From a virus, in the IMG/VR virus record IMGVR_UViG_3300020183_000128, positions 1 to 48,732 of that record: a stretch of DNA of 48,732 nucleotides; one strand, written 5' to 3'. Below the pieces are notes generated by a model that saw nothing but the letters and a program-made list of their open reading frames with translations, was not told the origin of the DNA and searched no databases. How positions within the stretch are numbered: position 1 is the stretch's first letter; each line of letters begins with the position of its first letter. The translations under genes were made by a program, and so were the position numbers. Below, piece after piece: positions 1 through 48,732 of the stretch.

Positions 1-8
1 CCGCGTGG

Positions 9-329
9 ATGGCTTGGAAGCTTGGCCGTGAAAGCACTGTCAGCTACAACGCTGCGGTTAACGCTTACCTACGACAGCCAGGCAATCCGTGGTTCTGTTA
101 TGTTGTGGAAGGTGCAGATGAATCCTGTGCGCAGCTGGCACTCGCTTTGTGGCCTGATGAACCCGCTGTTAAAGACCAATGGACATTGGCCAGAGACACC
201 ACCGACGATGCCTGGACACGCAGCATGGGATGGGAGTGGTTGTTTATGGCCGCTCTTTATGGAGTTGATCTAAATCTGCTGGAGTATTCCGGCAAACGTC
301 ACTCCAAAGTTTATCCTCAATCTCATTAA
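9..329 (+). CDS. Hypothetical protein, possibly cut by the left edge
   Basis: This frame encodes 106 residues from the first ATG, and it is also open upstream to the window edge, so the real start may lie outside. The product is Trp-rich and acidic with no motif I recognise. Its last 86 bases overlap the end of the minus-strand gene at 244-450, which has a clear ribosome binding site. The two therefore compete for the same DNA, or they are convergent overlapping genes. No competing long frame exists on the minus strand over bases 1-243, which is the main support for this one. Confidence 0.4.
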   Translation: MAWKLGRESTVSYNAAVNAYLRQPGNPWFCYVVEGADESCAQLALALWPDEPAVKDQWTLARDTTDDAWTRSMGWEWLFMAALYGVDLNLLEYSGKRHSKVYPQSH

Positions 330-450
330 GGAAAACGATTGCGTGCTGTCTTGTATAAGGAGGAGTTTGCTCTGAATTTACGAGATAGCGAAGGGTGTCA
401 CACATAATTTGCAATTGCTTTTCATCTTGTTCATCGATCCACTGTTTCAT
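244..450 (-). CDS. Small hypothetical protein
   Basis: 68 residues, acidic, mostly helical by composition (MKQWIDEQDEKQLQIM at the N terminus), family unknown. The start at 450 is preceded by AGGTGG with a six-base spacer, a good Shine-Dalgarno site. It overlaps the end of the upstream gene (431-718) by 20 bases, so the two are probably translationally coupled as the tail of the minus-strand operon that begins with the metallophosphoesterase. It meets the plus-strand frame 9-329 head-on. Confidence 0.65.
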   Translation of the reverse strand: MKQWIDEQDEKQLQIMCDTLRYLVNSEQTPPYTRQHAIVFLNEIEDKLWSDVCRNTPADLDQLHKERP

Positions 451-718
451 TGCGAACCACCTTTAGTACGGCGGGTTTTCGCTTGGCCGCTACGACCCGA
501 CAGGTTATGAATAGATCACCGTTTACCTCAAAAAGTACGTTACACTTCTCATCCAGTATAACAAAAGTTGTGTCGATTTCAGTCATCGAATAGCGAAAAC
601 ATGCTTTCCCTTGAATCTTCTGCTTCTTTATCCTTTTGCCGAGATGATACTCGACCTCATAAGTAATCCACGGACCACTAGCAATCTGGTCTTTTTCGCG
701 TTGCATTAAGGTCAACAC
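431..718 (-). CDS. Hypothetical protein
   Basis: I place the start at a GTG (718) because GGGGAGAG lies eight bases upstream. An ATG at 706 is the alternative but is further from that site. The product is 95 residues with a basic central segment (GKRIKKQKIQGK) and alternating hydrophobic residues that suggest a small beta fold. No known family is recognised. The start overlaps the stop of the metallophosphoesterase by seven bases, and the end overlaps the next gene by 20, so the three form one operon. Confidence 0.6.
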   Translation of the reverse strand: MLTLMQREKDQIASGPWITYEVEYHLGKRIKKQKIQGKACFRYSMTEIDTTFVILDEKCNVLFEVNGDLFITCRVVAAKRKPAVLKVVRNETVDR

Positions 719-1446
719 TTGAACATCTCTCCCCAGATGACCGCTTCCTTGAGCGGGCTGATTGGAATGAATGTGGGCCACGCTTCACGGTAATCATCAG
801 AATACTCGATAATCCCAAAGCCCGTAGTCCAATCCGCCACACCTCCATAAAGATACTCTTGCTGGTTCATGTCCGAGAGATGCCCGCAGTTCATGGCAAA
901 CATCCTGTCCTTTGCGTTTGCGAACCAACGGACTGCTGCGCCATGATCGTGACCGTGAACGACACTTGCGCCGTATTTACGCAGCATATTCATACTGACG
1001 TTCATGCCGCACCTATCGCCGTGCATATAGAGGATGTCACCAAGCCGGTAAATTTTGCCGTAGGCGTAGTACTCCCACCCAATCGCTTCGAGCATGGTGG
1101 CTTCACGGAGAGAGGGGATCAGCTTCCCGAGATCACCTCCATTAGCCCACACCCACTTCTGGAAACGCATTTCATGGTTGCCTTCCATGAAGACCTTTTT
1201 ACACTTGTCACCAAGAGCGCCATTGAGACGTGCAAAGAGCTTCTTAAAATCCTCAACGTCATCAAACGCGCTGGTTTTCCTTACCGGGTCTTTGTCAAAC
1301 CGTGAAAGTTGATAGAAGTCTAAAGCGTCCCCAAGGCAAATAAAATGCTCTGGGCGCAAGGTTTTGCAGACGTTAATTAAAACTTCTACAGCCTTCACAT
1401 CTTGAAACGGCACATGAATGTCTGGGCAGATAATCGCTAATTTCAT
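712..1446 (-). CDS. Calcineurin-like metallophosphoesterase
   Basis: 244 residues. All metal-binding motifs of the calcineurin-like phosphoesterase fold are present: DxH at residues 9-11 (PDIHVP), GDxxD (LGDALDF), GNHE (EGNHEMR), a central MHGD, and GHDH near residue 165. It is expected to hydrolyse a phosphoester with two bound metal ions; the substrate (nucleotide, nucleic acid or protein) cannot be told from sequence. Phage members are often found near replication or end-processing genes. It is the first gene of a three-gene minus-strand operon with a sigma70-like promoter just upstream. The Shine-Dalgarno site is weak (GGGG, eleven bases away). Confidence 0.9.
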   Translation of the reverse strand: MKLAIICPDIHVPFQDVKAVEVLINVCKTLRPEHFICLGDALDFYQLSRFDKDPVRKTSAFDDVEDFKKLFARLNGALGDKCKKVFMEGNHEMRFQKWVWANGGDLGKLIPSLREATMLEAIGWEYYAYGKIYRLGDILYMHGDRCGMNVSMNMLRKYGASVVHGHDHGAAVRWFANAKDRMFAMNCGHLSDMNQQEYLYGGVADWTTGFGIIEYSDDYREAWPTFIPISPLKEAVIWGEMFKC

Positions 1447-1469
1447 GGTGTTTTTAGCCCCGTGTCAGA

Positions 1470-1498
1470 ATAACACGCAAAGCCTCAAAGACCGTCAA
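1470..1498 (-). promoter_or_regulatory. Sigma70-like promoter for the metallophosphoesterase operon
   Basis: Read on the minus strand this is TTGACG, a 17-base spacer, then TGTTAT. These match five and four of six consensus bases at ideal spacing. It lies about 25 bases upstream of the start at 1446, in the right direction. Confidence 0.5.
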
Positions 1499-1598
1499 TT
1501 GGATAACCGACGTTGGCGGGACGGGTTCTATATGATAAGCCCAATGCACCCTATCAAGATTTTTGTATCCGTTCGTTGGTGCATCGCTTACCTTGATA

Positions 1599-1613
1599 AA
1601 TCAACAGTTGATT
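1599..1613. promoter_or_regulatory. Palindrome in the divergent intergenic region (possible operator)
   Basis: AATCAACAGTTGATT is a perfect inverted repeat of seven-base arms around one base. It sits 26 bases before the plus-strand gene at 1639, between divergent operons. A looser repeat (ATGCACC at 1544-1550 and GGTGCAT at 1578-1584) lies upstream. A regulator binding site is an inference from symmetry and position only. Confidence 0.35.
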
Positions 1614-1638
1614 AACAATCGTCTTGGGGGGCTTTTTT

Positions 1639-1881
1639 ATGAAAAACGAAAATCGCTCTATTGAATGGATGGAATGGTTTGTTAGAATAGTCTCCATTGG
1701 TATCGCTAGTCTTGCTGTCAATTATTTGAAAGATATTGGCAAAGAAACCGCTATGCTCTCGATGCAGTTCCTCGAACTCAAGTATGAAATTAAACGTCTC
1801 GCAGATGCCAACTTGAGTTATGCTGAAAGAGTGCAGAAGATAGAAGAGCGTCTCACCAAACTAGAGGAGGAAAAACGATGA
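1639..1881 (+). CDS. Small membrane protein with coiled coil (holin or spanin candidate)
   Basis: 80 residues: a short polar N terminus, one hydrophobic helix at about residues 14-32 (FVRIVSIGIASLAVNYL), then a charged helix rich in Glu and Lys with heptad spacing to the end. The ATG at 1639 follows a run of six G eight bases away; a TTG at 1624 in the same frame is less likely. It is the first gene of a plus-strand group that meets the convergent amidase, so a lysis function such as holin or inner-membrane spanin is inferred from topology and place, not homology. Its end overlaps the next start by four bases. Confidence 0.65.
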   Translation: MKNENRSIEWMEWFVRIVSIGIASLAVNYLKDIGKETAMLSMQFLELKYEIKRLADANLSYAERVQKIEERLTKLEEEKR

Positions 1882-2135
1882 CGGATATTAAAGAAACAAA
1901 AGAACTTCTTGTGGCACTCGTAAAGCTCGGTAAACTTGCAGCCAAACAACTCGGAGATGGGGTGGACCTGAGCGATGCCGTTGCCATTGCCAAGGCGTTG
2001 GCGGATGAGGAGTTCCGCAAAGCGATCCTTGATGGATTCGCTGGTATTCAAGATGTTCCTGCTGAAGTCAAAGATGTTGACGCTGCTGAAGCAATTGCGC
2101 TCGTTGGTGTGCTTTATGCCGAACTCCAAAAGTGA
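1878..2135 (+). CDS. Small acidic helical protein in the lysis region
   Basis: 85 residues, soluble, predicted helical, with repeated Ala/Asp-rich segments (DAVAIAKALADEEFRKAI, VPAEVKDVDAAEAIAL). The start overlaps the previous stop by four bases (ATGA) and has GAGGAGG-like purines upstream, so it is coupled to the membrane protein before it. The family is unknown to me; similar small helical proteins are common beside phage endolysins, but I cannot name one. It could be a holin regulator or a structural protein. Confidence 0.65.
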   Translation: MTDIKETKELLVALVKLGKLAAKQLGDGVDLSDAVAIAKALADEEFRKAILDGFAGIQDVPAEVKDVDAAEAIALVGVLYAELQK

Positions 2136-2604
2136 GACAGCAAAAAAATGGTTGAAAAGAGCCGGATGGATTCTTGGCTTTGCCGCTAGGTTCCTTCCGG
2201 CTAATATCAGGGCATGGACGTTAGCTTTGTCTACGCTCGCCGGGGGTGTTGTCACTCTGCTCGACAGTTGTGACAAGCCGAAGTCACCTCCGGCTCCTAT
2301 TTCCACACCCACTGCGACACCGACACCGACACCCACGCCGGTACCGACACCAACAAAGCCACCACTCCCAGAATTAAAGGCACCAAACTATGTCAAAGCA
2401 GGCACGCCTTTTTGGATCGAACTCTGCAACACGGGAAACCTATACGATGTTAGCCTATACGCTGATAATCACCGTTTGGGCTTTATGGGCTTTGGTAAGC
2501 CTTGCATGAGGCTTAATATCACGCTCAACCAACGTGGCAAAAGAACGCTGATTGCGTTCTTACCGAATACCGAAAAGGTCTATTTCGATATCACCGTCGA
2601 GTAA
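2116..2604 (+). CDS. Membrane-anchored protein with Pro/Thr linker (lysis candidate)
   Basis: 162 residues from the ATG at 2116, which overlaps the previous gene by 20 bases; the ribosome binding site is weak. Residues about 16-52 are hydrophobic with a break (one or two membrane helices), followed by an extended Pro/Thr repeat linker (TPTPTPTPVPTPT) and a C-terminal beta-rich domain with a Cys pair. A membrane anchor, periplasm-spanning linker and outer domain is the plan expected of a spanin, but a VTLLDSC segment is only a poor lipobox. It converges on the amidase gene, overlapping it by 14 bases. Confidence 0.6.
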   Translation: MPNSKSETAKKWLKRAGWILGFAARFLPANIRAWTLALSTLAGGVVTLLDSCDKPKSPPAPISTPTATPTPTPTPVPTPTKPPLPELKAPNYVKAGTPFWIELCNTGNLYDVSLYADNHRLGFMGFGKPCMRLNITLNQRGKRTLIAFLPNTEKVYFDITVE

Positions 2605-3205
2605 GAAACTCCTCAATCCCCTTCGCCACGCCCTTTGCATACGAGACTGTTATCGTGGATGGGATCTTGCCGTTGAAATACTTCCAGTCGATAAAGAAGC
2701 CTTCCGTGAGACACGCGGGGATGGTTGGGGGGCAGCCTCTCAGAATGCCGAGGGTCTGCTTCTTAACGCCTCGGTTGGCGTAGCTAAGTTCTTTGAGCAG
2801 ATTGACCTGAATGGACTTAGCAAGATCCAAATCCTCCTGAGTCGCATCGTCATCGACAAGCGTCTCTGTTCCATTCGCGGTCCCGTCAAACGCATTGTGA
2901 TGGATTGAGACGAACACATGGGCACCGACATCGCCAGCACGTTTGCCTTTCTGTCTCAGAAACAATTTAGGAGCGTCCTCGGAGGTGTAATCAAACACAT
3001 GGACAAAGGCACCCTTGTTCTCAAGGTCTACAGCCACAAGCCTTGCGACCTCTGCATTGAGCGCCTGTTCATTGGTGTTATTGCCTTTGGCACCAACATC
3101 AAATGCCGCGCCCGATCCCCATCCGTGACCGACGTCCAAGGCGATAACTTTACCATCGAGAGTTTTGTCTGGTACTGATTGTTTACAAGTTGGGCAAATG
3201 TTCAT
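2591..3205 (-). CDS. N-acetylmuramoyl-L-alanine amidase (endolysin)
   Basis: 204 residues. Zinc ligands of the Amidase_3 family are visible: the His in LDVGHG, the Glu in NEQALN, and the His pair in SIHHNAF, with the catalytic Glu in LTEGFF near the C terminus. The N terminus carries a CPTCK motif before the catalytic domain, perhaps half of a zinc ribbon. It would cut the bond between muramic acid and the peptide stem and act as the phage endolysin. No signal peptide is seen, so it needs a holin to reach the wall. The start at 3205 has GGAGG seven bases upstream; the more distal in-frame ATG lacks one. Confidence 0.88.
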   Translation of the reverse strand: MNICPTCKQSVPDKTLDGKVIALDVGHGWGSGAAFDVGAKGNNTNEQALNAEVARLVAVDLENKGAFVHVFDYTSEDAPKLFLRQKGKRAGDVGAHVFVSIHHNAFDGTANGTETLVDDDATQEDLDLAKSIQVNLLKELSYANRGVKKQTLGILRGCPPTIPACLTEGFFIDWKYFNGKIPSTITVSYAKGVAKGIEEFLTRR

Positions 3206-3398
3206 TGTGCATCCTCCACACATCAAGTACGATCATACCACCAATCCCGCTCACCTCTATCTCTCCTAGTTGGCGCGAGCCGGTGTGTTGGTTGGGTGGT
3301 AAAACAGAAGGTTTTGTATGGCTAAGAAGGCTGACCACCACAAACTCACTTCCATTAGAATCCACGATGAGTTTGCTAAACGTATTCCGCCTGAAAAA

Positions 3399-4928
3399 CT
3401 AGCCTTGTCTGGTCAGTACAACATGCTCAGTCTCAACGTCGATTGGTTGGATAAACACCCCATCAATATGACAGGTGACGTACAGGGGTTTTGCCCGGAT
3501 CTGGGCGAGCCTATCCTCATAAAGCCTCTTGATGCTCGCCTTGCGGTTGACCATGAAGTATTCCCGCAGGACGCGCATACGGTTCTGGGCGATGACTCGC
3601 CAAGCGACCATAAAACCGCCCTCTTGGGTATCCTTCTTGATATGCGGCTCAACGCTGACGCCTAAGACCTTACAGCGGTGTATCTGGCTTTTGTCACCGA
3701 CCTTGTGAGCCTTTGCACTATGGCTGAGTTTGAATATCTCACCGCAGTATCCACATTCACGGGCAAAGAAGCTGATATCCATTTTGCACGATGGGCATTT
3801 CTTCTTCTGCACATCGGGATTCTTTTCACTGTGTTCATCCTTGATGTACATGTTGGTCACTCTAGGCAATTCGAGTGAACCAAAACGGGTGAAGTTTTGT
3901 GCAAAATCGAGGATCAAGAGATCCTCTTTTCCGGGATACGGACGCAAGCCGCGCCCGCAGATCTGCACAAATAAACTGGTGCTTTTTGTCGCACGCAACA
4001 TGACGATGCAATCCACAATGGGAGCGTCAAATCCGGTCGTCAGTGCGCCAATGGACACGACTGCTTTGTATTTACCTTGACGGATATCTTCGAGGATTAC
4101 GTCGCGTCCCTTGGTCTCTCCATCGACGTAAACAATCTCATCCTCTGCTAAGTATCCTTGGAGTGCCTTGCATATCTTTTGCCCGTGATTACGGGTGACA
4201 CAAAAGAACATGGTGCATTTTCTAAACTTCTCATAGGCGAGCCATTCATGGATTGACTCTTTGATGACGTATTCGTTGCTGGTTCTTTCTTCAAGTTCCT
4301 TGAGATTAAAGTCACCATTCTGGGTCTTAATCCCATCGGTATCAATCTTAGTGTTGACGAGCGGGAACTTGTATGGAACTAGGAATCCCTGCTTCCTTAA
4401 AACATCCATCCCGATGTTGTAGCAAATGTTCTGGAAGAACTTATCCTGACCCCAAATTTTCCCGCCTGAAAGCCTCCACGGCGTGCCCGTCATACCGACG
4501 ACGAGGCATCCTTTTTGATATTCCATAATTCTCATGTACATTGAGTTGTCACGGGGGTCTAATTGATGAGCCTCGTCCAGTACTACCAAGGAAAACTTGC
4601 CACATAATTCAGGATTTCTACCGAGCGAATCCCGTGAAGCGAAGATGACTTGATGGTCTGTATCTTTGCGGTTCAGACTTTGGCAAAAGACACCCGCCTC
4701 GATGTCGCAGAATTGATTAAATTTCTCAAGATTCTGCTTGATAAGATGTGATTGCGAACAGAGAACCAGCACGCGGCCTTTGGGTGCGGCAAGCGCGGCT
4801 ATTTTACCGCTCAAAATCGCCTTCCCTGAGCCGGTAGGTGCGACAATGAGGGTATGCCTACGCCCGTTCATTAAGTCTTGTCTGGCGGCGTTTATGGCTG
4901 CTTCTTGATAGTCTCTAAGTATTATCAT
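3399..4928 (-). CDS. Superfamily 2 DNA helicase with C-terminal zinc ribbon
   Basis: 509 residues from the ATG at 4928 (AGAAAGA upstream). Motifs in order: LRDYQ at the N terminus, Walker A APTGSGK at 30-36, DEAH at 118-121, GMTGTPWR (motif III), and QICGRGLRP (motif VI, arginine finger), then a four-Cys zinc ribbon (CPSCK...CGYC) and a C-terminal extension. It resembles phage UvsW/RAD25-like helicases used in recombination and replication restart. The residue after the Walker A Lys is Ala instead of the usual Ser/Thr. It is the last gene of the minus-strand replication operon and overlaps the preceding gene by 14 bases. Confidence 0.9.
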   Translation of the reverse strand: MIILRDYQEAAINAARQDLMNGRRHTLIVAPTGSGKAILSGKIAALAAPKGRVLVLCSQSHLIKQNLEKFNQFCDIEAGVFCQSLNRKDTDHQVIFASRDSLGRNPELCGKFSLVVLDEAHQLDPRDNSMYMRIMEYQKGCLVVGMTGTPWRLSGGKIWGQDKFFQNICYNIGMDVLRKQGFLVPYKFPLVNTKIDTDGIKTQNGDFNLKELEERTSNEYVIKESIHEWLAYEKFRKCTMFFCVTRNHGQKICKALQGYLAEDEIVYVDGETKGRDVILEDIRQGKYKAVVSIGALTTGFDAPIVDCIVMLRATKSTSLFVQICGRGLRPYPGKEDLLILDFAQNFTRFGSLELPRVTNMYIKDEHSEKNPDVQKKKCPSCKMDISFFARECGYCGEIFKLSHSAKAHKVGDKSQIHRCKVLGVSVEPHIKKDTQEGGFMVAWRVIAQNRMRVLREYFMVNRKASIKRLYEDRLAQIRAKPLYVTCHIDGVFIQPIDVETEHVVLTRQG

Positions 4929-5118
4929 TCTTTCTGAACACAATCGTATAAAGCGCGCCCACGATGATAAACGGCCAAGCAAAGGTACATAAAATAATAC
5001 CAATAACCATCGAGCTTGCGTCGAGTTCATCGTAAGAGCGGATTGCAGTGGCTACAAACAAGGTCAAACCGATAACGGCGTACAACAAAATCGCGTGTTC
5101 AAGGCTGAACGCTGACAT
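4915..5118 (-). CDS. Small membrane protein, two helices
   Basis: 67 residues from the ATG at 5118 (GGGA six bases upstream); an ATG at 5130 is possible. Two hydrophobic helices (HAILLYAVIGLTLFVATAI and MVIGIILCTFAWPFIIVGAL) are joined by a short acidic loop, with a basic C-terminal tail. No family is recognised. It lies between the nuclease and helicase genes, overlapping both by about 15-20 bases, so it is co-expressed with DNA metabolism genes. Whether it tethers replication to the membrane is unknown. Confidence 0.6.
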   Translation of the reverse strand: MSAFSLEHAILLYAVIGLTLFVATAIRSYDELDASSMVIGIILCTFAWPFIIVGALYTIVFRKNDNT

Positions 5119-5944
5119 AAGGTGTCCCATAGCATTGTGACCAGAACTCACAAACCGAACCATTCCGCTTGCAATTGCTGGTATTCTGCATTGGCGGATC
5201 GGTCTTCAACGCGCGCGCCCGCATAAGCTGAGAGCGCATATTGAACATCGTCTGCTCAATGTTCAGCATATCAAGTGTGAGAAATGTTTCCCTATAATTC
5301 GTCAAACCAATGCGTTCGACAAACTCGTCGTGTGTTTCGCCCTTTTTGAGCCGTTGCCTTGGCTTCTCTATTTCACGGTAACTCATGCCGATGAACCTCT
5401 TTGGATCGAGGCCGGTCTGACGCGCGAAGTGTTCGGCGTGTGAGGCATAGAGGCACATCTGCGGGTCATTCTTGAGCTTGAACTTAATCATCTCATCCAA
5501 CCCAACACCAACGGTCTTCATATCGACGATGTACCAGTACCCGCTTTCATCTTGGAAAATTGCATCGGCATACATCACAAAGTCTTCCGTGAAGATCTCG
5601 ATTTCAGTGGCGACAAAGCGTTCTTTTTTGATGTTGTTTGTAAAGTATGAATTAAGACACGCGCGGAGCTTTGCACCGTCGTTGTCCCAATTGAGACCAT
5701 TGACGGCCACAACGGACTGCAAAATATCGTCCGTGAATTGAGACTGGTCATAGCGCGAGAGATACAGCGCCTCATGGAATGCGCTCCCGAAGGCGAAATA
5801 GGTGGGTGCCACCCAATTCTCGTCCCGAGGGGTCAAATCAACGTAACGGTGCTTGAACTTGGTCTCGCAGGTCAAAAGCGTTCCGAGCGCGCTCTGGCTC
5901 GCAACAAAGGGCTTCTCAGGGTCACGTCGGAACGCTCTTTCCAT
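5099..5944 (-). CDS. PD-(D/E)XK nuclease with probable Fe-S cluster (Cas4/RecB-like)
   Basis: 281 residues. The catalytic core is seen in YADAIFQDESGYWYIVDMKT: an Asp, then D-M-K as the [DE]xK signature, with a downstream helical Tyr/Gln region (MCLYA). One Cys near the N terminus (LLTCETKF) and three at the C terminus (NCKRNGSVCEFWSQC) match the four-Cys iron-sulfur arrangement of AddB, Cas4 and related phage exonucleases. It would resect DNA ends to give single strands for the annealing proteins encoded just upstream. It is separated by eight bases from the DUF669-type gene before it. The known family is clear; the phage role is inferred. Confidence 0.85.
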   Translation of the reverse strand: MERAFRRDPEKPFVASQSALGTLLTCETKFKHRYVDLTPRDENWVAPTYFAFGSAFHEALYLSRYDQSQFTDDILQSVVAVNGLNWDNDGAKLRACLNSYFTNNIKKERFVATEIEIFTEDFVMYADAIFQDESGYWYIVDMKTVGVGLDEMIKFKLKNDPQMCLYASHAEHFARQTGLDPKRFIGMSYREIEKPRQRLKKGETHDEFVERIGLTNYRETFLTLDMLNIEQTMFNMRSQLMRARALKTDPPMQNTSNCKRNGSVCEFWSQCYGTPYVSVQP

Positions 5945-5952
5945 GCTTCACC

Positions 5953-6480
5953 TCAAAAGGGGACGTTAGTCTTGGCGGTCGCAGGGCGTGGGGACACGCG
6001 CGGTGGAGGTGTTGTCTTCACGGGAGCCTTGGCTGGAAGCATCTCAGGAACGTCGTCTTCTTCTTCAACCACAGCGGCAGGCTGATCCTTTTGCACAACG
6101 TAGTTCTTGACCTTAGATGACATCGAGCCGTTGTATTCTTCGACCTTGGTCTGAACTTCGAGGACTTGGTTCTCAAGGTCAGCGGCGGTGAACTCCTCTG
6201 GGAAGCTCCCCCAGATTGCTTTGACGCACTTCTTTAACTGCTGCCAGCCAATCTCCTCGGCCTTGGGATTGTCGTTTTGATAGTTAATCATGTCCGACGT
6301 GTTCCAATTCGTGTATTGGCCATCGACTACTTGCATCTTGAGGCGGAGATATCGGCCTGTGCCGGTCTTTGTTTCCTTGTCCTCGACCGAGGTAATCATC
6401 ACGCGATATTTACCCGCTGGCAGACAATCCATTGAGTCAGAATAGTTTTCAGCTTGTTCACGGCGAAATACAAAACTCAT
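5953..6480 (-). CDS. DUF669-type protein, probable single-strand DNA-binding protein
   Basis: 175 residues. The N-terminal half has the pattern of DUF669: LPAGKYRVMITSVEDKETKTGTGRYL, then a beta strand series, then an EEIGWQQLKKCVKAIWG helix. The C-terminal third is a low-complexity acidic and Pro/Thr linker ending in NVPF, like the flexible tails of single-strand-binding proteins that recruit partners. The family is typically encoded beside RecA-like ATPases of the Sak4 group in phages, and that is the neighbour here. Start and order in the operon are unambiguous, 22 bases downstream of the ATPase. Confidence 0.85.
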   Translation of the reverse strand: MSFVFRREQAENYSDSMDCLPAGKYRVMITSVEDKETKTGTGRYLRLKMQVVDGQYTNWNTSDMINYQNDNPKAEEIGWQQLKKCVKAIWGSFPEEFTAADLENQVLEVQTKVEEYNGSMSSKVKNYVVQKDQPAAVVEEEDDVPEMLPAKAPVKTTPPPRVSPRPATAKTNVPF

Positions 6481-6502
6481 GAGATACTCCTTGTGGTGTT
6501 AT

Positions 6503-7207
6503 TTACTTGAGGGAAGCGAAAATCTTATCATCCATCGGAACACTAGGCGTCAGTCCAAAACGATTTTTTGCAATCCACGCGGGCGTCTCGCAGGTACGCA
6601 GGACACGCTTACCTGTTCCTACGGCGCGCAAACGGTCGTCTTTTACGCGGTCTTCTTTAAGGATGGTCTCGAACTGCGCGAAGAACACAAAATCCATCTT
6701 GGCAACGACAAGCGCAGCCGACTTTTGATTCAGTTTGATCATGTAGCGGTCATAGGCATCTTGGTCGGGTGAGACATAGCTCTTGATCTGGTCATGGCCG
6801 ACAAGCAGAATATTCTTCCCGTGAGCAACGAAGTTATCGAAGATGTGCATAAGCTTGAACCATTCTTCTTGCGCGATTGCATAGCCCTTGCCGAACCCGG
6901 GCTGCTCGATGTTTTTCCAATTGTTCACGACGCAGACGTGATTATGGATGTGATTTTCGAGATAGTCCATCGTATCGATCACGATAGTCTGATAATCGCT
7001 ATCATAAGCCCATCTAAGAGCTTGTAAAAATTCGTCATAGCTTTTTAAGAGGGGTGTCTTGTCGGCATCAATGCGGGTAATCCCGTCCTCGATGTCAAGA
7101 AACAGTGGCTTGGGTGCAAGTGCCGCAAAGCTTGATTTACCAATGCCCGCGACACCATAAATCAAGCCTTTCCAAGCGCGCTGCTGCTTGCCTTTGATGA
7201 TTTCCAT
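6503..7207 (-). CDS. RecA-like ATPase, Sak4-type single-strand annealing protein
   Basis: 234 residues. Walker A is GVAGIGKSS at about residues 18-26, Walker B is TIVIDTMD near residue 75, and a polar LLVGHDQ segment follows near 135, as expected of the AAA_24/Sak4 group of phage recombinases. It should bind single-stranded DNA and promote annealing together with the DUF669-type protein. It is the first gene of a five-gene minus-strand operon (7207 to 3399) holding the annealase, single-strand-binding protein, exonuclease and helicase. The start has GGAGAG a few bases upstream. The intergenic region 7208-7313 is shared with a divergent regulator. Confidence 0.88.
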   Translation of the reverse strand: MEIIKGKQQRAWKGLIYGVAGIGKSSFAALAPKPLFLDIEDGITRIDADKTPLLKSYDEFLQALRWAYDSDYQTIVIDTMDYLENHIHNHVCVVNNWKNIEQPGFGKGYAIAQEEWFKLMHIFDNFVAHGKNILLVGHDQIKSYVSPDQDAYDRYMIKLNQKSAALVVAKMDFVFFAQFETILKEDRVKDDRLRAVGTGKRVLRTCETPAWIAKNRFGLTPSVPMDDKIFASLK

Positions 7208-7313
7208 ACGGCTCTCCTTGTTAGGTGTGGCCGTTTGACTACCACCAAAAAATTGAATAGGTCAACATGAAAACAAATTGCTGGCATATATTGAAAAAAA
7301 TGGGGGTTTATCA

Positions 7314-7601
7314 GTGAGATACGCTAGTGTTACTGAGGCCGCGCATATTCTTGCTACAAGCAAGATGGTTGTGCGGCAGTGGTGCTTACAGGGAAAACTT
7401 AAATTCTTGAAAATAGGCGATTTTATCCATGTGGACCTTTGGAACTACCTGAAAGAACAAGGTGTAGATCCGAAGCCAATTTTTGACTCTCTCGATCACC
7501 AACGCGCCACAAGGACGGGTTGCCATGCTCTCAAAGAACGACGAACTAAAAAGTCTAAACCAACTCAAGTGGAAATTATTCACGGTTCATTCGGTCGATG
7601 A
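7314..7601 (+). CDS. MerR/excisionase-like helix-turn-helix protein
   Basis: 95 residues from a GTG at 7314, chosen because GGGGG lies seven bases upstream. Residues 5-45 (ASVTEAAHILATSKMVVRQWCLQGKLKFLKIGDFIHV) show the winged HTH of the excisionase/MerR group, with the R-x-W and G-K-L...G signatures. It likely controls early transcription or assists initiation at the nearby repeat cluster. It starts opposite the recombination operon and overlaps the primase gene by 77 bases in another frame, an unusually long overlap. Its basic tail (KERRTKKSK) may add DNA affinity. A TATATT at 7287-7292 preceded by TGG could be its -10 element, without a clear -35. Confidence 0.75.
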   Translation: MRYASVTEAAHILATSKMVVRQWCLQGKLKFLKIGDFIHVDLWNYLKEQGVDPKPIFDSLDHQRATRTGCHALKERRTKKSKPTQVEIIHGSFGR

Positions 7602-9714
7602 TTACGGACAATGTTCGTGCAAGAATCCTGCTTGCCCTTCACCCGGAAAACATCCGCTAGAGCGCAATTGGCAAGGTAACGCGCGTCATTGGCCGCATCC
7701 ATTTCCAGAACGCCACAACGTCGGTGTGCCTTGTGGGACACAGTGCATTGTTCTCGATATCGACCCGCGCAATGGTGGGATTGAGAAACTCAATGCGTTG
7801 GTTGCCGAGTATGGTGAGCTTCCTGAAACATGGACGGTGCATACGGGTGGTAATGGATTTCATTATTACTTCCGCGCGCCGCATGAGGAGTTTCCAAGCG
7901 GATATGCTCTGAAGGCGCAGGGCGTTGAGCTTAAAGGTCACGGTAGTTACGTTATCGGTCCAGCGAGCAAACATATCAGCGGCAAGCAATACGAATGGAT
8001 GGATGGCTTCAGGCCGGAGGACAAACCACTTGCTGAGTGTCCTCAATGGGTCATCAACGTCTGCTCGGAGAAGCGCAAAGTACAGCGCGAAGAACGCGAG
8101 TACGATGGGAGTGCTGACCATGAAGAACTGATGGATGCGTTGAGAGCAATAAGCCCAGATCTGTCTCGGTACGATTGGATTAAAGTTGGCGGCGCACTGA
8201 AGACTGCCGGATTGCCTTTTGAAGTTTGGGATGAGTGGAGCGCACAAAGCCCGAAGTATAAAAAAGACGAGATGGAAGAACAGTGGGCTTCACTAGAGGC
8301 TAATCGAGTTTTTCCCGAGACTATTTTCCATCTCGCGTACAGACAGGGTTGGACACCGCCATTGGATGAAACGCCGTTGAATTTTGTCGTTTCGAGGGAA
8401 ACACCTAACCCACCACCGCCGGGGTGCCCAATTGGATTGCCCGATAACACGCTTATTAAGGCGGTTGCAAGTGCGATACTCGACTCGGCTATGCACAAGC
8501 ACCCCGCCTTTGCGATTGCAAGCACTCTGAGCGCGCTTTCAGGGCTTTCACAGGGAAACTATTACACGCCCGTGAAGCATGGCTACGTTGGTAGCTATTA
8601 CATCCTCATGGCGGGCGCGTCGGCTGGTAAGGAGCACTACGGGAACCGCACGATGGATATTATCCGCCGCGTGGCTGAACATCGGGTTCTCAGGATGCCA
8701 AGTTCATCGCAGGCTCTCAGGTTCGAGCTTTCGGATTGCAACGCGCGGATTCTTTTTATGGACGAGGCGCTGCGTGTTTTGCAGAACAAGGTTGAGAGTA
8801 AGAACCAGGTCGATCAACAACTCATCAGCGATATTCTAAGCATCTGGGGCATGTCGGGTGAGATTCTTTCTGGCTACTCAACAAAGCGCGAGCAGGACAA
8901 AACGCCTGACGTGCGGCTTCCTTTTCTGTCCATTATTGGCTGCGGAACAACGGAAAAGTTTGACTACCTTTTGCGCCGGAGTGCAGATTTTATCACTGAC
9001 GGCATCCTTTCACGGTTTGATATTGTACAATCAGATTATGCAAGCGATGACGATTTTGATGAGAGCAGCAAGTTTGTCTTGGAAGATTGGTGTTTGGATA
9101 CTCTCCGTGAAGTGGATGGTAGGCCGGAACATAAAGAGACTTTCGTGTTACCTAAAGACAATGAAAAGATCGGATCAAAGAGAGAGAAGATCTTCTATTT
9201 CGAGCCACGGCCAGTGGTTTATACAGGTACATCAGCAGCAGAGTGGAAGGCGATTTTCAAGGACTATCAGCGTAAGGCCCGTGACGATTCAGAGAATAAC
9301 CTCGCGTCGTCGCTTTGGAACCGCGCTGCGGAGAAAATCTTGCGTACAAGTTCACTACTTGCCATTGCTAGAAATCCCCGTGAACCAAAGATAACCCCGT
9401 CGGATATCGAATGGGCACGAGGATGGCATGAGTGGATTGTGACCAACATGGAGGTGCGGGTCTTGGACAAAGCAGGTCAGAGCATTGAGGCGGAGATCGG
9501 TGAGATTATCCTTCAGCAGCTTCAGAGGAACGCCCCGCAGGGTCAGTGGGTCGGCTTGGGTGTGCTTCGCAACACAAGCAGGCGTTTGAGAAACTGCGAG
9601 GTCAAAATCATTGAGAAGGCGGTCGAGAGTTTGGTCATGTCGGGCCTTGTCAAAACCAAGGACACCCGCCGTGGACCGACCAGTGCGGTGATTGCCTTAA
9701 ACTCAGTACAGTGA
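7525..9714 (+). CDS. Primase-polymerase with C-terminal helicase-like domain
   Basis: 729 residues from the ATG at 7525 (AAGGA nine bases upstream). The N-terminal domain is a bifunctional primase-polymerase of the archaeo-eukaryotic type: a Cys/His cluster (CSCKNPACPSPGKH), catalytic DID at 78-80, HTGGNGFH at 106-113, and GVELKGHGSYVIGP. Residues about 200-285 resemble PriCT (DWIKVGGALKTAGLPFEVWDEWS). The C-terminal half resembles DUF3987-type P-loop proteins with AGASAGKE in place of a canonical Walker A; a Glu at the Ser/Thr position is, as I recall, common in phage members. It should prime and unwind DNA at the phage origin. The repeat-rich noncoding segment directly downstream fits that. 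Confidence 0.88.
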   Translation: MLSKNDELKSLNQLKWKLFTVHSVDDYGQCSCKNPACPSPGKHPLERNWQGNARHWPHPFPERHNVGVPCGTQCIVLDIDPRNGGIEKLNALVAEYGELPETWTVHTGGNGFHYYFRAPHEEFPSGYALKAQGVELKGHGSYVIGPASKHISGKQYEWMDGFRPEDKPLAECPQWVINVCSEKRKVQREEREYDGSADHEELMDALRAISPDLSRYDWIKVGGALKTAGLPFEVWDEWSAQSPKYKKDEMEEQWASLEANRVFPETIFHLAYRQGWTPPLDETPLNFVVSRETPNPPPPGCPIGLPDNTLIKAVASAILDSAMHKHPAFAIASTLSALSGLSQGNYYTPVKHGYVGSYYILMAGASAGKEHYGNRTMDIIRRVAEHRVLRMPSSSQALRFELSDCNARILFMDEALRVLQNKVESKNQVDQQLISDILSIWGMSGEILSGYSTKREQDKTPDVRLPFLSIIGCGTTEKFDYLLRRSADFITDGILSRFDIVQSDYASDDDFDESSKFVLEDWCLDTLREVDGRPEHKETFVLPKDNEKIGSKREKIFYFEPRPVVYTGTSAAEWKAIFKDYQRKARDDSENNLASSLWNRAAEKILRTSSLLAIARNPREPKITPSDIEWARGWHEWIVTNMEVRVLDKAGQSIEAEIGEIILQQLQRNAPQGQWVGLGVLRNTSRRLRNCEVKIIEKAVESLVMSGLVKTKDTRRGPTSAVIALNSVQ

Positions 9715-9759
9715 TATAAACATCGTAATTGGTTCGGGTTTGGGCGGATTTCGCCAAAA

Positions 9760-10174
9760 ACTTAGTACAACTTAGTACATACTTAGAACAGGGGTGTACT
9801 AAGAAGTTATTCAAGCCTGATATGCACATAATGCTAACTTAGTACATTAGTACGGGGGATATACCCGACCGCAAAATCACTAAATTTTAGGATTTTGAGG
9901 GTCGAGTATTTTATTTTATTTTATATCTTCCTTATTACTATTATTAAAACTATTAGACTTTTTCTTTCTGACAGCCCTTCGGGCTTTTTTTTCTCTTTTT
10001 CAAGATCTCTCTTATAGAGCGTACTATGTGTACTAAGTTTGATACTTGCCTTACTCTCCGTTGAATAAAAACATAGTACACCCCCGTCCTAAGTTTGTAC
10101 TATATGTACTAAGTTTCAAGATGTTCGTCTTAATATTGACGATCTTGGGTGCAAATTATTGGTACGTTCTAAGT
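9760..10174. repeat. 10-bp repeat cluster around an AT-rich core: candidate replication origin
   Basis: Bases 9715-10196 hold no gene. The motif ACTTAGTACA recurs at 9760-9769, 9770-9779 (exact tandem), 9781-9790 (one mismatch) and 9837-9846, with a poorer copy ending near 9854. Its reverse complement TGTACTAAGT occurs at 10029-10038 and 10105-10114 exactly, and with one or two mismatches at 9795, 10020, 10085, 10096 and 10165; ACATAGTACA is at 10071. Left copies are mostly forward and right copies mostly reverse, flanking a very AT-rich stretch at about 9887-9962. Iterons plus an unwinding element beside a primase gene is the classic origin plan. An operator array for the HTH protein is the alternative. 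Confidence 0.7.
9973..9992 (+). terminator. Rho-independent terminator after the primase gene
   Basis: AGCCC, TTC loop, GGGCT, then eight T. It ends the primase transcript about 260 bases past its stop, inside the repeat region. Confidence 0.85.
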
Positions 10175-10196
10175 AACCATCACCTAGGAGGTTCAA

Positions 10197-10622
10197 GTGA
10201 AAGCCATCGCCCTACTTGCCTTGTTCACGGCTCTGGCCTCATGCAAACAGAAGCCTAGTTTTGAGGCGGAAAAGGAAATGTTTTATCGTGAGGCAAATGC
10301 GCGTGGGTGTATTGTTCAGCCGGTGGATATCTATTTCGCCCGCCTTGATGCAGCCGGATACTGCGTACCGAACTTCGGCATCCTGATTGACGAAACCTTA
10401 TGGGAGTCGTTTGGACCGCTCCAGCGCCGTGAGGTGGTGTTTCATGAACTTGCCCACTGCGTCTTCGGCGCAGAGCACTCCAAGCTCGGTCTTATGACCC
10501 CATCCATGCACGACGAGGCACACCTCGAGGCCGTCTGGGACACCTACGTTGACCTTCTTTTCACGGATTGCCTGACTTTCCACGCCCTCATGGACGCCAT
10601 AAACGAAAAAGGCGGGGAATAG
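10197..10622 (+). CDS. Lipoprotein with HExxH zinc-peptidase motif
   Basis: 141 residues from a GTG with a perfect AGGAGG five bases upstream. Residues 1-16 form a lipoprotein signal ending in a lipobox (LTALASC), so Cys16 should be lipidated and the protein anchored outside the inner membrane. HELAHCVFGAEH near residue 83 is a zinc-binding HExxH with further Gly and His spaced one residue longer than in metzincins, and LMTPS follows like a Met-turn. Cys residues in the mature part may form disulfides. It could act in lysis, superinfection exclusion or wall remodelling; there is no direct evidence. It stands alone, directly right of the repeat cluster, so its transcription may respond to it. 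Confidence 0.8.
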   Translation: MKAIALLALFTALASCKQKPSFEAEKEMFYREANARGCIVQPVDIYFARLDAAGYCVPNFGILIDETLWESFGPLQRREVVFHELAHCVFGAEHSKLGLMTPSMHDEAHLEAVWDTYVDLLFTDCLTFHALMDAINEKGGE

Positions 10623-10629
10623 CCCCGCC
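10606..10629 (-). terminator. Rho-independent terminator for the minus-strand operon 10664-11785
   Basis: On the minus strand: GGCGGGG, loop CTATT, CCCCGCC, then TTTTT. The stem overlaps the stop codon of the convergent lipoprotein gene. On the plus strand there is no T run, so it mainly serves the minus strand. Confidence 0.8.
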
Positions 10630-10663
10630 ATTCGTTCCTGCCTATGTGTCTGGTACGTTCACC

Positions 10664-10972
10664 TTATCTGGTATCTTGCTTCTCAGCCACGGCCTTCTTT
10701 GCCGCTCTTTCGGCCTGCTCTAATTCGAGCAGCGTCCGGTCAACGTCAACGTCGGGGTACTCCCGCCGCATCATGGTCATAAAGCCGTCCTCAAGCGACC
10801 GGACGATCATCCGAGCGCGTTGGGTGGCTGCCGGAGAGACTGCACCCTCAGAGCGGTCGATGTACCCCATCAGCGCAATCTTGGCCGGGTACCCGTACTC
10901 GCCCACTCGGGCGAACTCAGCACACACCTCGCGCTCAAGCCCCGGGCAGGCTTTGATGACCAACTCTTTCAT
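10664..10972 (-). CDS. Hypothetical protein, helical and charged
   Basis: 102 residues from the ATG at 10972, with GGAGG eight bases upstream. The C-terminal third is a long charged helix (LLELEQAERAAKKAVAEKQ). No family is recognised. Its start overlaps the stop of the preceding gene by four bases, so translation is coupled. It is the last gene of a four-gene minus-strand operon and is followed by a strong terminator. Confidence 0.65.
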   Translation of the reverse strand: MKELVIKACPGLEREVCAEFARVGEYGYPAKIALMGYIDRSEGAVSPAATQRARMIVRSLEDGFMTMMRREYPDVDVDRTLLELEQAERAAKKAVAEKQDTR

Positions 10973-11268
10973 GTGTGTATCCTCCACTGAGGATACCTTA
11001 TCTCATCCACTGTCACGGACAGAGTTTCCTCATACCCGTGAAGGATGAAACCACCCCAAAGCGACCGTTTCCCATCGGGCCGCTCAAAAGCGAAAATAAA
11101 GCTGTGCTTAACCCAGTCTGGCGACAAGCATAATTTCTCTTTTGAGTTCCTCTTGATGCGGTTGAGCATCCCGATTGCATTCAGGAATGACTTGCGCGTC
11201 TCCCGAGAACTTGCGCGGGCAAACCTCAATGCTTCACGGAAATGTTCGATGTTATTTATTTCGATCAT
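10969..11268 (-). CDS. Hypothetical protein
   Basis: 99 residues, basic N-terminal helix region (FREALRFARASSRETRKSFLNAIGML) followed by beta-like strands. Preceded by GGGGGTG five bases from the ATG. Third gene of the minus-strand operon; its stop overlaps the next start. No function can be given. Confidence 0.65.
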   Translation of the reverse strand: MIEINNIEHFREALRFARASSRETRKSFLNAIGMLNRIKRNSKEKLCLSPDWVKHSFIFAFERPDGKRSLWGGFILHGYEETLSVTVDEIRYPQWRIHT

Positions 11269-11271
11269 AGT

Positions 11272-11535
11272 TCACCCCCATCTTGAAACGTAAATATGGC
11301 AATGCCCCTTACCTTTCGGGCGGTATTCTCCACGAACAACTCTGACTCGTTTCATTTCTGATCTTTGTTTGATCCATTGGAGTGTCTCGTTCAGGCCGAT
11401 ATCCGTTGTCGCCCATGCAGCGTAGGATACGCCGTCTTTTGCCCTTCCCCATCCCGACATAAAGCTATCAGTGCCAACAATCAGAACTGTGTGTGTTTGC
11501 TTTTGTTCTTCTGTTCTGTCGTCTTGAATTATCAT
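11272..11535 (-). CDS. Conserved phage-type hypothetical protein
   Basis: 87 residues. The central stretch (GTDSFMSGWGRAKDGVSYAAWA) followed by a W-x-x-x-R segment and a C-terminal His-x-His-x-Tyr (HCHIYV) resembles, from memory, a small protein family found in phages and plasmids; I know no function for it. The pattern of a Gly-rich loop and paired His could be a small enzyme or nucleotide-binding fold. AGAGGTG lies just before the start. Second gene of the minus-strand operon, three bases from the next. Confidence 0.65.
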   Translation of the reverse strand: MIIQDDRTEEQKQTHTVLIVGTDSFMSGWGRAKDGVSYAAWATTDIGLNETLQWIKQRSEMKRVRVVRGEYRPKGKGHCHIYVSRWG

Positions 11536-11536
11536 T

Positions 11537-11785
11537 TTACACCTCTTGCATATAACCCGCGAACGCTGCTTGTCGCGGGTTGTTGATTATGAGTTTGCTA
11601 TCATCAGCGAGCCGTAGTTCTACGGTCGCGTCGTAGCTATTTCCTCCGTGTGGATATTTAATTTCTAATGCCGCTGCGCGCGCGGCATTGGCAATATCTT
11701 GCCATCCATCAACTCGAAACCCAGTGCGAGCATCGCGCCCGCACTTAGCCGCTTGTTCTACAAAGTCACTTGCAATTGTTTTCAT
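11537..11785 (-). CDS. Hypothetical protein
   Basis: 82 residues, first gene of the minus-strand operon, with GGAGGTG upstream of the ATG. The sequence starts with a helix (SDFVEQAAKCGRDARTGFRVDGWQDIANAARAAA) and ends with a beta hairpin-like part. No family is recognised. Only one base separates it from the next gene. The region upstream carries the shared motif at 11815-11830. Confidence 0.65.
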   Translation of the reverse strand: MKTIASDFVEQAAKCGRDARTGFRVDGWQDIANAARAAALEIKYPHGGNSYDATVELRLADDSKLIINNPRQAAFAGYMQEV

Positions 11786-11814
11786 CCCACACCTCCACAG
11801 CCGACCTCCGGCCC

Positions 11815-11830
11815 TACTTCCTATAACGGA
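11815..11830. promoter_or_regulatory. Shared intergenic motif, copy 1
   Basis: TACTTCCTATAACGGA here differs by one base from TACTTCCTATATCGGA at 16225-16240. Both lie between divergent operons. In both copies the plus strand continues with a similar stretch, a GGGA/GGGG ribosome-binding-like site and an ATG. Here that ATG (11845) opens only a 25-codon frame ending at 11922. A TATAAC sits where a -10 element could be, but no -35 is seen. A hairpin (TTCCC, loop, GGGAA at 11913-11926) follows. Confidence 0.45.
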
Positions 11831-11844
11831 ATATCTGGGAGAAA

Positions 11845-11922
11845 ATGAAGCACTATTTTTTTATTGCAATCTGCACGCTATGTTACAAGTTTGTGCTTGC
11901 AACACTCGACCCTTCCCTTTAG
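11845..11922 (+). CDS. Possible 25-residue hydrophobic leader peptide
   Basis: ATG preceded by GGGAGAAA, encoding a very short hydrophobic peptide starting MKHYFFIAICTLCYKF. The leader before it is similar to that of the gene at 16260, which is the only reason to list it. It could be a leader peptide, a gene remnant, or chance. Confidence 0.2.
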   Translation: MKHYFFIAICTLCYKFVLATLDPSL

Positions 11923-11954
11923 GGAATCCATCACCCATTCACGGAGTTTCCACC

Positions 11955-12329
11955 ATGCACAACGCGAAACCATGCCCATTTTGTCAATCAACACGCCTAT
12001 CATTCGACTGCTCTCATCTCGGTACTTCGATGCGTGTGCGTTGCAGAAGTTGTGATGCGCTCGGGCCGTGGATCTTCAAATCAAAAAATGATCAAATAGA
12101 AGACCTCGCTCAAGAGTGCATTGAACGCTGGAACTACCGGAAATCTTCTGATGGGTTCACAAAGGTTCAGGATACTTATTTTGGAGGGAAATCAGATGAT
12201 GAAATTCGTGCTTATGGCAGAGAACAGGGGGCGGGAGAGCCTCAAGTCCGTACCTATCGACCCGAATTACCCACCGCGCATAGAAGTCGATCCGCGCTCT
12301 CACGAAGCGAAAATAATCGTTACAAATAA
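11955..12329 (+). CDS. Lar-like restriction-alleviation protein (zinc ribbon)
   Basis: 124 residues from the ATG at 11955 (GGAG eight bases upstream). Residues 1-60 match the Lar-family plan: KPCPFCQS, then V-R-C-R-S-C-D-A, G-P-W, and a final helix ending ERWN-Y-R. The four Cys should hold one zinc. Lar proteins of Rac prophage moderate type I restriction; small phage homologues are widely annotated so, usually without tests. The typical family ends near residue 60. The extra 60 residues here are read through DNA that also codes the next gene in another frame (134-base overlap), so the tail may be non-functional. Confidence 0.7.
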   Translation: MHNAKPCPFCQSTRLSFDCSHLGTSMRVRCRSCDALGPWIFKSKNDQIEDLAQECIERWNYRKSSDGFTKVQDTYFGGKSDDEIRAYGREQGAGEPQVRTYRPELPTAHRSRSALSRSENNRYK

Positions 12330-12456
12330 GGTAACAAGCCATTCGTCAGAGCGCACTCTGTCGATGCGTATCTTGATGGACGCGCCACAACCAACAGTCA
12401 TTCATTCGCTCACGGTCTCGTATCAACAGTGCATGAGGGAGTTACAATGGAAATAA
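12196..12456 (+). CDS. Hypothetical protein
   Basis: 86 residues. The start at 12196 has GGAGGG seven bases upstream, a strong site lying inside the Lar-like gene, which it overlaps by 134 bases. The sequence (SVPIDPNYPPRIEVDPRSHEAKIIVTNKV) suggests a small beta protein. No family is recognised. Its end overlaps the next gene by ten bases. Confidence 0.6.
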   Translation: MMKFVLMAENRGRESLKSVPIDPNYPPRIEVDPRSHEAKIIVTNKVTSHSSERTLSMRILMDAPQPTVIHSLTVSYQQCMRELQWK

Positions 12457-12707
12457 AGATCACACACGCGGTCAACGGCTTTGTTCTTGAGCGCACGATT
12501 GAAGATGAAAATCAATACTTTGCCTTTGGCGGCGAACATGACGAAGTTGATACCTGCGCTGATATGATTAGGTTTATCCTTTCTGAAATGGGACCATGCA
12601 CGTCCCGTTATTCAGACAAAAGGATTTACGTTGTCGTCAAGCCCGGGGATAAGAATGAAAAGTTTACAGAAAAAGATTCTGCTGAAATCTGGCCAGAGGG
12701 TGTTTGA
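12447..12707 (+). CDS. Small hypothetical protein with NGFVLER motif
   Basis: 86 residues; GAGGGAG precedes the ATG. The N terminus MEIKITHAVNGFVLER-x-x-E-x-E, and the following region, resemble the small minus-strand gene at 17482-17661 (MLSIEKASNGFIVREEEG), so the two may be distant paralogues. The fold looks like a beta hairpin followed by a helix (DTCADMIRFILSEMG). Function unknown. Confidence 0.65.
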   Translation: MEIKITHAVNGFVLERTIEDENQYFAFGGEHDEVDTCADMIRFILSEMGPCTSRYSDKRIYVVVKPGDKNEKFTEKDSAEIWPEGV

Positions 12708-12927
12708 TAAAAAATACGGATACGGCGTTGTGCGCAGCCAATGCCATAACATCTTAACGGTCTCATTCGATAACAAGGTCGCGTATTACTATGCAGATGG
12801 AACAGAAATTGGAAGCAACATGCGCGGCGACCGACCCGGAGCTTTATTGGATGCTATTTACATCGACGCGGGTTTGTCGCGTACTGGACGTTCTTTCTGG
12901 CGGTGGTTACTTGGTTCAAAGGATTGA
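12655..12927 (+). CDS. Small SH3/KOW-like beta protein
   Basis: 90 residues from the ATG at 12655 (GGGGA upstream), overlapping the previous gene by 53 bases. Residues 13-50 follow the pattern G-x-x-V-F-D-x-x-Y-G-x-G-V-V...V-x-F-D-N...Y-x-x-D-G, which resembles small beta barrels of the SH3/KOW sort seen in helicase tails and transcription factors. Binding to nucleic acid or protein is inferred from fold only. Confidence 0.6.
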   Translation: MKSLQKKILLKSGQRVFDKKYGYGVVRSQCHNILTVSFDNKVAYYYADGTEIGSNMRGDRPGALLDAIYIDAGLSRTGRSFWRWLLGSKD

Positions 12928-13132
12928 GAAGTCACATCCTCACCAGCCGAACAGCAAAAGAACAAAAACCGTCACACGCCTTTTTGATCGCAACGGCAAT
13001 CAACTCGAAGGCGTTCACAACTACGCGCGCATGAGGCTTATGCGTTGTGCGCAGCTTGAGGTGTTCTCTCATGGAAAAGGAATCTCAGTGTTCGTTCTCA
13101 AAAAAGAAAAGGATAGTTCAACTTTGGCGTAA
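12911..13132 (+). CDS. Small hypothetical protein (start uncertain)
   Basis: Frame open through 13132. I choose a TTG at 12911 preceded by GGTGG; no ATG is well placed, and an upstream ATG at 12791 lies deep inside the previous gene. The product, 73 residues, contains TRLFDRNGNQLEGVHNYARM and a basic C terminus. No family is recognised. It overlaps the next gene by 62 bases. Confidence 0.45.
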   Translation: MVQRIEKSHPHQPNSKRTKTVTRLFDRNGNQLEGVHNYARMRLMRCAQLEVFSHGKGISVFVLKKEKDSSTLA

Positions 13133-13319
13133 TCATTGCCATGAACTTGCTAGGCTTGTGCAATCAGCACACAGGACAAGTGGTATCGAATATCAGCACT
13201 TGATGAACGCTCTTGACGAACATGAGCGCGCTGACGTGTGGGAAATACTGAAGGAGACAGACAATGAAAGAAAACGCACTTCAACTCATAAACCTCGGAA
13301 TAATGAACCCAAGTTCTGA
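13071..13319 (+). CDS. Small basic hypothetical protein
   Basis: 82 residues from the ATG at 13071, with TTGAGGTG seven bases upstream. Basic at both ends, helical in the middle (WRNHCHELARLVQSAHRTS, then a DEHERADVWEIL helix). No family is recognised. The end overlaps the following membrane-protein gene by 56 bases. Confidence 0.55.
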   Translation: MEKESQCSFSKKKRIVQLWRNHCHELARLVQSAHRTSGIEYQHLMNALDEHERADVWEILKETDNERKRTSTHKPRNNEPKF

Positions 13320-13602
13320 AATGGGATCGATCCTGATAGCCGAGGAGTTCCAGCATAATTTCTTTTGGGCGTTGATTATTTTTGGTGTCGCTGCTTTATT
13401 TTTCGGCTCCTCCGCGATATATCAACCGCAACAAATCAGATGTGCGTTTGATAGATATAGGATAGCGAACAAAAAGATTTTCCTGCGCTGTTGTGGCGTG
13501 GCCTGTCTTTTGGTCTGCTCATTCTTCTTGTACAACGCCGCGCGTGCGTACTTCCATCCGCATCTGGTTCTCTTTGAAAAAATGAAGGAGCTTGTGCGGT
13601 GA
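13264..13602 (+). CDS. Membrane protein, two helices
   Basis: 112 residues with two membrane helices (about residues 33-53, FFWALIIFGVAALFFGSSAIY, and 73-95, IFLRCCGVACLLVCSFFLYNAA) joined by a basic loop, which favours both termini outside the cytoplasm side by the positive-inside rule. Start supported by GGAG upstream. No family is recognised. It could be an exclusion or holin-like protein. It overlaps the next gene by four bases (GTGA). Confidence 0.65.
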   Translation: MKENALQLINLGIMNPSSEMGSILIAEEFQHNFFWALIIFGVAALFFGSSAIYQPQQIRCAFDRYRIANKKIFLRCCGVACLLVCSFFLYNAARAYFHPHLVLFEKMKELVR

Positions 13603-13952
13603 GAATTACGATCAATACAAAAATTGCAAAAGAGTATGGTATGCAGGGCGCGTTGTTGTGGGCCGCGTTTGAAAAGATTTTAGATGAACGCGCGTGGAAA
13701 CAAATCCGCGTCTCTGAATTGGTCAATATGACAGACAAGTTGTTTTCCGAAACTCCGCTCAAGGTCGTCATCAGAAAGATGGAAGCCGATGAACTCATCG
13801 AGCGTATCTCTGACGCGGCCTCAGATGGCGCGCGTTATCGCTTCGGTCTTAATTCAGCTCGGTACTCTCGTAAGCGCCCTTCACCACCCGAACAGATCCA
13901 ATTCCCAACTCATTCATCTCCTGTTCATCCAAGTGGCGCATCAACAACTTAA
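13599..13952 (+). CDS. Winged-helix protein
   Basis: 117 residues from a GTG overlapping the previous stop, with AAGGAG eight bases upstream. Residues about 5-80 read as a winged helix: helix, a V-S-E-L-V-N-M-T turn, recognition helix (PLKVVIRKMEADELIER) and a wing (GARYRFGLN), as in replication-initiator N domains and phage regulators. The C-terminal 37 residues are Pro/Ser-rich and overlap a possible minus-strand gene (13849-14046). DNA binding is likely; the target is unknown. Confidence 0.6.
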   Translation: MRITINTKIAKEYGMQGALLWAAFEKILDERAWKQIRVSELVNMTDKLFSETPLKVVIRKMEADELIERISDAASDGARYRFGLNSARYSRKRPSPPEQIQFPTHSSPVHPSGASTT

Positions 13953-14046
13953 TCGCGTTTGCTGTCTCCTCGTCTTCAACACATTGAAGCGCGATAGCAA
14001 GGCACTCGTTCAATAACGGCATCCATTCATCAGAGACCATCACCAT
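13849..14046 (-). CDS. Small acidic hypothetical protein on the opposite strand
   Basis: 65 residues from the ATG at 14046, with GAGGTG five bases upstream. The helical sequence (MPLLNECLAIALQCVEDEETANAIKLLMRHL) looks protein-like and fits better than the low-complexity tail that the plus-strand gene reads over the same DNA. It would be a lone minus-strand gene within a plus-strand operon, so it is listed with reserve. The start abuts the divergent start at 14045. Confidence 0.45.
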   Translation of the reverse strand: MVMVSDEWMPLLNECLAIALQCVEDEETANAIKLLMRHLDEQEMNELGIGSVRVVKGAYESTELN

Positions 14047-14341
14047 GCAACACCTCACGCTCAATATCGAACTCGAATCTCCACTTACCTCCTCTTATGG
14101 TACCATTGAGGTTCAAGACTACCTGCACGAAAATGTTGGCGAAAAGTTCAGTGGTTTTATCTATGTGTCAGTACATTGTTACTCTTCAGAGCCTATCAAT
14201 ACATTCAAGGTCGCAAAGTTGTTTCGTGATTATTCCGACTTTTTCTGTTACAGTGAAGAACAAGTTAAGAAGCTCAAAATCAAAACATCTCTCGATTGCA
14301 GAGAGTATGTTTCAATCGACGTGATTGAGGTTATGGAATGA
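14045..14341 (+). CDS. Hypothetical protein
   Basis: 98 residues with a beta-rich N-terminal half (LTLNIELESPLTSSYGTIEV) and a helical C-terminal half. The ribosome binding site is weak. Its stop overlaps the start of the resolvase gene (ATGA), so it probably helps translate that gene. No family is recognised. Confidence 0.55.
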   Translation: MQHLTLNIELESPLTSSYGTIEVQDYLHENVGEKFSGFIYVSVHCYSSEPINTFKVAKLFRDYSDFFCYSEEQVKKLKIKTSLDCREYVSIDVIEVME

Positions 14342-14883
14342 ATCTCGCTGGCATTGACGCTTCACTCTCCGGGACTGGTATTTGTGTCGTCACGCCCGAG
14401 CGCACTTACTTCTACACTTGTCGCGGTAACAAGTTGGGTGTCCGTCCATCGGACGTGGAGAAGAATCAACGCCTTGCTAAGTTGGTTGCGGAGATCTTGG
14501 CTATCCTGAAAAAGCATGAGGTCAAGATTGTCGCCATTGAGAACTACGCCTTCTCAAAATCATCCGCTGCCGTGACACCACTTGCCGAACTCCAAGGCGG
14601 TCTCAAGGTCGGTATGTTCTTTGCAAAGATGCTTTGTGTCTCTCTGCCGGTCTCAACCGTCCGTAAGTTTTGTGTCGGCAGGCACATCCCAAAGAAAGCG
14701 GAGTTTCAAAGAGAGTTTAAGAAAGCGCACCATAGGCTTGATACGCTTCCAAAGAATGAGGACGAGTGGGACGCATTCGCCGTTGCATACACACTCGACC
14801 GTGGTTGGAGATTAAACGGCGACACCGATCTCCATGAGCTTATCAGCTTCCATCTTAGCGTGCCGGACGAGAGCCTCGCGTAG
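14338..14883 (+). CDS. RuvC-like Holliday junction resolvase
   Basis: 181 residues with the RNase H-fold acidic residues of RuvC: Asp7 in GIDASLSGTG, Glu in VAIENYAFSKSS, and the final pair in DEWDAFAVAY. The length matches phage RuvC-like enzymes. It should cut branched DNA before packaging and complement the recombination operon at 3.4-7.2 kb. It ends the plus-strand operon; its last 72 bases overlap the convergent HTH gene. Confidence 0.88.
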   Translation: MNLAGIDASLSGTGICVVTPERTYFYTCRGNKLGVRPSDVEKNQRLAKLVAEILAILKKHEVKIVAIENYAFSKSSAAVTPLAELQGGLKVGMFFAKMLCVSLPVSTVRKFCVGRHIPKKAEFQREFKKAHHRLDTLPKNEDEWDAFAVAYTLDRGWRLNGDTDLHELISFHLSVPDESLA

Positions 14884-15045
14884 CTCGAGCGGGAGTTTGC
14901 GCACGTCCAGCAATAGTTCATGCGGCTCCAATACAAGCCACGTTCCTGCGATCTTGATGGCCTGATACTTTCCCGCAGCCATCTGCATCCGAACCCATCT
15001 GGGACTTTTCTTTTCCTTCTTCGCAATCTCATCCACTGTTTTCAT
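14812..15045 (-). CDS. Small HTH DNA-binding protein
   Basis: 77 residues. Residues 3-40 (TVDEIAKKEKKSPRWVRMQMAAGKYQAIKIAGTWLV) form an excisionase-like HTH with the R-W-V recognition segment and the G-x-x-A-x-K-I-x-G-T-W-L-V wing. GAGGAGG lies upstream of the ATG. It is the last gene of a three-gene minus-strand operon headed by the adenine methyltransferase. A regulatory role is inferred. Confidence 0.65.
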   Translation of the reverse strand: MKTVDEIAKKEKKSPRWVRMQMAAGKYQAIKIAGTWLVLEPHELLLDVRKLPLELREALVRHAKMEADKLMEIGVAV

Positions 15046-15725
15046 TTCTTTTTCTCCTCCTCAACGGAACGCAAATAAACCTGCAAGTTCTCCATGCGCT
15101 CTTTCTTTTGGTTGTATTTGTTCTGCTTCTTAATCTTGTCCATCTCAAACTCGCGCTGTTCCTCCGCCGCCTCTGCCGCAGTCTTCGTGCCGTTCATACG
15201 CCCGCGCTTGAGTTTCTCTGTTCTGTTCTTGAACGCCTGCGTTTTGTTGTCGTGTAGTTCACGGATGACAATGTTGTTCTTCCAAATCATGTTAAAGAAC
15301 CGATTACGCGCGAGGTTGTAAAGATTCTTGATGTAGTTATGCCGGAATGTCTCAACCATGTGTCTCACGGGAAATACCCCGTCCTCAGTCATGTAGTCGC
15401 AGTACACGCGGTTCACAATTCCGCGCACAAGTTCAAACTCCAAGTATTTCCCAAGCGGCCTTGCATGACCTGCTGTTACTTTAAGTCCAATCCTGCGTGA
15501 CAATATCTGCGCGTACTCCTCCCACTGCTCCTGATCGGAGTATGCACACGGCACAATCTTGGTTCTCTGCGCGCCGGTTGTGTATTTGTTGTGGATCTTT
15601 GCGGGTGCAAATTCCCTGCGCTCGGTTGCTTTGCGGATTGCGCGCCGGATCTTATTCCCGCGCCCGTCGAACTCCTCGATGATAACGAAATCATCTTCGT
15701 TGATATTTGTAATCTCTCTCGTCAC
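15042..15725 (-). CDS. Hypothetical protein with charged coiled-coil tail
   Basis: 227 residues from a GTG at 15725, chosen because GGAGGTG lies five bases upstream and the start overlaps the methyltransferase stop by four bases. The N-terminal half has no known domain; the last 60 residues are a highly charged helix (AEEQREFEMDKIKKQNKYNQKKERMENL), and the middle is rich in Arg, Asn and Phe (ETFRHNYIKNLYNLARNRFFNMIWKN). Nucleic-acid binding is plausible given its charge and its place between a methyltransferase and an HTH protein. Confidence 0.6.
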   Translation of the reverse strand: MTREITNINEDDFVIIEEFDGRGNKIRRAIRKATERREFAPAKIHNKYTTGAQRTKIVPCAYSDQEQWEEYAQILSRRIGLKVTAGHARPLGKYLEFELVRGIVNRVYCDYMTEDGVFPVRHMVETFRHNYIKNLYNLARNRFFNMIWKNNIVIRELHDNKTQAFKNRTEKLKRGRMNGTKTAAEAAEEQREFEMDKIKKQNKYNQKKERMENLQVYLRSVEEEKKK

Positions 15726-16210
15726 CAGACACCTCCGTGTGTTTTGACAAAAAATCCAAGGTGAGTGGTTCCCGTCGCGGCCCACCGCACGTTGTAAAAA
15801 ATGATTGCACTTCCGAACGGCACCCCGCCGCCCTTCTCGTCCGGCCTGACGTACTCGGTTCGACCCTTCAAAAACAGGATTCCGTCACAATGGCGGAAGA
15901 TAGCCTCCTGCCACGTTTTTGTTTCCAAGTTGGTTGCTTTGTATATGGCGACCACCTGAACGCCTCTGGCGGCCTCCTTTGCGGCCTTTTTGAACCAAGC
16001 CTCGGCTTGCGAGAACGGCGGGTTCATCCAGCACAGCTTCCCAAGCGGCCACTCCCTGCTCAACGCATCGTCGTTCACGGTCCAATACTCCGTAAACTTT
16101 GCGTTTTCTTCCGACGCACACACGTCGAAAGCGTCCTTAATGTTTAATTTTTCCAATAATTCTGGCGGTGTTCCCCATTCGTCGCATCTGCCGCCCTTGT
16201 AAATATCCAT
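15722..16210 (-). CDS. Phage DNA N6-adenine methyltransferase (Dam-type)
   Basis: 162 residues from the ATG at 16210 (GAGGG upstream). It starts with the DEWGTPPELLEKL motif of the phage Dam family (PF05869), carries the catalytic NPPF at 63-66 in LCWMNPPFSQ, and ends with a conserved beta strand set (PFGSAIIFYNV). Enzymes of this family methylate adenine, several at GATC, and protect phage DNA from restriction or time gene expression. The specificity here is not proven. The GATC-rich island at 18.3-21.3 kb makes GATC an attractive guess. First gene of a three-gene operon; the shared motif 16225-16240 lies just upstream. Confidence 0.88.
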   Translation of the reverse strand: MDIYKGGRCDEWGTPPELLEKLNIKDAFDVCASEENAKFTEYWTVNDDALSREWPLGKLCWMNPPFSQAEAWFKKAAKEAARGVQVVAIYKATNLETKTWQEAIFRHCDGILFLKGRTEYVRPDEKGGGVPFGSAIIFYNVRWAATGTTHLGFFVKTHGGVW

Positions 16211-16224
16211 GTTATCCCTCACTT

Positions 16225-16240
16225 TACTTCCTATATCGGA
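16225..16240. promoter_or_regulatory. Shared intergenic motif, copy 2
   Basis: TACTTCCTATATCGGA, one mismatch to 11815-11830. It lies between the adenine methyltransferase (minus) and the gene at 16260 (plus). On the minus strand TTGAAG lies 17 bases before GATATA, a weak promoter-like pair. Recurrence of the motif suggests a common regulator or phage promoter. Confidence 0.45.
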
Positions 16241-16259
16241 TGTTTTGGGGAAAACTTCA

Positions 16260-16484
16260 ATGATCACCTGCCTCGGCTATTACGGCACCCGCGACGGTCG
16301 GATTGTTAGGATCACTAAGATTTATCAGTCACAGCCCATCGCGGAAGGATATATCCGTGAAGGCGATAAAGATGTCCTCGCTGTCTGGAAGACCAAAGAT
16401 GGGCGAGTTTGGGAATGGAAATCAAGCCCGCGCGATATTATCGAGTACCTGTATGCCGATACCTCGAACGATTACAATTACTGA
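16260..16484 (+). CDS. Small hypothetical protein
   Basis: 74 residues from the ATG at 16260 (GGGGA eight bases upstream). Beta-rich sequence with many aromatic and charged residues (VLAVWKTKDGRVWEWKSS). It stands alone on the plus strand between two minus-strand operons and ends seven bases inside the convergent gene. No family is recognised. Confidence 0.6.
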   Translation: MITCLGYYGTRDGRIVRITKIYQSQPIAEGYIREGDKDVLAVWKTKDGRVWEWKSSPRDIIEYLYADTSNDYNY

Positions 16485-16780
16485 CCTTCATGCCTTCGTG
16501 TCTCAGGATTGTAGCGTCCGTACATCCCGTCATCTGCAAAGCGTTTGTCGGCCTTAAAAAGACCGCTCAGGCCGATTGCGTCAAGCGCGTGGACAGCGTT
16601 GTTGAACATCCCCACCGCGTAGGTGCTCCGTCCATCCGCGTACCGCTGCGCCATCCATAACGTATCCTCGATGATACGCTTGAGGACTTCTGTCTCGTTA
16701 GCGTGTCCTTCGGCATCTCTTACGCCCGCAATCTCCTCAAGCGCGTGCAGGAATGACGGCGGGTAGGTTTTCTTGCTCAT
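16478..16780 (-). CDS. Conserved phage-type hypothetical protein with RYADGRSTYA motif
   Basis: 100 residues; GAGGAG five bases before the ATG. The core (WMAQRYADGRSTYAVGMFNNAVHALDAIG) resembles, from memory, short phage proteins with a W-x-x-x-R-x-x-D-G-R-x-T-Y-A pattern; their function is not known to me. The pattern of conserved Arg, Asp and Tyr suggests ligand binding. Last gene of a minus-strand operon. Confidence 0.65.
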   Translation of the reverse strand: MSKKTYPPSFLHALEEIAGVRDAEGHANETEVLKRIIEDTLWMAQRYADGRSTYAVGMFNNAVHALDAIGLSGLFKADKRFADDGMYGRYNPETRRHEGQ

Positions 16781-16815
16781 TGTGGCTCCTCAGTTATCAG
16801 GAGATTCCGGATGGT

Positions 16816-17115
16816 TCAATCCTGCGGTAAGTCTGGCATCGGTTCCCACTTCATATCGTTTTCGTTCCAAACGTATGCTTTTCTTTCATTCGATATGGCA
16901 ATCAATTTGTCATCGGTCTGCATGATTTCAGCGATTCTTTTCCTTGGCCTCAGTCCACCTGTTGCCATCGCAATGTTAAAGCCTAAGAAAAAGAAATGCT
17001 GAACAGCCAAGCGAAATGAATATTCAGTTTGTCTATCCGGAGGCATCGGCCATTTTGCTAATTCTTTTTCAAATAAATCGTGCAGTTCTTTCGGTGCGTC
17101 TTCAATTTGTTTCAT
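16816..17115 (-). CDS. Hypothetical protein
   Basis: 99 residues with a central hydrophobic stretch (LAVQHFFFLGFNIAMATGG) that could be a membrane helix or a buried helix. GGAAG purines precede the ATG, and the start overlaps the previous stop (ATGA). No family is recognised. Confidence 0.6.
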   Translation of the reverse strand: MKQIEDAPKELHDLFEKELAKWPMPPDRQTEYSFRLAVQHFFFLGFNIAMATGGLRPRKRIAEIMQTDDKLIAISNERKAYVWNENDMKWEPMPDLPQD

Positions 17116-17288
17116 TCTTCCACTTCCATTTCGTCAACCGAATACCAGTGACTTTTGCTGTCAGCTCCATCTTTGACATCCATTTCGTACTGCATCTCGT
17201 ACAATCGCTTCTCAGCGAGGTCACGATTCAGGAAGACTTTTGGGTAACCAATATGCTCGTTATCAAAACAGATTATGTAAATCTTCAT
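17112..17288 (-). CDS. Small acidic protein, 58 residues
   Basis: A full short frame from the ATG at 17288 to the TGA at 17112, overlapping its neighbours by four bases on both sides, which strongly suggests a real coupled gene. The product (MKIYIICFDNEHIGYPKVF at the N terminus, DEMEVEE at the C terminus) is small, with one beta-alpha unit. No family is recognised. Confidence 0.65.
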   Translation of the reverse strand: MKIYIICFDNEHIGYPKVFLNRDLAEKRLYEMQYEMDVKDGADSKSHWYSVDEMEVEE

Positions 17289-17485
17289 TTCACTCTCACC
17301 ACATTTCCGTTCTTTGAACTCGTGCGTTGTGCCTCAATCACACCTTGCTGGACAAGCCGGTTGATATGCCAATTGATCGTGTTCTTGCCGATTGGCTTTG
17401 TGAGGTGTTCCCGTATCTGCGTTGCCGTCACCTGCGCGCCATCAAACTTCCGCAGTGCTGCGAGTATCTCGTCCCTTGTTTTCAC
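17285..17485 (-). CDS. Small winged-helix protein
   Basis: 66 residues from a GTG at 17485 that overlaps the preceding stop. The sequence is a complete mini winged helix: ILAALRKFDG, TATQIREHL, a recognition helix NTINWHINRLVQQGVIE and a wing ending NVVRVK, resembling MarR/LexA-type DNA-binding domains. It is probably a transcription regulator, possibly of its own operon. Confidence 0.7.
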   Translation of the reverse strand: MKTRDEILAALRKFDGAQVTATQIREHLTKPIGKNTINWHINRLVQQGVIEAQRTSSKNGNVVRVK

Positions 17486-17661
17486 GGCCCCACATCCACC
17501 TTAATGCGTATCTCCTCCTCATCCGCCATCTTCTCTATCAGGTCGCGTATCACCGCTGCCAATGCCACGTTCACGCTATTGAACTCAGCTTGGTACACCG
17601 TCACGACACCCTCTTCTTCACGGACAATAAAGCCGTTACTAGCCTTCTCTATGCTCAACAT
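17482..17661 (-). CDS. Small protein with NGFIVREEE motif, 59 residues
   Basis: A complete short frame from the ATG at 17661, with GGGGGA five bases upstream, to a TGA at 17482 overlapping the next GTG start by four bases. MLSIEKASNGFIVREEEG then a helix (VALAAVIRDLIEKMADEEE). It resembles the N terminus of the protein at 12447-12707. Function unknown. Confidence 0.65.
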   Translation of the reverse strand: MLSIEKASNGFIVREEEGVVTVYQAEFNSVNVALAAVIRDLIEKMADEEEIRIKVDVGP

Positions 17662-17687
17662 AATTTCCCCCTATCCATGTGGCGTTT

Positions 17688-17867
17688 TCAGCCCCCGCCC
17701 CCTAAGAGAACCACTTCTTCCCGGAGCCGCTGGTTCTCCCGCCGTTCCGTTTCCAAGCGCTCCACCACCTTCTGCATTTGCAGTTCCAGCGTCCGGACCC
17801 GCTCGTCCGTCTTGCGCATCTGCAAACGTAGCGCGTTCATCAGCGTGATTATTTTGTCCAGCTCCAT
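17688..17867 (-). CDS. Small coiled-coil protein
   Basis: 59 residues from the ATG at 17867 (GGGAG seven bases upstream). Almost the whole chain is a heptad-repeat helix (MNALRLQMRKTDERVRTLELQMQKV...), ending in a Gly tail. It overlaps the 3' end of a possible single-helix membrane peptide (17849-17941). This pair of a membrane peptide followed by a coiled coil could be an accessory spanin-like or scaffold unit, but that is a guess. Confidence 0.55.
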   Translation of the reverse strand: MELDKIITLMNALRLQMRKTDERVRTLELQMQKVVERLETERRENQRLREEVVLLGGGG

Positions 17868-17941
17868 ACCAGCACTCCCAATGCGCATCCCAAACCACAA
17901 ACAATTCCGATCACCAATAATAAATTTATCCACTCAGCCAT
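17849..17941 (-). CDS. Possible 30-residue membrane peptide
   Basis: ATG at 17941, stop at 17849. The peptide is one hydrophobic helix (INLLLVIGIVCGLGCALGVLV) with WSWTK at the end. The ribosome binding site is weak (AGGA about twelve bases away). Its overlap with the coiled-coil gene and its typical single-helix composition support it modestly. Confidence 0.35.
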   Translation of the reverse strand: MAEWINLLLVIGIVCGLGCALGVLVWSWTK

Positions 17942-17999
17942 ATCCAAAATTTTCCTGTACCCATGTGCGTTTTTGCACCCCGGCACCCCCCTTTTTGCA

Positions 18000-18179
18000 T
18001 CAGAGACCGTGACCGTGGAGATTTTCCTTACATTTCAATGGGTTGATAAAACCGTTACTTTTCAATAGCTTAACAAAACCGTTACTTTTCAATAGGTTAG
18101 CTAAGCCGCTGATATCAAACCGCTTTGCTAAGTTATTGATTTTAGGCCGCTTTGTTAAGCCGTTGATTTTATTCGACAC
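18000..18179 (-). CDS. Possible repeat peptide read through the 27-bp repeats
   Basis: A frame of 59 codons from a GTG at 18179 to a TGA at 18000 runs through the tandem repeats, giving five or six nine-residue units of the type K-I-N-G-L-x-K-x-x. AGGA lies about eleven bases upstream, further than ideal. A second open frame on the plus strand gives L-x-K-P-L-L-F-N-R units but lacks an ATG or GTG start. Because 27 is divisible by three, any open frame would look periodic, so coding is unproven. Confidence 0.25.
   Translation of the reverse strand: MSNKINGLTKRPKINNLAKRFDISGLANLLKSNGFVKLLKSNGFINPLKCKENLHGHGL
18016..18177. repeat. 27-bp tandem repeats
   Basis: Bases 17942-18394 hold no confident gene. 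Five exact-length 27-base units run from 18043, 18070, 18097, 18124 and 18151, with a degenerate sixth before them (18016-18042). The first two are nearly identical (AAACCGTTACTTTTCAATAG shared); the others drift but keep TAAGCCGTTGATTTT. The units are contiguous, so this is not a CRISPR array. They lie at the left border of the GATC-rich island and could be protein-binding iterons, a partition or promoter array, or coding repeats. Confidence 0.8.
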
Positions 18180-18394
18180 CGTTCAAACATCCTGATTTTC
18201 AAGTGATTTTTACGCTTTTCCAGCGTTCCGCCGGTCGATTTTGGGGTGTTTCGCCGATGCCCGATCCTGCAACACCTTGATCCCGTTCCGGATCGTCTTA
18301 AAGCATCAAAAACCACTAAAGTAAACTCAATTTTATGCCGATAAAGGATCGATCCGCCGGTGGTCGGTGGATCAAAATAGATTGGAGACGAGAG

Positions 18395-18547
18395 ATGTTA
18401 GAATTTTATGTGTTTACCGCTTTTATGATCGCGATCCCTATGATCCCTATCGTTAATTACTTTGTCGATAGTTATTTTGACAAAAAAATTGCAGATCAAA
18501 TGCATTTTACTCGCTTAGCAAAACAGGCAAAAAAATCATCAAAATAA
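18395..18547 (+). CDS. Small membrane protein at the start of the amidoligase island
   Basis: 50 residues from the ATG at 18395, with GGAG seven bases upstream; an ATG at 18335 in frame lacks such a site. One membrane helix (EFYVFTAFMIAIPMIPIVNYFV) followed by a basic tail ending KKSSK. It is the first gene of the island, 16 bases before the amidoligase, so it may anchor or partner it. No family is recognised. Confidence 0.55.
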   Translation: MLEFYVFTAFMIAIPMIPIVNYFVDSYFDKKIADQMHFTRLAKQAKKSSK

Positions 18548-18563
18548 ATCAGGAGATCGTATC

Positions 18564-19772
18564 ATGACAATACAACTAGCAAAGCAAAGTACATTACAAC
18601 AATTCCGCGATCTGATCCGTGTTGGTTTTGAGCTTGAGACGCAAAGCATCTCAGGCAAAAATTGGCGCGCTCTAAATAGTGTTAGCGTTCCCGTGACCAG
18701 AACACGGACACGGGAGAAAACAGATATTGCGGAATACAGATCCAGCATGGATCTGCACCAAGAGAACGCGATAAGGGCCAATGCTTCTGAGATCACAAAA
18801 AAAATCGGACTAAAACTTAGAAAATTGTACCGCGAAAATTCCGATGTTCGGGATCTTAAAATCTCTGTTTTTTCATCCTATTACGAACGGCATAGCCTAA
18901 AAACTTTCTCCGAATGTGTAAACAATTATTCACGATCCCGCCCGTTCGATTTTTACGATAACACTCCCGATCGCGTGTTGCTGGAATTGATCGCTCAGAC
19001 AAGAGCCAATCCCGCTCTCTGTGCAAAGATCAAAGCAATTTATGCATATCTGAGACGGCTCCAATTAGATCGCGTTGTCTCCCAATTGCCGGTCATCCAA
19101 TCGGAGACAGTCACCGAGGAATATACGGAAAATCAATCAATTCCGTTCGATCAATACATGACCGATCATCTCCACATTCCCGCCGATCTACTGAGAGATC
19201 TGAATTGGAAGCCTGACGGATCGGTGGATGGACCAGAGATCACAACGATGGGTCCTCAGACACTAAATCAGGCATCCGCTCATGCTCTTGCTCTGTTCAC
19301 GGCTCTGTCATCAGCTCAATTTACCGTGGACACTGGATGCTCGTTCCACATTCATGCTTCAATTATTGACTCAAAACCAAAGCACTCAAAACTATTTCAG
19401 GCATTTCTCATGAGAGAGATCCTGAACGATCCGCGCGTTCCCGCGTCAGTCCGTACACGCTGGAAAACCGATAGCCTCAATCGTTATTTTAATTTTGAAC
19501 TCGACGATCAGAAATATCGTTTTGTCGCGTATCGCGGGAACACATGGGAATTCCGGTGTTTCGGCAACATCGATAATTCAGCCGATGCTATCCTGTGTCT
19601 CAACATTGTGACCGAGGCATATCACAAAGCAATAACTAGACCCGTTCTCGAATTGTCGCTCCCAATCGGAACGTCATTTCAGCGGATCGCTTTGCACGCG
19701 GCTCGGAACGGAATGACCTACACTGAATCGTACAATGCTCTGGTCACAGCCGATCAATCCGAGGCAGCATAA
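18564..19772 (+). CDS. Amidoligase (glutamine-synthetase fold, COOH-NH2 ligase)
   Basis: 402 residues; AGGAG eight bases before the ATG. The signatures of Amidoligase_2-type enzymes are present: VGFELET near residue 20, a central GPEITT followed by a helix, then GCSFHIHASI near residue 260 as the metal and ATP-binding His motif, and EFRCFG near residue 330. Enzymes of this group join an amino group to a carboxylate with ATP. Phage members were predicted by comparative genomics (Iyer, Aravind and colleagues) to modify peptides, proteins or small molecules. The gene directly downstream encodes a glutamine amidotransferase, which could supply ammonia. Substrate unknown. The coding sequence is crowded with GATC. 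Confidence 0.82.
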   Translation: MTIQLAKQSTLQQFRDLIRVGFELETQSISGKNWRALNSVSVPVTRTRTREKTDIAEYRSSMDLHQENAIRANASEITKKIGLKLRKLYRENSDVRDLKISVFSSYYERHSLKTFSECVNNYSRSRPFDFYDNTPDRVLLELIAQTRANPALCAKIKAIYAYLRRLQLDRVVSQLPVIQSETVTEEYTENQSIPFDQYMTDHLHIPADLLRDLNWKPDGSVDGPEITTMGPQTLNQASAHALALFTALSSAQFTVDTGCSFHIHASIIDSKPKHSKLFQAFLMREILNDPRVPASVRTRWKTDSLNRYFNFELDDQKYRFVAYRGNTWEFRCFGNIDNSADAILCLNIVTEAYHKAITRPVLELSLPIGTSFQRIALHAARNGMTYTESYNALVTADQSEAA

Positions 19773-19799
19773 TTCAACACCCAGTTAGGAGATCTCAGC

Positions 19800-20675
19800 A
19801 TGTGTACAATTATCTCAACCGACACCGTGACCGATGCTCTGATCGAGCGCCTTGCCGCCGATCATGCATCCAATCCTCACGGAATAGCTATTGTCACAGT
19901 CGATCAATCATATAATTATCAAATTCTCAAAACCCATGATCTAAGTTCCGCAATTCTCATTCTCCGTTCCGGAGAATTCCGGCGTGTCTTTATCCACACC
20001 CGCAACGCGACAACATGGGCGCGCGGAGTTACTGCAACTCATGCTTTTATTCAAGGTGATTATATTGTTATGCATAATGGGATATTGTCATCCGCCGGTG
20101 CAAAATTGCATCCGGTCGACTCCATGATGCTCTGCGATCTGCTCAAAACAACGTCTCCCGACAAGATCCAGTCCGTTCTCTCAGCCCTCGGAGAGACTTT
20201 CGCAAATGTGTTTATTATCGACACAAAATCAGATCGGTTTTACATGATCCGCCAATCGTCAGGATCGTTGCACACTGACGGTTCAGGCAATTATTCCACC
20301 CATGCCTTCGGGCAGATCTCCGCTTCCGTTCCCGAAAATTCCGCAGAGACACATCGTCTCCGGCCTATTCCCGTCCCCGTTCCCGCTCCAGATCTCTCGG
20401 AAATCTATCACTCAAACTATTCCCGTACATTTTCTCCCGATGACTCGCCTCTCTCGGAGACAGAGAAAATTATGCTCAAGAACGATATTAGGATGATCTC
20501 CGATGCTGATTTTGTGGATCTTGTTTACGACTACGGCTTCCAAAAAAGATCTGTCCGTTCCCAAGAATTCCACGATCTGTGCAATTCAAAACAACGGAAA
20601 AAGCTCCGCGTTATCCAGCGTGACAATGATCGTTACGAGAGACGTTCGTCAATCAAAAACTGGGGTGCATTATGA
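19800..20675 (+). CDS. Class II glutamine amidotransferase
   Basis: 291 residues beginning MC, so Cys2 becomes the N-terminal nucleophile after Met removal, as in Ntn-hydrolase glutaminases. Further motifs match: HTRNATTWARG (glutamine binding, HTRxAT), THAF, MHNG (oxyanion hole), and VDSMMLCDLL corresponding to the conserved Asp region. The catalytic domain ends near residue 185; a Pro-rich linker and a charged C-terminal helical domain follow and are not recognised. It should release ammonia from glutamine for the neighbouring amidoligase. AGGAG precedes the ATG by eight bases, in a leader very like that of the amidoligase. Confidence 0.85.
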   Translation: MCTIISTDTVTDALIERLAADHASNPHGIAIVTVDQSYNYQILKTHDLSSAILILRSGEFRRVFIHTRNATTWARGVTATHAFIQGDYIVMHNGILSSAGAKLHPVDSMMLCDLLKTTSPDKIQSVLSALGETFANVFIIDTKSDRFYMIRQSSGSLHTDGSGNYSTHAFGQISASVPENSAETHRLRPIPVPVPAPDLSEIYHSNYSRTFSPDDSPLSETEKIMLKNDIRMISDADFVDLVYDYGFQKRSVRSQEFHDLCNSKQRKKLRVIQRDNDRYERRSSIKNWGAL

Positions 20676-20920
20676 AAATCAAAAACATCAGATCAACGTC
20701 TGACGTTATTGGGTGCAAAGCCGATGAAATAATGGACACAACGACGATCGATAAGTGCGTGACAATGCCTCAATACACGATCTTACACGCTCTCGTCACG
20801 GAATTGGTCAAAATCAATTGTCCGCGCGTTCAGATCAAGAGAATTATCAACACGATCGTGTATGCAATTATTGACGCTGAGGCTAAGGCTGAGTCAGACA
20901 GAAAGGCGGGTGAAGAATGA
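20672..20920 (+). CDS. Small hypothetical protein of the amidoligase island
   Basis: 82 residues, helical, with three Cys and an acidic C-terminal tail. Its ATG overlaps the amidotransferase stop by four bases, so it is translationally coupled and probably belongs to the same system. Candidates are an adaptor or regulatory subunit. No family is recognised. Confidence 0.6.
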   Translation: MKIKNIRSTSDVIGCKADEIMDTTTIDKCVTMPQYTILHALVTELVKINCPRVQIKRIINTIVYAIIDAEAKAESDRKAGEE

Positions 20921-21270
20921 CAACACAATACACAATAGACTGCACAGGCGATGCCTGTGTTGGTGATGAAGTTGAATTTGAGCGCGCAATTTTCTCAGGT
21001 TCGTTCCGGAAACCAAAATTTGTTGGGACCGAGACGATCCGAGGAAAGATCATCTTTGACTCTTACGGAGCGCAAAAACAACAACACACTTTCACGCTGT
21101 TGCTGGAGAACGGCGAAAAAACATTGATCAAGGGAAGAAACCTGTACCGGAATGGGTGCAGACGAAAACCTTGGGATGACGAAGGCAAGAGATCACTCGT
21201 TCTTGCCGAAAAACATGAGCGCGGGAATTGCGCTCGAAACGCAAGAGAAAACAGGAGAACATTTCTATGA
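20917..21270 (+). CDS. Mobile-element-type small beta protein with GRNLYRNG motif
   Basis: 117 residues. The pattern VGDEVEFERAIFSGSFRKPKF..G, then D-S-Y-G-A-x-x-Q-Q-H-T-F-T, then K-G-R-N-L-Y-R-N-G and EKHERG...AR is one I recall from small proteins of plasmids and integrative elements; their function is not known to me. The first half reads as a beta barrel and the last third as a basic helix. It is coupled by four-base overlaps to both neighbours and so sits in the same operon as the amidoligase. Confidence 0.65.
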   Translation: MTTQYTIDCTGDACVGDEVEFERAIFSGSFRKPKFVGTETIRGKIIFDSYGAQKQQHTFTLLLENGEKTLIKGRNLYRNGCRRKPWDDEGKRSLVLAEKHERGNCARNARENRRTFL

Positions 21271-21491
21271 CAGCCCTATTTTCCACCCATGACACATTCA
21301 AAGATCTACGCGGGACACTGTATTGGTCCGATGCACCCCGTCCGCGCGTCATCTGGCGCGTGTATGATGACCTACGCTCCGCTCTGCTATCCATGACACC
21401 CATTGCCGAGTACAAGCGAGTGTCTGTTATTGCGAGATACCATGACCCTAAACATCCGCGTCTCCGCTTTGTCCTGGTCCTAAAAAGATAG
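21267..21491 (+). CDS. Small basic hypothetical protein, end of the island
   Basis: 74 residues from the ATG at 21267 (AGGAG nine bases upstream), overlapping the previous stop by four bases. Basic, beta-rich C terminus (YKRVSVIARYHDPKHPRLRFVLVLKR). No family is recognised. It is the last gene before the strong terminator at 21522. Confidence 0.6.
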   Translation: MTALFSTHDTFKDLRGTLYWSDAPRPRVIWRVYDDLRSALLSMTPIAEYKRVSVIARYHDPKHPRLRFVLVLKR

Positions 21492-21521
21492 CTTAGTCTC
21501 CGGTCTCGTCTCCGGATGTTT

Positions 21522-21553
21522 GCCTGCTCCGTTGCTCGGAGCGGGCTTTTTTG
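21522..21553 (+). terminator. Strong rho-independent terminator closing the island
   Basis: A ten-base-pair stem (GCCTGCTCCG with CGGAGCGGGC, one G-T pair), five-base loop, and six T. It separates the island from the virion gene block. Confidence 0.9.
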
Positions 21554-21943
21554 TTTGTTTGTGTTATTTGTTGATAAAGACAGATGATTGACTCTTGGAT
21601 GTTGCAAAAATCAGATTAGTTATTAGGAGAGGGAGAAAGGTGTGGTTTGGTCATTTTTCCTCCGCAATTTCAACGGCTTAGACCCCATAACCTATAACCC
21701 ATTGATCCTCAACACCTTAAAAACAGGCATTCCGCTTGCTATTAGCAACTCCCATGCCAAATGTAACCTATTGATTAGTATGTGATAAAAAGCCCAATGT
21801 ATATGGGGGGATAGAAAGTACAGAGATTCTGGGGGGTTGGGTGGAAAAGCCCCCTCGACAAACCCCACCAAAATTTCGGGATTTCCCCTCCCCCCAATCT
21901 CCGTGTTACTCTCACCAAAACCACACGAACAGGATGTTCACGG
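21554..21943. other. Noncoding region before the terminase small subunit, possible packaging site
   Basis: No gene is seen. The segment contains runs of six G (21805-21810 and 21831-21836) and C runs (21850-21854, 21885-21888 and 21890-21895); the second G run and first C run can pair around a 13-base loop. Packaging sites often lie beside or within the small terminase gene, and this is the largest gap before it. It may also hold the late promoter; no convincing consensus pair is seen. Confidence 0.35.
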
Positions 21944-22627
21944 ATGGAAATCAAGACAGAGAGCAATGCCAACATAAAACGCAGAATCCTCGACGATCTG
22001 GCAAACGGCACAATGCTCAAAGAGACCCTCGCAAATCTCAAAATCAGCCCAGAAACCTTCATGTCTCTCAGAGACGACCCGGAGTTCGACACAAGCATTC
22101 GTGCTCTCCAGTCACGGATATTGCCCAACGACTTTGCCGAGGCGAAGCTCAAGAGGCTTTTTGAGCGTGGAGAGGCTGACTCGGAGCGTTACGTCGAAAA
22201 GATAACGCCTTCGACAGCGATGCAGATAGCCGAGAAGATGGGAGATGCTCTTTCACGGGGTCTGACCTACGAGCAGGCGTGCATTTATGTGAGCGTCTCA
22301 CCGCTGGATATCCGGAAGTACGCAGAGAAGAACCCGGATTTCTTTAAGGCACTGAACGAAGCCGAGATGCGCTTCTCACTTTTCCTCATTGACAAGATCA
22401 TGCGCCACGCACAGGACGACTGGAAAGCTGCTTCATGGTTACTCGAACGCAAGTATCCAGAGAAGTGGTCGGATGTGAAGCGCGTGGATATCAAGCAGCG
22501 CGCGGCGATTGAGAAGACAACCCAAATCCGCGACCAAAAGCAGATGAAGGGGAAGATATCGACAGTCGATGTGCAGAAGATGAGTGACGAAGAACTCAGA
22601 AAGATGCTCGAAAGTTCACGGTCATAA
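21944..22627 (+). CDS. terS: Terminase small subunit
   Basis: 227 residues. The N-terminal half has two HTH-like segments (NGTMLKETLANLKISPETFMSLR and GLTYEQACIYVSVSPLDIRKYAEKNPDFF). The DDWKAASWLLERKYPEKW motif near residue 165 is typical of phage small terminases. The C-terminal tail is charged and helical, suited to contacting the large subunit. It recognises the packaging site and loads the motor. The start has AGGA nine bases upstream. It begins the long plus-strand virion block. Confidence 0.85.
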   Translation: MEIKTESNANIKRRILDDLANGTMLKETLANLKISPETFMSLRDDPEFDTSIRALQSRILPNDFAEAKLKRLFERGEADSERYVEKITPSTAMQIAEKMGDALSRGLTYEQACIYVSVSPLDIRKYAEKNPDFFKALNEAEMRFSLFLIDKIMRHAQDDWKAASWLLERKYPEKWSDVKRVDIKQRAAIEKTTQIRDQKQMKGKISTVDVQKMSDEELRKMLESSRS

Positions 22628-22671
22628 CGAAGGAACTTTTTTGATGACCAAGCGCGGCTGAAAGGTAAGAA

Positions 22672-23619
22672 ATGCGATGTTTGGATCTTTTCAGCGGAAT
22701 CGGCGGAATTGCGTTGGCACTGAGGCCATACGTTCAGACTGTCGCCTATTGCGAAATTGAACCGTATTGCCAAGCAGTTCTTTTGGAAAGGATGCAATCA
22801 GGTGAATTGGATAGTGCTCCAATCTGGGACGACGTTACAACACTCAACAGCGAAATACTCGACACTGACATCGACATCATTTGTGGCGGCTTTCCCTGCC
22901 AAGACGTTAGCGTCGCAGGAAGGCAAGCTGGAATTGCTGAAGGAACAAGAAGCGGTCTTTTCTTTCACGTCATGCGACTTGTTCGGGAATTTAGACCGTC
23001 CTTTGTGTTCCTCGAAAACGTCTCAGCCATTTGCAATAACGGACTTGATGTCGTCCTCAAGGAAATTGCCGCAGCAGGGTATCATGCACAATGGTGTTGT
23101 TTATCCGCTGCCGAAGTCGGCGCACCGCACAAGCGAAACAGGTGGTGGTTATTGGCCTACGCCGACGGCACGCGACTACAAAGACAACGGATCGCCATCA
23201 GAATTTATTCGCAACACGCCTCCATTGACAGCATCAGCGATCATTTGTGGCCAGCAGGCAAAGGCGAACAACACGCGCACGAACCAAAACGCATTGTGGC
23301 CTACGCCAAACACCCTAGACGGAAACCTACCAAGACCGAGGGAAGCACTGATCAAGCAATTTCAGATCGCGAGAAAGGGCAGAACCGCACCAGCAAACTT
23401 ACGCGAAGCTGTGCACCCGGGTTGTCACCCTCAGAACCTTACAGACCCGACGCTGTACCCAGTCAATCTTGTCTTGAACCCGGAGTGGGTCGAAATGCTG
23501 ATGGGATACCGCACAGGACACACAGAATTAGAGCACTTGGAAATGCTGTTGTGCCTCAAGCGGCGCGTAAAGCGTTTGAAACACTAATGCTTACACAGCC
23601 GACAGAGGAACTTTGGTAG
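22672..23619 (+). CDS. DNA cytosine-C5 methyltransferase
   Basis: 315 residues. Motif I is LDLFSGIGG, motif IV is GGFPCQ with catalytic Cys76, motif VI is ENV at 115-117, motif VIII is GAPHKRNRWW, and motifs IX/X are represented by HRIRALGNAVVPQ near the C terminus. The part between about residues 165 and 280 is the target-recognition region and is unusually polar. It should protect phage DNA from restriction; the target is unknown. It is inserted between the terminase genes, with its stop one base before the large-subunit start. A second open frame with its own conserved-looking motifs runs through it (see 23048-23587). Confidence 0.88.
   Translation: MRCLDLFSGIGGIALALRPYVQTVAYCEIEPYCQAVLLERMQSGELDSAPIWDDVTTLNSEILDTDIDIICGGFPCQDVSVAGRQAGIAEGTRSGLFFHVMRLVREFRPSFVFLENVSAICNNGLDVVLKEIAAAGYHAQWCCLSAAEVGAPHKRNRWWLLAYADGTRLQRQRIAIRIYSQHASIDSISDHLWPAGKGEQHAHEPKRIVAYAKHPRRKPTKTEGSTDQAISDREKGQNRTSKLTRSCAPGLSPSEPYRPDAVPSQSCLEPGVGRNADGIPHRTHRIRALGNAVVPQAARKAFETLMLTQPTEELW
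23048..23587 (+). CDS. Overlapping frame within the methyltransferase gene, conserved-looking
   Basis: This frame, +1 relative to the methyltransferase, is open from 22757 to 23587. From an ATG at 23048 (or 23084) it gives 179 residues containing GIMHNGVVYPLP, YWPTPTARDYKD, a second WPTP, and LNPEWVEMLMGYRTGHTELE. I recognise these as motifs that recur in phage proteins annotated beside or fused to cytosine methyltransferases. Here they are encoded on the same bases as the target-recognition region and motif X of the enzyme. Ribosome binding sites are weak. It may be an overprinted gene, a product of frameshifting, or a fossil of an alternative reading. Confidence 0.45.
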   Translation: MSSSRKLPQQGIMHNGVVYPLPKSAHRTSETGGGYWPTPTARDYKDNGSPSEFIRNTPPLTASAIICGQQAKANNTRTNQNALWPTPNTLDGNLPRPREALIKQFQIARKGRTAPANLREAVHPGCHPQNLTDPTLYPVNLVLNPEWVEMLMGYRTGHTELEHLEMLLCLKRRVKRLKH

Positions 23620-25050
23620 GTGAAATTAACCAACGAAGAATTTCTACAAATCCAACTTGAGTTGAGGAAGCGTGACCTGCACAGGTTCGTAGCCTCCACG
23701 GTTCCTAATTTCTCAGACGGTTGGTTGTACCATCAGCTTTGCGAAAAGCTGCAAAAGTTCGCAGAAGATGTCCGTGAGAAGAAAAGCCCGCGACTGATTG
23801 TGTGCATGCCCCCGCGACACCTTAAAAGCGAGACCATCTCAGTACGGTTCCCTGTTTGGGCGATGCTCAATAATCCGGGGTGGGAGATTATTGTCTCGAC
23901 CTACGGCTCGAATCTCTCCGACCGTCTTTCACGGAGAGCACGTTCACTGATGACGGAGCTTTATATCCAAACACTTTGGCCGACAGCGCGCTTAGACCCG
24001 AACCAATTTTCCGTGAAGGAATGGAAGATGTTTCACGGGTCGAACTTTGCGATACCGACGACCTACAAAGCGGTGGGCAGGGGTGGTGCGTTGACGGGCA
24101 GCGGTGCGCATATCCTTATTTGCGATGACCTGATTAAAGACCAGGCCGAGGCAGACAGCCCACGGGTGCGGGATGATATGTGGCATTGGTTCAACTCAAC
24201 GGCACGAACACGTTTGACACCCGGTGGCGGGATCATTGTTGTGAACACGCGCTGGCACAAGGACGATATTACGGGCCGGTTGATTGCAGAGAGTGATGCA
24301 AAGACGGGCGACCACTGGGAGGTGATTAACTTCCCTGCGATTGCGGAGTTTGATGAGCCGTTCAGGAAGATGGGTGAGGCACTGCACCCGGAAAGGTTCG
24401 ACCTAGCCGCGTTGGAGAAGATGAAAAAAGCGTTGCCGAACCGTTGGTGGGATGCGCTTTATCAGCAGCGTCCTGCTTCGGTGGGTGGTGAGATATTGAA
24501 GGCGCGCTGGTTTAGGGAGTTTGACGTAGCGCCTGAGATGGATCTGATCATCCAAGCGTGGGACCTTCGTTTTTCACGGTCACAGACAGCAGGCTCATCG
24601 TATGTGGTGGGTCAGGTTTGGGGTGCGCGCGGCTCGAAGCGTTATCTTCTTGACGAGATGCGCGGGCGATGGAGCTATACTGAGAGCAGAGATGCTATCA
24701 GGGAGATGTGCGAGCGTTGGCCGCAGGCGACGGCGGTGTTGGTTGAAAATAAAGCCAACGGACCGGCGATTGAGAGTGACCTTGAGGGAGAAGTTTCTGG
24801 TCTTGTGCTGTACGATCCGAGGGGTGACAAGATACAGCGCCTTGAGCGGGTATCACCACTGATTCGCGCGGGCGATATTTACTTACCGCCCTACGATCAG
24901 GCACCGTGGATAAACGATTGGTTGGGTGAGGTGTGCGGTTTCCCGCGTGCGCCGAACGACGACCGCGTGGATGCGATGAGCATGGCACTTGCATATTTGC
25001 ATGAGCTAAAGAGCGAGTTGGGAGCGGTACAGGCAATGCACCTCTTGTGA
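23620..25050 (+). CDS. terL: Terminase large subunit
   Basis: 476 residues from a GTG directly after the methyltransferase stop. The ATPase domain has a Walker A-like MPPRHLKSE at 63-71 and Walker B ILICDDL near residue 165, with a coupling-like VVNTRWH further on. The nuclease domain shows QAWDLRF, VLVENKANG and DDRVDAMSMA, the three acidic positions of the RNase H-like fold. It drives DNA into the prohead and cuts it. The length is normal for this type. Confidence 0.93.
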   Translation: MKLTNEEFLQIQLELRKRDLHRFVASTVPNFSDGWLYHQLCEKLQKFAEDVREKKSPRLIVCMPPRHLKSETISVRFPVWAMLNNPGWEIIVSTYGSNLSDRLSRRARSLMTELYIQTLWPTARLDPNQFSVKEWKMFHGSNFAIPTTYKAVGRGGALTGSGAHILICDDLIKDQAEADSPRVRDDMWHWFNSTARTRLTPGGGIIVVNTRWHKDDITGRLIAESDAKTGDHWEVINFPAIAEFDEPFRKMGEALHPERFDLAALEKMKKALPNRWWDALYQQRPASVGGEILKARWFREFDVAPEMDLIIQAWDLRFSRSQTAGSSYVVGQVWGARGSKRYLLDEMRGRWSYTESRDAIREMCERWPQATAVLVENKANGPAIESDLEGEVSGLVLYDPRGDKIQRLERVSPLIRAGDIYLPPYDQAPWINDWLGEVCGFPRAPNDDRVDAMSMALAYLHELKSELGAVQAMHLL

Positions 25051-25063
25051 TAGGATGTGTGCG

Positions 25064-25276
25064 ATGGCGTTGGTTGTTGAGCTTAAAAAAGGCGAGGCGG
25101 TGAAGATAGGGAACCATGTGTTGCTGGTCTCAGCCACACGCGGCGCACGCCTTGTTCTCAACGCACCAAAGGAAATGAAAATCGAGCGGCTTGGGATTGT
25201 TGAGGTCAAGGACAATGAAGAAAAAGTTGAAAGCGCGACCATCGTCAGAAAAGCTCTCCCCGCTGAAAAGCGTTGA
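25064..25276 (+). CDS. CsrA-like RNA-binding regulator
   Basis: 70 residues from the ATG at 25064 (AGGA eight bases upstream). The chain follows CsrA: hydrophobic strand, GE at 10-11, KIG, then a beta strand, and NAPKEMKIER at 33-42, closely matching the APKEVxVxR RNA-binding segment. The Arg that contacts GGA motifs in CsrA (Arg44) corresponds to Arg42; the N-terminal Arg pair is replaced by Leu-Lys. It could repress host or phage mRNAs, or act on the overlapping portal message (62-base overlap). A C-terminal acidic extension is present. It is a clear family resemblance, but RNA binding is not proven. Confidence 0.72.
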   Translation: MALVVELKKGEAVKIGNHVLLVSATRGARLVLNAPKEMKIERLGIVEVKDNEEKVESATIVRKALPAEKR

Positions 25277-27740
25277 GCCGACAGACTGGGACGATGCGGC
25301 ACTAGGGAATTGGAGTTCAGAGAATCAAGCGTTGATGGACGCCCGCACGCTCAAGAGTTTATTCTTTGGCGAGGACTGGGTGTACATCACGGTCGATGCC
25401 TACGCACAACCATTGTCAACTGTCCCGTTGCGCGTGTTTGCGCGTGAGAACACGGCCAACAACACAGATGCGTGGAAACCTGTTTCCGAGCGCCACAAGC
25501 TGAACCAAATGCTCAAGAACCCAAACGAGTACCAAGATGGGACACAGTTCCTCTATTCGGTGATTGCTGACTACATCTTGGGCGGCAATGCGTTTTTCTT
25601 CTTTGCACCGAAATCAGGCAGCATGATCCCCGTGGGCTTCGAGCGGGTCTCGTACCAGTTTGAGGGCGGGCTACCCAAAACATACCTAGTGACCAATGGC
25701 GTGGATGAGACGTTCACGGACAACAAACCCACATCCTACAAAATCCAAGAGATCTGCCATGTGAAACGCCCGAACCCCGCGAGTGTTTTCTATGGCCTGT
25801 CGCCCTTTGTACCCGCGCGCAAATCATTGCTCTTTAACCGCTACTCGCAAGAATATCTCAATAGCTTTTATCTCAAGGGCGCGACCCCACAGTTTATCCT
25901 TTCGCTTGAGCGTGAGGCGAACGAGTTGTCTGCACAGCGGCTCCTCAAATCAATGGAGCAAGCCTACACAGGCAGACGCAACCAACGCAGGACAATGCTG
26001 CTTCCCAAAGGTGTGTCGATAACGACCGCTGAGAACAAGATCTCTGATCAGCAGCTTGTCGATCTGATTAACCTAAACCGTGAGACCATCCTCAACACGC
26101 TCCACATCCCAAAGCATGTGGTCGGTATGCAATCCGCAGGCTCGCTTGGGTCTGAGGAGGCGAAGATGGCGCTGAGGTATTTCTGGGAGTCGGCAGTCCG
26201 TCCGACGGGTGACTCGATTGCCTCGGCGATGTCGAAGTATTTCCGTGAACAGAGACTTTTGGGACAGAACGAGGAATTGCGCTTTGACTATTCGGGCGTG
26301 ATGGCGTTGCAGGAGAATCTTGACGCGAAGGCAAACCTTTCGATTCAGATGCTCCAGTCGCACACGCTCAATGAGGTGCGTGCAGCGTTGTGGCAGCTAC
26401 CACCCGTCAACGGTGGTGATGCGCTCCCCGGCTCGAAACCGCCTGTGCTCCAGTCCATCCAAGTGAACCCCGAAGTTGTGGCGACACAGCCCGAGACACC
26501 GAACATCTCCCCTGCTGTCACGGAAGCCAAAGCACTCCTTGAGGTGCCTGAACAGAATCTCAAGGCACCCTACGATGCGATTGATTTCCAACCAACGCAG
26601 AAGATGGCCGAGAACGCAGAGCGCGGCCTTAAATTGCGCGAGGAGTTTGGTCGCGGCGGAACGTCTGTTGGCGTAGCGCGCGCGGTTCAATTGAAAAACA
26701 GAGAGAACCTCTCACCCGATACAGTGCGCCGGATGCGTTCATTCTTTGCACGCCACCAGCACGATAACCTGACCCAAGTTGACCCACCCTCGAACGGCTA
26801 CATTGCCCACCTTCTTTGGGGTGGCGATGAGGGCAGAGATTGGGCTGAGCGGATTGTCGCGCGCATGGAGCGCATCGACGAGATGGACGACAATGAAGAT
26901 TCAATCAAGGCACTCTCGCAGGATATCGAGGACGCCTCAAAAAAGCCTGAACCTGAGATGGTTCTTTGGGCACTCGACTTGTTCACGGACAGCGCCAAGA
27001 TAGCGGCTAAGGGTGTGGACACCGTTTACCGCGCGAAGGGCGAAGACGAGGACCGGCTGAAAGAGATAATCGAGGAAGAACTCAAAAAGCTCCAAGCAGA
27101 CTATCTGGAGCGATATAACAAAGTTTTGGAACCAGCACTTGAGGACGGCTACCGCGTGCAAGCAGCGACCGTCTTTGACGCTCCTGCGCGTGAATCCATT
27201 TTGGCGGCGATTGCGATAGACAGAGAGGGGCGTTTGGATTTCCTCAAGGCACGCGGGATTGCTTCTTTTGAAGGCATCAACAAAACAACCACCGACGAAG
27301 TGATGAGCATTGTTCTTGAGGGCGTGAAAGAAGGCCGCACGACCGCCGAGACCATCGAGAACATCCGTGGTTACTTCACGGACAAGGCTGCGATGCGAGC
27401 GCGCCGGATTGCCCGGACAGAAACACTGACAGCAATCTCTATAGGCCAAGCGTCAATGATGCGAACAGTGGCCAAGGCTGTCCCTGAGCTGAAGAAGATC
27501 TGGGTTACAATGGCTGATGAGCGTGTACGCGGGCGGAACCCAAGCGACACCGCTGACCATGTATCGCTTCACGGTGTGGAGAAGAATTGGAACGAGGAAT
27601 TTGAAGACCAACTCTCTTATCCAAGGGACCCACGCGCACCGGCTAAACATGCAGTGAATTGTAGGTGTAGTATGATCACAATTTTCCCGCAGGATATTGA
27701 TAAAGTCAGGCAAGATATCGCCAATCTTATGAAGGAGTGA
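25215..27740 (+). CDS. Portal protein fused to a MuF-like head protein
   Basis: 841 residues from the ATG at 25215. Residues to about 410 are an HK97-type portal (FFGEDWVYITVDAYAQPLSTVPLRV, LFNRYSQEYLNSFYLKGATPQFIL, LHIPKHVVGM). A linker leads to a segment (FGRGGTSVGVARAVQLKNRENLSPDTVRRMRSFFARH...HLLWGGDEGRDWA) that I recall from phage head proteins. The last 200 residues are Mu gpF-like (RARRIARTETLTAIS, W-V-T-M-A-D-E-R-V-R, H-A-V-N-C-R-C). The portal forms the DNA entry ring; MuF-type domains are minor head parts that may be injected. Both are usually separate genes, so the fusion puts one MuF domain on each portal subunit. Confidence 0.88.
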   Translation: MKKKLKARPSSEKLSPLKSVEPTDWDDAALGNWSSENQALMDARTLKSLFFGEDWVYITVDAYAQPLSTVPLRVFARENTANNTDAWKPVSERHKLNQMLKNPNEYQDGTQFLYSVIADYILGGNAFFFFAPKSGSMIPVGFERVSYQFEGGLPKTYLVTNGVDETFTDNKPTSYKIQEICHVKRPNPASVFYGLSPFVPARKSLLFNRYSQEYLNSFYLKGATPQFILSLEREANELSAQRLLKSMEQAYTGRRNQRRTMLLPKGVSITTAENKISDQQLVDLINLNRETILNTLHIPKHVVGMQSAGSLGSEEAKMALRYFWESAVRPTGDSIASAMSKYFREQRLLGQNEELRFDYSGVMALQENLDAKANLSIQMLQSHTLNEVRAALWQLPPVNGGDALPGSKPPVLQSIQVNPEVVATQPETPNISPAVTEAKALLEVPEQNLKAPYDAIDFQPTQKMAENAERGLKLREEFGRGGTSVGVARAVQLKNRENLSPDTVRRMRSFFARHQHDNLTQVDPPSNGYIAHLLWGGDEGRDWAERIVARMERIDEMDDNEDSIKALSQDIEDASKKPEPEMVLWALDLFTDSAKIAAKGVDTVYRAKGEDEDRLKEIIEEELKKLQADYLERYNKVLEPALEDGYRVQAATVFDAPARESILAAIAIDREGRLDFLKARGIASFEGINKTTTDEVMSIVLEGVKEGRTTAETIENIRGYFTDKAAMRARRIARTETLTAISIGQASMMRTVAKAVPELKKIWVTMADERVRGRNPSDTADHVSLHGVEKNWNEEFEDQLSYPRDPRAPAKHAVNCRCSMITIFPQDIDKVRQDIANLMKE

Positions 27741-27744
27741 TGTG

Positions 27745-28869
27745 ATGAATTTCCGCTTCAAAGCACTTGGCGCAAAGCCAAACGAGAACGATGTGGTCAT
27801 TGAAGGGTATGCAAACTACTTTGCCAAAGATGCCTACAATGAACGCATGGACCCGATGAGCGTCAAATTGGAACGCTACAAGAAAAACCCAATCCTGCTT
27901 TTTAACCATGACATGAACTACCCCATTGGTCGGGTTGTTGAAGTGACCCCCAAGGAAGACGGTTTGTACGTCAAGGCTGCGGTTTCGGGCGTGGACCATG
28001 ATAAGGTGTCATACGTCCGTGAACTGGTTAAGGACGGCACTCTTTGCACGTTCTCTGTCCGGTTCGCAGATGAGACGGTTGAGGAAGATCCGCAAACTGG
28101 TGGTAAGCTGATCAAAGATTGGGAATTGCAGGAGCTTTCGATTGTAAGCATTCCAGCGCAACCCGACTCGACTTTTTCGCTTTCTAATTACAAATCTCTG
28201 AGGGATCTGCGTATGGACGTGTTGAAAGCCAAGGGTGCAATGGTGGCCGAGTATGTTCAAGGTCACATGGATAAAGTGGAACTTGAAAAAGGCGAACTGC
28301 TCGAAAAACTGATGCAGCTTTCTGGCCTGTCTGAAGTTGAGTTGAGCGAAACGCTCGCAGGCAACGTCACTCCGGTCTCAGAATCATTCATGGCCGCATG
28401 TGCAGAGGTTCTCGGCTGTGACCTTCAGAAGCTCGACGAGTTGAACGGTCAGGATGTTGAGGCTGAGAAGTCAAAGCCCAAGGAAGAAGACAAAGAGAAG
28501 GCAGATAGCCCTGAAGTTCAGGCGTGTGTTTCTGAGAAAATCCCAAAACTGATTCAAGAAGGGTACGCACAAGATCGGGCATCGGCGATTGCCTACGATA
28601 TGTGCCGTAAGAAGTCGGCCTGTGATTGCTCTAGCGAGGGAGGCGTCAAAGAGTTGGCCAACGAGAACCCAATCTTGATGATCATGCAAAGCCAGCTTGA
28701 AATGCTCGGTAGCCTTAATGCTAAGATGGAATTGCTCATCAAGGCGGTCGAGGCATTGGCCGGTTCACAGCCTGAGCCGAAGTTGGAACAACCAGTGGCT
28801 CAGATGGGTGCAGAGTACGAAAAAATGATCTCTGAATATCAAGAACGCATCAAGGCTTTATTGGATTGA
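27745..28869 (+). CDS. Prohead protease (HK97/S78) with C-terminal scaffold-like part
   Basis: 374 residues from the ATG at 27745 (AAGGAG seven bases upstream; a GTG at 27742 is less likely). The protease domain covers residues 1-160, with His55 in LLFNHDM and the Ser in WELQELSIVSIPAQP. The rest holds a Glu/Lys-rich linker, a small Cys-containing helical unit (EGYAQDRASAIAYDMCRKK) and a C-terminal coiled coil, which likely serves as the scaffold. It cleaves head proteins, including itself, during maturation. Confidence 0.88.
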   Translation: MNFRFKALGAKPNENDVVIEGYANYFAKDAYNERMDPMSVKLERYKKNPILLFNHDMNYPIGRVVEVTPKEDGLYVKAAVSGVDHDKVSYVRELVKDGTLCTFSVRFADETVEEDPQTGGKLIKDWELQELSIVSIPAQPDSTFSLSNYKSLRDLRMDVLKAKGAMVAEYVQGHMDKVELEKGELLEKLMQLSGLSEVELSETLAGNVTPVSESFMAACAEVLGCDLQKLDELNGQDVEAEKSKPKEEDKEKADSPEVQACVSEKIPKLIQEGYAQDRASAIAYDMCRKKSACDCSSEGGVKELANENPILMIMQSQLEMLGSLNAKMELLIKAVEALAGSQPEPKLEQPVAQMGAEYEKMISEYQERIKALLD

Positions 28870-28946
28870 AATAAAAGTGTGCTATTTTTAGTCGAGGCAA
28901 GAAGCCAAAGACCTAGTTTGTATTCCTTTGAAGGAAGGTACGTTTC

Positions 28947-30299
28947 ATGGATAAGAAGCTCGAAGAAATGAAGGTAGAGTTGGATTCTAAGATCGCTGAG
29001 TTGGAGAAGATGAAGTCGGTTGGCATTTTGGGCCAAGCGAAAAGCACTTCTGACGAAGCTCGTTTGATGGGCGCTTTCGGCGCATCGTCACTTGAGAAAC
29101 TCATGAGCACAAACGTCGCTGATGACCGTTTCGCTCACGTTAGCGAAAACGCTAAGGCAACGGTTTTGGCTATCAAGCGCGACCTTGATGTTTCGCGTGC
29201 TATTGGCCAAATCTTTCACGGCGCAGAACTCGACAGCGAGACACGTCATGGCCGCGTTAAGGGCGTTCTTGATAACAGCTTCGCACGCGAAGTTGACCTC
29301 AAGGGCCGTCTGAAAGCATTCGGATCGACCGTTGTCGGTGCCGGAGATGAACTTGTGCCCACCCTTGTTGCCTCGAACTTTATTGAGGAATATGAACTGC
29401 TTAAAAAAGTTCAAGGATTGTTCAAATCCTTAAATATGCCTTCGGCTACTTGGGAGCTTCCACTCCAAACCAAGGTAACAACCGCACGTTTGGTTGGTGA
29501 AGGCGCTGCCGCAACGGACGTAAACTTCGGTACTGACAAGGCAGTCATGACCGCGAAAAAGTTCAGCGAGTATTTTGTACTCCCAGAAGAACTTGACGCT
29601 GACTCTGCTGCTCCGATTCTGAGCCTTGCACGCTCTGAAATCATCGAAGCTCAGGCCCGCGCAATCGAGAAGGCAATCCTCGAAGGCGATATCTCTGCCT
29701 CCCACATGGACAGCGATGTTCTTGGCGCTGACGACGCTCGTAAGGCTTGGAAGGGTCTCCGTAAGGCCGCTCTCGCAGCAGCTTCCTCGGTTGACTTCGC
29801 GGGTGGTGGCGTGACCAAGTTGGGTCTCGACGCTATGCGTAAGAAGATGAGCAAGTACGGCGTGAACCCAAGCGAACTGGTTTATCTGGTTGGCTCAAGC
29901 GCATACAGCCAAATGCTCAACATCGACGAAGTGACATCAATCGACAAGATTGGTTCCGCTGCAACGATGGTCAAGGGCGCACTCAGCATGTATCGCGGTT
30001 CACCAATCGTGGTTTCTGAGTTCATCCGCGAAGACTTGAACGACGCTGGTGTACACGATGGCGTGACAACCAACCGCACCTACCTCCTGCTCGTCAACGC
30101 TAAGCGGTTCTACATGGGCCAAAGAGCGCCGATCAAGGTCATGGTGAAGCAAGACGCTCGTCCTGAATTCGATCGCTGGCAATTGGTTTCCTACCAACGC
30201 TGCGCGTTCGTGGGACACAAGCAAGCAGGCGAAGCACTCGCAGGCGGCGGAACCTCGGCAGAGCGTTCAGTAATTATCGGTATCGACATCCTCTCCTAA
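28947..30299 (+). CDS. Major capsid protein (HK97 fold)
   Basis: 450 residues. The N-terminal 100 residues are charged and coiled-coil like (the delta domain removed by the protease). The mature part carries the usual fold segments: VGAGDELVPTLVASNFIEEYEL, a beta-rich P domain (LVGEGAAATDVNFGTDKAVMTAKKFSEYFVLPEEL), a spine helix rich in Ala and Glu, and SAYSQMLNIDEV...YRGSPIVVSEFI near the C terminus. It forms the head shell. Strong AAGGAAGG purines lie upstream. Codon use is regular, and a terminator follows directly, which fits a highly expressed gene. Confidence 0.93.
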   Translation: MDKKLEEMKVELDSKIAELEKMKSVGILGQAKSTSDEARLMGAFGASSLEKLMSTNVADDRFAHVSENAKATVLAIKRDLDVSRAIGQIFHGAELDSETRHGRVKGVLDNSFAREVDLKGRLKAFGSTVVGAGDELVPTLVASNFIEEYELLKKVQGLFKSLNMPSATWELPLQTKVTTARLVGEGAAATDVNFGTDKAVMTAKKFSEYFVLPEELDADSAAPILSLARSEIIEAQARAIEKAILEGDISASHMDSDVLGADDARKAWKGLRKAALAAASSVDFAGGGVTKLGLDAMRKKMSKYGVNPSELVYLVGSSAYSQMLNIDEVTSIDKIGSAATMVKGALSMYRGSPIVVSEFIREDLNDAGVHDGVTTNRTYLLLVNAKRFYMGQRAPIKVMVKQDARPEFDRWQLVSYQRCAFVGHKQAGEALAGGGTSAERSVIIGIDILS

Positions 30300-30321
30300 T
30301 CGCCGATAATTAGGTAAAATG

Positions 30322-30345
30322 GGGGGCACTACGCCCCCTTTTTTT
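30322..30345 (+). terminator. Rho-independent terminator after the capsid gene
   Basis: GGGGGC, loop ACTAC, GCCCCC and seven T, 22 bases past the capsid stop. It would reduce read-through to the next genes. Confidence 0.93.
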
Positions 30346-30360
30346 ATGTCTGGAGATCCA

Positions 30361-31608
30361 ATGAGCGTTATTAACCTACCGCTAGTGCAGTTTGGTGAGT
30401 TTCAATCCATCACGCTCTTTGATTTAGAGACGCGCGGGCCGGGTACATATCGTGTTCCGCTTCAGGTGCGCGGAAACTCAATCCTGAGTTCTTTGCTTGT
30501 CACGGAAATCGCAATAGGCGCGACCGTCAAGGTCAACTATTTCCAGACAACATCGGGCAATGAGATTCAAGAGCGTTCCGAACTCGCAGGGCATACGATC
30601 AAAACCCTACCGAGCATGGATTCAGACACGATTATCGTCGCGCGGATGCACTTTAAGCCAATATGCGAAGTAATTATCGAAGGTGGTAACGTCAAGTTCG
30701 GTCTCATGTGTACGATGGTCTCGGCGTTTGCCTCCGATATCGAAAGCTCACTCTTTCGAGATCAGCAGTCGTTCATTGGTTCTGAGCGCGGTATCCCGCT
30801 GATTACGGTTGATGACGAGACCGATAGCTTTCGCTTTCTTCGTTCACGGAACGGTAAGATCATCACCTCAGAAAGCGAGGGCGAAGATTTCCACATTCAG
30901 CACTCTGATTCCGTGAATGGTGGAGAGAAAAAGACTATTATCGCGCATGAGTGTTTCTCTAAGGCACTTAAAATATCGCAAATCTTTGTCAGTGCGTTGG
31001 GTGACTTCAAGTTCGATGTGCGCGTCAACGGCAGACTGACTTCCGTATTGAGAACTTCTGAGAAGTGTCCCAACGGTAGCTTAACTTTGACTCCGTTCAA
31101 GATAGCTTCAAAGGGTTCTCTTGTTACAATCGACGCAGAACGCCTCACAGGAACCGGATTTCCGATCTGTGATGTATCATTGAGTGGATATGAATTTATC
31201 AAAGAGGTCTTGGAAGATATGTCGAGCCTTACAAAGATTGTATTCAACAGGTCAGGTGCGCTTATCATGCCATTCAAGGCCGTTGCTTGGGTGGATGACA
31301 ACTCTGTTACACTTGCAGACGCAGACGGTATCGGTGTTGCCGACTTTGCAGGGATCACTCAAGACGGAATCGCGCATCTTGGTTATGGGAAAATTCATAA
31401 ACTCGGTGAGGTTCCCGGCGCTCTCGTCGGATTCGGAGCAATTGCCGGTCAGCCTGTTTATCTTGGTGCTATCCCGGGCCAGATTACTCTCACGGCACCC
31501 ACTGAAGGCTCTATTTTCCGCATAGGTTTTGCAGAGCCGCCAAGTGGAGCACATAGTGGAGAGGCAACATCGCTGTTTATCGATCCACAAGTTATCTCTG
31601 AGGCGTAA
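30361..31608 (+). CDS. Head-associated structural protein with C-terminal beta domain
   Basis: 415 residues from the ATG at 30361 (GGAG five bases upstream). Beta-rich throughout, no motif of an enzyme. The last 110 residues (KAVAWVDDNSVTLADADG..., VYLGAIPGQITLTAP, FRIGFAEPP) resemble the C-terminal domain of the fibre at 31812-33344 and part of the tail fibre at 46984-48420. Its place straight after the capsid suggests a decoration or head-fibre protein. Confidence 0.65.
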   Translation: MSVINLPLVQFGEFQSITLFDLETRGPGTYRVPLQVRGNSILSSLLVTEIAIGATVKVNYFQTTSGNEIQERSELAGHTIKTLPSMDSDTIIVARMHFKPICEVIIEGGNVKFGLMCTMVSAFASDIESSLFRDQQSFIGSERGIPLITVDDETDSFRFLRSRNGKIITSESEGEDFHIQHSDSVNGGEKKTIIAHECFSKALKISQIFVSALGDFKFDVRVNGRLTSVLRTSEKCPNGSLTLTPFKIASKGSLVTIDAERLTGTGFPICDVSLSGYEFIKEVLEDMSSLTKIVFNRSGALIMPFKAVAWVDDNSVTLADADGIGVADFAGITQDGIAHLGYGKIHKLGEVPGALVGFGAIAGQPVYLGAIPGQITLTAPTEGSIFRIGFAEPPSGAHSGEATSLFIDPQVISEA

Positions 31609-31609
31609 A

Positions 31610-31807
31610 ATGAGTTCAGAAAGTCGCAAAATATTCATTGAAGGAAAGCCGGTGGAATCTATAAAAGATGACCAAAAATTGGCATCCTTTTTTGAGCAAT
31701 TTGATGATACCATCTTTAGAGTCGCTGAGAAAAAGTTCAATGCGATGTGCAAGAAGCATGAGACGAAGGCTACCATGACGATTTTAATTCGTTTTGAGGA
31801 GGAGTGA
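31610..31807 (+). CDS. Small head-region protein
   Basis: 65 residues, charged and helical (LASFFEQFDDTIFRVAEKKFNAMCKKHETK). GAGG lies six bases before the ATG, which is one base past the preceding stop. No family is recognised. It may be a chaperone for the adjacent fibre proteins, by position only. Confidence 0.6.
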   Translation: MSSESRKIFIEGKPVESIKDDQKLASFFEQFDDTIFRVAEKKFNAMCKKHETKATMTILIRFEEE

Positions 31808-31811
31808 GAAG

Positions 31812-33344
31812 ATGGCTACACAAAATTTTCAGTTAATTACCTGGGACGGACTCAAGCAGAAAAGGATTGATTCTGAATCTGCTGAGTTCAAGTTTGGCAA
31901 ACTGTCCGTTGGTGCATTGCCTGCAATCAGCGAAGTTGGCGGAAAGCTCGACTTCGGTGGTGCGGTCATCACGAACGTAGGCGCTCCTAGTGCTGCTGGT
32001 GACTTAACAACCAAAGCATACGTTGACGCGGCTGCTGCATCTGCTGGCTCTGCTGCTGTTGCAGGCGTACAAGCTGACCTCGACGCTCTCGAAGCTGCTT
32101 TTGCCCAAGAGCTTTTGGATCGCGCTTCTGGTGATTCGAGCACATTGTCATCTGCTGAAGCGTACACAGACCAAAAGATTTCTGAATTGATTGGAGCCGC
32201 TCCTGGTGCTCTGGACACTCTTAAAGAAATCGCTGACGCGCTTAACAACGATGCAAACATTGCTTCGACTCTGACAACTTCGATTGCTGCTGTTCAGGCA
32301 GAAGTCGATGCAGAAGAATCGGCTCGCGCTGCTGCAATTTCTGCTGAGCAATCTGCTCGTCAGACGGCTGTCTCGGCTCTTCAAAGCGACATCGACGCAG
32401 TTGAATCTTCGCTTAATAGCGAAATCAGCCGCGCTCAAGGCGCTGAAAGTGCTTTGGCTACTAGCATTACTGGCCTGCAAAGCGATTTGTCTGCTGAGTC
32501 TTCCGCTCGTCAGTCTGCTGATTCAACTCTCGACGGCAAAATCACGACTGAAAAGAATCGCGCAGAAGCCGCTGAAGCTAACTTGCAAGACGGAATTGAC
32601 GACGTTGCTGCTGACCTTGCTTCTGAAGAAGCTCGCGCATTGGCTGCCGAAGGTGCTCTCGACGGACGCTTGGACGTTCTGGAAGGCTCTGGCGCTGGTT
32701 CTGTCGCAAAAGCTCAAGCTGATGCTCAAACCTACGCCGACGGCAAGTTCTCCACAGAACAGTCACGCGCTCAGGCTGCTGAAGCTGGCCTCGCAAGCGA
32801 CATCGCTGATGTTGCATCTGACCTCGCTGCTGAAACCTCGGCTCGTGAGTCTGCAATCTCTGGCGTTCAAAGCTCAATCAGCACAGTGTCGTCTGGCCTC
32901 GCTCAAGAACTCGTTGACCGCGCTGCGGCTGTCTCGGCTGTTCAAGCTGAAGTTGACGCTCTTGAAGTTGTGGTCGATGGCCTGAACTTCATCAGCAAGA
33001 CAAACGCAAACGCTTCTGCTGTTGCTGCTGGCAAAGTGCTTTACATCAAGTCGAACGGTCAAGTTGACCTCGCTGACAAAGGCACAGACCTGTCGGACAG
33101 CGCATTGGTTATCGCTGGTCAGTCAATCGCTTCTGGCGTTGCTGGCAAAGTGGTCATCAAAGAAGGAACTGTCGTTGGTGGATTCTCTGGATTGGTTCCA
33201 GGCAAGAAATGCTTTGTTGGCGCTGCTGGTGCAGTCGTGCAAAGCTTGTCTGGATTCAGCAACGGAAACTCGGTCTATTGCGTAGGTCGTGCTATCTCTG
33301 CCACAGAGATTGCCTTCCAGCCTGTTTACGAGTTTGAATACTGA
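31812..33344 (+). CDS. Coiled-coil head fibre protein
   Basis: 510 residues. The N terminus (residues 1-75) ends with D-L-T-T-K-A-Y-V-D, a common trimeric-fibre start; a segment DQKISELIGAAPGALDTLKEIADALNND is common in phage fibres. Residues about 140-400 form a long Ala/Ser/Glu-rich heptad coiled coil. The C-terminal 110 residues are a beta domain shared with the neighbour at 30361. It is expected to be a trimer standing off the head surface, perhaps binding host or environmental surfaces. GGAGGAG precedes the start. Confidence 0.75.
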   Translation: MATQNFQLITWDGLKQKRIDSESAEFKFGKLSVGALPAISEVGGKLDFGGAVITNVGAPSAAGDLTTKAYVDAAAASAGSAAVAGVQADLDALEAAFAQELLDRASGDSSTLSSAEAYTDQKISELIGAAPGALDTLKEIADALNNDANIASTLTTSIAAVQAEVDAEESARAAAISAEQSARQTAVSALQSDIDAVESSLNSEISRAQGAESALATSITGLQSDLSAESSARQSADSTLDGKITTEKNRAEAAEANLQDGIDDVAADLASEEARALAAEGALDGRLDVLEGSGAGSVAKAQADAQTYADGKFSTEQSRAQAAEAGLASDIADVASDLAAETSARESAISGVQSSISTVSSGLAQELVDRAAAVSAVQAEVDALEVVVDGLNFISKTNANASAVAAGKVLYIKSNGQVDLADKGTDLSDSALVIAGQSIASGVAGKVVIKEGTVVGGFSGLVPGKKCFVGAAGAVVQSLSGFSNGNSVYCVGRAISATEIAFQPVYEFEY

Positions 33345-33350
33345 TAAACT

Positions 33351-33380
33351 GGGGAGCAGAGAAATCTGCTCACCTTTTTT
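33351..33380 (+). terminator. Rho-independent terminator after the head-fibre gene
   Basis: GGGGAGCAGA, loop GAAA, TCTGCTCACC with one mismatch, then six T. Confidence 0.88.
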
Positions 33381-33394
33381 CAAGGAATCAAACA

Positions 33395-34198
33395 ATGACT
33401 CAACGACTCATTGCGGTCGATGACATCACCGGCAAACGCAGTCTTATCGACGTGCCTGCCGGTGGAGGCATTGATCCAGACGTTCAATCATTCACGGAAA
33501 ATGGAACGTGGACAAAGCCAGCCGACTGCAAACAAGTGCGAGTCATCCTCATTGGCGGAGGCGGTGGTGGTGGCTCTGGAATGTATGCAACCACCGGCTC
33601 ACAATGCGGTGGCGCAGGTGGTTCCGGTGGCGCTTACATCGTCAAAGACTTTCTCGCTTCTGAATTGACATCGACTGTCGCTGTCACGGTCGGCACTGGA
33701 GGCGCTGGTGGCGCTGCTGTCTCAACCAACGGCTACAATGGCAAAGATGGCGCTGATGGAAACGCTACAACTTTTGGCTCATACGCAAAGGCTTTCGGTG
33801 GCAAAGGTGGCGCTGGAGGCTGTGAGTTTGTCTCAGGCCGCATGAACTTCTTTTTCTCTGAAGGCGGCGCTGCACAATCTGGTGGTGTCCGTGGTGGCGG
33901 AGGTTCTCTGCTTGCTGGACAATCCGCTGCCAATACCGTGAACGCTCCTTCATCCGGAGGCGCTGGTGGAGGAATCATCACAACGTCTCAAGCAGGTGGT
34001 TCTGGTGGCACTGCTGATATCGGTCCCGGTGGTTCAGGTGGCTCTGGTGGATATTCTCGCGCCACAGGTGCCGGTGATTCTGGCATCGCTGGCTCAGTGA
34101 ACGGTGGCGGTGGAGGAGGCGGAGGTGCTTCCAAAGGAACTGCTTCCGGAGCAGGCGGAAATGGCGCTAGAGGCATTTGTATCGTTATCGCTTATTGA
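33395..34198 (+). CDS. Glycine-rich adhesin-like protein
   Basis: 267 residues. After a 30-residue N-terminal part, SFTENGTWTKPADCKQVRVILIGGGGGGG begins a domain almost wholly of Gly-rich runs separated by short strands, ending ARGICIVIAY. This is the plan of Gly-rich phage tip and fibre domains, in which parallel polyglycine helices pack and the exposed loops bind receptors. It is encoded between head-fibre and connector genes, so it probably caps a head fibre instead of the tail. The repeats leave the coding sequence rich in GGTGGC. Confidence 0.75.
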   Translation: MTQRLIAVDDITGKRSLIDVPAGGGIDPDVQSFTENGTWTKPADCKQVRVILIGGGGGGGSGMYATTGSQCGGAGGSGGAYIVKDFLASELTSTVAVTVGTGGAGGAAVSTNGYNGKDGADGNATTFGSYAKAFGGKGGAGGCEFVSGRMNFFFSEGGAAQSGGVRGGGGSLLAGQSAANTVNAPSSGGAGGGIITTSQAGGSGGTADIGPGGSGGSGGYSRATGAGDSGIAGSVNGGGGGGGGASKGTASGAGGNGARGICIVIAY

Positions 34199-34206
34199 GG
34201 TGGCAA

Positions 34207-34461
34207 ATGAAGAAGCTGAAATACTGCGGTCCAGAAGATCATATCGTTGTCTTCCTTGAACATGGTGCAGTGAAATTCAAAAAAAATGAAGTCAAAGAAA
34301 TCTCGGATGTATTCGCTCCGAAGGTTCTTGCTATTCAAGGTCACAAGTTCGAGATCTTTGAAGAACCAAAACAAATTCAAGCCGAGGCAAAAGTTCTTCC
34401 CGTGAGGGCGAGGAATCGTCAATTGCCGAAAGCAGAGGTGAAGGATGGCTCTGAACTCTAA
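34207..34461 (+). CDS. Small head-region protein
   Basis: 84 residues; GAGG six bases before the ATG. A beta-rich N-terminal half (DHIVVFLEHGAVKFKKNEVKEI) and a basic tail. It lies before the connector genes, where some phages encode small head-completion proteins. No family is recognised. It overlaps the next gene by 17 bases. Confidence 0.6.
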   Translation: MKKLKYCGPEDHIVVFLEHGAVKFKKNEVKEISDVFAPKVLAIQGHKFEIFEEPKQIQAEAKVLPVRARNRQLPKAEVKDGSEL

Positions 34462-35068
34462 TGCTCTTGTCACGGTCGCAAATGTAAAGGTGCATCTGGA
34501 CATTCCTAGCGCCGACGTGAGCCAAGACGCCAAGATTGAGCTTTACATCAATACCGCGAGCGAGCGTATTGAACGCCATCTCGACCGTAAGCTGATTTAT
34601 CAACAACATACAGAGCGTCAGGACGGACGTGGTTCTGACAGAGTTATGCTCAAGCATTATCCTGCTCAGAAGCCGAATCAAGTCTTTGACGATCCATCGT
34701 GGGATTTTTTGACCCCGATTGCCATAGCTGACTACGATATTGAAGACGCGGGCGTTGTCGTTTTGAGAAGGGCGCGCTTTCAGCGTTCCAATCTCAACGT
34801 CAAGGTCGTCTACAATGCAGGATATAAGAGTATCGTGGCTCCTGGCTCGGGGCCGGACTTGCCAGCAGACTTGCAACACGCCTGCATATTGCTTGTCGAA
34901 TGGATGTATCAAATGCGAGCCGACCGTAGGCTTGGCGTCAAAGGCAAGGCTAAGAATCAGGAGAATATCAGCTTTACGCAGGGTATGCCTGCGGAGGTTG
35001 TGGAGCTTCTTGATCCGCATCGTCGGATCGATGCGCCGCTAACACCCGCCTCTGTTGGTAATGTCTGA
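34445..35068 (+). CDS. Head-tail connector (HK97 gp6-like adaptor)
   Basis: 207 residues. The N terminus (NALVTVANVKVHLDIPSADVSQDAKIELYINTASERIERHL) is the helical bundle of gp6-type adaptors, followed by a beta insertion and a helix with LPADLQHACILLVEWMYQM, the usual C-terminal helix. It joins the portal to the neck as a ring. GAGGTG precedes the ATG; its stop overlaps the next start by one base. Confidence 0.82.
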   Translation: MALNSNALVTVANVKVHLDIPSADVSQDAKIELYINTASERIERHLDRKLIYQQHTERQDGRGSDRVMLKHYPAQKPNQVFDDPSWDFLTPIAIADYDIEDAGVVVLRRARFQRSNLNVKVVYNAGYKSIVAPGSGPDLPADLQHACILLVEWMYQMRADRRLGVKGKAKNQENISFTQGMPAEVVELLDPHRRIDAPLTPASVGNV

Positions 35069-35565
35069 TGGCAAAGGTTGAGTTTAAGCGCATAGAGCTT
35101 CTCGAACGCCGCCTCGATGCACTTGTTTCACGGGAAACAATCAACACGGCTGGCGAGCGAATTGGTATGTATGTCACCGGACAAATGAAGACCAATGCAA
35201 TTAGACAGAGAATCGGTAATGAAGGCGGCGGATACGGGAATACGGTCAATGCAATCAATCATCAAGTTCGATCATTGCGCGGTAAGACGATTGTCGAGGC
35301 TGGTGTCTATGGCCTTTTTTATGCCCGCTTCCATGAATACGGTACTCAAAACCTCAAACGCACCAATCCTTCACGGATTCTGTATCGTATCCTTGAGAAC
35401 TACAAAACATTGGGTCTTTTGAAGGGTCCGGGTGGCGGCAAGGGTGTCTTTGATATCAAGACAGGCCGGTTGAAAGAGCGACCCTTTATTAGACCTGCCG
35501 TGAACGATAATATTGACACGATCCTTCAGATATTGCGCGAGGAGATGAACAATGCCGGTCGCTAA
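35068..35565 (+). CDS. HK97 gp10-like neck/tail morphogenesis protein
   Basis: 165 residues. The pattern YARFHEYGT in the middle and ERPFIRPAV near the C terminus is the signature of the gp10-like family. These proteins lie at the head-tail interface. The order adaptor, gp10-like, tail completion is standard for this virion type. It overlaps the next gene by 14 bases. Confidence 0.82.
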   Translation: MAKVEFKRIELLERRLDALVSRETINTAGERIGMYVTGQMKTNAIRQRIGNEGGGYGNTVNAINHQVRSLRGKTIVEAGVYGLFYARFHEYGTQNLKRTNPSRILYRILENYKTLGLLKGPGGGKGVFDIKTGRLKERPFIRPAVNDNIDTILQILREEMNNAGR

Positions 35566-35992
35566 TGATTCACAAATCCTCGACGCGATTGAGAACCAGA
35601 TCAAAACATTGGCGTGGGTTAAGAAGGTCGAGAGCGAAAATATCCGCCTTGAGTTCTCTGAGATACATGACCATGAGGTTCCCTACGTTCAGATCTATGA
35701 CAATGGGCAGACTTTCACCCATCAACGCGGTGAGGTGCTCGTAAACTGGCAAATAGCGGTCGAACTTGCGCTCAAATCAAGTTCTCTCAGCGCCGTGAAC
35801 ATGAGAACCCTGCTTGATAAGCGTCAGGAAATTGAGCAAGTCATCGGGTCGAACCCCAATCTCGGCATCCCCGGCGTTATTCATGTACTCTATGTTCAGA
35901 ATACGCCCGATCTGAACTTGGTTCGGCCATTCTATACGACCACTTTGCTCTTTAGCGTTCAGTACCGGAAGAAGTACGTTAGCGAGTGTTAA
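35552..35992 (+). CDS. Tail completion (terminator) protein
   Basis: 146 residues, a mixed alpha/beta fold with an N-terminal helix and a long beta hairpin (VPYVQIYDNGQTFTHQRGEVLVNWQIAVELAL) and a C-terminal strand (FYTTTLLFSVQYRKKY). This and its position between gp10-like and tail tube genes support a tail-terminator ring protein like HK97 gp11/lambda gpU. Homology is by pattern only. Confidence 0.7.
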   Translation: MPVANDSQILDAIENQIKTLAWVKKVESENIRLEFSEIHDHEVPYVQIYDNGQTFTHQRGEVLVNWQIAVELALKSSSLSAVNMRTLLDKRQEIEQVIGSNPNLGIPGVIHVLYVQNTPDLNLVRPFYTTTLLFSVQYRKKYVSEC

Positions 35993-36065
35993 GTGTGATA
36001 CATTTTTGTTTGTAAACCGCCTCAAGGACTGAGCGGATGAAATATCGCTAAGGAAGGATTTTGAA

Positions 36066-37304
36066 ATGGCTAAGAATTACGCATCAATTTATGCCAATAC
36101 AGGTGATAGCTCCTCGCTCAATCAGCGTTTCTTTGTGAAGCAAGAAGGCGCTCGTGGAGTCATGGCCGTTCCTGCGGCTGCTGACTACTTCTTCGCTCTT
36201 GCTGGTGGTTCTTTGAACTTCAGCCAACCGATTGAATCAAGCGCACACCGCTCAGGCCGCCACAACAACAACACCATTAAGCAGAAGAAGGCTCTTGAGT
36301 GGTCTTTGCCTACCTACGTCAACATCGACACGGCTGCGGCTCAAGGAACGGCTGAACTTGAAGGCGCTTTGCGCGTCCTTTGGAAGTCTGTCCTCGGAAA
36401 AGAAAGCGTTCCGGGCGCAGTTGTTTATGATTCAAGCGAAGATCCAAGCATTACTTTTACGATGTTTGAAGTTGGCGACAAGTTCTGCAAGCAAGCGCGC
36501 GGATTGTTCTGTGACTCCGTTGAAATCTCGCTTCCCGGTGACGGCCAATCACAGTTGAATTGGTCGGGCATGGGCGTTGAGAGCTACCTTGTCGGAATCG
36601 GCAAATCGACCGTGAACAATAGCGGTGGCAATACTGTCACAGTGCAAGTTGGCGAAGGAAAACAATTCCCTGTTGGCGGCCTCGTAATGATCATTGAAGC
36701 AGACGGCTCAACCCGTTCGGCTGATACAGCCGCAGGTTCGGCTCGTAAGATTACAAGCGTTGCTGGCGATGTTGTGACACTTGACGGCGCTGCTCTCGCT
36801 GACGCTGATGGCTCCGGCACTCCAGTCTATCTTTGCTATTACGAGCCAGTCATGGCTGGAACAGAGGGAATCGACAACCCACAGACAGGCTTGGTTGGTA
36901 CATTCACATCGGCTTCGATCCCCGGAACACCCTGTGTCCGTTCGGCGACCATCACAATCGCGAACGGCCATGAGATTGTGAACTATTGTTGGGGTCATGA
37001 CTCGGCTTCTGGTTCGATTTTTGTTCCTGCAAGCCGTTTGGAAGTGGACGTGTCGATTGAGTTGAACCTCAATAAAGACACGGTGGCGTTCTATAACGCC
37101 GTTCAGCAGTTTGAGGCTCAGGACTTGAACTTCAAATTGGGTGATGCAGCAGGTCGTCATCTTGAGATTGACCTGCCCAAGTGCATCTTCCAAGTTCCTT
37201 CCATCTCGATCCCGGACACGGGGAGCATTCCCATTTCGTTTGAGGGCAAGGCATATCAGACAGCTCTCGACCAAGCCGACGAGTGCGTAGTGAAATACGC
37301 CTAA
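36066..37304 (+). CDS. Major tail (tube) protein with inserted domain
   Basis: 412 residues. Segments such as VEISLPGDGQSQLNWSGMG and the C-terminal strand pairs fit a tail-tube protein, which forms the hollow tube of hexameric rings. The chain is longer than the usual 200-300 residues; residues about 180-270 (VNNSGGNTVTVQVGEGKQFPVGGLVMIIEADG) look like an inserted beta domain that would decorate the tube. AAGGAAGG lies upstream and a strong terminator downstream, both typical of the abundantly made tube. Confidence 0.8.
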   Translation: MAKNYASIYANTGDSSSLNQRFFVKQEGARGVMAVPAAADYFFALAGGSLNFSQPIESSAHRSGRHNNNTIKQKKALEWSLPTYVNIDTAAAQGTAELEGALRVLWKSVLGKESVPGAVVYDSSEDPSITFTMFEVGDKFCKQARGLFCDSVEISLPGDGQSQLNWSGMGVESYLVGIGKSTVNNSGGNTVTVQVGEGKQFPVGGLVMIIEADGSTRSADTAAGSARKITSVAGDVVTLDGAALADADGSGTPVYLCYYEPVMAGTEGIDNPQTGLVGTFTSASIPGTPCVRSATITIANGHEIVNYCWGHDSASGSIFVPASRLEVDVSIELNLNKDTVAFYNAVQQFEAQDLNFKLGDAAGRHLEIDLPKCIFQVPSISIPDTGSIPISFEGKAYQTALDQADECVVKYA

Positions 37305-37342
37305 TGTGATATGCTCCATAAGTGACTCCAATGAACGGTTGA

Positions 37343-37373
37343 GAGCCTCCGCGATTGCGGGGGTTCTTTTTTT
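37343..37373 (+). terminator. Rho-independent terminator after the tail-tube gene
   Basis: GAGCCTCCGC, loop GATT, GCGGGGGTTC (ten pairs counting G-T), then seven T. Confidence 0.9.
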
Positions 37374-37409
37374 GGCATAAATTGATTCATCGCCAGGAAA
37401 GGAGATGCA

Positions 37410-37874
37410 ATGGCAATCAAGTTCGCCAGCCCACAGGATATGGTTTTCAAGTTCATTTCTTCTAAGGACGACGCTGTACGCTGCTCGACAGAGGATTATG
37501 CAAAGTACATGGAGAGCCTTGATGAGTCGCTCTTAAACCTCAATCCCGAGGTTCAACCCACGCGCTTTATTTTATCTTTAAGCACGAAGATAAAAGATGT
37601 TCTCTCAGCCAAGGATTCTTTGGCCGGGATTGCAATGAAGGCTCAGAATACGGGCGAAATGCCCATCTATAGTCTCATGTTTGCTCAGGTTCGCGTGGCC
37701 ATCCAAGATATTGTCACGGGTGACGTGAGCGAAATGAAGCGCGGTCCTGATGGACTTATCTCTGACGAGATTATGGTCTCTCTTGCAGCTTCAGATATCT
37801 TGCCCGAATTGTTCACGGCCCTACAGAACAAACAGAAGTTTTCAGTTGATTCTGGCTTGGTAAAAAAAAGCTAA
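37410..37874 (+). CDS. Tail assembly chaperone, short form (gpG-like)
   Basis: 154 residues, mostly helical with an acidic middle, no catalytic motif. Position between the tail-tube and tape-measure genes identifies it as the first tail assembly chaperone. The last codons run GTA AAA AAA AGC TAA, so a ribosome may slip on the A run and continue in the -1 frame (see 37410-38308). The chaperones bind the tape measure and recruit tube subunits, and they leave the finished tail. GGAG precedes the ATG. Confidence 0.85.
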   Translation: MAIKFASPQDMVFKFISSKDDAVRCSTEDYAKYMESLDESLLNLNPEVQPTRFILSLSTKIKDVLSAKDSLAGIAMKAQNTGEMPIYSLMFAQVRVAIQDIVTGDVSEMKRGPDGLISDEIMVSLAASDILPELFTALQNKQKFSVDSGLVKKS

Positions 37875-38308
37875 GCGCAATCATTGAACTTAACTACGCA
37901 GATTGGGCGGCGCTTCAAAAAGAAGGCCGCTCTTTTGATTGCACCACATGCAAAGTCCAAAAATTAAGACGCTGCCGTGAAGACAGATGGGATTTTGACG
38001 AGAAGGATGGGTCGATCTGGCCTATGTATGTTCACAAAGGCGGAGAGCTATACGGTTTTTGTCCCGCCAAGGCAACTTGGGATGGACAGACCATGAACCT
38101 ATTCCGTATCCTTCATGTGGCGTCAGAAACCGGAGCAATGTGGGACGATGGGCCATTATCCGAACAACCGGATTGGTTCGTGGATGTGTTATCATGGTTC
38201 CTGACAAAGCATGATTTTGCTAAGTTTCAAACTAAGGCAAGGATGGTCTTAGGCGACGGGAAGAAAGAGTCTTCTACAGCGCCAAAATCAACTTCAAGGA
38301 AGAAATAA
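37410..38308 (+). CDS. Tail assembly chaperone, frameshifted long form (gpGT-like)
   Basis: Made by -1 slippage: join 37410-37868 with 37868-38308, giving about 299 residues. The T-like part begins KLSAIIELNYADWAAL and contains a Cys cluster (CTTC...RRC, later FCPAK) that may bind zinc, followed by LFRILHVASETGAMW and a basic tail. Lambda and many siphoviruses make the same pair of chaperones this way. The frame lacks an upstream start and would otherwise leave 150 bases uncoded, which supports the shift. It overlaps the tape-measure start by one base. Confidence 0.8.
37862..37868 (+). other. Slippery heptamer for programmed -1 frameshift
   Basis: A AAA AAA, within a run of eight A at 37862-37869, immediately before AGC and the stop of the short chaperone. 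Slippage by one base leads to AAG CTA AGC and an open frame to 38308 with no start codon of its own until 38024. Confidence 0.85.
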
Positions 38309-41300
38309 TGGCGACGAAAGTGGACACCGTTGTTTCCATCGTCCTTGATGCTTCCGGCGTTGCGGTTGGCTTCAAGGATATCAACGGACAAGTCAGAAAC
38401 CTGCAAGGTCAGTTTTTGAAACTCAAAGACGGAATGACGCAGGTTGAGAAGGGCAATGAAAAGTTTGCCGAATCCATTGGCTCTGTGGTTACTGCGGCGA
38501 AAAAACAAGCCGATGGTCTCAAATCTGTTTCACGGGAAACATCCACTTTCAAAGGTACACTTGAGGGAATGTTCAAGCCGGTCACGGCTCTGAACCAAGC
38601 CTTCGGTGTCCTCCAGCAATCGCTTTATATCATTCAACGTGCATTCTCTCTCACGGTCGGCTCTGCGATGGAGCTTGAGCTACAGGTCGCGCGCATCACG
38701 ACCGTTCTTGATCAATCAGAGGTTGGTCAGATTGATTTCGCAAAACGCATCCTTGATATGCAGCGCACTTTCGGAGCGAATCCGACAGAAGCGGCCAAAG
38801 GATTCTATGAAGCTATCGCTTCTGGTGCGACCAATGCAGCCGGATCAGTGGAGCTTATGAACACCGCTCAAAAGCTCGCTATTGGCGGCCTCCTACCGCT
38901 TGATAAAGCCTTGAGTGGTCTAACCTCAGTCATGGCCTCATACGGCTACACAGCCGATGAAACCAAGTATATTTCAGATGGGTTCTTCATTGCCGCAGCA
39001 AAGGGCAAGACAAACGTCGAAGAACTCACAATGGAAATCGGTAATGTTGCCTCAATCGCGCAACAGGCTGGTGTGAGTTTTGAAGAACTTGTTTCGTCAA
39101 TCTCCGCAGTGACCCTTGGTGGTAAGCGAACAGCCGAGGCCACAACGTCCGTGAGAAGTGCAATCAACGCGCTACTCACTCCGACAGAAGACCTTCAGTT
39201 TGTCTATAAACAGCTTGGGATTTCTAGCATTACAGCGGAAATTAGACAGCGCGGATTGGCCGCTGTTTACAAAGATATTTACGAAAATGTGAATAACAAC
39301 GCAGATGCTCTTTCTAAACTCGTCGGTCGCGTTGAAGCAATCTCAGCGGTTGTTGCACTGACCTCTGGTAAGCAGAAAAAGGCTTATCAGGAGATGGTCG
39401 CATCCATCACTGACAGCAATAAAAAGATGGGTGATACGACAGAAAAAGCGTTCAAATTACTTGAACAGACTTCTGCAAACAGAATGGAAATTGCAAAAGG
39501 AAAAATCCTTTCTTCATTCACGGAAATTAGCAATGCAGCAATGAAGCTAATCATTCCAATTGCAGAATTAGGCGCAAACATTCTTGATAAATTGATGAAA
39601 CCAATCGTTGCGACAAGCAATGCGATATCATCAATGATTGATGGTATGAACAGCCTCATGCCAACACTCGCAGCATTTGCTACGACAATTGTTGTGTTCA
39701 AGTCTCCTGCGATTCTTACGTTCTTTACCGCTCTCGCTCCCGTACTTAAAGCCGTTGTTGTTCCGGCCACTCTTTTAGCAGCAAAATTCATTGGCATTGC
39801 GGCAGCAATCACCACTATTACGGTTCTGTTTGATCAGATTTTTAGAAATTTTAATCTTATACCGACTGTCTTTGAATATGTTCTTGCTAGTATTGAACAA
39901 TTCAACATATCAATGTCTGCAAAATTAAATACATTGTTAGAATCAATTCTTAATTTTGCAAAAGGTTTTACTGAAAAATTCCCAGACTTAGCAAAAGCAA
40001 TTGGACTTAAAATCTATTCTGATGCTCCGAAGGAACAGGCAAAGAGGCTTGGAGATGAATTAGAAAAAGTCGCTGAAAGGGCAAAAAAAGCCAAAGAAAA
40101 AATCACAAAAGAATGGGATATGGGTGCGATTAAAGGCATCAAGGAAGCCTTTAGTTCACTTAGCGGTGCGTTTGCTGGCGCTCCTGACATTCAAAAACCA
40201 TCGAAACCACCCGGCGCTCCAAAATTACCAGAAATAGCGCAAACAAAACCTGTTGATATTAGTGCGGCAAGAGAATCTGCAAACAAGGCGCAAGAACAAC
40301 TTAATTCATTGCTCGATAAGACCCGTGAATATGAAAATGAAATAACTCTTTCAAAAGTTTATGGAACTGACTCGCTAAAACAATCTATGCGTCTTGAAAT
40401 GGAACGTGTTGATGCGCTTGCTGCACAACTTGATAAGGTAAAACTCTTATCAGACGCAGACAAAAAGAGAATAGAGGAACTCAAAAAAGTCGCTGGTCAG
40501 GCTCTTGAAATAAGAGTGCGTACAGAAAACATCAAACAAGCGACTGATTGGGTTAATACAGCAACCAGCGGTGCCGAGGCGGTTGTCTCTAAGGGTGTTA
40601 ATGAAGTTGGCAAGATGGTCGCTGTTGCAGCAGGACTACCTCCGCAGGTTGGAGAGTTGATTGGCGGTCTGGTTAATTTCTTCAAAAAAGGCCACGAGTT
40701 CGTAGCAAACTTTGCAAAAGAACTCATCAAGATTGTTGTCGAACTTCCGTTGATGATTGCAGAAGGATTGCTTGGATTGGTTGATGGCATTATTCAGGGC
40801 GTTCTTAATACGCTTGGAGATCCAGCTCGCCTTGCTAAGATATTCACAGCCTTCGCAACACTCGGTCCAAAGATAATCACATCAATCGTCAAAGCACTTC
40901 CGGCGCTTCTCAAGATGCTTCTCGATCCAAAGTTCTGGGTCGAACTCGCCTCGCAGATTGTTCGTTCTCTTTGGGAGGCTCTCAAGCAGATGGTCTATGC
41001 CATCGGAGACTTGATTGCTTCAATTTTCAGTGGAGATATTTTCGATCCGCTTGGAGATGCTATTACAAGCATGGGAGACTCTATCGGCGATGGTATCCGT
41101 GACGCGACTAAAGCAGTCACTGGCTTCACCGAACAGCTTTTCGGAGTTCAAGAAGATGTTGCTGCAAAAGGACAACAAGACGATAGTGGTTCGTTTATCC
41201 GCAAAGCATTTGATTATGGAGCAAAAAAGACCAAATCAGTATGGCAAGATATAGTCTTGTTCCTGAAGGATATTTTCAAAATTATCGCAGCTCCATTCGA

Positions 41301-42438
41301 ATTTGCTTGGACTGCTTTGAAAGCAGCAGGAGAGCTGTTTATCAATGTGCTCGGAACATTCATGAAGCTCTTCGGAACAGCCGGAGAAATCTTGTTGATG
41401 ACCTTTGAAACTGCTGGTGGAATATTCAAGACAGTATTTACGACCATTTGGGAATCTGGTCGAATCGTCTTTGAAGGAATTGGCAGATTGCTTGGAAGCG
41501 TCTGGGATACTTTCAAAGAAACAGGAATGGCTGTGTTCAATTTTGGAAAGTCCATTTTCAACGGCGTAATCAATTCATTCCGTGCTGTATTCAATTTCTT
41601 CAAGACATTATTCGATGATCCGGTTGCTGCATTTAAGCAGTTCATTACTGACATGAAAAACATTTTTGCTAATATCTGGGACGCATTCAAAGAGATTCCG
41701 ACAAAGCTCTGGGAAGGAATAAAAGATTCAGTAAGCATTGTTTTTGACGTCTTCAAAGACCTTGGAAAGAAAATCTGGGACGGACTTTTATCTGTCATTG
41801 GCGATATATTTTCTTGGTTTAGAGAAGTCGGAAAACAGATCTGGAATGGTCTAGCAAGCGTCTTCAATGACATTTTCGGATACTTCAAAGAAGCAGGAAA
41901 GAAGGTCTGGGAAGGATTAAAAAATGCTATCGAATCTATTGGAGAAGGCACAAAAAATATCTTTTACAAGATAGGTGACGCAATTGCTACTGGTGTAAGC
42001 AAGTTCACACGCTGGATTGGCTTTTCAGAAGGCGGGATCGTTCCTGGTGTTGCGCTTAGAATTGGAGACTCATTAAAGAACGACATCGTACCAGCAATGT
42101 TGTCTCCAGGCGAAGCAGTTATCCCTAGGTCACTGATGCAGAATCCGCAAATTGAGGCATTCATAAAACAGCTTCTAAATGACAGACAGCTTCCTGTCAC
42201 TGCATCTAATGCGATGCCGAGAATCTCTATGGCAAACGGAGGCATCGTCGGCTCATTGACTGGAGGAGGCACCAGCTTCGGAGACACGAACGTCAATGTC
42301 GTGCTACAGATTGAGACCAACCAACAGATTGACGAGTCATTCATCCGTCAACGCTTGATGCCTGCTCTGAAGTCAGAACTCAAAGCAAGCTCGCTTCGCG
42401 GTGACTTTGTTCTGTCAGCGAAAGGAGTTCGCAGGTGA
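38308..42438 (+). CDS. Tail tape measure protein
   Basis: 1376 residues. The N-terminal part matches TP901-type tape measures (FGANPTEAAKGFYEAIASGATNAAGSVELMNTAQKLAIGGL...). Hydrophobic helices lie near residues 450-510 and 770-900. Residues about 1010-1230 are amphipathic repeats with many Trp and Phe (W-D-x-F-K-E, IWDGL, IWNGL, VWEGL about every 22 residues). The C terminus has GGIVPGVALRIGD...LSPGEAVIPRSLM, typical of this family. At roughly 1.5 Angstrom per residue, the tail would be about 200 nm. Confidence 0.92.
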   Translation: MATKVDTVVSIVLDASGVAVGFKDINGQVRNLQGQFLKLKDGMTQVEKGNEKFAESIGSVVTAAKKQADGLKSVSRETSTFKGTLEGMFKPVTALNQAFGVLQQSLYIIQRAFSLTVGSAMELELQVARITTVLDQSEVGQIDFAKRILDMQRTFGANPTEAAKGFYEAIASGATNAAGSVELMNTAQKLAIGGLLPLDKALSGLTSVMASYGYTADETKYISDGFFIAAAKGKTNVEELTMEIGNVASIAQQAGVSFEELVSSISAVTLGGKRTAEATTSVRSAINALLTPTEDLQFVYKQLGISSITAEIRQRGLAAVYKDIYENVNNNADALSKLVGRVEAISAVVALTSGKQKKAYQEMVASITDSNKKMGDTTEKAFKLLEQTSANRMEIAKGKILSSFTEISNAAMKLIIPIAELGANILDKLMKPIVATSNAISSMIDGMNSLMPTLAAFATTIVVFKSPAILTFFTALAPVLKAVVVPATLLAAKFIGIAAAITTITVLFDQIFRNFNLIPTVFEYVLASIEQFNISMSAKLNTLLESILNFAKGFTEKFPDLAKAIGLKIYSDAPKEQAKRLGDELEKVAERAKKAKEKITKEWDMGAIKGIKEAFSSLSGAFAGAPDIQKPSKPPGAPKLPEIAQTKPVDISAARESANKAQEQLNSLLDKTREYENEITLSKVYGTDSLKQSMRLEMERVDALAAQLDKVKLLSDADKKRIEELKKVAGQALEIRVRTENIKQATDWVNTATSGAEAVVSKGVNEVGKMVAVAAGLPPQVGELIGGLVNFFKKGHEFVANFAKELIKIVVELPLMIAEGLLGLVDGIIQGVLNTLGDPARLAKIFTAFATLGPKIITSIVKALPALLKMLLDPKFWVELASQIVRSLWEALKQMVYAIGDLIASIFSGDIFDPLGDAITSMGDSIGDGIRDATKAVTGFTEQLFGVQEDVAAKGQQDDSGSFIRKAFDYGAKKTKSVWQDIVLFLKDIFKIIAAPFEFAWTALKAAGELFINVLGTFMKLFGTAGEILLMTFETAGGIFKTVFTTIWESGRIVFEGIGRLLGSVWDTFKETGMAVFNFGKSIFNGVINSFRAVFNFFKTLFDDPVAAFKQFITDMKNIFANIWDAFKEIPTKLWEGIKDSVSIVFDVFKDLGKKIWDGLLSVIGDIFSWFREVGKQIWNGLASVFNDIFGYFKEAGKKVWEGLKNAIESIGEGTKNIFYKIGDAIATGVSKFTRWIGFSEGGIVPGVALRIGDSLKNDIVPAMLSPGEAVIPRSLMQNPQIEAFIKQLLNDRQLPVTASNAMPRISMANGGIVGSLTGGGTSFGDTNVNVVLQIETNQQIDESFIRQRLMPALKSELKASSLRGDFVLSAKGVRR

Positions 42439-43859
42439 TTCAATTGATTCAATACGGATACCTTGAAACTCCTTATCTGAGCGAGTTTCCGTATCTCGGA
42501 CCTGCTGCTGAGCAAGGCTTGGCATTCCAAACTGAGTTTCGGCTCACAAAAGACAAGGATATTGGAGCGCAGTTCCTTGGTGACATCACAAAAGAGAATC
42601 CTGTAGCAACTCAGTTTGAAGGATTCATTGACAACTTTGAGCAGACAAGAGGTGCTCAGTCGGAGTTCATTGTTGGCGTTGACCGTGTATTAGGGACACA
42701 GTTTGATGTAATCAACACGCAAGACCATGAACTTGGAATCCAAAGTGCTTTGACAGTCGTGTCTGAACACGCCGCTGGATTGCAGTTCAAGGCTTTCATC
42801 ACGCAGGACAAGACTCTTGGCTTTCAAGCTGAGAAGTTGTTTGAAGGAAAAGAAAAAGCCACAGGCTTGAACTTCCGTCAGAGCAAGGCACTTGCTCACC
42901 TTGAGTGCTTCGGTGCTGGATATCTCAAAGACGAGCCTTATCTAAGCGTCTATCCTTATCTGCAATCGTTCTTCTGCGTGCCGATGGGAGTTCAGTTCAC
43001 GGCGGTCAAAGAGGAATCGAGAGCCTTCCAGTTCCGCTCAGCACTCTATAACACGACAAATCTTCGTATCCTTGTGGACTTCCCAAGCCGTGGCTCAACA
43101 GGAGTCAACTGGACTTCGACGACGACGCAATCCAGTGCAACCAACAGCTTCACGGTCAACAACGTCAACACGGACATCGTTGAGCAATACTGGCGCTCGG
43201 CGACTGGTGTTCTCTCTGCAACTCTGACCTGTGACACGGAGCTTCCTCAAGGTGTATATCTCGATACGCTCGCAATCCTGAACCACAATCTGTCAGGCTC
43301 AGCGACGGTCATTCTGCAAGGCTCGAACGATCCAAGCTTTGCAACGATTCCAGTGGACATTGAACTGGAATACGAAGCTCTCAATATGTACTACATCGCA
43401 CCGACGTTGCCTCTGCTTCCATATCGTTACTGGCGACTGAACATCAGCGATGCAGGCTCAGCAGACAACTTCCTGCGAATCGGTACGATTGTCTTTGGCT
43501 CTGCTGTCATCTTTAGCCAAGAGTCGTTTGTTGACCAAGTGCAATTCGGTCAGAAGCAGTTCGTGGATAAGGTCTATACAGAAGGCTTCACAAACGTCAG
43601 CAACGACCGAGGCAAGAAGAAATACCTGAATCTTGAGTTCCGCAATCTTGCTTATGGACGAGCGAACTTCCAAAACATGCGTGAGCTGTTTGAGTACGCA
43701 GGAACGACTCTCAAATGCCTGTACATTCCGACTCCTCAACAAGCGAGCCGCTTTGCAGTCTTTGCGAAGATGAATGAGATTCCTGCTGAGACGCACAACT
43801 ACAAGGCCGCTGATGCAGACTATGTGGACTTCTCAATCGCGGTGGATGAGGCGCTATGA
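42435..43859 (+). CDS. Distal tail protein with 14-residue repeats
   Basis: 474 residues from a GTG at 42435, which overlaps the tape-measure stop; GGAG lies seven bases upstream. Residues about 30-147 are eight or nine repeats of 14-15 residues built on G-x-Q-[FS] (GAQF, ATQF, GAQS, GTQF, GIQS, GLQF, GFQA, GLNF). They are bracketed by two copies of YL-x-x-PYLS-x-[FY]PYL (residues 9-21 and about 158-172). The rest is beta-rich, with a tail-protein-like end. Position suggests the distal tail protein that joins the tube to the hub. Confidence 0.7.
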   Translation: MIQLIQYGYLETPYLSEFPYLGPAAEQGLAFQTEFRLTKDKDIGAQFLGDITKENPVATQFEGFIDNFEQTRGAQSEFIVGVDRVLGTQFDVINTQDHELGIQSALTVVSEHAAGLQFKAFITQDKTLGFQAEKLFEGKEKATGLNFRQSKALAHLECFGAGYLKDEPYLSVYPYLQSFFCVPMGVQFTAVKEESRAFQFRSALYNTTNLRILVDFPSRGSTGVNWTSTTTQSSATNSFTVNNVNTDIVEQYWRSATGVLSATLTCDTELPQGVYLDTLAILNHNLSGSATVILQGSNDPSFATIPVDIELEYEALNMYYIAPTLPLLPYRYWRLNISDAGSADNFLRIGTIVFGSAVIFSQESFVDQVQFGQKQFVDKVYTEGFTNVSNDRGKKKYLNLEFRNLAYGRANFQNMRELFEYAGTTLKCLYIPTPQQASRFAVFAKMNEIPAETHNYKAADADYVDFSIAVDEAL

Positions 43860-45814
43860 GTTCATCGAATCGCAAGCCATATCTCACAGCGACTAGCATT
43901 GACCAAGCTCTGCTCAATGCGGCTGGCGATAACTTGTCCAATCAGATTGAACTTATCGTGGATATTACTGCTCCGGATGGTTCTATCATTCGAGCCTCTG
44001 ACCGTAACAAGTATGTCGGCGAGCATTTCTATGAGGCGCTGACCAACTTCCCAGACGTCACCAGAACCATCGGTGAGTTCCTTGGACAAGGCTTGGTCTT
44101 CTCCGAGATGACCTTCGAGCTTTCCAATGCCGATGGACGCTTCAATAAGTATCTTCCCAGTGGAGCAAACTTTGGCGGATGGATTGGTCGAAGCGTTGTC
44201 GTCAAGATTGGCCTTCGAGATGTTGAGTCATCTTATGTAGCAATCTTCCGAGGCGCGATTACAGAGGAAGGTGGCTTCTCCAGAACGGTCAAATCCATCA
44301 CAATCAAGGCTCGTGACACGCTTGAAAAGATTAACGTGAGCTTTCCTCCGGATGTGTTTACTCAGGCGGCTTATCCAAAGGCTGCTGATGACCTTTGGGG
44401 AACTACGATACCGCTTATCTATGGCGACTGGACCGTGAACGTATTGCCTGGACTTTCTTCTGTGCCTGCAAAGGTGGTCAACGGCGCAGACATCTTTGTG
44501 AACGGTGACGAGCTTCCTGTCACGGTCGCTCTCGGTACTCCGGTTTTCTTCACGGCTGTGAACCATCGTCTTGATGTGAATGACGAGATTGATGTTCACT
44601 CAGACAATCCGGCTTTTCCATCGACGCTGAAAGGAAAGCACTATGTTCAAGCAATCACAGCAAATGAGTTCACAATCTCAAAGACCGCTGGAGGCGCGGC
44701 AGTCAATCTGACGACTGGAGATGTGTCTGGTAATAATCACGTTGAGAAACATTCAGTCTCGCTTCTCGAAAATGTTAAATTGGTTATCTCAAGCAATGCG
44801 AACACTGACTTCGACCTAAATCAAGTTTGGCTCAAGAGGTCAGAGCTTTACTATAAGATACCGACGACAATTATTCAGAACGTCAATGCTAATAAGAATT
44901 ATTTTGAACTTGACCAAGACAATGCAGCTTTCAAGATTGATGGCGCTCACTGGATGTACGACACCTCAGACGAGTTCTTTGTCCGAGTCAAAGGCAAGGC
45001 TATTGCTTCTTATCAAGAAAATATCGTAGCCATTGCCGAGGACGTACTGAAGACCTATGGAGGTGTCGTCTCTGGCGACCTCGATAGCACTTGGTCATAT
45101 TTCAAAGCCAAAGCTTCTCCATCGACCAGTGCCGTTGCAAACGTCAAAGGCAGAGCGTGGATTGGCGAGCCTCAGAACGCCATGGAGTACGCTGTCAGCT
45201 TGCTTGAGCAGGTAAGGCTTGAACTCTTCTTCTCCCGTGAACAAAAGCTCTCTTTGAGCAGTCTGCATTGGGACGAGTTCGACGACACTCCGTCATTTGT
45301 GGTGCGCACTTGGGACATCGAAAAAGACAGTCTGGTGCCTCAGATTGACGACCGGAACAACTTCAACCGTGTCCGAGCAGCTTATGCTTTCTTGCCGGAT
45401 ATGCAGGAGAACGCTTTCTCAACTCGCTATTACAAGAACAACGCAGCAATCGCTCAGGCAGGACGCGAAATCACCAAGGTTTTGACCTATCCAAACTTGC
45501 ATGTTGAGACCGATGTCATCACTCAGATGACTGAGACGATGAAGATTGTGAGTGGCTACCGTGAGATTATCGTGTGCTCGCTGACCAACAGAGCCATCCT
45601 CAAAGACCTCGGCCAGTTCGTGCTGCTCGATGTTCAGATTGGCTCAACGGTCTTCTCTGGAGTACCGTGTCAAATACGCGATATTGGATATTCTCCTGAT
45701 GGCCTCAAGCTCCCAATGAGGCTTTGGTCTTTTGCAATGCTCCCATTCCAGACTTGGAATCCTGGGTATGCAGGCATTGTTGGAGGAGAGTCAGCGTCTA
45801 TCGTGCAAGAATGA
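43856..45814 (+). CDS. Tail hub / baseplate protein
   Basis: 652 residues, starting four bases inside the previous gene. The N-terminal half contains IGEFLGQGLVFSEMTFELSNADGRFNKYLPSG and SITIKARDTLEKINVSF, like tail-hub proteins of siphoviruses. The central insert (residues about 210-290) is a beta domain, and the C-terminal half has a helical segment (QNAMEYAVSLLEQVRLELFF) followed by beta strands. It would form the end of the tail and hold the receptor-binding parts. Family assignment is by pattern and gene order. Confidence 0.65.
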   Translation: MSSSNRKPYLTATSIDQALLNAAGDNLSNQIELIVDITAPDGSIIRASDRNKYVGEHFYEALTNFPDVTRTIGEFLGQGLVFSEMTFELSNADGRFNKYLPSGANFGGWIGRSVVVKIGLRDVESSYVAIFRGAITEEGGFSRTVKSITIKARDTLEKINVSFPPDVFTQAAYPKAADDLWGTTIPLIYGDWTVNVLPGLSSVPAKVVNGADIFVNGDELPVTVALGTPVFFTAVNHRLDVNDEIDVHSDNPAFPSTLKGKHYVQAITANEFTISKTAGGAAVNLTTGDVSGNNHVEKHSVSLLENVKLVISSNANTDFDLNQVWLKRSELYYKIPTTIIQNVNANKNYFELDQDNAAFKIDGAHWMYDTSDEFFVRVKGKAIASYQENIVAIAEDVLKTYGGVVSGDLDSTWSYFKAKASPSTSAVANVKGRAWIGEPQNAMEYAVSLLEQVRLELFFSREQKLSLSSLHWDEFDDTPSFVVRTWDIEKDSLVPQIDDRNNFNRVRAAYAFLPDMQENAFSTRYYKNNAAIAQAGREITKVLTYPNLHVETDVITQMTETMKIVSGYREIIVCSLTNRAILKDLGQFVLLDVQIGSTVFSGVPCQIRDIGYSPDGLKLPMRLWSFAMLPFQTWNPGYAGIVGGESASIVQE

Positions 45815-45854
45815 AGTGTTGTAAAGTGAATCAGAATCACAAGGAGGCTTTCAA

Positions 45855-46553
45855 ATGGCAGTTTTGTTAACCGTATCGGAAACGCTCGGCGGCGCGGAAG
45901 TCTCCGACTCATTGGCAGGTGGTGGCACTGGCGTTGACTTAGGTCAGGTCGTGAACGGACAGTTTTCACCAATCATCGACCAAACGACGAACGCTGGCGC
46001 TCAAGTTCTTTACTTCCGTCACAATGCAGTTGTTGATCCAATCTCGAACCTCAAAGTCTACATGGACTCGTTTTCGAGAACAGGATTCACCTACGGTGGA
46101 GCTTCTCCATCTGCTGCATCTGACTACACTGTCCTGAAGGCTGAAGGCTCGGCATCTGACGTGACCGCTGCTGCAAAGAACAACTCCAACGGCCTTGCAA
46201 GTGGCGTTTGGATTGAGCAGCAGTACAACGTGGCAACCTCGAACCAATTCGATATTGCTACTGCTCGTGGCTCTGATCCTGGCTCAAAGTTCGTTCAAAT
46301 CTTTGGCAAAGCTGCTGCTGGTGTTGATGAGGCGACTGCCTACAACATCATCAAAGAGTCATGCGTCTACACGCCGGATAACGTCGCTGAGAACGCGCCA
46401 TCCGCTCCGGTTGATGGAAAGATTGGAATTGATACTGACACGGTTCTTGGAAATCGCTCAAAGCTCCGTTTCCGCATCTATTTGCGCGAGGCTTTTGCAG
46501 ACGGCGGCATCTTCCAATTCAGCTTGATTGCTCGCTTCTCATACACGGCTTGA
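45855..46553 (+). CDS. Tail protein, unassigned
   Basis: 232 residues, beta-rich with Gly and Ser loops (LAGGGTGVDLGQVVNGQFSP), ending IFQFSLIARFSYTA. AAGGAGG precedes the ATG. Proteins of this kind lie between the hub and fibre genes in other phages; no precise family is recognised. It could be a baseplate wedge or decoration protein. Confidence 0.6.
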   Translation: MAVLLTVSETLGGAEVSDSLAGGGTGVDLGQVVNGQFSPIIDQTTNAGAQVLYFRHNAVVDPISNLKVYMDSFSRTGFTYGGASPSAASDYTVLKAEGSASDVTAAAKNNSNGLASGVWIEQQYNVATSNQFDIATARGSDPGSKFVQIFGKAAAGVDEATAYNIIKESCVYTPDNVAENAPSAPVDGKIGIDTDTVLGNRSKLRFRIYLREAFADGGIFQFSLIARFSYTA

Positions 46554-46572
46554 ATGAATGGAGAGCAACAAG

Positions 46573-46980
46573 ATGTTAGTTCTCTCACAACCAAACGAAA
46601 AGCTGCGTGGCTTGCGCTGGCGGTTCGAGTACACCGACAAACCTGCAAAGGTTGGTGTCTGGAACTATACTGGAGAAGACCAGTCACTTCAGGCCTGGAG
46701 ACAGCCGAAGGAAGGACTTCTATTTGCTGTCATTGAAGCCAAAGACCATAATCAGATTATCCATCGCGTGTTCGAGTGTGCAGGCCAAGACTTCTGCAAT
46801 TTTCAATGGGAAATGGAAGCTCGGTTCTCAATGAACGGTGCGGCTGGTGAGCACAGACTTGTCGGTCTGACACTCGTCTCACGGACAGAACGCGCTACAA
46901 TCTTCAAGAATGGCGCTTGTGTGATAGAACGCAGACAAGCAGATGATTTAGACAACCACTATCTCTACGGAAAGGTGTAA
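46573..46980 (+). CDS. Small tail-region protein
   Basis: 135 residues from the ATG at 46573, with GGAGAG seven bases upstream; upstream ATG codons at 46558 and 46554 are less well placed. The protein is rich in Trp and Phe in alternating strands (LRGLRWRFEYTDKPAKVGVWNY) and ends DLDNHYLYGKV. No family is recognised. It may be a fibre attachment or assembly protein. Confidence 0.6.
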   Translation: MLVLSQPNEKLRGLRWRFEYTDKPAKVGVWNYTGEDQSLQAWRQPKEGLLFAVIEAKDHNQIIHRVFECAGQDFCNFQWEMEARFSMNGAAGEHRLVGLTLVSRTERATIFKNGACVIERRQADDLDNHYLYGKV

Positions 46981-46983
46981 GCC

Positions 46984-48420
46984 ATGCCAAATCCTACATC
47001 GCCATACGGTCGCCAAGACCTCGCATGGCCAGACCTCGGCTCTGATCCCGGTTCAACGCTTCACAGTCAAATCACTCAATCGATTGCTTTTCTTTCGAGC
47101 AACGTCACTGCTCGCTGGTCTGGAGTGTTTAATCTCACGGCATCTAGTACGGCTCAAATCGTACACCGCTTTGACTCAGTTCTCGCAGGACTGAAAATCT
47201 TCGTCGTTGAAGGTGGAGTCGTGCTGAGCAAGGCTCAACAGGATGCATCTTATACATTTACATTCGTGGACAATGACACGATTCAGGTGCAAAACAGCAG
47301 CCTTGGCTCAAAGACTTTTCAAGTCTACGTTTATCCAAGTCCTCTGAACATCCGCGCCGCTGACCTTGATCCAGCAATCGACATCGACACGACAGGCAAA
47401 CTGTCTATCGGTGGACGCTTTGCAGCGGCTCAGGCGAGCAATGTTCAAAGCGGCTCGAACGTCACTCTTGGTGATCCAGCAGCGATGGCGATTACGCTCT
47501 CAGGAGCTGGATTGAACAGCGTCGATGGAATCACTGCTCCGGCTGACTCCACAGGCAAGATTGTCATCTATCACAACAACACGACTGCGACCGTTCAGTT
47601 TAACGATCAGACTGGAACAGCTGCAAATCAGATTTACACAGGCACAGGAGCACCGCTTCAGCTTGCTGACAAAGCGAGTATAATCCTGCGCTATGACACT
47701 GCTCTTTTTAAGTGGCGCGTTATAGGCTCCACAGGAGGCGGCGGAGCAGAGTTGACTGTCTCTCAAGCAAACTCTTTCGTCGCTGGAGATGCGATTTACT
47801 TTAACGGAACAAACTGGGTCAAAGCACAGGCGAATGCTCTTGCGACTGCTGCAATTGGTATCGTGAAGCAAGCGACGGCATCGAACTTCATTCTGGTTCT
47901 GCTTGGTGAAGTGACGACCTCTGGTCTGGTGGCTGGCTCGCTTTATTACCTTGATGCCTCAACAGCCGGAGCAATTACTGCGACTCAACCGTCTGCTCCA
48001 AACTTCTCGCAGCCAGTTGGTATCGCTCTCTCGACAACCAAGTTGTTGGTTGGCATTCAACGCGCACTCGACCTGCGTGGTCCTGCTCCAACAGTCAACA
48101 CGCAAACATCACTCACGGCAGGCGGAACAATTACTCTGTCGGTTGCAGCGCATGAGGAGCAAATCCTCGTCGGTACGGCTGTCTCTGGAGGCGTGACACT
48201 GGCAACGGTTGCCTTCGGTTCCACTGCTCCCGTGAATGGAAAGAAGGTCATTCTGATTGGAAACTCTGACACTGACACGGTGTCTTTGACTTCTGACACA
48301 ACTCCGGTTGCCAAAGGTCTTTGGCTCAACGGTGACGTGCAGCTTGGCAAAGGAAAGACACTCTGCCTTGTGTATAATTCGACGCATGACGCTTATCTCG
48401 AACTCTCTCGAAATGTTTAA
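46984..48420 (+). CDS. Tail fibre protein
   Basis: 478 residues. The N terminus (PNPTSPYGRQDLAWPDLGSDPGSTLHSQI) fits a tail-attachment domain. The middle is Gly/Ser/Thr-rich and beta-rich, and residues about 255-365 (AGDAIYFNGTNWVKA..., GEVTTSGLVAGSLYYLDASTAGAITATQP, PVGIALSTTKLLVGI) follow a repeated beta-domain pattern also seen in the head proteins at 30361 and 31812. The C-terminal 110 residues form a further beta domain. It is likely to bind the host receptor. Confidence 0.72.
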   Translation: MPNPTSPYGRQDLAWPDLGSDPGSTLHSQITQSIAFLSSNVTARWSGVFNLTASSTAQIVHRFDSVLAGLKIFVVEGGVVLSKAQQDASYTFTFVDNDTIQVQNSSLGSKTFQVYVYPSPLNIRAADLDPAIDIDTTGKLSIGGRFAAAQASNVQSGSNVTLGDPAAMAITLSGAGLNSVDGITAPADSTGKIVIYHNNTTATVQFNDQTGTAANQIYTGTGAPLQLADKASIILRYDTALFKWRVIGSTGGGGAELTVSQANSFVAGDAIYFNGTNWVKAQANALATAAIGIVKQATASNFILVLLGEVTTSGLVAGSLYYLDASTAGAITATQPSAPNFSQPVGIALSTTKLLVGIQRALDLRGPAPTVNTQTSLTAGGTITLSVAAHEEQILVGTAVSGGVTLATVAFGSTAPVNGKKVILIGNSDTDTVSLTSDTTPVAKGLWLNGDVQLGKGKTLCLVYNSTHDAYLELSRNV

Positions 48421-48437
48421 TCAAGGAGGTCTTTGAA

Positions 48438-48732
48438 ATGAATTTGAAGAAATTACTTTCAATCGGTGCGCTGACGATGTTCAGTGCCTCGATTGCCACA
48501 GGACAAGGTACGGCACCAACGATTGTCCAAGGTGACTACATCAGCAACGTCTTTGGCAACTCGAACTTTGTTAAGAATCCAAATGCGAAGTTGAATACGA
48601 AGGATGTGACCAACGCAACACGTTCACCCACGACACCATTGGTCGCCACGTCTGAGTTCAACTTGTCACTCGCCATCGGTGCAAACGCGACTTGGACACT
48701 GCGTGCTTTTGACCAAGGAATGAAAGGTCAAA
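48438..48732 (+). CDS. Secreted tail-region protein with signal peptide, cut by the right edge
   Basis: The first 98 codons are visible from the ATG at 48438, which has a perfect AAGGAGGT seven bases upstream. It starts with a classical Sec signal peptide (MNLKKLLSIGALTMFSASIATG, two Lys then a hydrophobic helix and a probable cleavage after SIATG). The mature part continues GNSNFVKNPNAKLNTKDVTNA, resembling the start of carbohydrate-binding beta-sandwich modules. Phage virion proteins rarely carry Sec signals, so it may be exported from the infected cell. Confidence 0.75.
   Translation, partial: MNLKKLLSIGALTMFSASIATGQGTAPTIVQGDYISNVFGNSNFVKNPNAKLNTKDVTNATRSPTTPLVATSEFNLSLAIGANATWTLRAFDQGMKGQ

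Follow-up and report, generated by a model that had tools for sequence, protein, structure and literature searches.

A diverged amidoligase and glutamine amidotransferase form a two-gene module in uncultured phages

The locus described here lies in an IMG/VR virus record of 48,732 bases from an uncultured phage (analysed over its whole length and called the window below), immediately upstream of the terminase genes. The gene content is that of a tailed phage: Pfam searches identify a Prim-Pol primase, a RuvC-like resolvase, a small-terminase-like protein and an amidase-type endolysin, as well as Dam-type and C5-cytosine methyltransferases. TerL was identified via tblastn, while portal, capsid and tape measure were identified from their reading frames. 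The features of the locus are:

18395..18547, plus strand: small gene before AL, 50 aa with one hydrophobic stretch; ATG at 18395 with a GGAG leader
18564..19772, plus strand: AL, predicted divergent glutamine-synthetase (GS)-fold amidoligase (Amidoligase_2-like), 402 aa, from profiles of relatives and fold
18624-18638, plus strand: AL motif GFELE, conserved
19215-19226, plus strand: AL motif DGSV, conserved
19338-19355, plus strand: AL motif CSFHIH, conserved
19545-19556, plus strand: AL motif WEFR, conserved
19800..20675, plus strand: GAT, predicted class II (Ntn) glutamine amidotransferase-like protein, 291 aa, from profiles of relatives and fold
19803-19805, plus strand: GAT Cys2, in an MC N-terminus
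19995-20012, plus strand: GAT HTRNAT, an HxRx(A/T)T motif
20073-20081, plus strand: GAT HNG, conserved
20115-20123, plus strand: GAT VDS, conserved
20672..20920, plus strand: P0004, small protein of 82 aa without known family; ATGA overlap with GAT
20917..21270, plus strand: P0005, small protein of 117 aa, DUF7699 (PF24766); ATGA overlaps on both sides
21267..21491, plus strand: P0006, small protein of 74 aa with an AGGAG leader; counterparts in two related phages
21522..21546, plus strand: strong intrinsic terminator ending the operon, 10 pairs and a T tail

The gap between AL and GAT is 27 bases, and ATGA stop/start overlaps join the three small genes (starting at 20672, 20917 and 21267) that follow GAT. 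A preliminary description of the operon was right about the enzyme pair, about this coupling and about the terminator that closes the unit, but it needs correction for the leaders, the start and the membership of the small genes. It gave all genes similar AGGAG leaders; such leaders are confined to AL, GAT and the small gene at 21267, while the leaders of 20672 and 20917 are weaker and the first ATG of the gene before AL (18335, 70 aa) has none. The internal ATG of that gene at 18395 is preceded by TTGGAG, and this start is better supported than 18335. The operon had been started at 18240, which is about 95 bases upstream of any gene. A promoter scan gave matches at chance level only.

Scans of IMG/VR with the single AL or GAT proteins returned no relatives. 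A TerL scan picked up the related phages L004 and L006, where the pair occupies the equivalent place with about 44% identity in AL and 64% and 55% in GAT, and profiles built from these two found the pair in L016 (187 kb), L017 (40 kb), L022, L024, L025, L027 and L028. The set used below is thus nine related uncultured virus contigs of 15-187 kb. Two of their proteins, AL P0024 (cut 5' by the contig end) and GAT P0027 (truncated), were counted as incomplete rather than as having lost motifs. Taken alone, neither window protein has a significant match in Pfam, PHROGs (best 0.1), NCBIfam, PDB sequences or annotated phages, and BLAST and tblastn of both against annotated phages gave nothing usable. 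Because the window proteins on their own fall below family thresholds, the links to families had to be made through intermediates such as the GAT relative P0019, which matches annotated phage amidotransferases in tblastn.

The window AL does not match PF12224 (Amidoligase_2), and its relatives score at most 17.2 bits, short of the cut-off of 22. Amidoligase_2 is the top Pfam match of the relative P0013 (E 0.0048) and the sole Pfam family that matches two AL members; an assignment to a non-ligase family, which the preliminary description had named as the result that would overturn its reading, did not emerge. The motifs GxExE, D-x-S...E, C-S-(F/Y)-H-I-H and ExR are kept in all relatives complete there, with DCSI in place of DGSV in one of them. 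Between GFELE and DGSV the protein carries an insert of about 190 aa, which the L017 homologue lacks. The AlphaFold model has a mean pLDDT of 76, with values above 90 in the core, and the best 50 Foldseek matches in the PDB are glutamine synthetases or their relatives (probability about 1, E from 2e-5). Matches in BFVD include named phage amidoligases, among them that of Pseudomonas phage tf. TM-scores between the model and glutamine synthetase reach only about 0.3, a low value for which the low-confidence insert is probably partly responsible. Profiles and model together identify AL as a predicted GS-fold ligase with the conserved acidic, HxH and ExR residues in place.

For GAT the matches likewise come from relatives. 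PHROG 4736, which shares its name with LUZ24 gp19 and phiEco32 gp83, is matched by six of the ten GAT members (best 7e-9), GATase_6 is matched by relatives (3e-4), and a search of PDB sequences with the GAT profile selects PurF and GlmS. All ten members begin with MC, that of L017 from a TTG start, and HxRx(A/T)T, HNG and VDS are kept in every member complete in that region. In GlmS the Arg, the Asn-Gly oxyanion hole and the Asp have roles in the glutamine site, where Arg and Asp hold the free glutamyl head. The AlphaFold model (mean pLDDT 82, core above 90) ends in a helical extension, and Foldseek places EgtC first, including its complex with substrate, along with GlmS, PurF and AsnB. GAT is thus predicted from profiles and model to be a class II glutaminase-fold protein that retains the N-terminal Cys, Arg, Asn-Gly and Asp. 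Both enzyme assignments of the preliminary description, a GS-fold amidoligase followed by an N-terminal-Cys glutaminase, are borne out by this profile and fold evidence, and the residues whose loss it had singled out, Cys2 of GAT and the His motif of AL, are kept in complete relatives.

A PurF-type phosphoribosyl transfer was considered for GAT and rejected because the second catalytic domain is absent.

The comparison of neighbourhoods in other phages, which the preliminary description had proposed, shows GAT directly 3' of AL in each of the nine related contigs, the spacing ranging from -1 to 27 bases. In L016 a single GAT follows a tandem of two AL genes, and in L017 a terminator-like hairpin lies directly 3' of the pair, after which the next operon begins. 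The distance matrices of AL and GAT over nine phages are strongly correlated (Mantel r = 0.90, with 1 of 20,000 permutations as high); since r also reflects the common descent of the phages, this shows co-inheritance and not physical interaction. If AL and GAT were unrelated accessory genes that merely sit side by side, the variable gene neighbourhoods outside the pair, which differ from phage to phage, would be as expected. But the same order is kept in nine of nine contigs of 15-187 kb, tandem-AL L016 included, the divergence of the two proteins is correlated, and the order is identical in LUZ24 and phiEco32, so that we regard this reading as the least probable of those weighed here. The adjacency exceeds chance, and the two genes are inherited as one unit. 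Constant adjacency and matching divergence thus define AL-GAT as a two-gene module and, as far as comparative sequence evidence reaches, strongly support a joint function. Most likely the two proteins cooperate in forming or removing an amide bond, whatever its target.

The small genes follow a different pattern. The preliminary description had grouped four of them with the pair, and this holds for the last: a counterpart of P0006 (21267-21491) stands directly 3' of GAT in both L004 and L006, with 78% and about 40% identity. The other three, at 18335, 20672 (P0004) and 20917 (P0005), have no counterparts in these two nearest relatives and are therefore placed outside the conserved system. Relatives of the gene before AL (18335/18395) were not found, and its membership in the module is doubtful. 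P0006 scores 25 against the LUZ24 gp20 family, compared with a shuffled maximum of 14, and among 52 small phage proteins LUZ24 gp20 ranks first against P0006 and phiEco32 gp82 only fifth. The likeness of P0006 to the small protein 3' of GAT in LUZ24 is weak, and should be read as suggestive.

The pairing itself is already known. LUZ24 (gp18-gp19), phiEco32 (gp84-gp83) and UFV-P2 (ORF23-ORF25) carry genes of the same two families in the order seen in the window, within a larger cassette, and the pair has been described in LUZ24-like phages (PMC3890496), OM43 phages (PMC10580990) and PA11-like phages (PMC6209634). In RIO1-like phages it belongs to a "peptidoglycan modification cassette" hypothesised to act against superinfection via the host surface (PMC5498523). 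The cassette of the RIO1-like podovirus PSA-HP1 also holds an amidoligase and a glutamine amidotransferase, but as part of seven genes of hypothetical function, in podoviruses, where the window has a two-gene module.

The window proteins are beyond BLAST range of those of LUZ24, phiEco32 and UFV-P2, and the relationship is seen only with profiles. In whole-genome searches of these phages the GAT profile matched phiEco32 gp83 (3e-14), LUZ24 gp19 (1e-8) and UFV-P2 (3e-7) and nothing else; the AL profile matched the UFV-P2 amidoligase (2e-4), and alone it did not match those of LUZ24 and phiEco32. Compared by hhalign with the proteins of these three phages, AL scores 45 and GAT 78; the highest scores after column shuffling were 19 and 23, respectively, and swapped controls gave 10-14. 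A small protein 3' of GAT is common to the known pair and the window, whereas the amidotransferases differ in length (222-399 aa in the window family and 486-676 aa in LUZ24, phiEco32 and UFV-P2) and UFV-P2 has one HNH gene between the two enzymes.

The window also differs in what accompanies the pair. The LUZ24 and phiEco32 cassettes add a COOH-NH2 ligase, a RimK-like ATP-grasp protein and a gamma-glutamyl cyclotransferase. The first two (PF14395 and PF08443) were not found in the window or its nine relatives, and the third (PF06094) is absent from all of them except L016 (187 kb), where it lies far from the pair. As a positive control, PF14395 was detected in LUZ24, phiEco32 and UFV-P2; the absences are nevertheless provisional, because records may be incomplete. 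The preliminary description had proposed a new modification system, and of this the joint function is strongly supported, while the novelty is not, since other phages already have the pairing: the window pair is a diverged, reduced variant rather than a new kind. What is new is that the pair has diverged extremely and has been reduced to just two genes.

How might the two proteins work? We infer, and think it somewhat probable, that they form a self-contained two-protein glutamine-dependent amidotransferase. GAT would split glutamine into glutamate and ammonia, and AL would spend ATP to form an acyl phosphate from a carboxylate, which then becomes a carboxamide. With less assurance, the substrate may be a peptide carboxylate of the host envelope that is altered during infection, a change that could for example exclude other phages or adjust lysis. 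Among the features of the window and its relatives, nothing favours one particular substrate. The more specific picture, a stand-alone amidating enzyme of uncultured phages that pairs a GS-fold ligase with a separate class II glutaminase and modifies host envelope peptide, is tentative, and we place it slightly on the doubtful side. To our knowledge no GS-fold ligase that is supplied by a separate class II glutaminase has been characterised biochemically, and no biochemistry on phage members of either family was found in the literature on these cassettes. A cellular parallel of the division of labour is MurT/GatD, a Mur-ligase fold with a class I glutaminase and not homologous to AL/GAT. These two proteins combine a glutaminase and an ATP-dependent ligase to amidate a peptidoglycan glutamate carboxyl, much as in the proposed mechanism (PMC3267633).

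Counting against an amidotransferase is the use of the GAT fold by a gamma-glutamyl hydrolase as well, EgtC being the top Foldseek match. EgtA, a gamma-glutamylcysteine synthetase, and EgtC add and remove gamma-glutamate in ergothioneine synthesis (PMC4621440), and EgtA/EgtC thus also combine a gamma-glutamyl ligase with a partner of class II amidotransferase fold, the closest solved fold to GAT. By analogy, AL would link the gamma-carboxyl of glutamate to a substrate amine and GAT would later hydrolyse the glutamate off. This fits the parts almost as well as the amidotransferase model, and the kept Arg and Asp of GAT suit glutamine or a gamma-glutamyl amide equally. However, EgtC and the glutaminase domain of GlmS score nearly alike against GAT, so the fold does not discriminate; at the sequence level the phage profile selects PurF and GlmS; and a ligase and a hydrolase would form a futile cycle unless a step came between them, with no third enzyme conserved alongside the pair. 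EgtC is a hydrolase within a five-enzyme pathway, and EgtB, EgtD and EgtE were not seen beside the window pair. We therefore consider adding and removing glutamate unlikely, if the main rival to the glutamine-dependent amidotransferase.

The remaining two alternatives are much weaker. The pair could be an auxiliary metabolic module that shifts nitrogen between glutamine or ammonia and amino acids and so aids growth of host or phage. For a deep-sea Planctomycetes phage with an amidoligase, a glutamine amidotransferase, a glutathione synthase and a gamma-glutamylcyclotransferase, a supporting role in nitrogen and amino acid metabolism has been proposed (PMC10945688); the claim appears to be based on growth effects of the whole phage and not on enzyme assays. 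A search of GTDB contigs yielded no close cellular relative of AL, which argues against recent capture of a host metabolic gene, and we regard this role as quite improbable.

Amidoligases have been discussed for hypermodified bases generally, and the window's two methyltransferases could be counted for the modified DNA base that the preliminary description had listed among the possible products. They account for ordinary methylation, however. With positive controls run, a thymidylate-synthase-family hydroxymethylase was not detected in the window or in eight of the nine relatives, the only homologue being in 187-kb L016, and a kinase, glycosyltransferase or other base-modification gene was not seen beside the pair. 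This product thus finds no support here, and its probability is slighter still than that of the metabolic role.

Amidoligase cassettes have appeared in phage annotations for more than a decade, and a proven substrate was not found in the literature. The LUZ24 and phiEco32 cassettes are hard to dissect because each has at least five enzymes. A co-inherited two-gene version in contigs of 15-187 kb points to AL and GAT as the functional core, in a small system open to expression, purification and assay, and brings to light a family that escapes standard annotation entirely.

Two further observations concern the DNA of the region. A 27-bp repeat array lies upstream of the operon in both the window and L006. 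GATC sites are six-fold enriched across the operon (18263-21303): AL has 22 against 12.5 (s.d. 1.9) in synonymous-codon shuffles and GAT 16 against 8.7 (s.d. 1.8), whereas the genes for TerL, portal and tape measure have fewer sites than their own shuffles. Foreign origin of the cassette and regulatory use of GATC are candidate explanations, and the enrichment also appears, more weakly, in the nearest relatives.

GATC sites are concentrated over the operon that holds the predicted glutamine-synthetase-fold amidoligase (AL), the class II glutamine amidotransferase directly after it (GAT) and several small genes, at ~18 per kb (window 18263-21303) compared with 2.8 per kb elsewhere. AL and GAT each hold more GATC sites than their synonymous-codon shuffles, and most other genes tested hold fewer. 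The same genes also show the enrichment in the two nearest related virus contigs, at 12 per kb in L004 and 7-10 per kb in L006; of the more distant contigs compared, L016, L022 and L025 are without it. Two further window genes are:

15722-16267, minus strand, Dam-type methyltransferase
20917-21270, a coupled gene of the AL operon, for a DUF7699 protein (PF24766, E 9e-18)

The GATs of the window, L004, L006 and L016 have in common a C-terminal helical extension with the motif DF[VL]DLVYD...KQ...L, for which no known relatives were found; those of L017, L022, L024 and L025, also from related viruses, are without it.

Window 20460-20675, GAT extension (residues 221-291)
L016 10246-11445, GAT carrying the extension

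In L016, a 187-kb phage contig, this single GAT follows two diverged amidoligase genes in tandem (7710-10246), which suggests either two substrates or a heteromeric ligase.

Degenerate 27-bp repeats form a tandem array in the stretch that separates the AL operon from the leftward genes, and relatives have one at the corresponding position:

Window 18028-18171, repeat array
L006 6080-6232, counterpart
L004 6224-6355, counterpart, copies 52-53 apart

The array may be iteron-like, or it may encode a 9-residue repeat in a small frame on the minus strand. Cumulative GC skew is lowest near 20-24 kb.

Terminase genes lie just downstream of the pair in several of these phages; they differ in size (476 vs about 547 aa), yet the pair adjoins them.

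Window 21944-25050, terminase region
L022 4994-7487, L024 5949-8418 and L025 11043-13533, putative terminase regions, assigned from position and size only

A calcineurin-like phosphoesterase co-occurs with the pair, as has been reported too for OM43 phages with an amidoligase-amidotransferase pair (PMC10580990).

Window 712-1446, minus strand, calcineurin-like phosphoesterase (Pfam match)
L022 582-1445 and L024 1930-2733, minus strand, candidate phosphoesterases (similar-looking frames)
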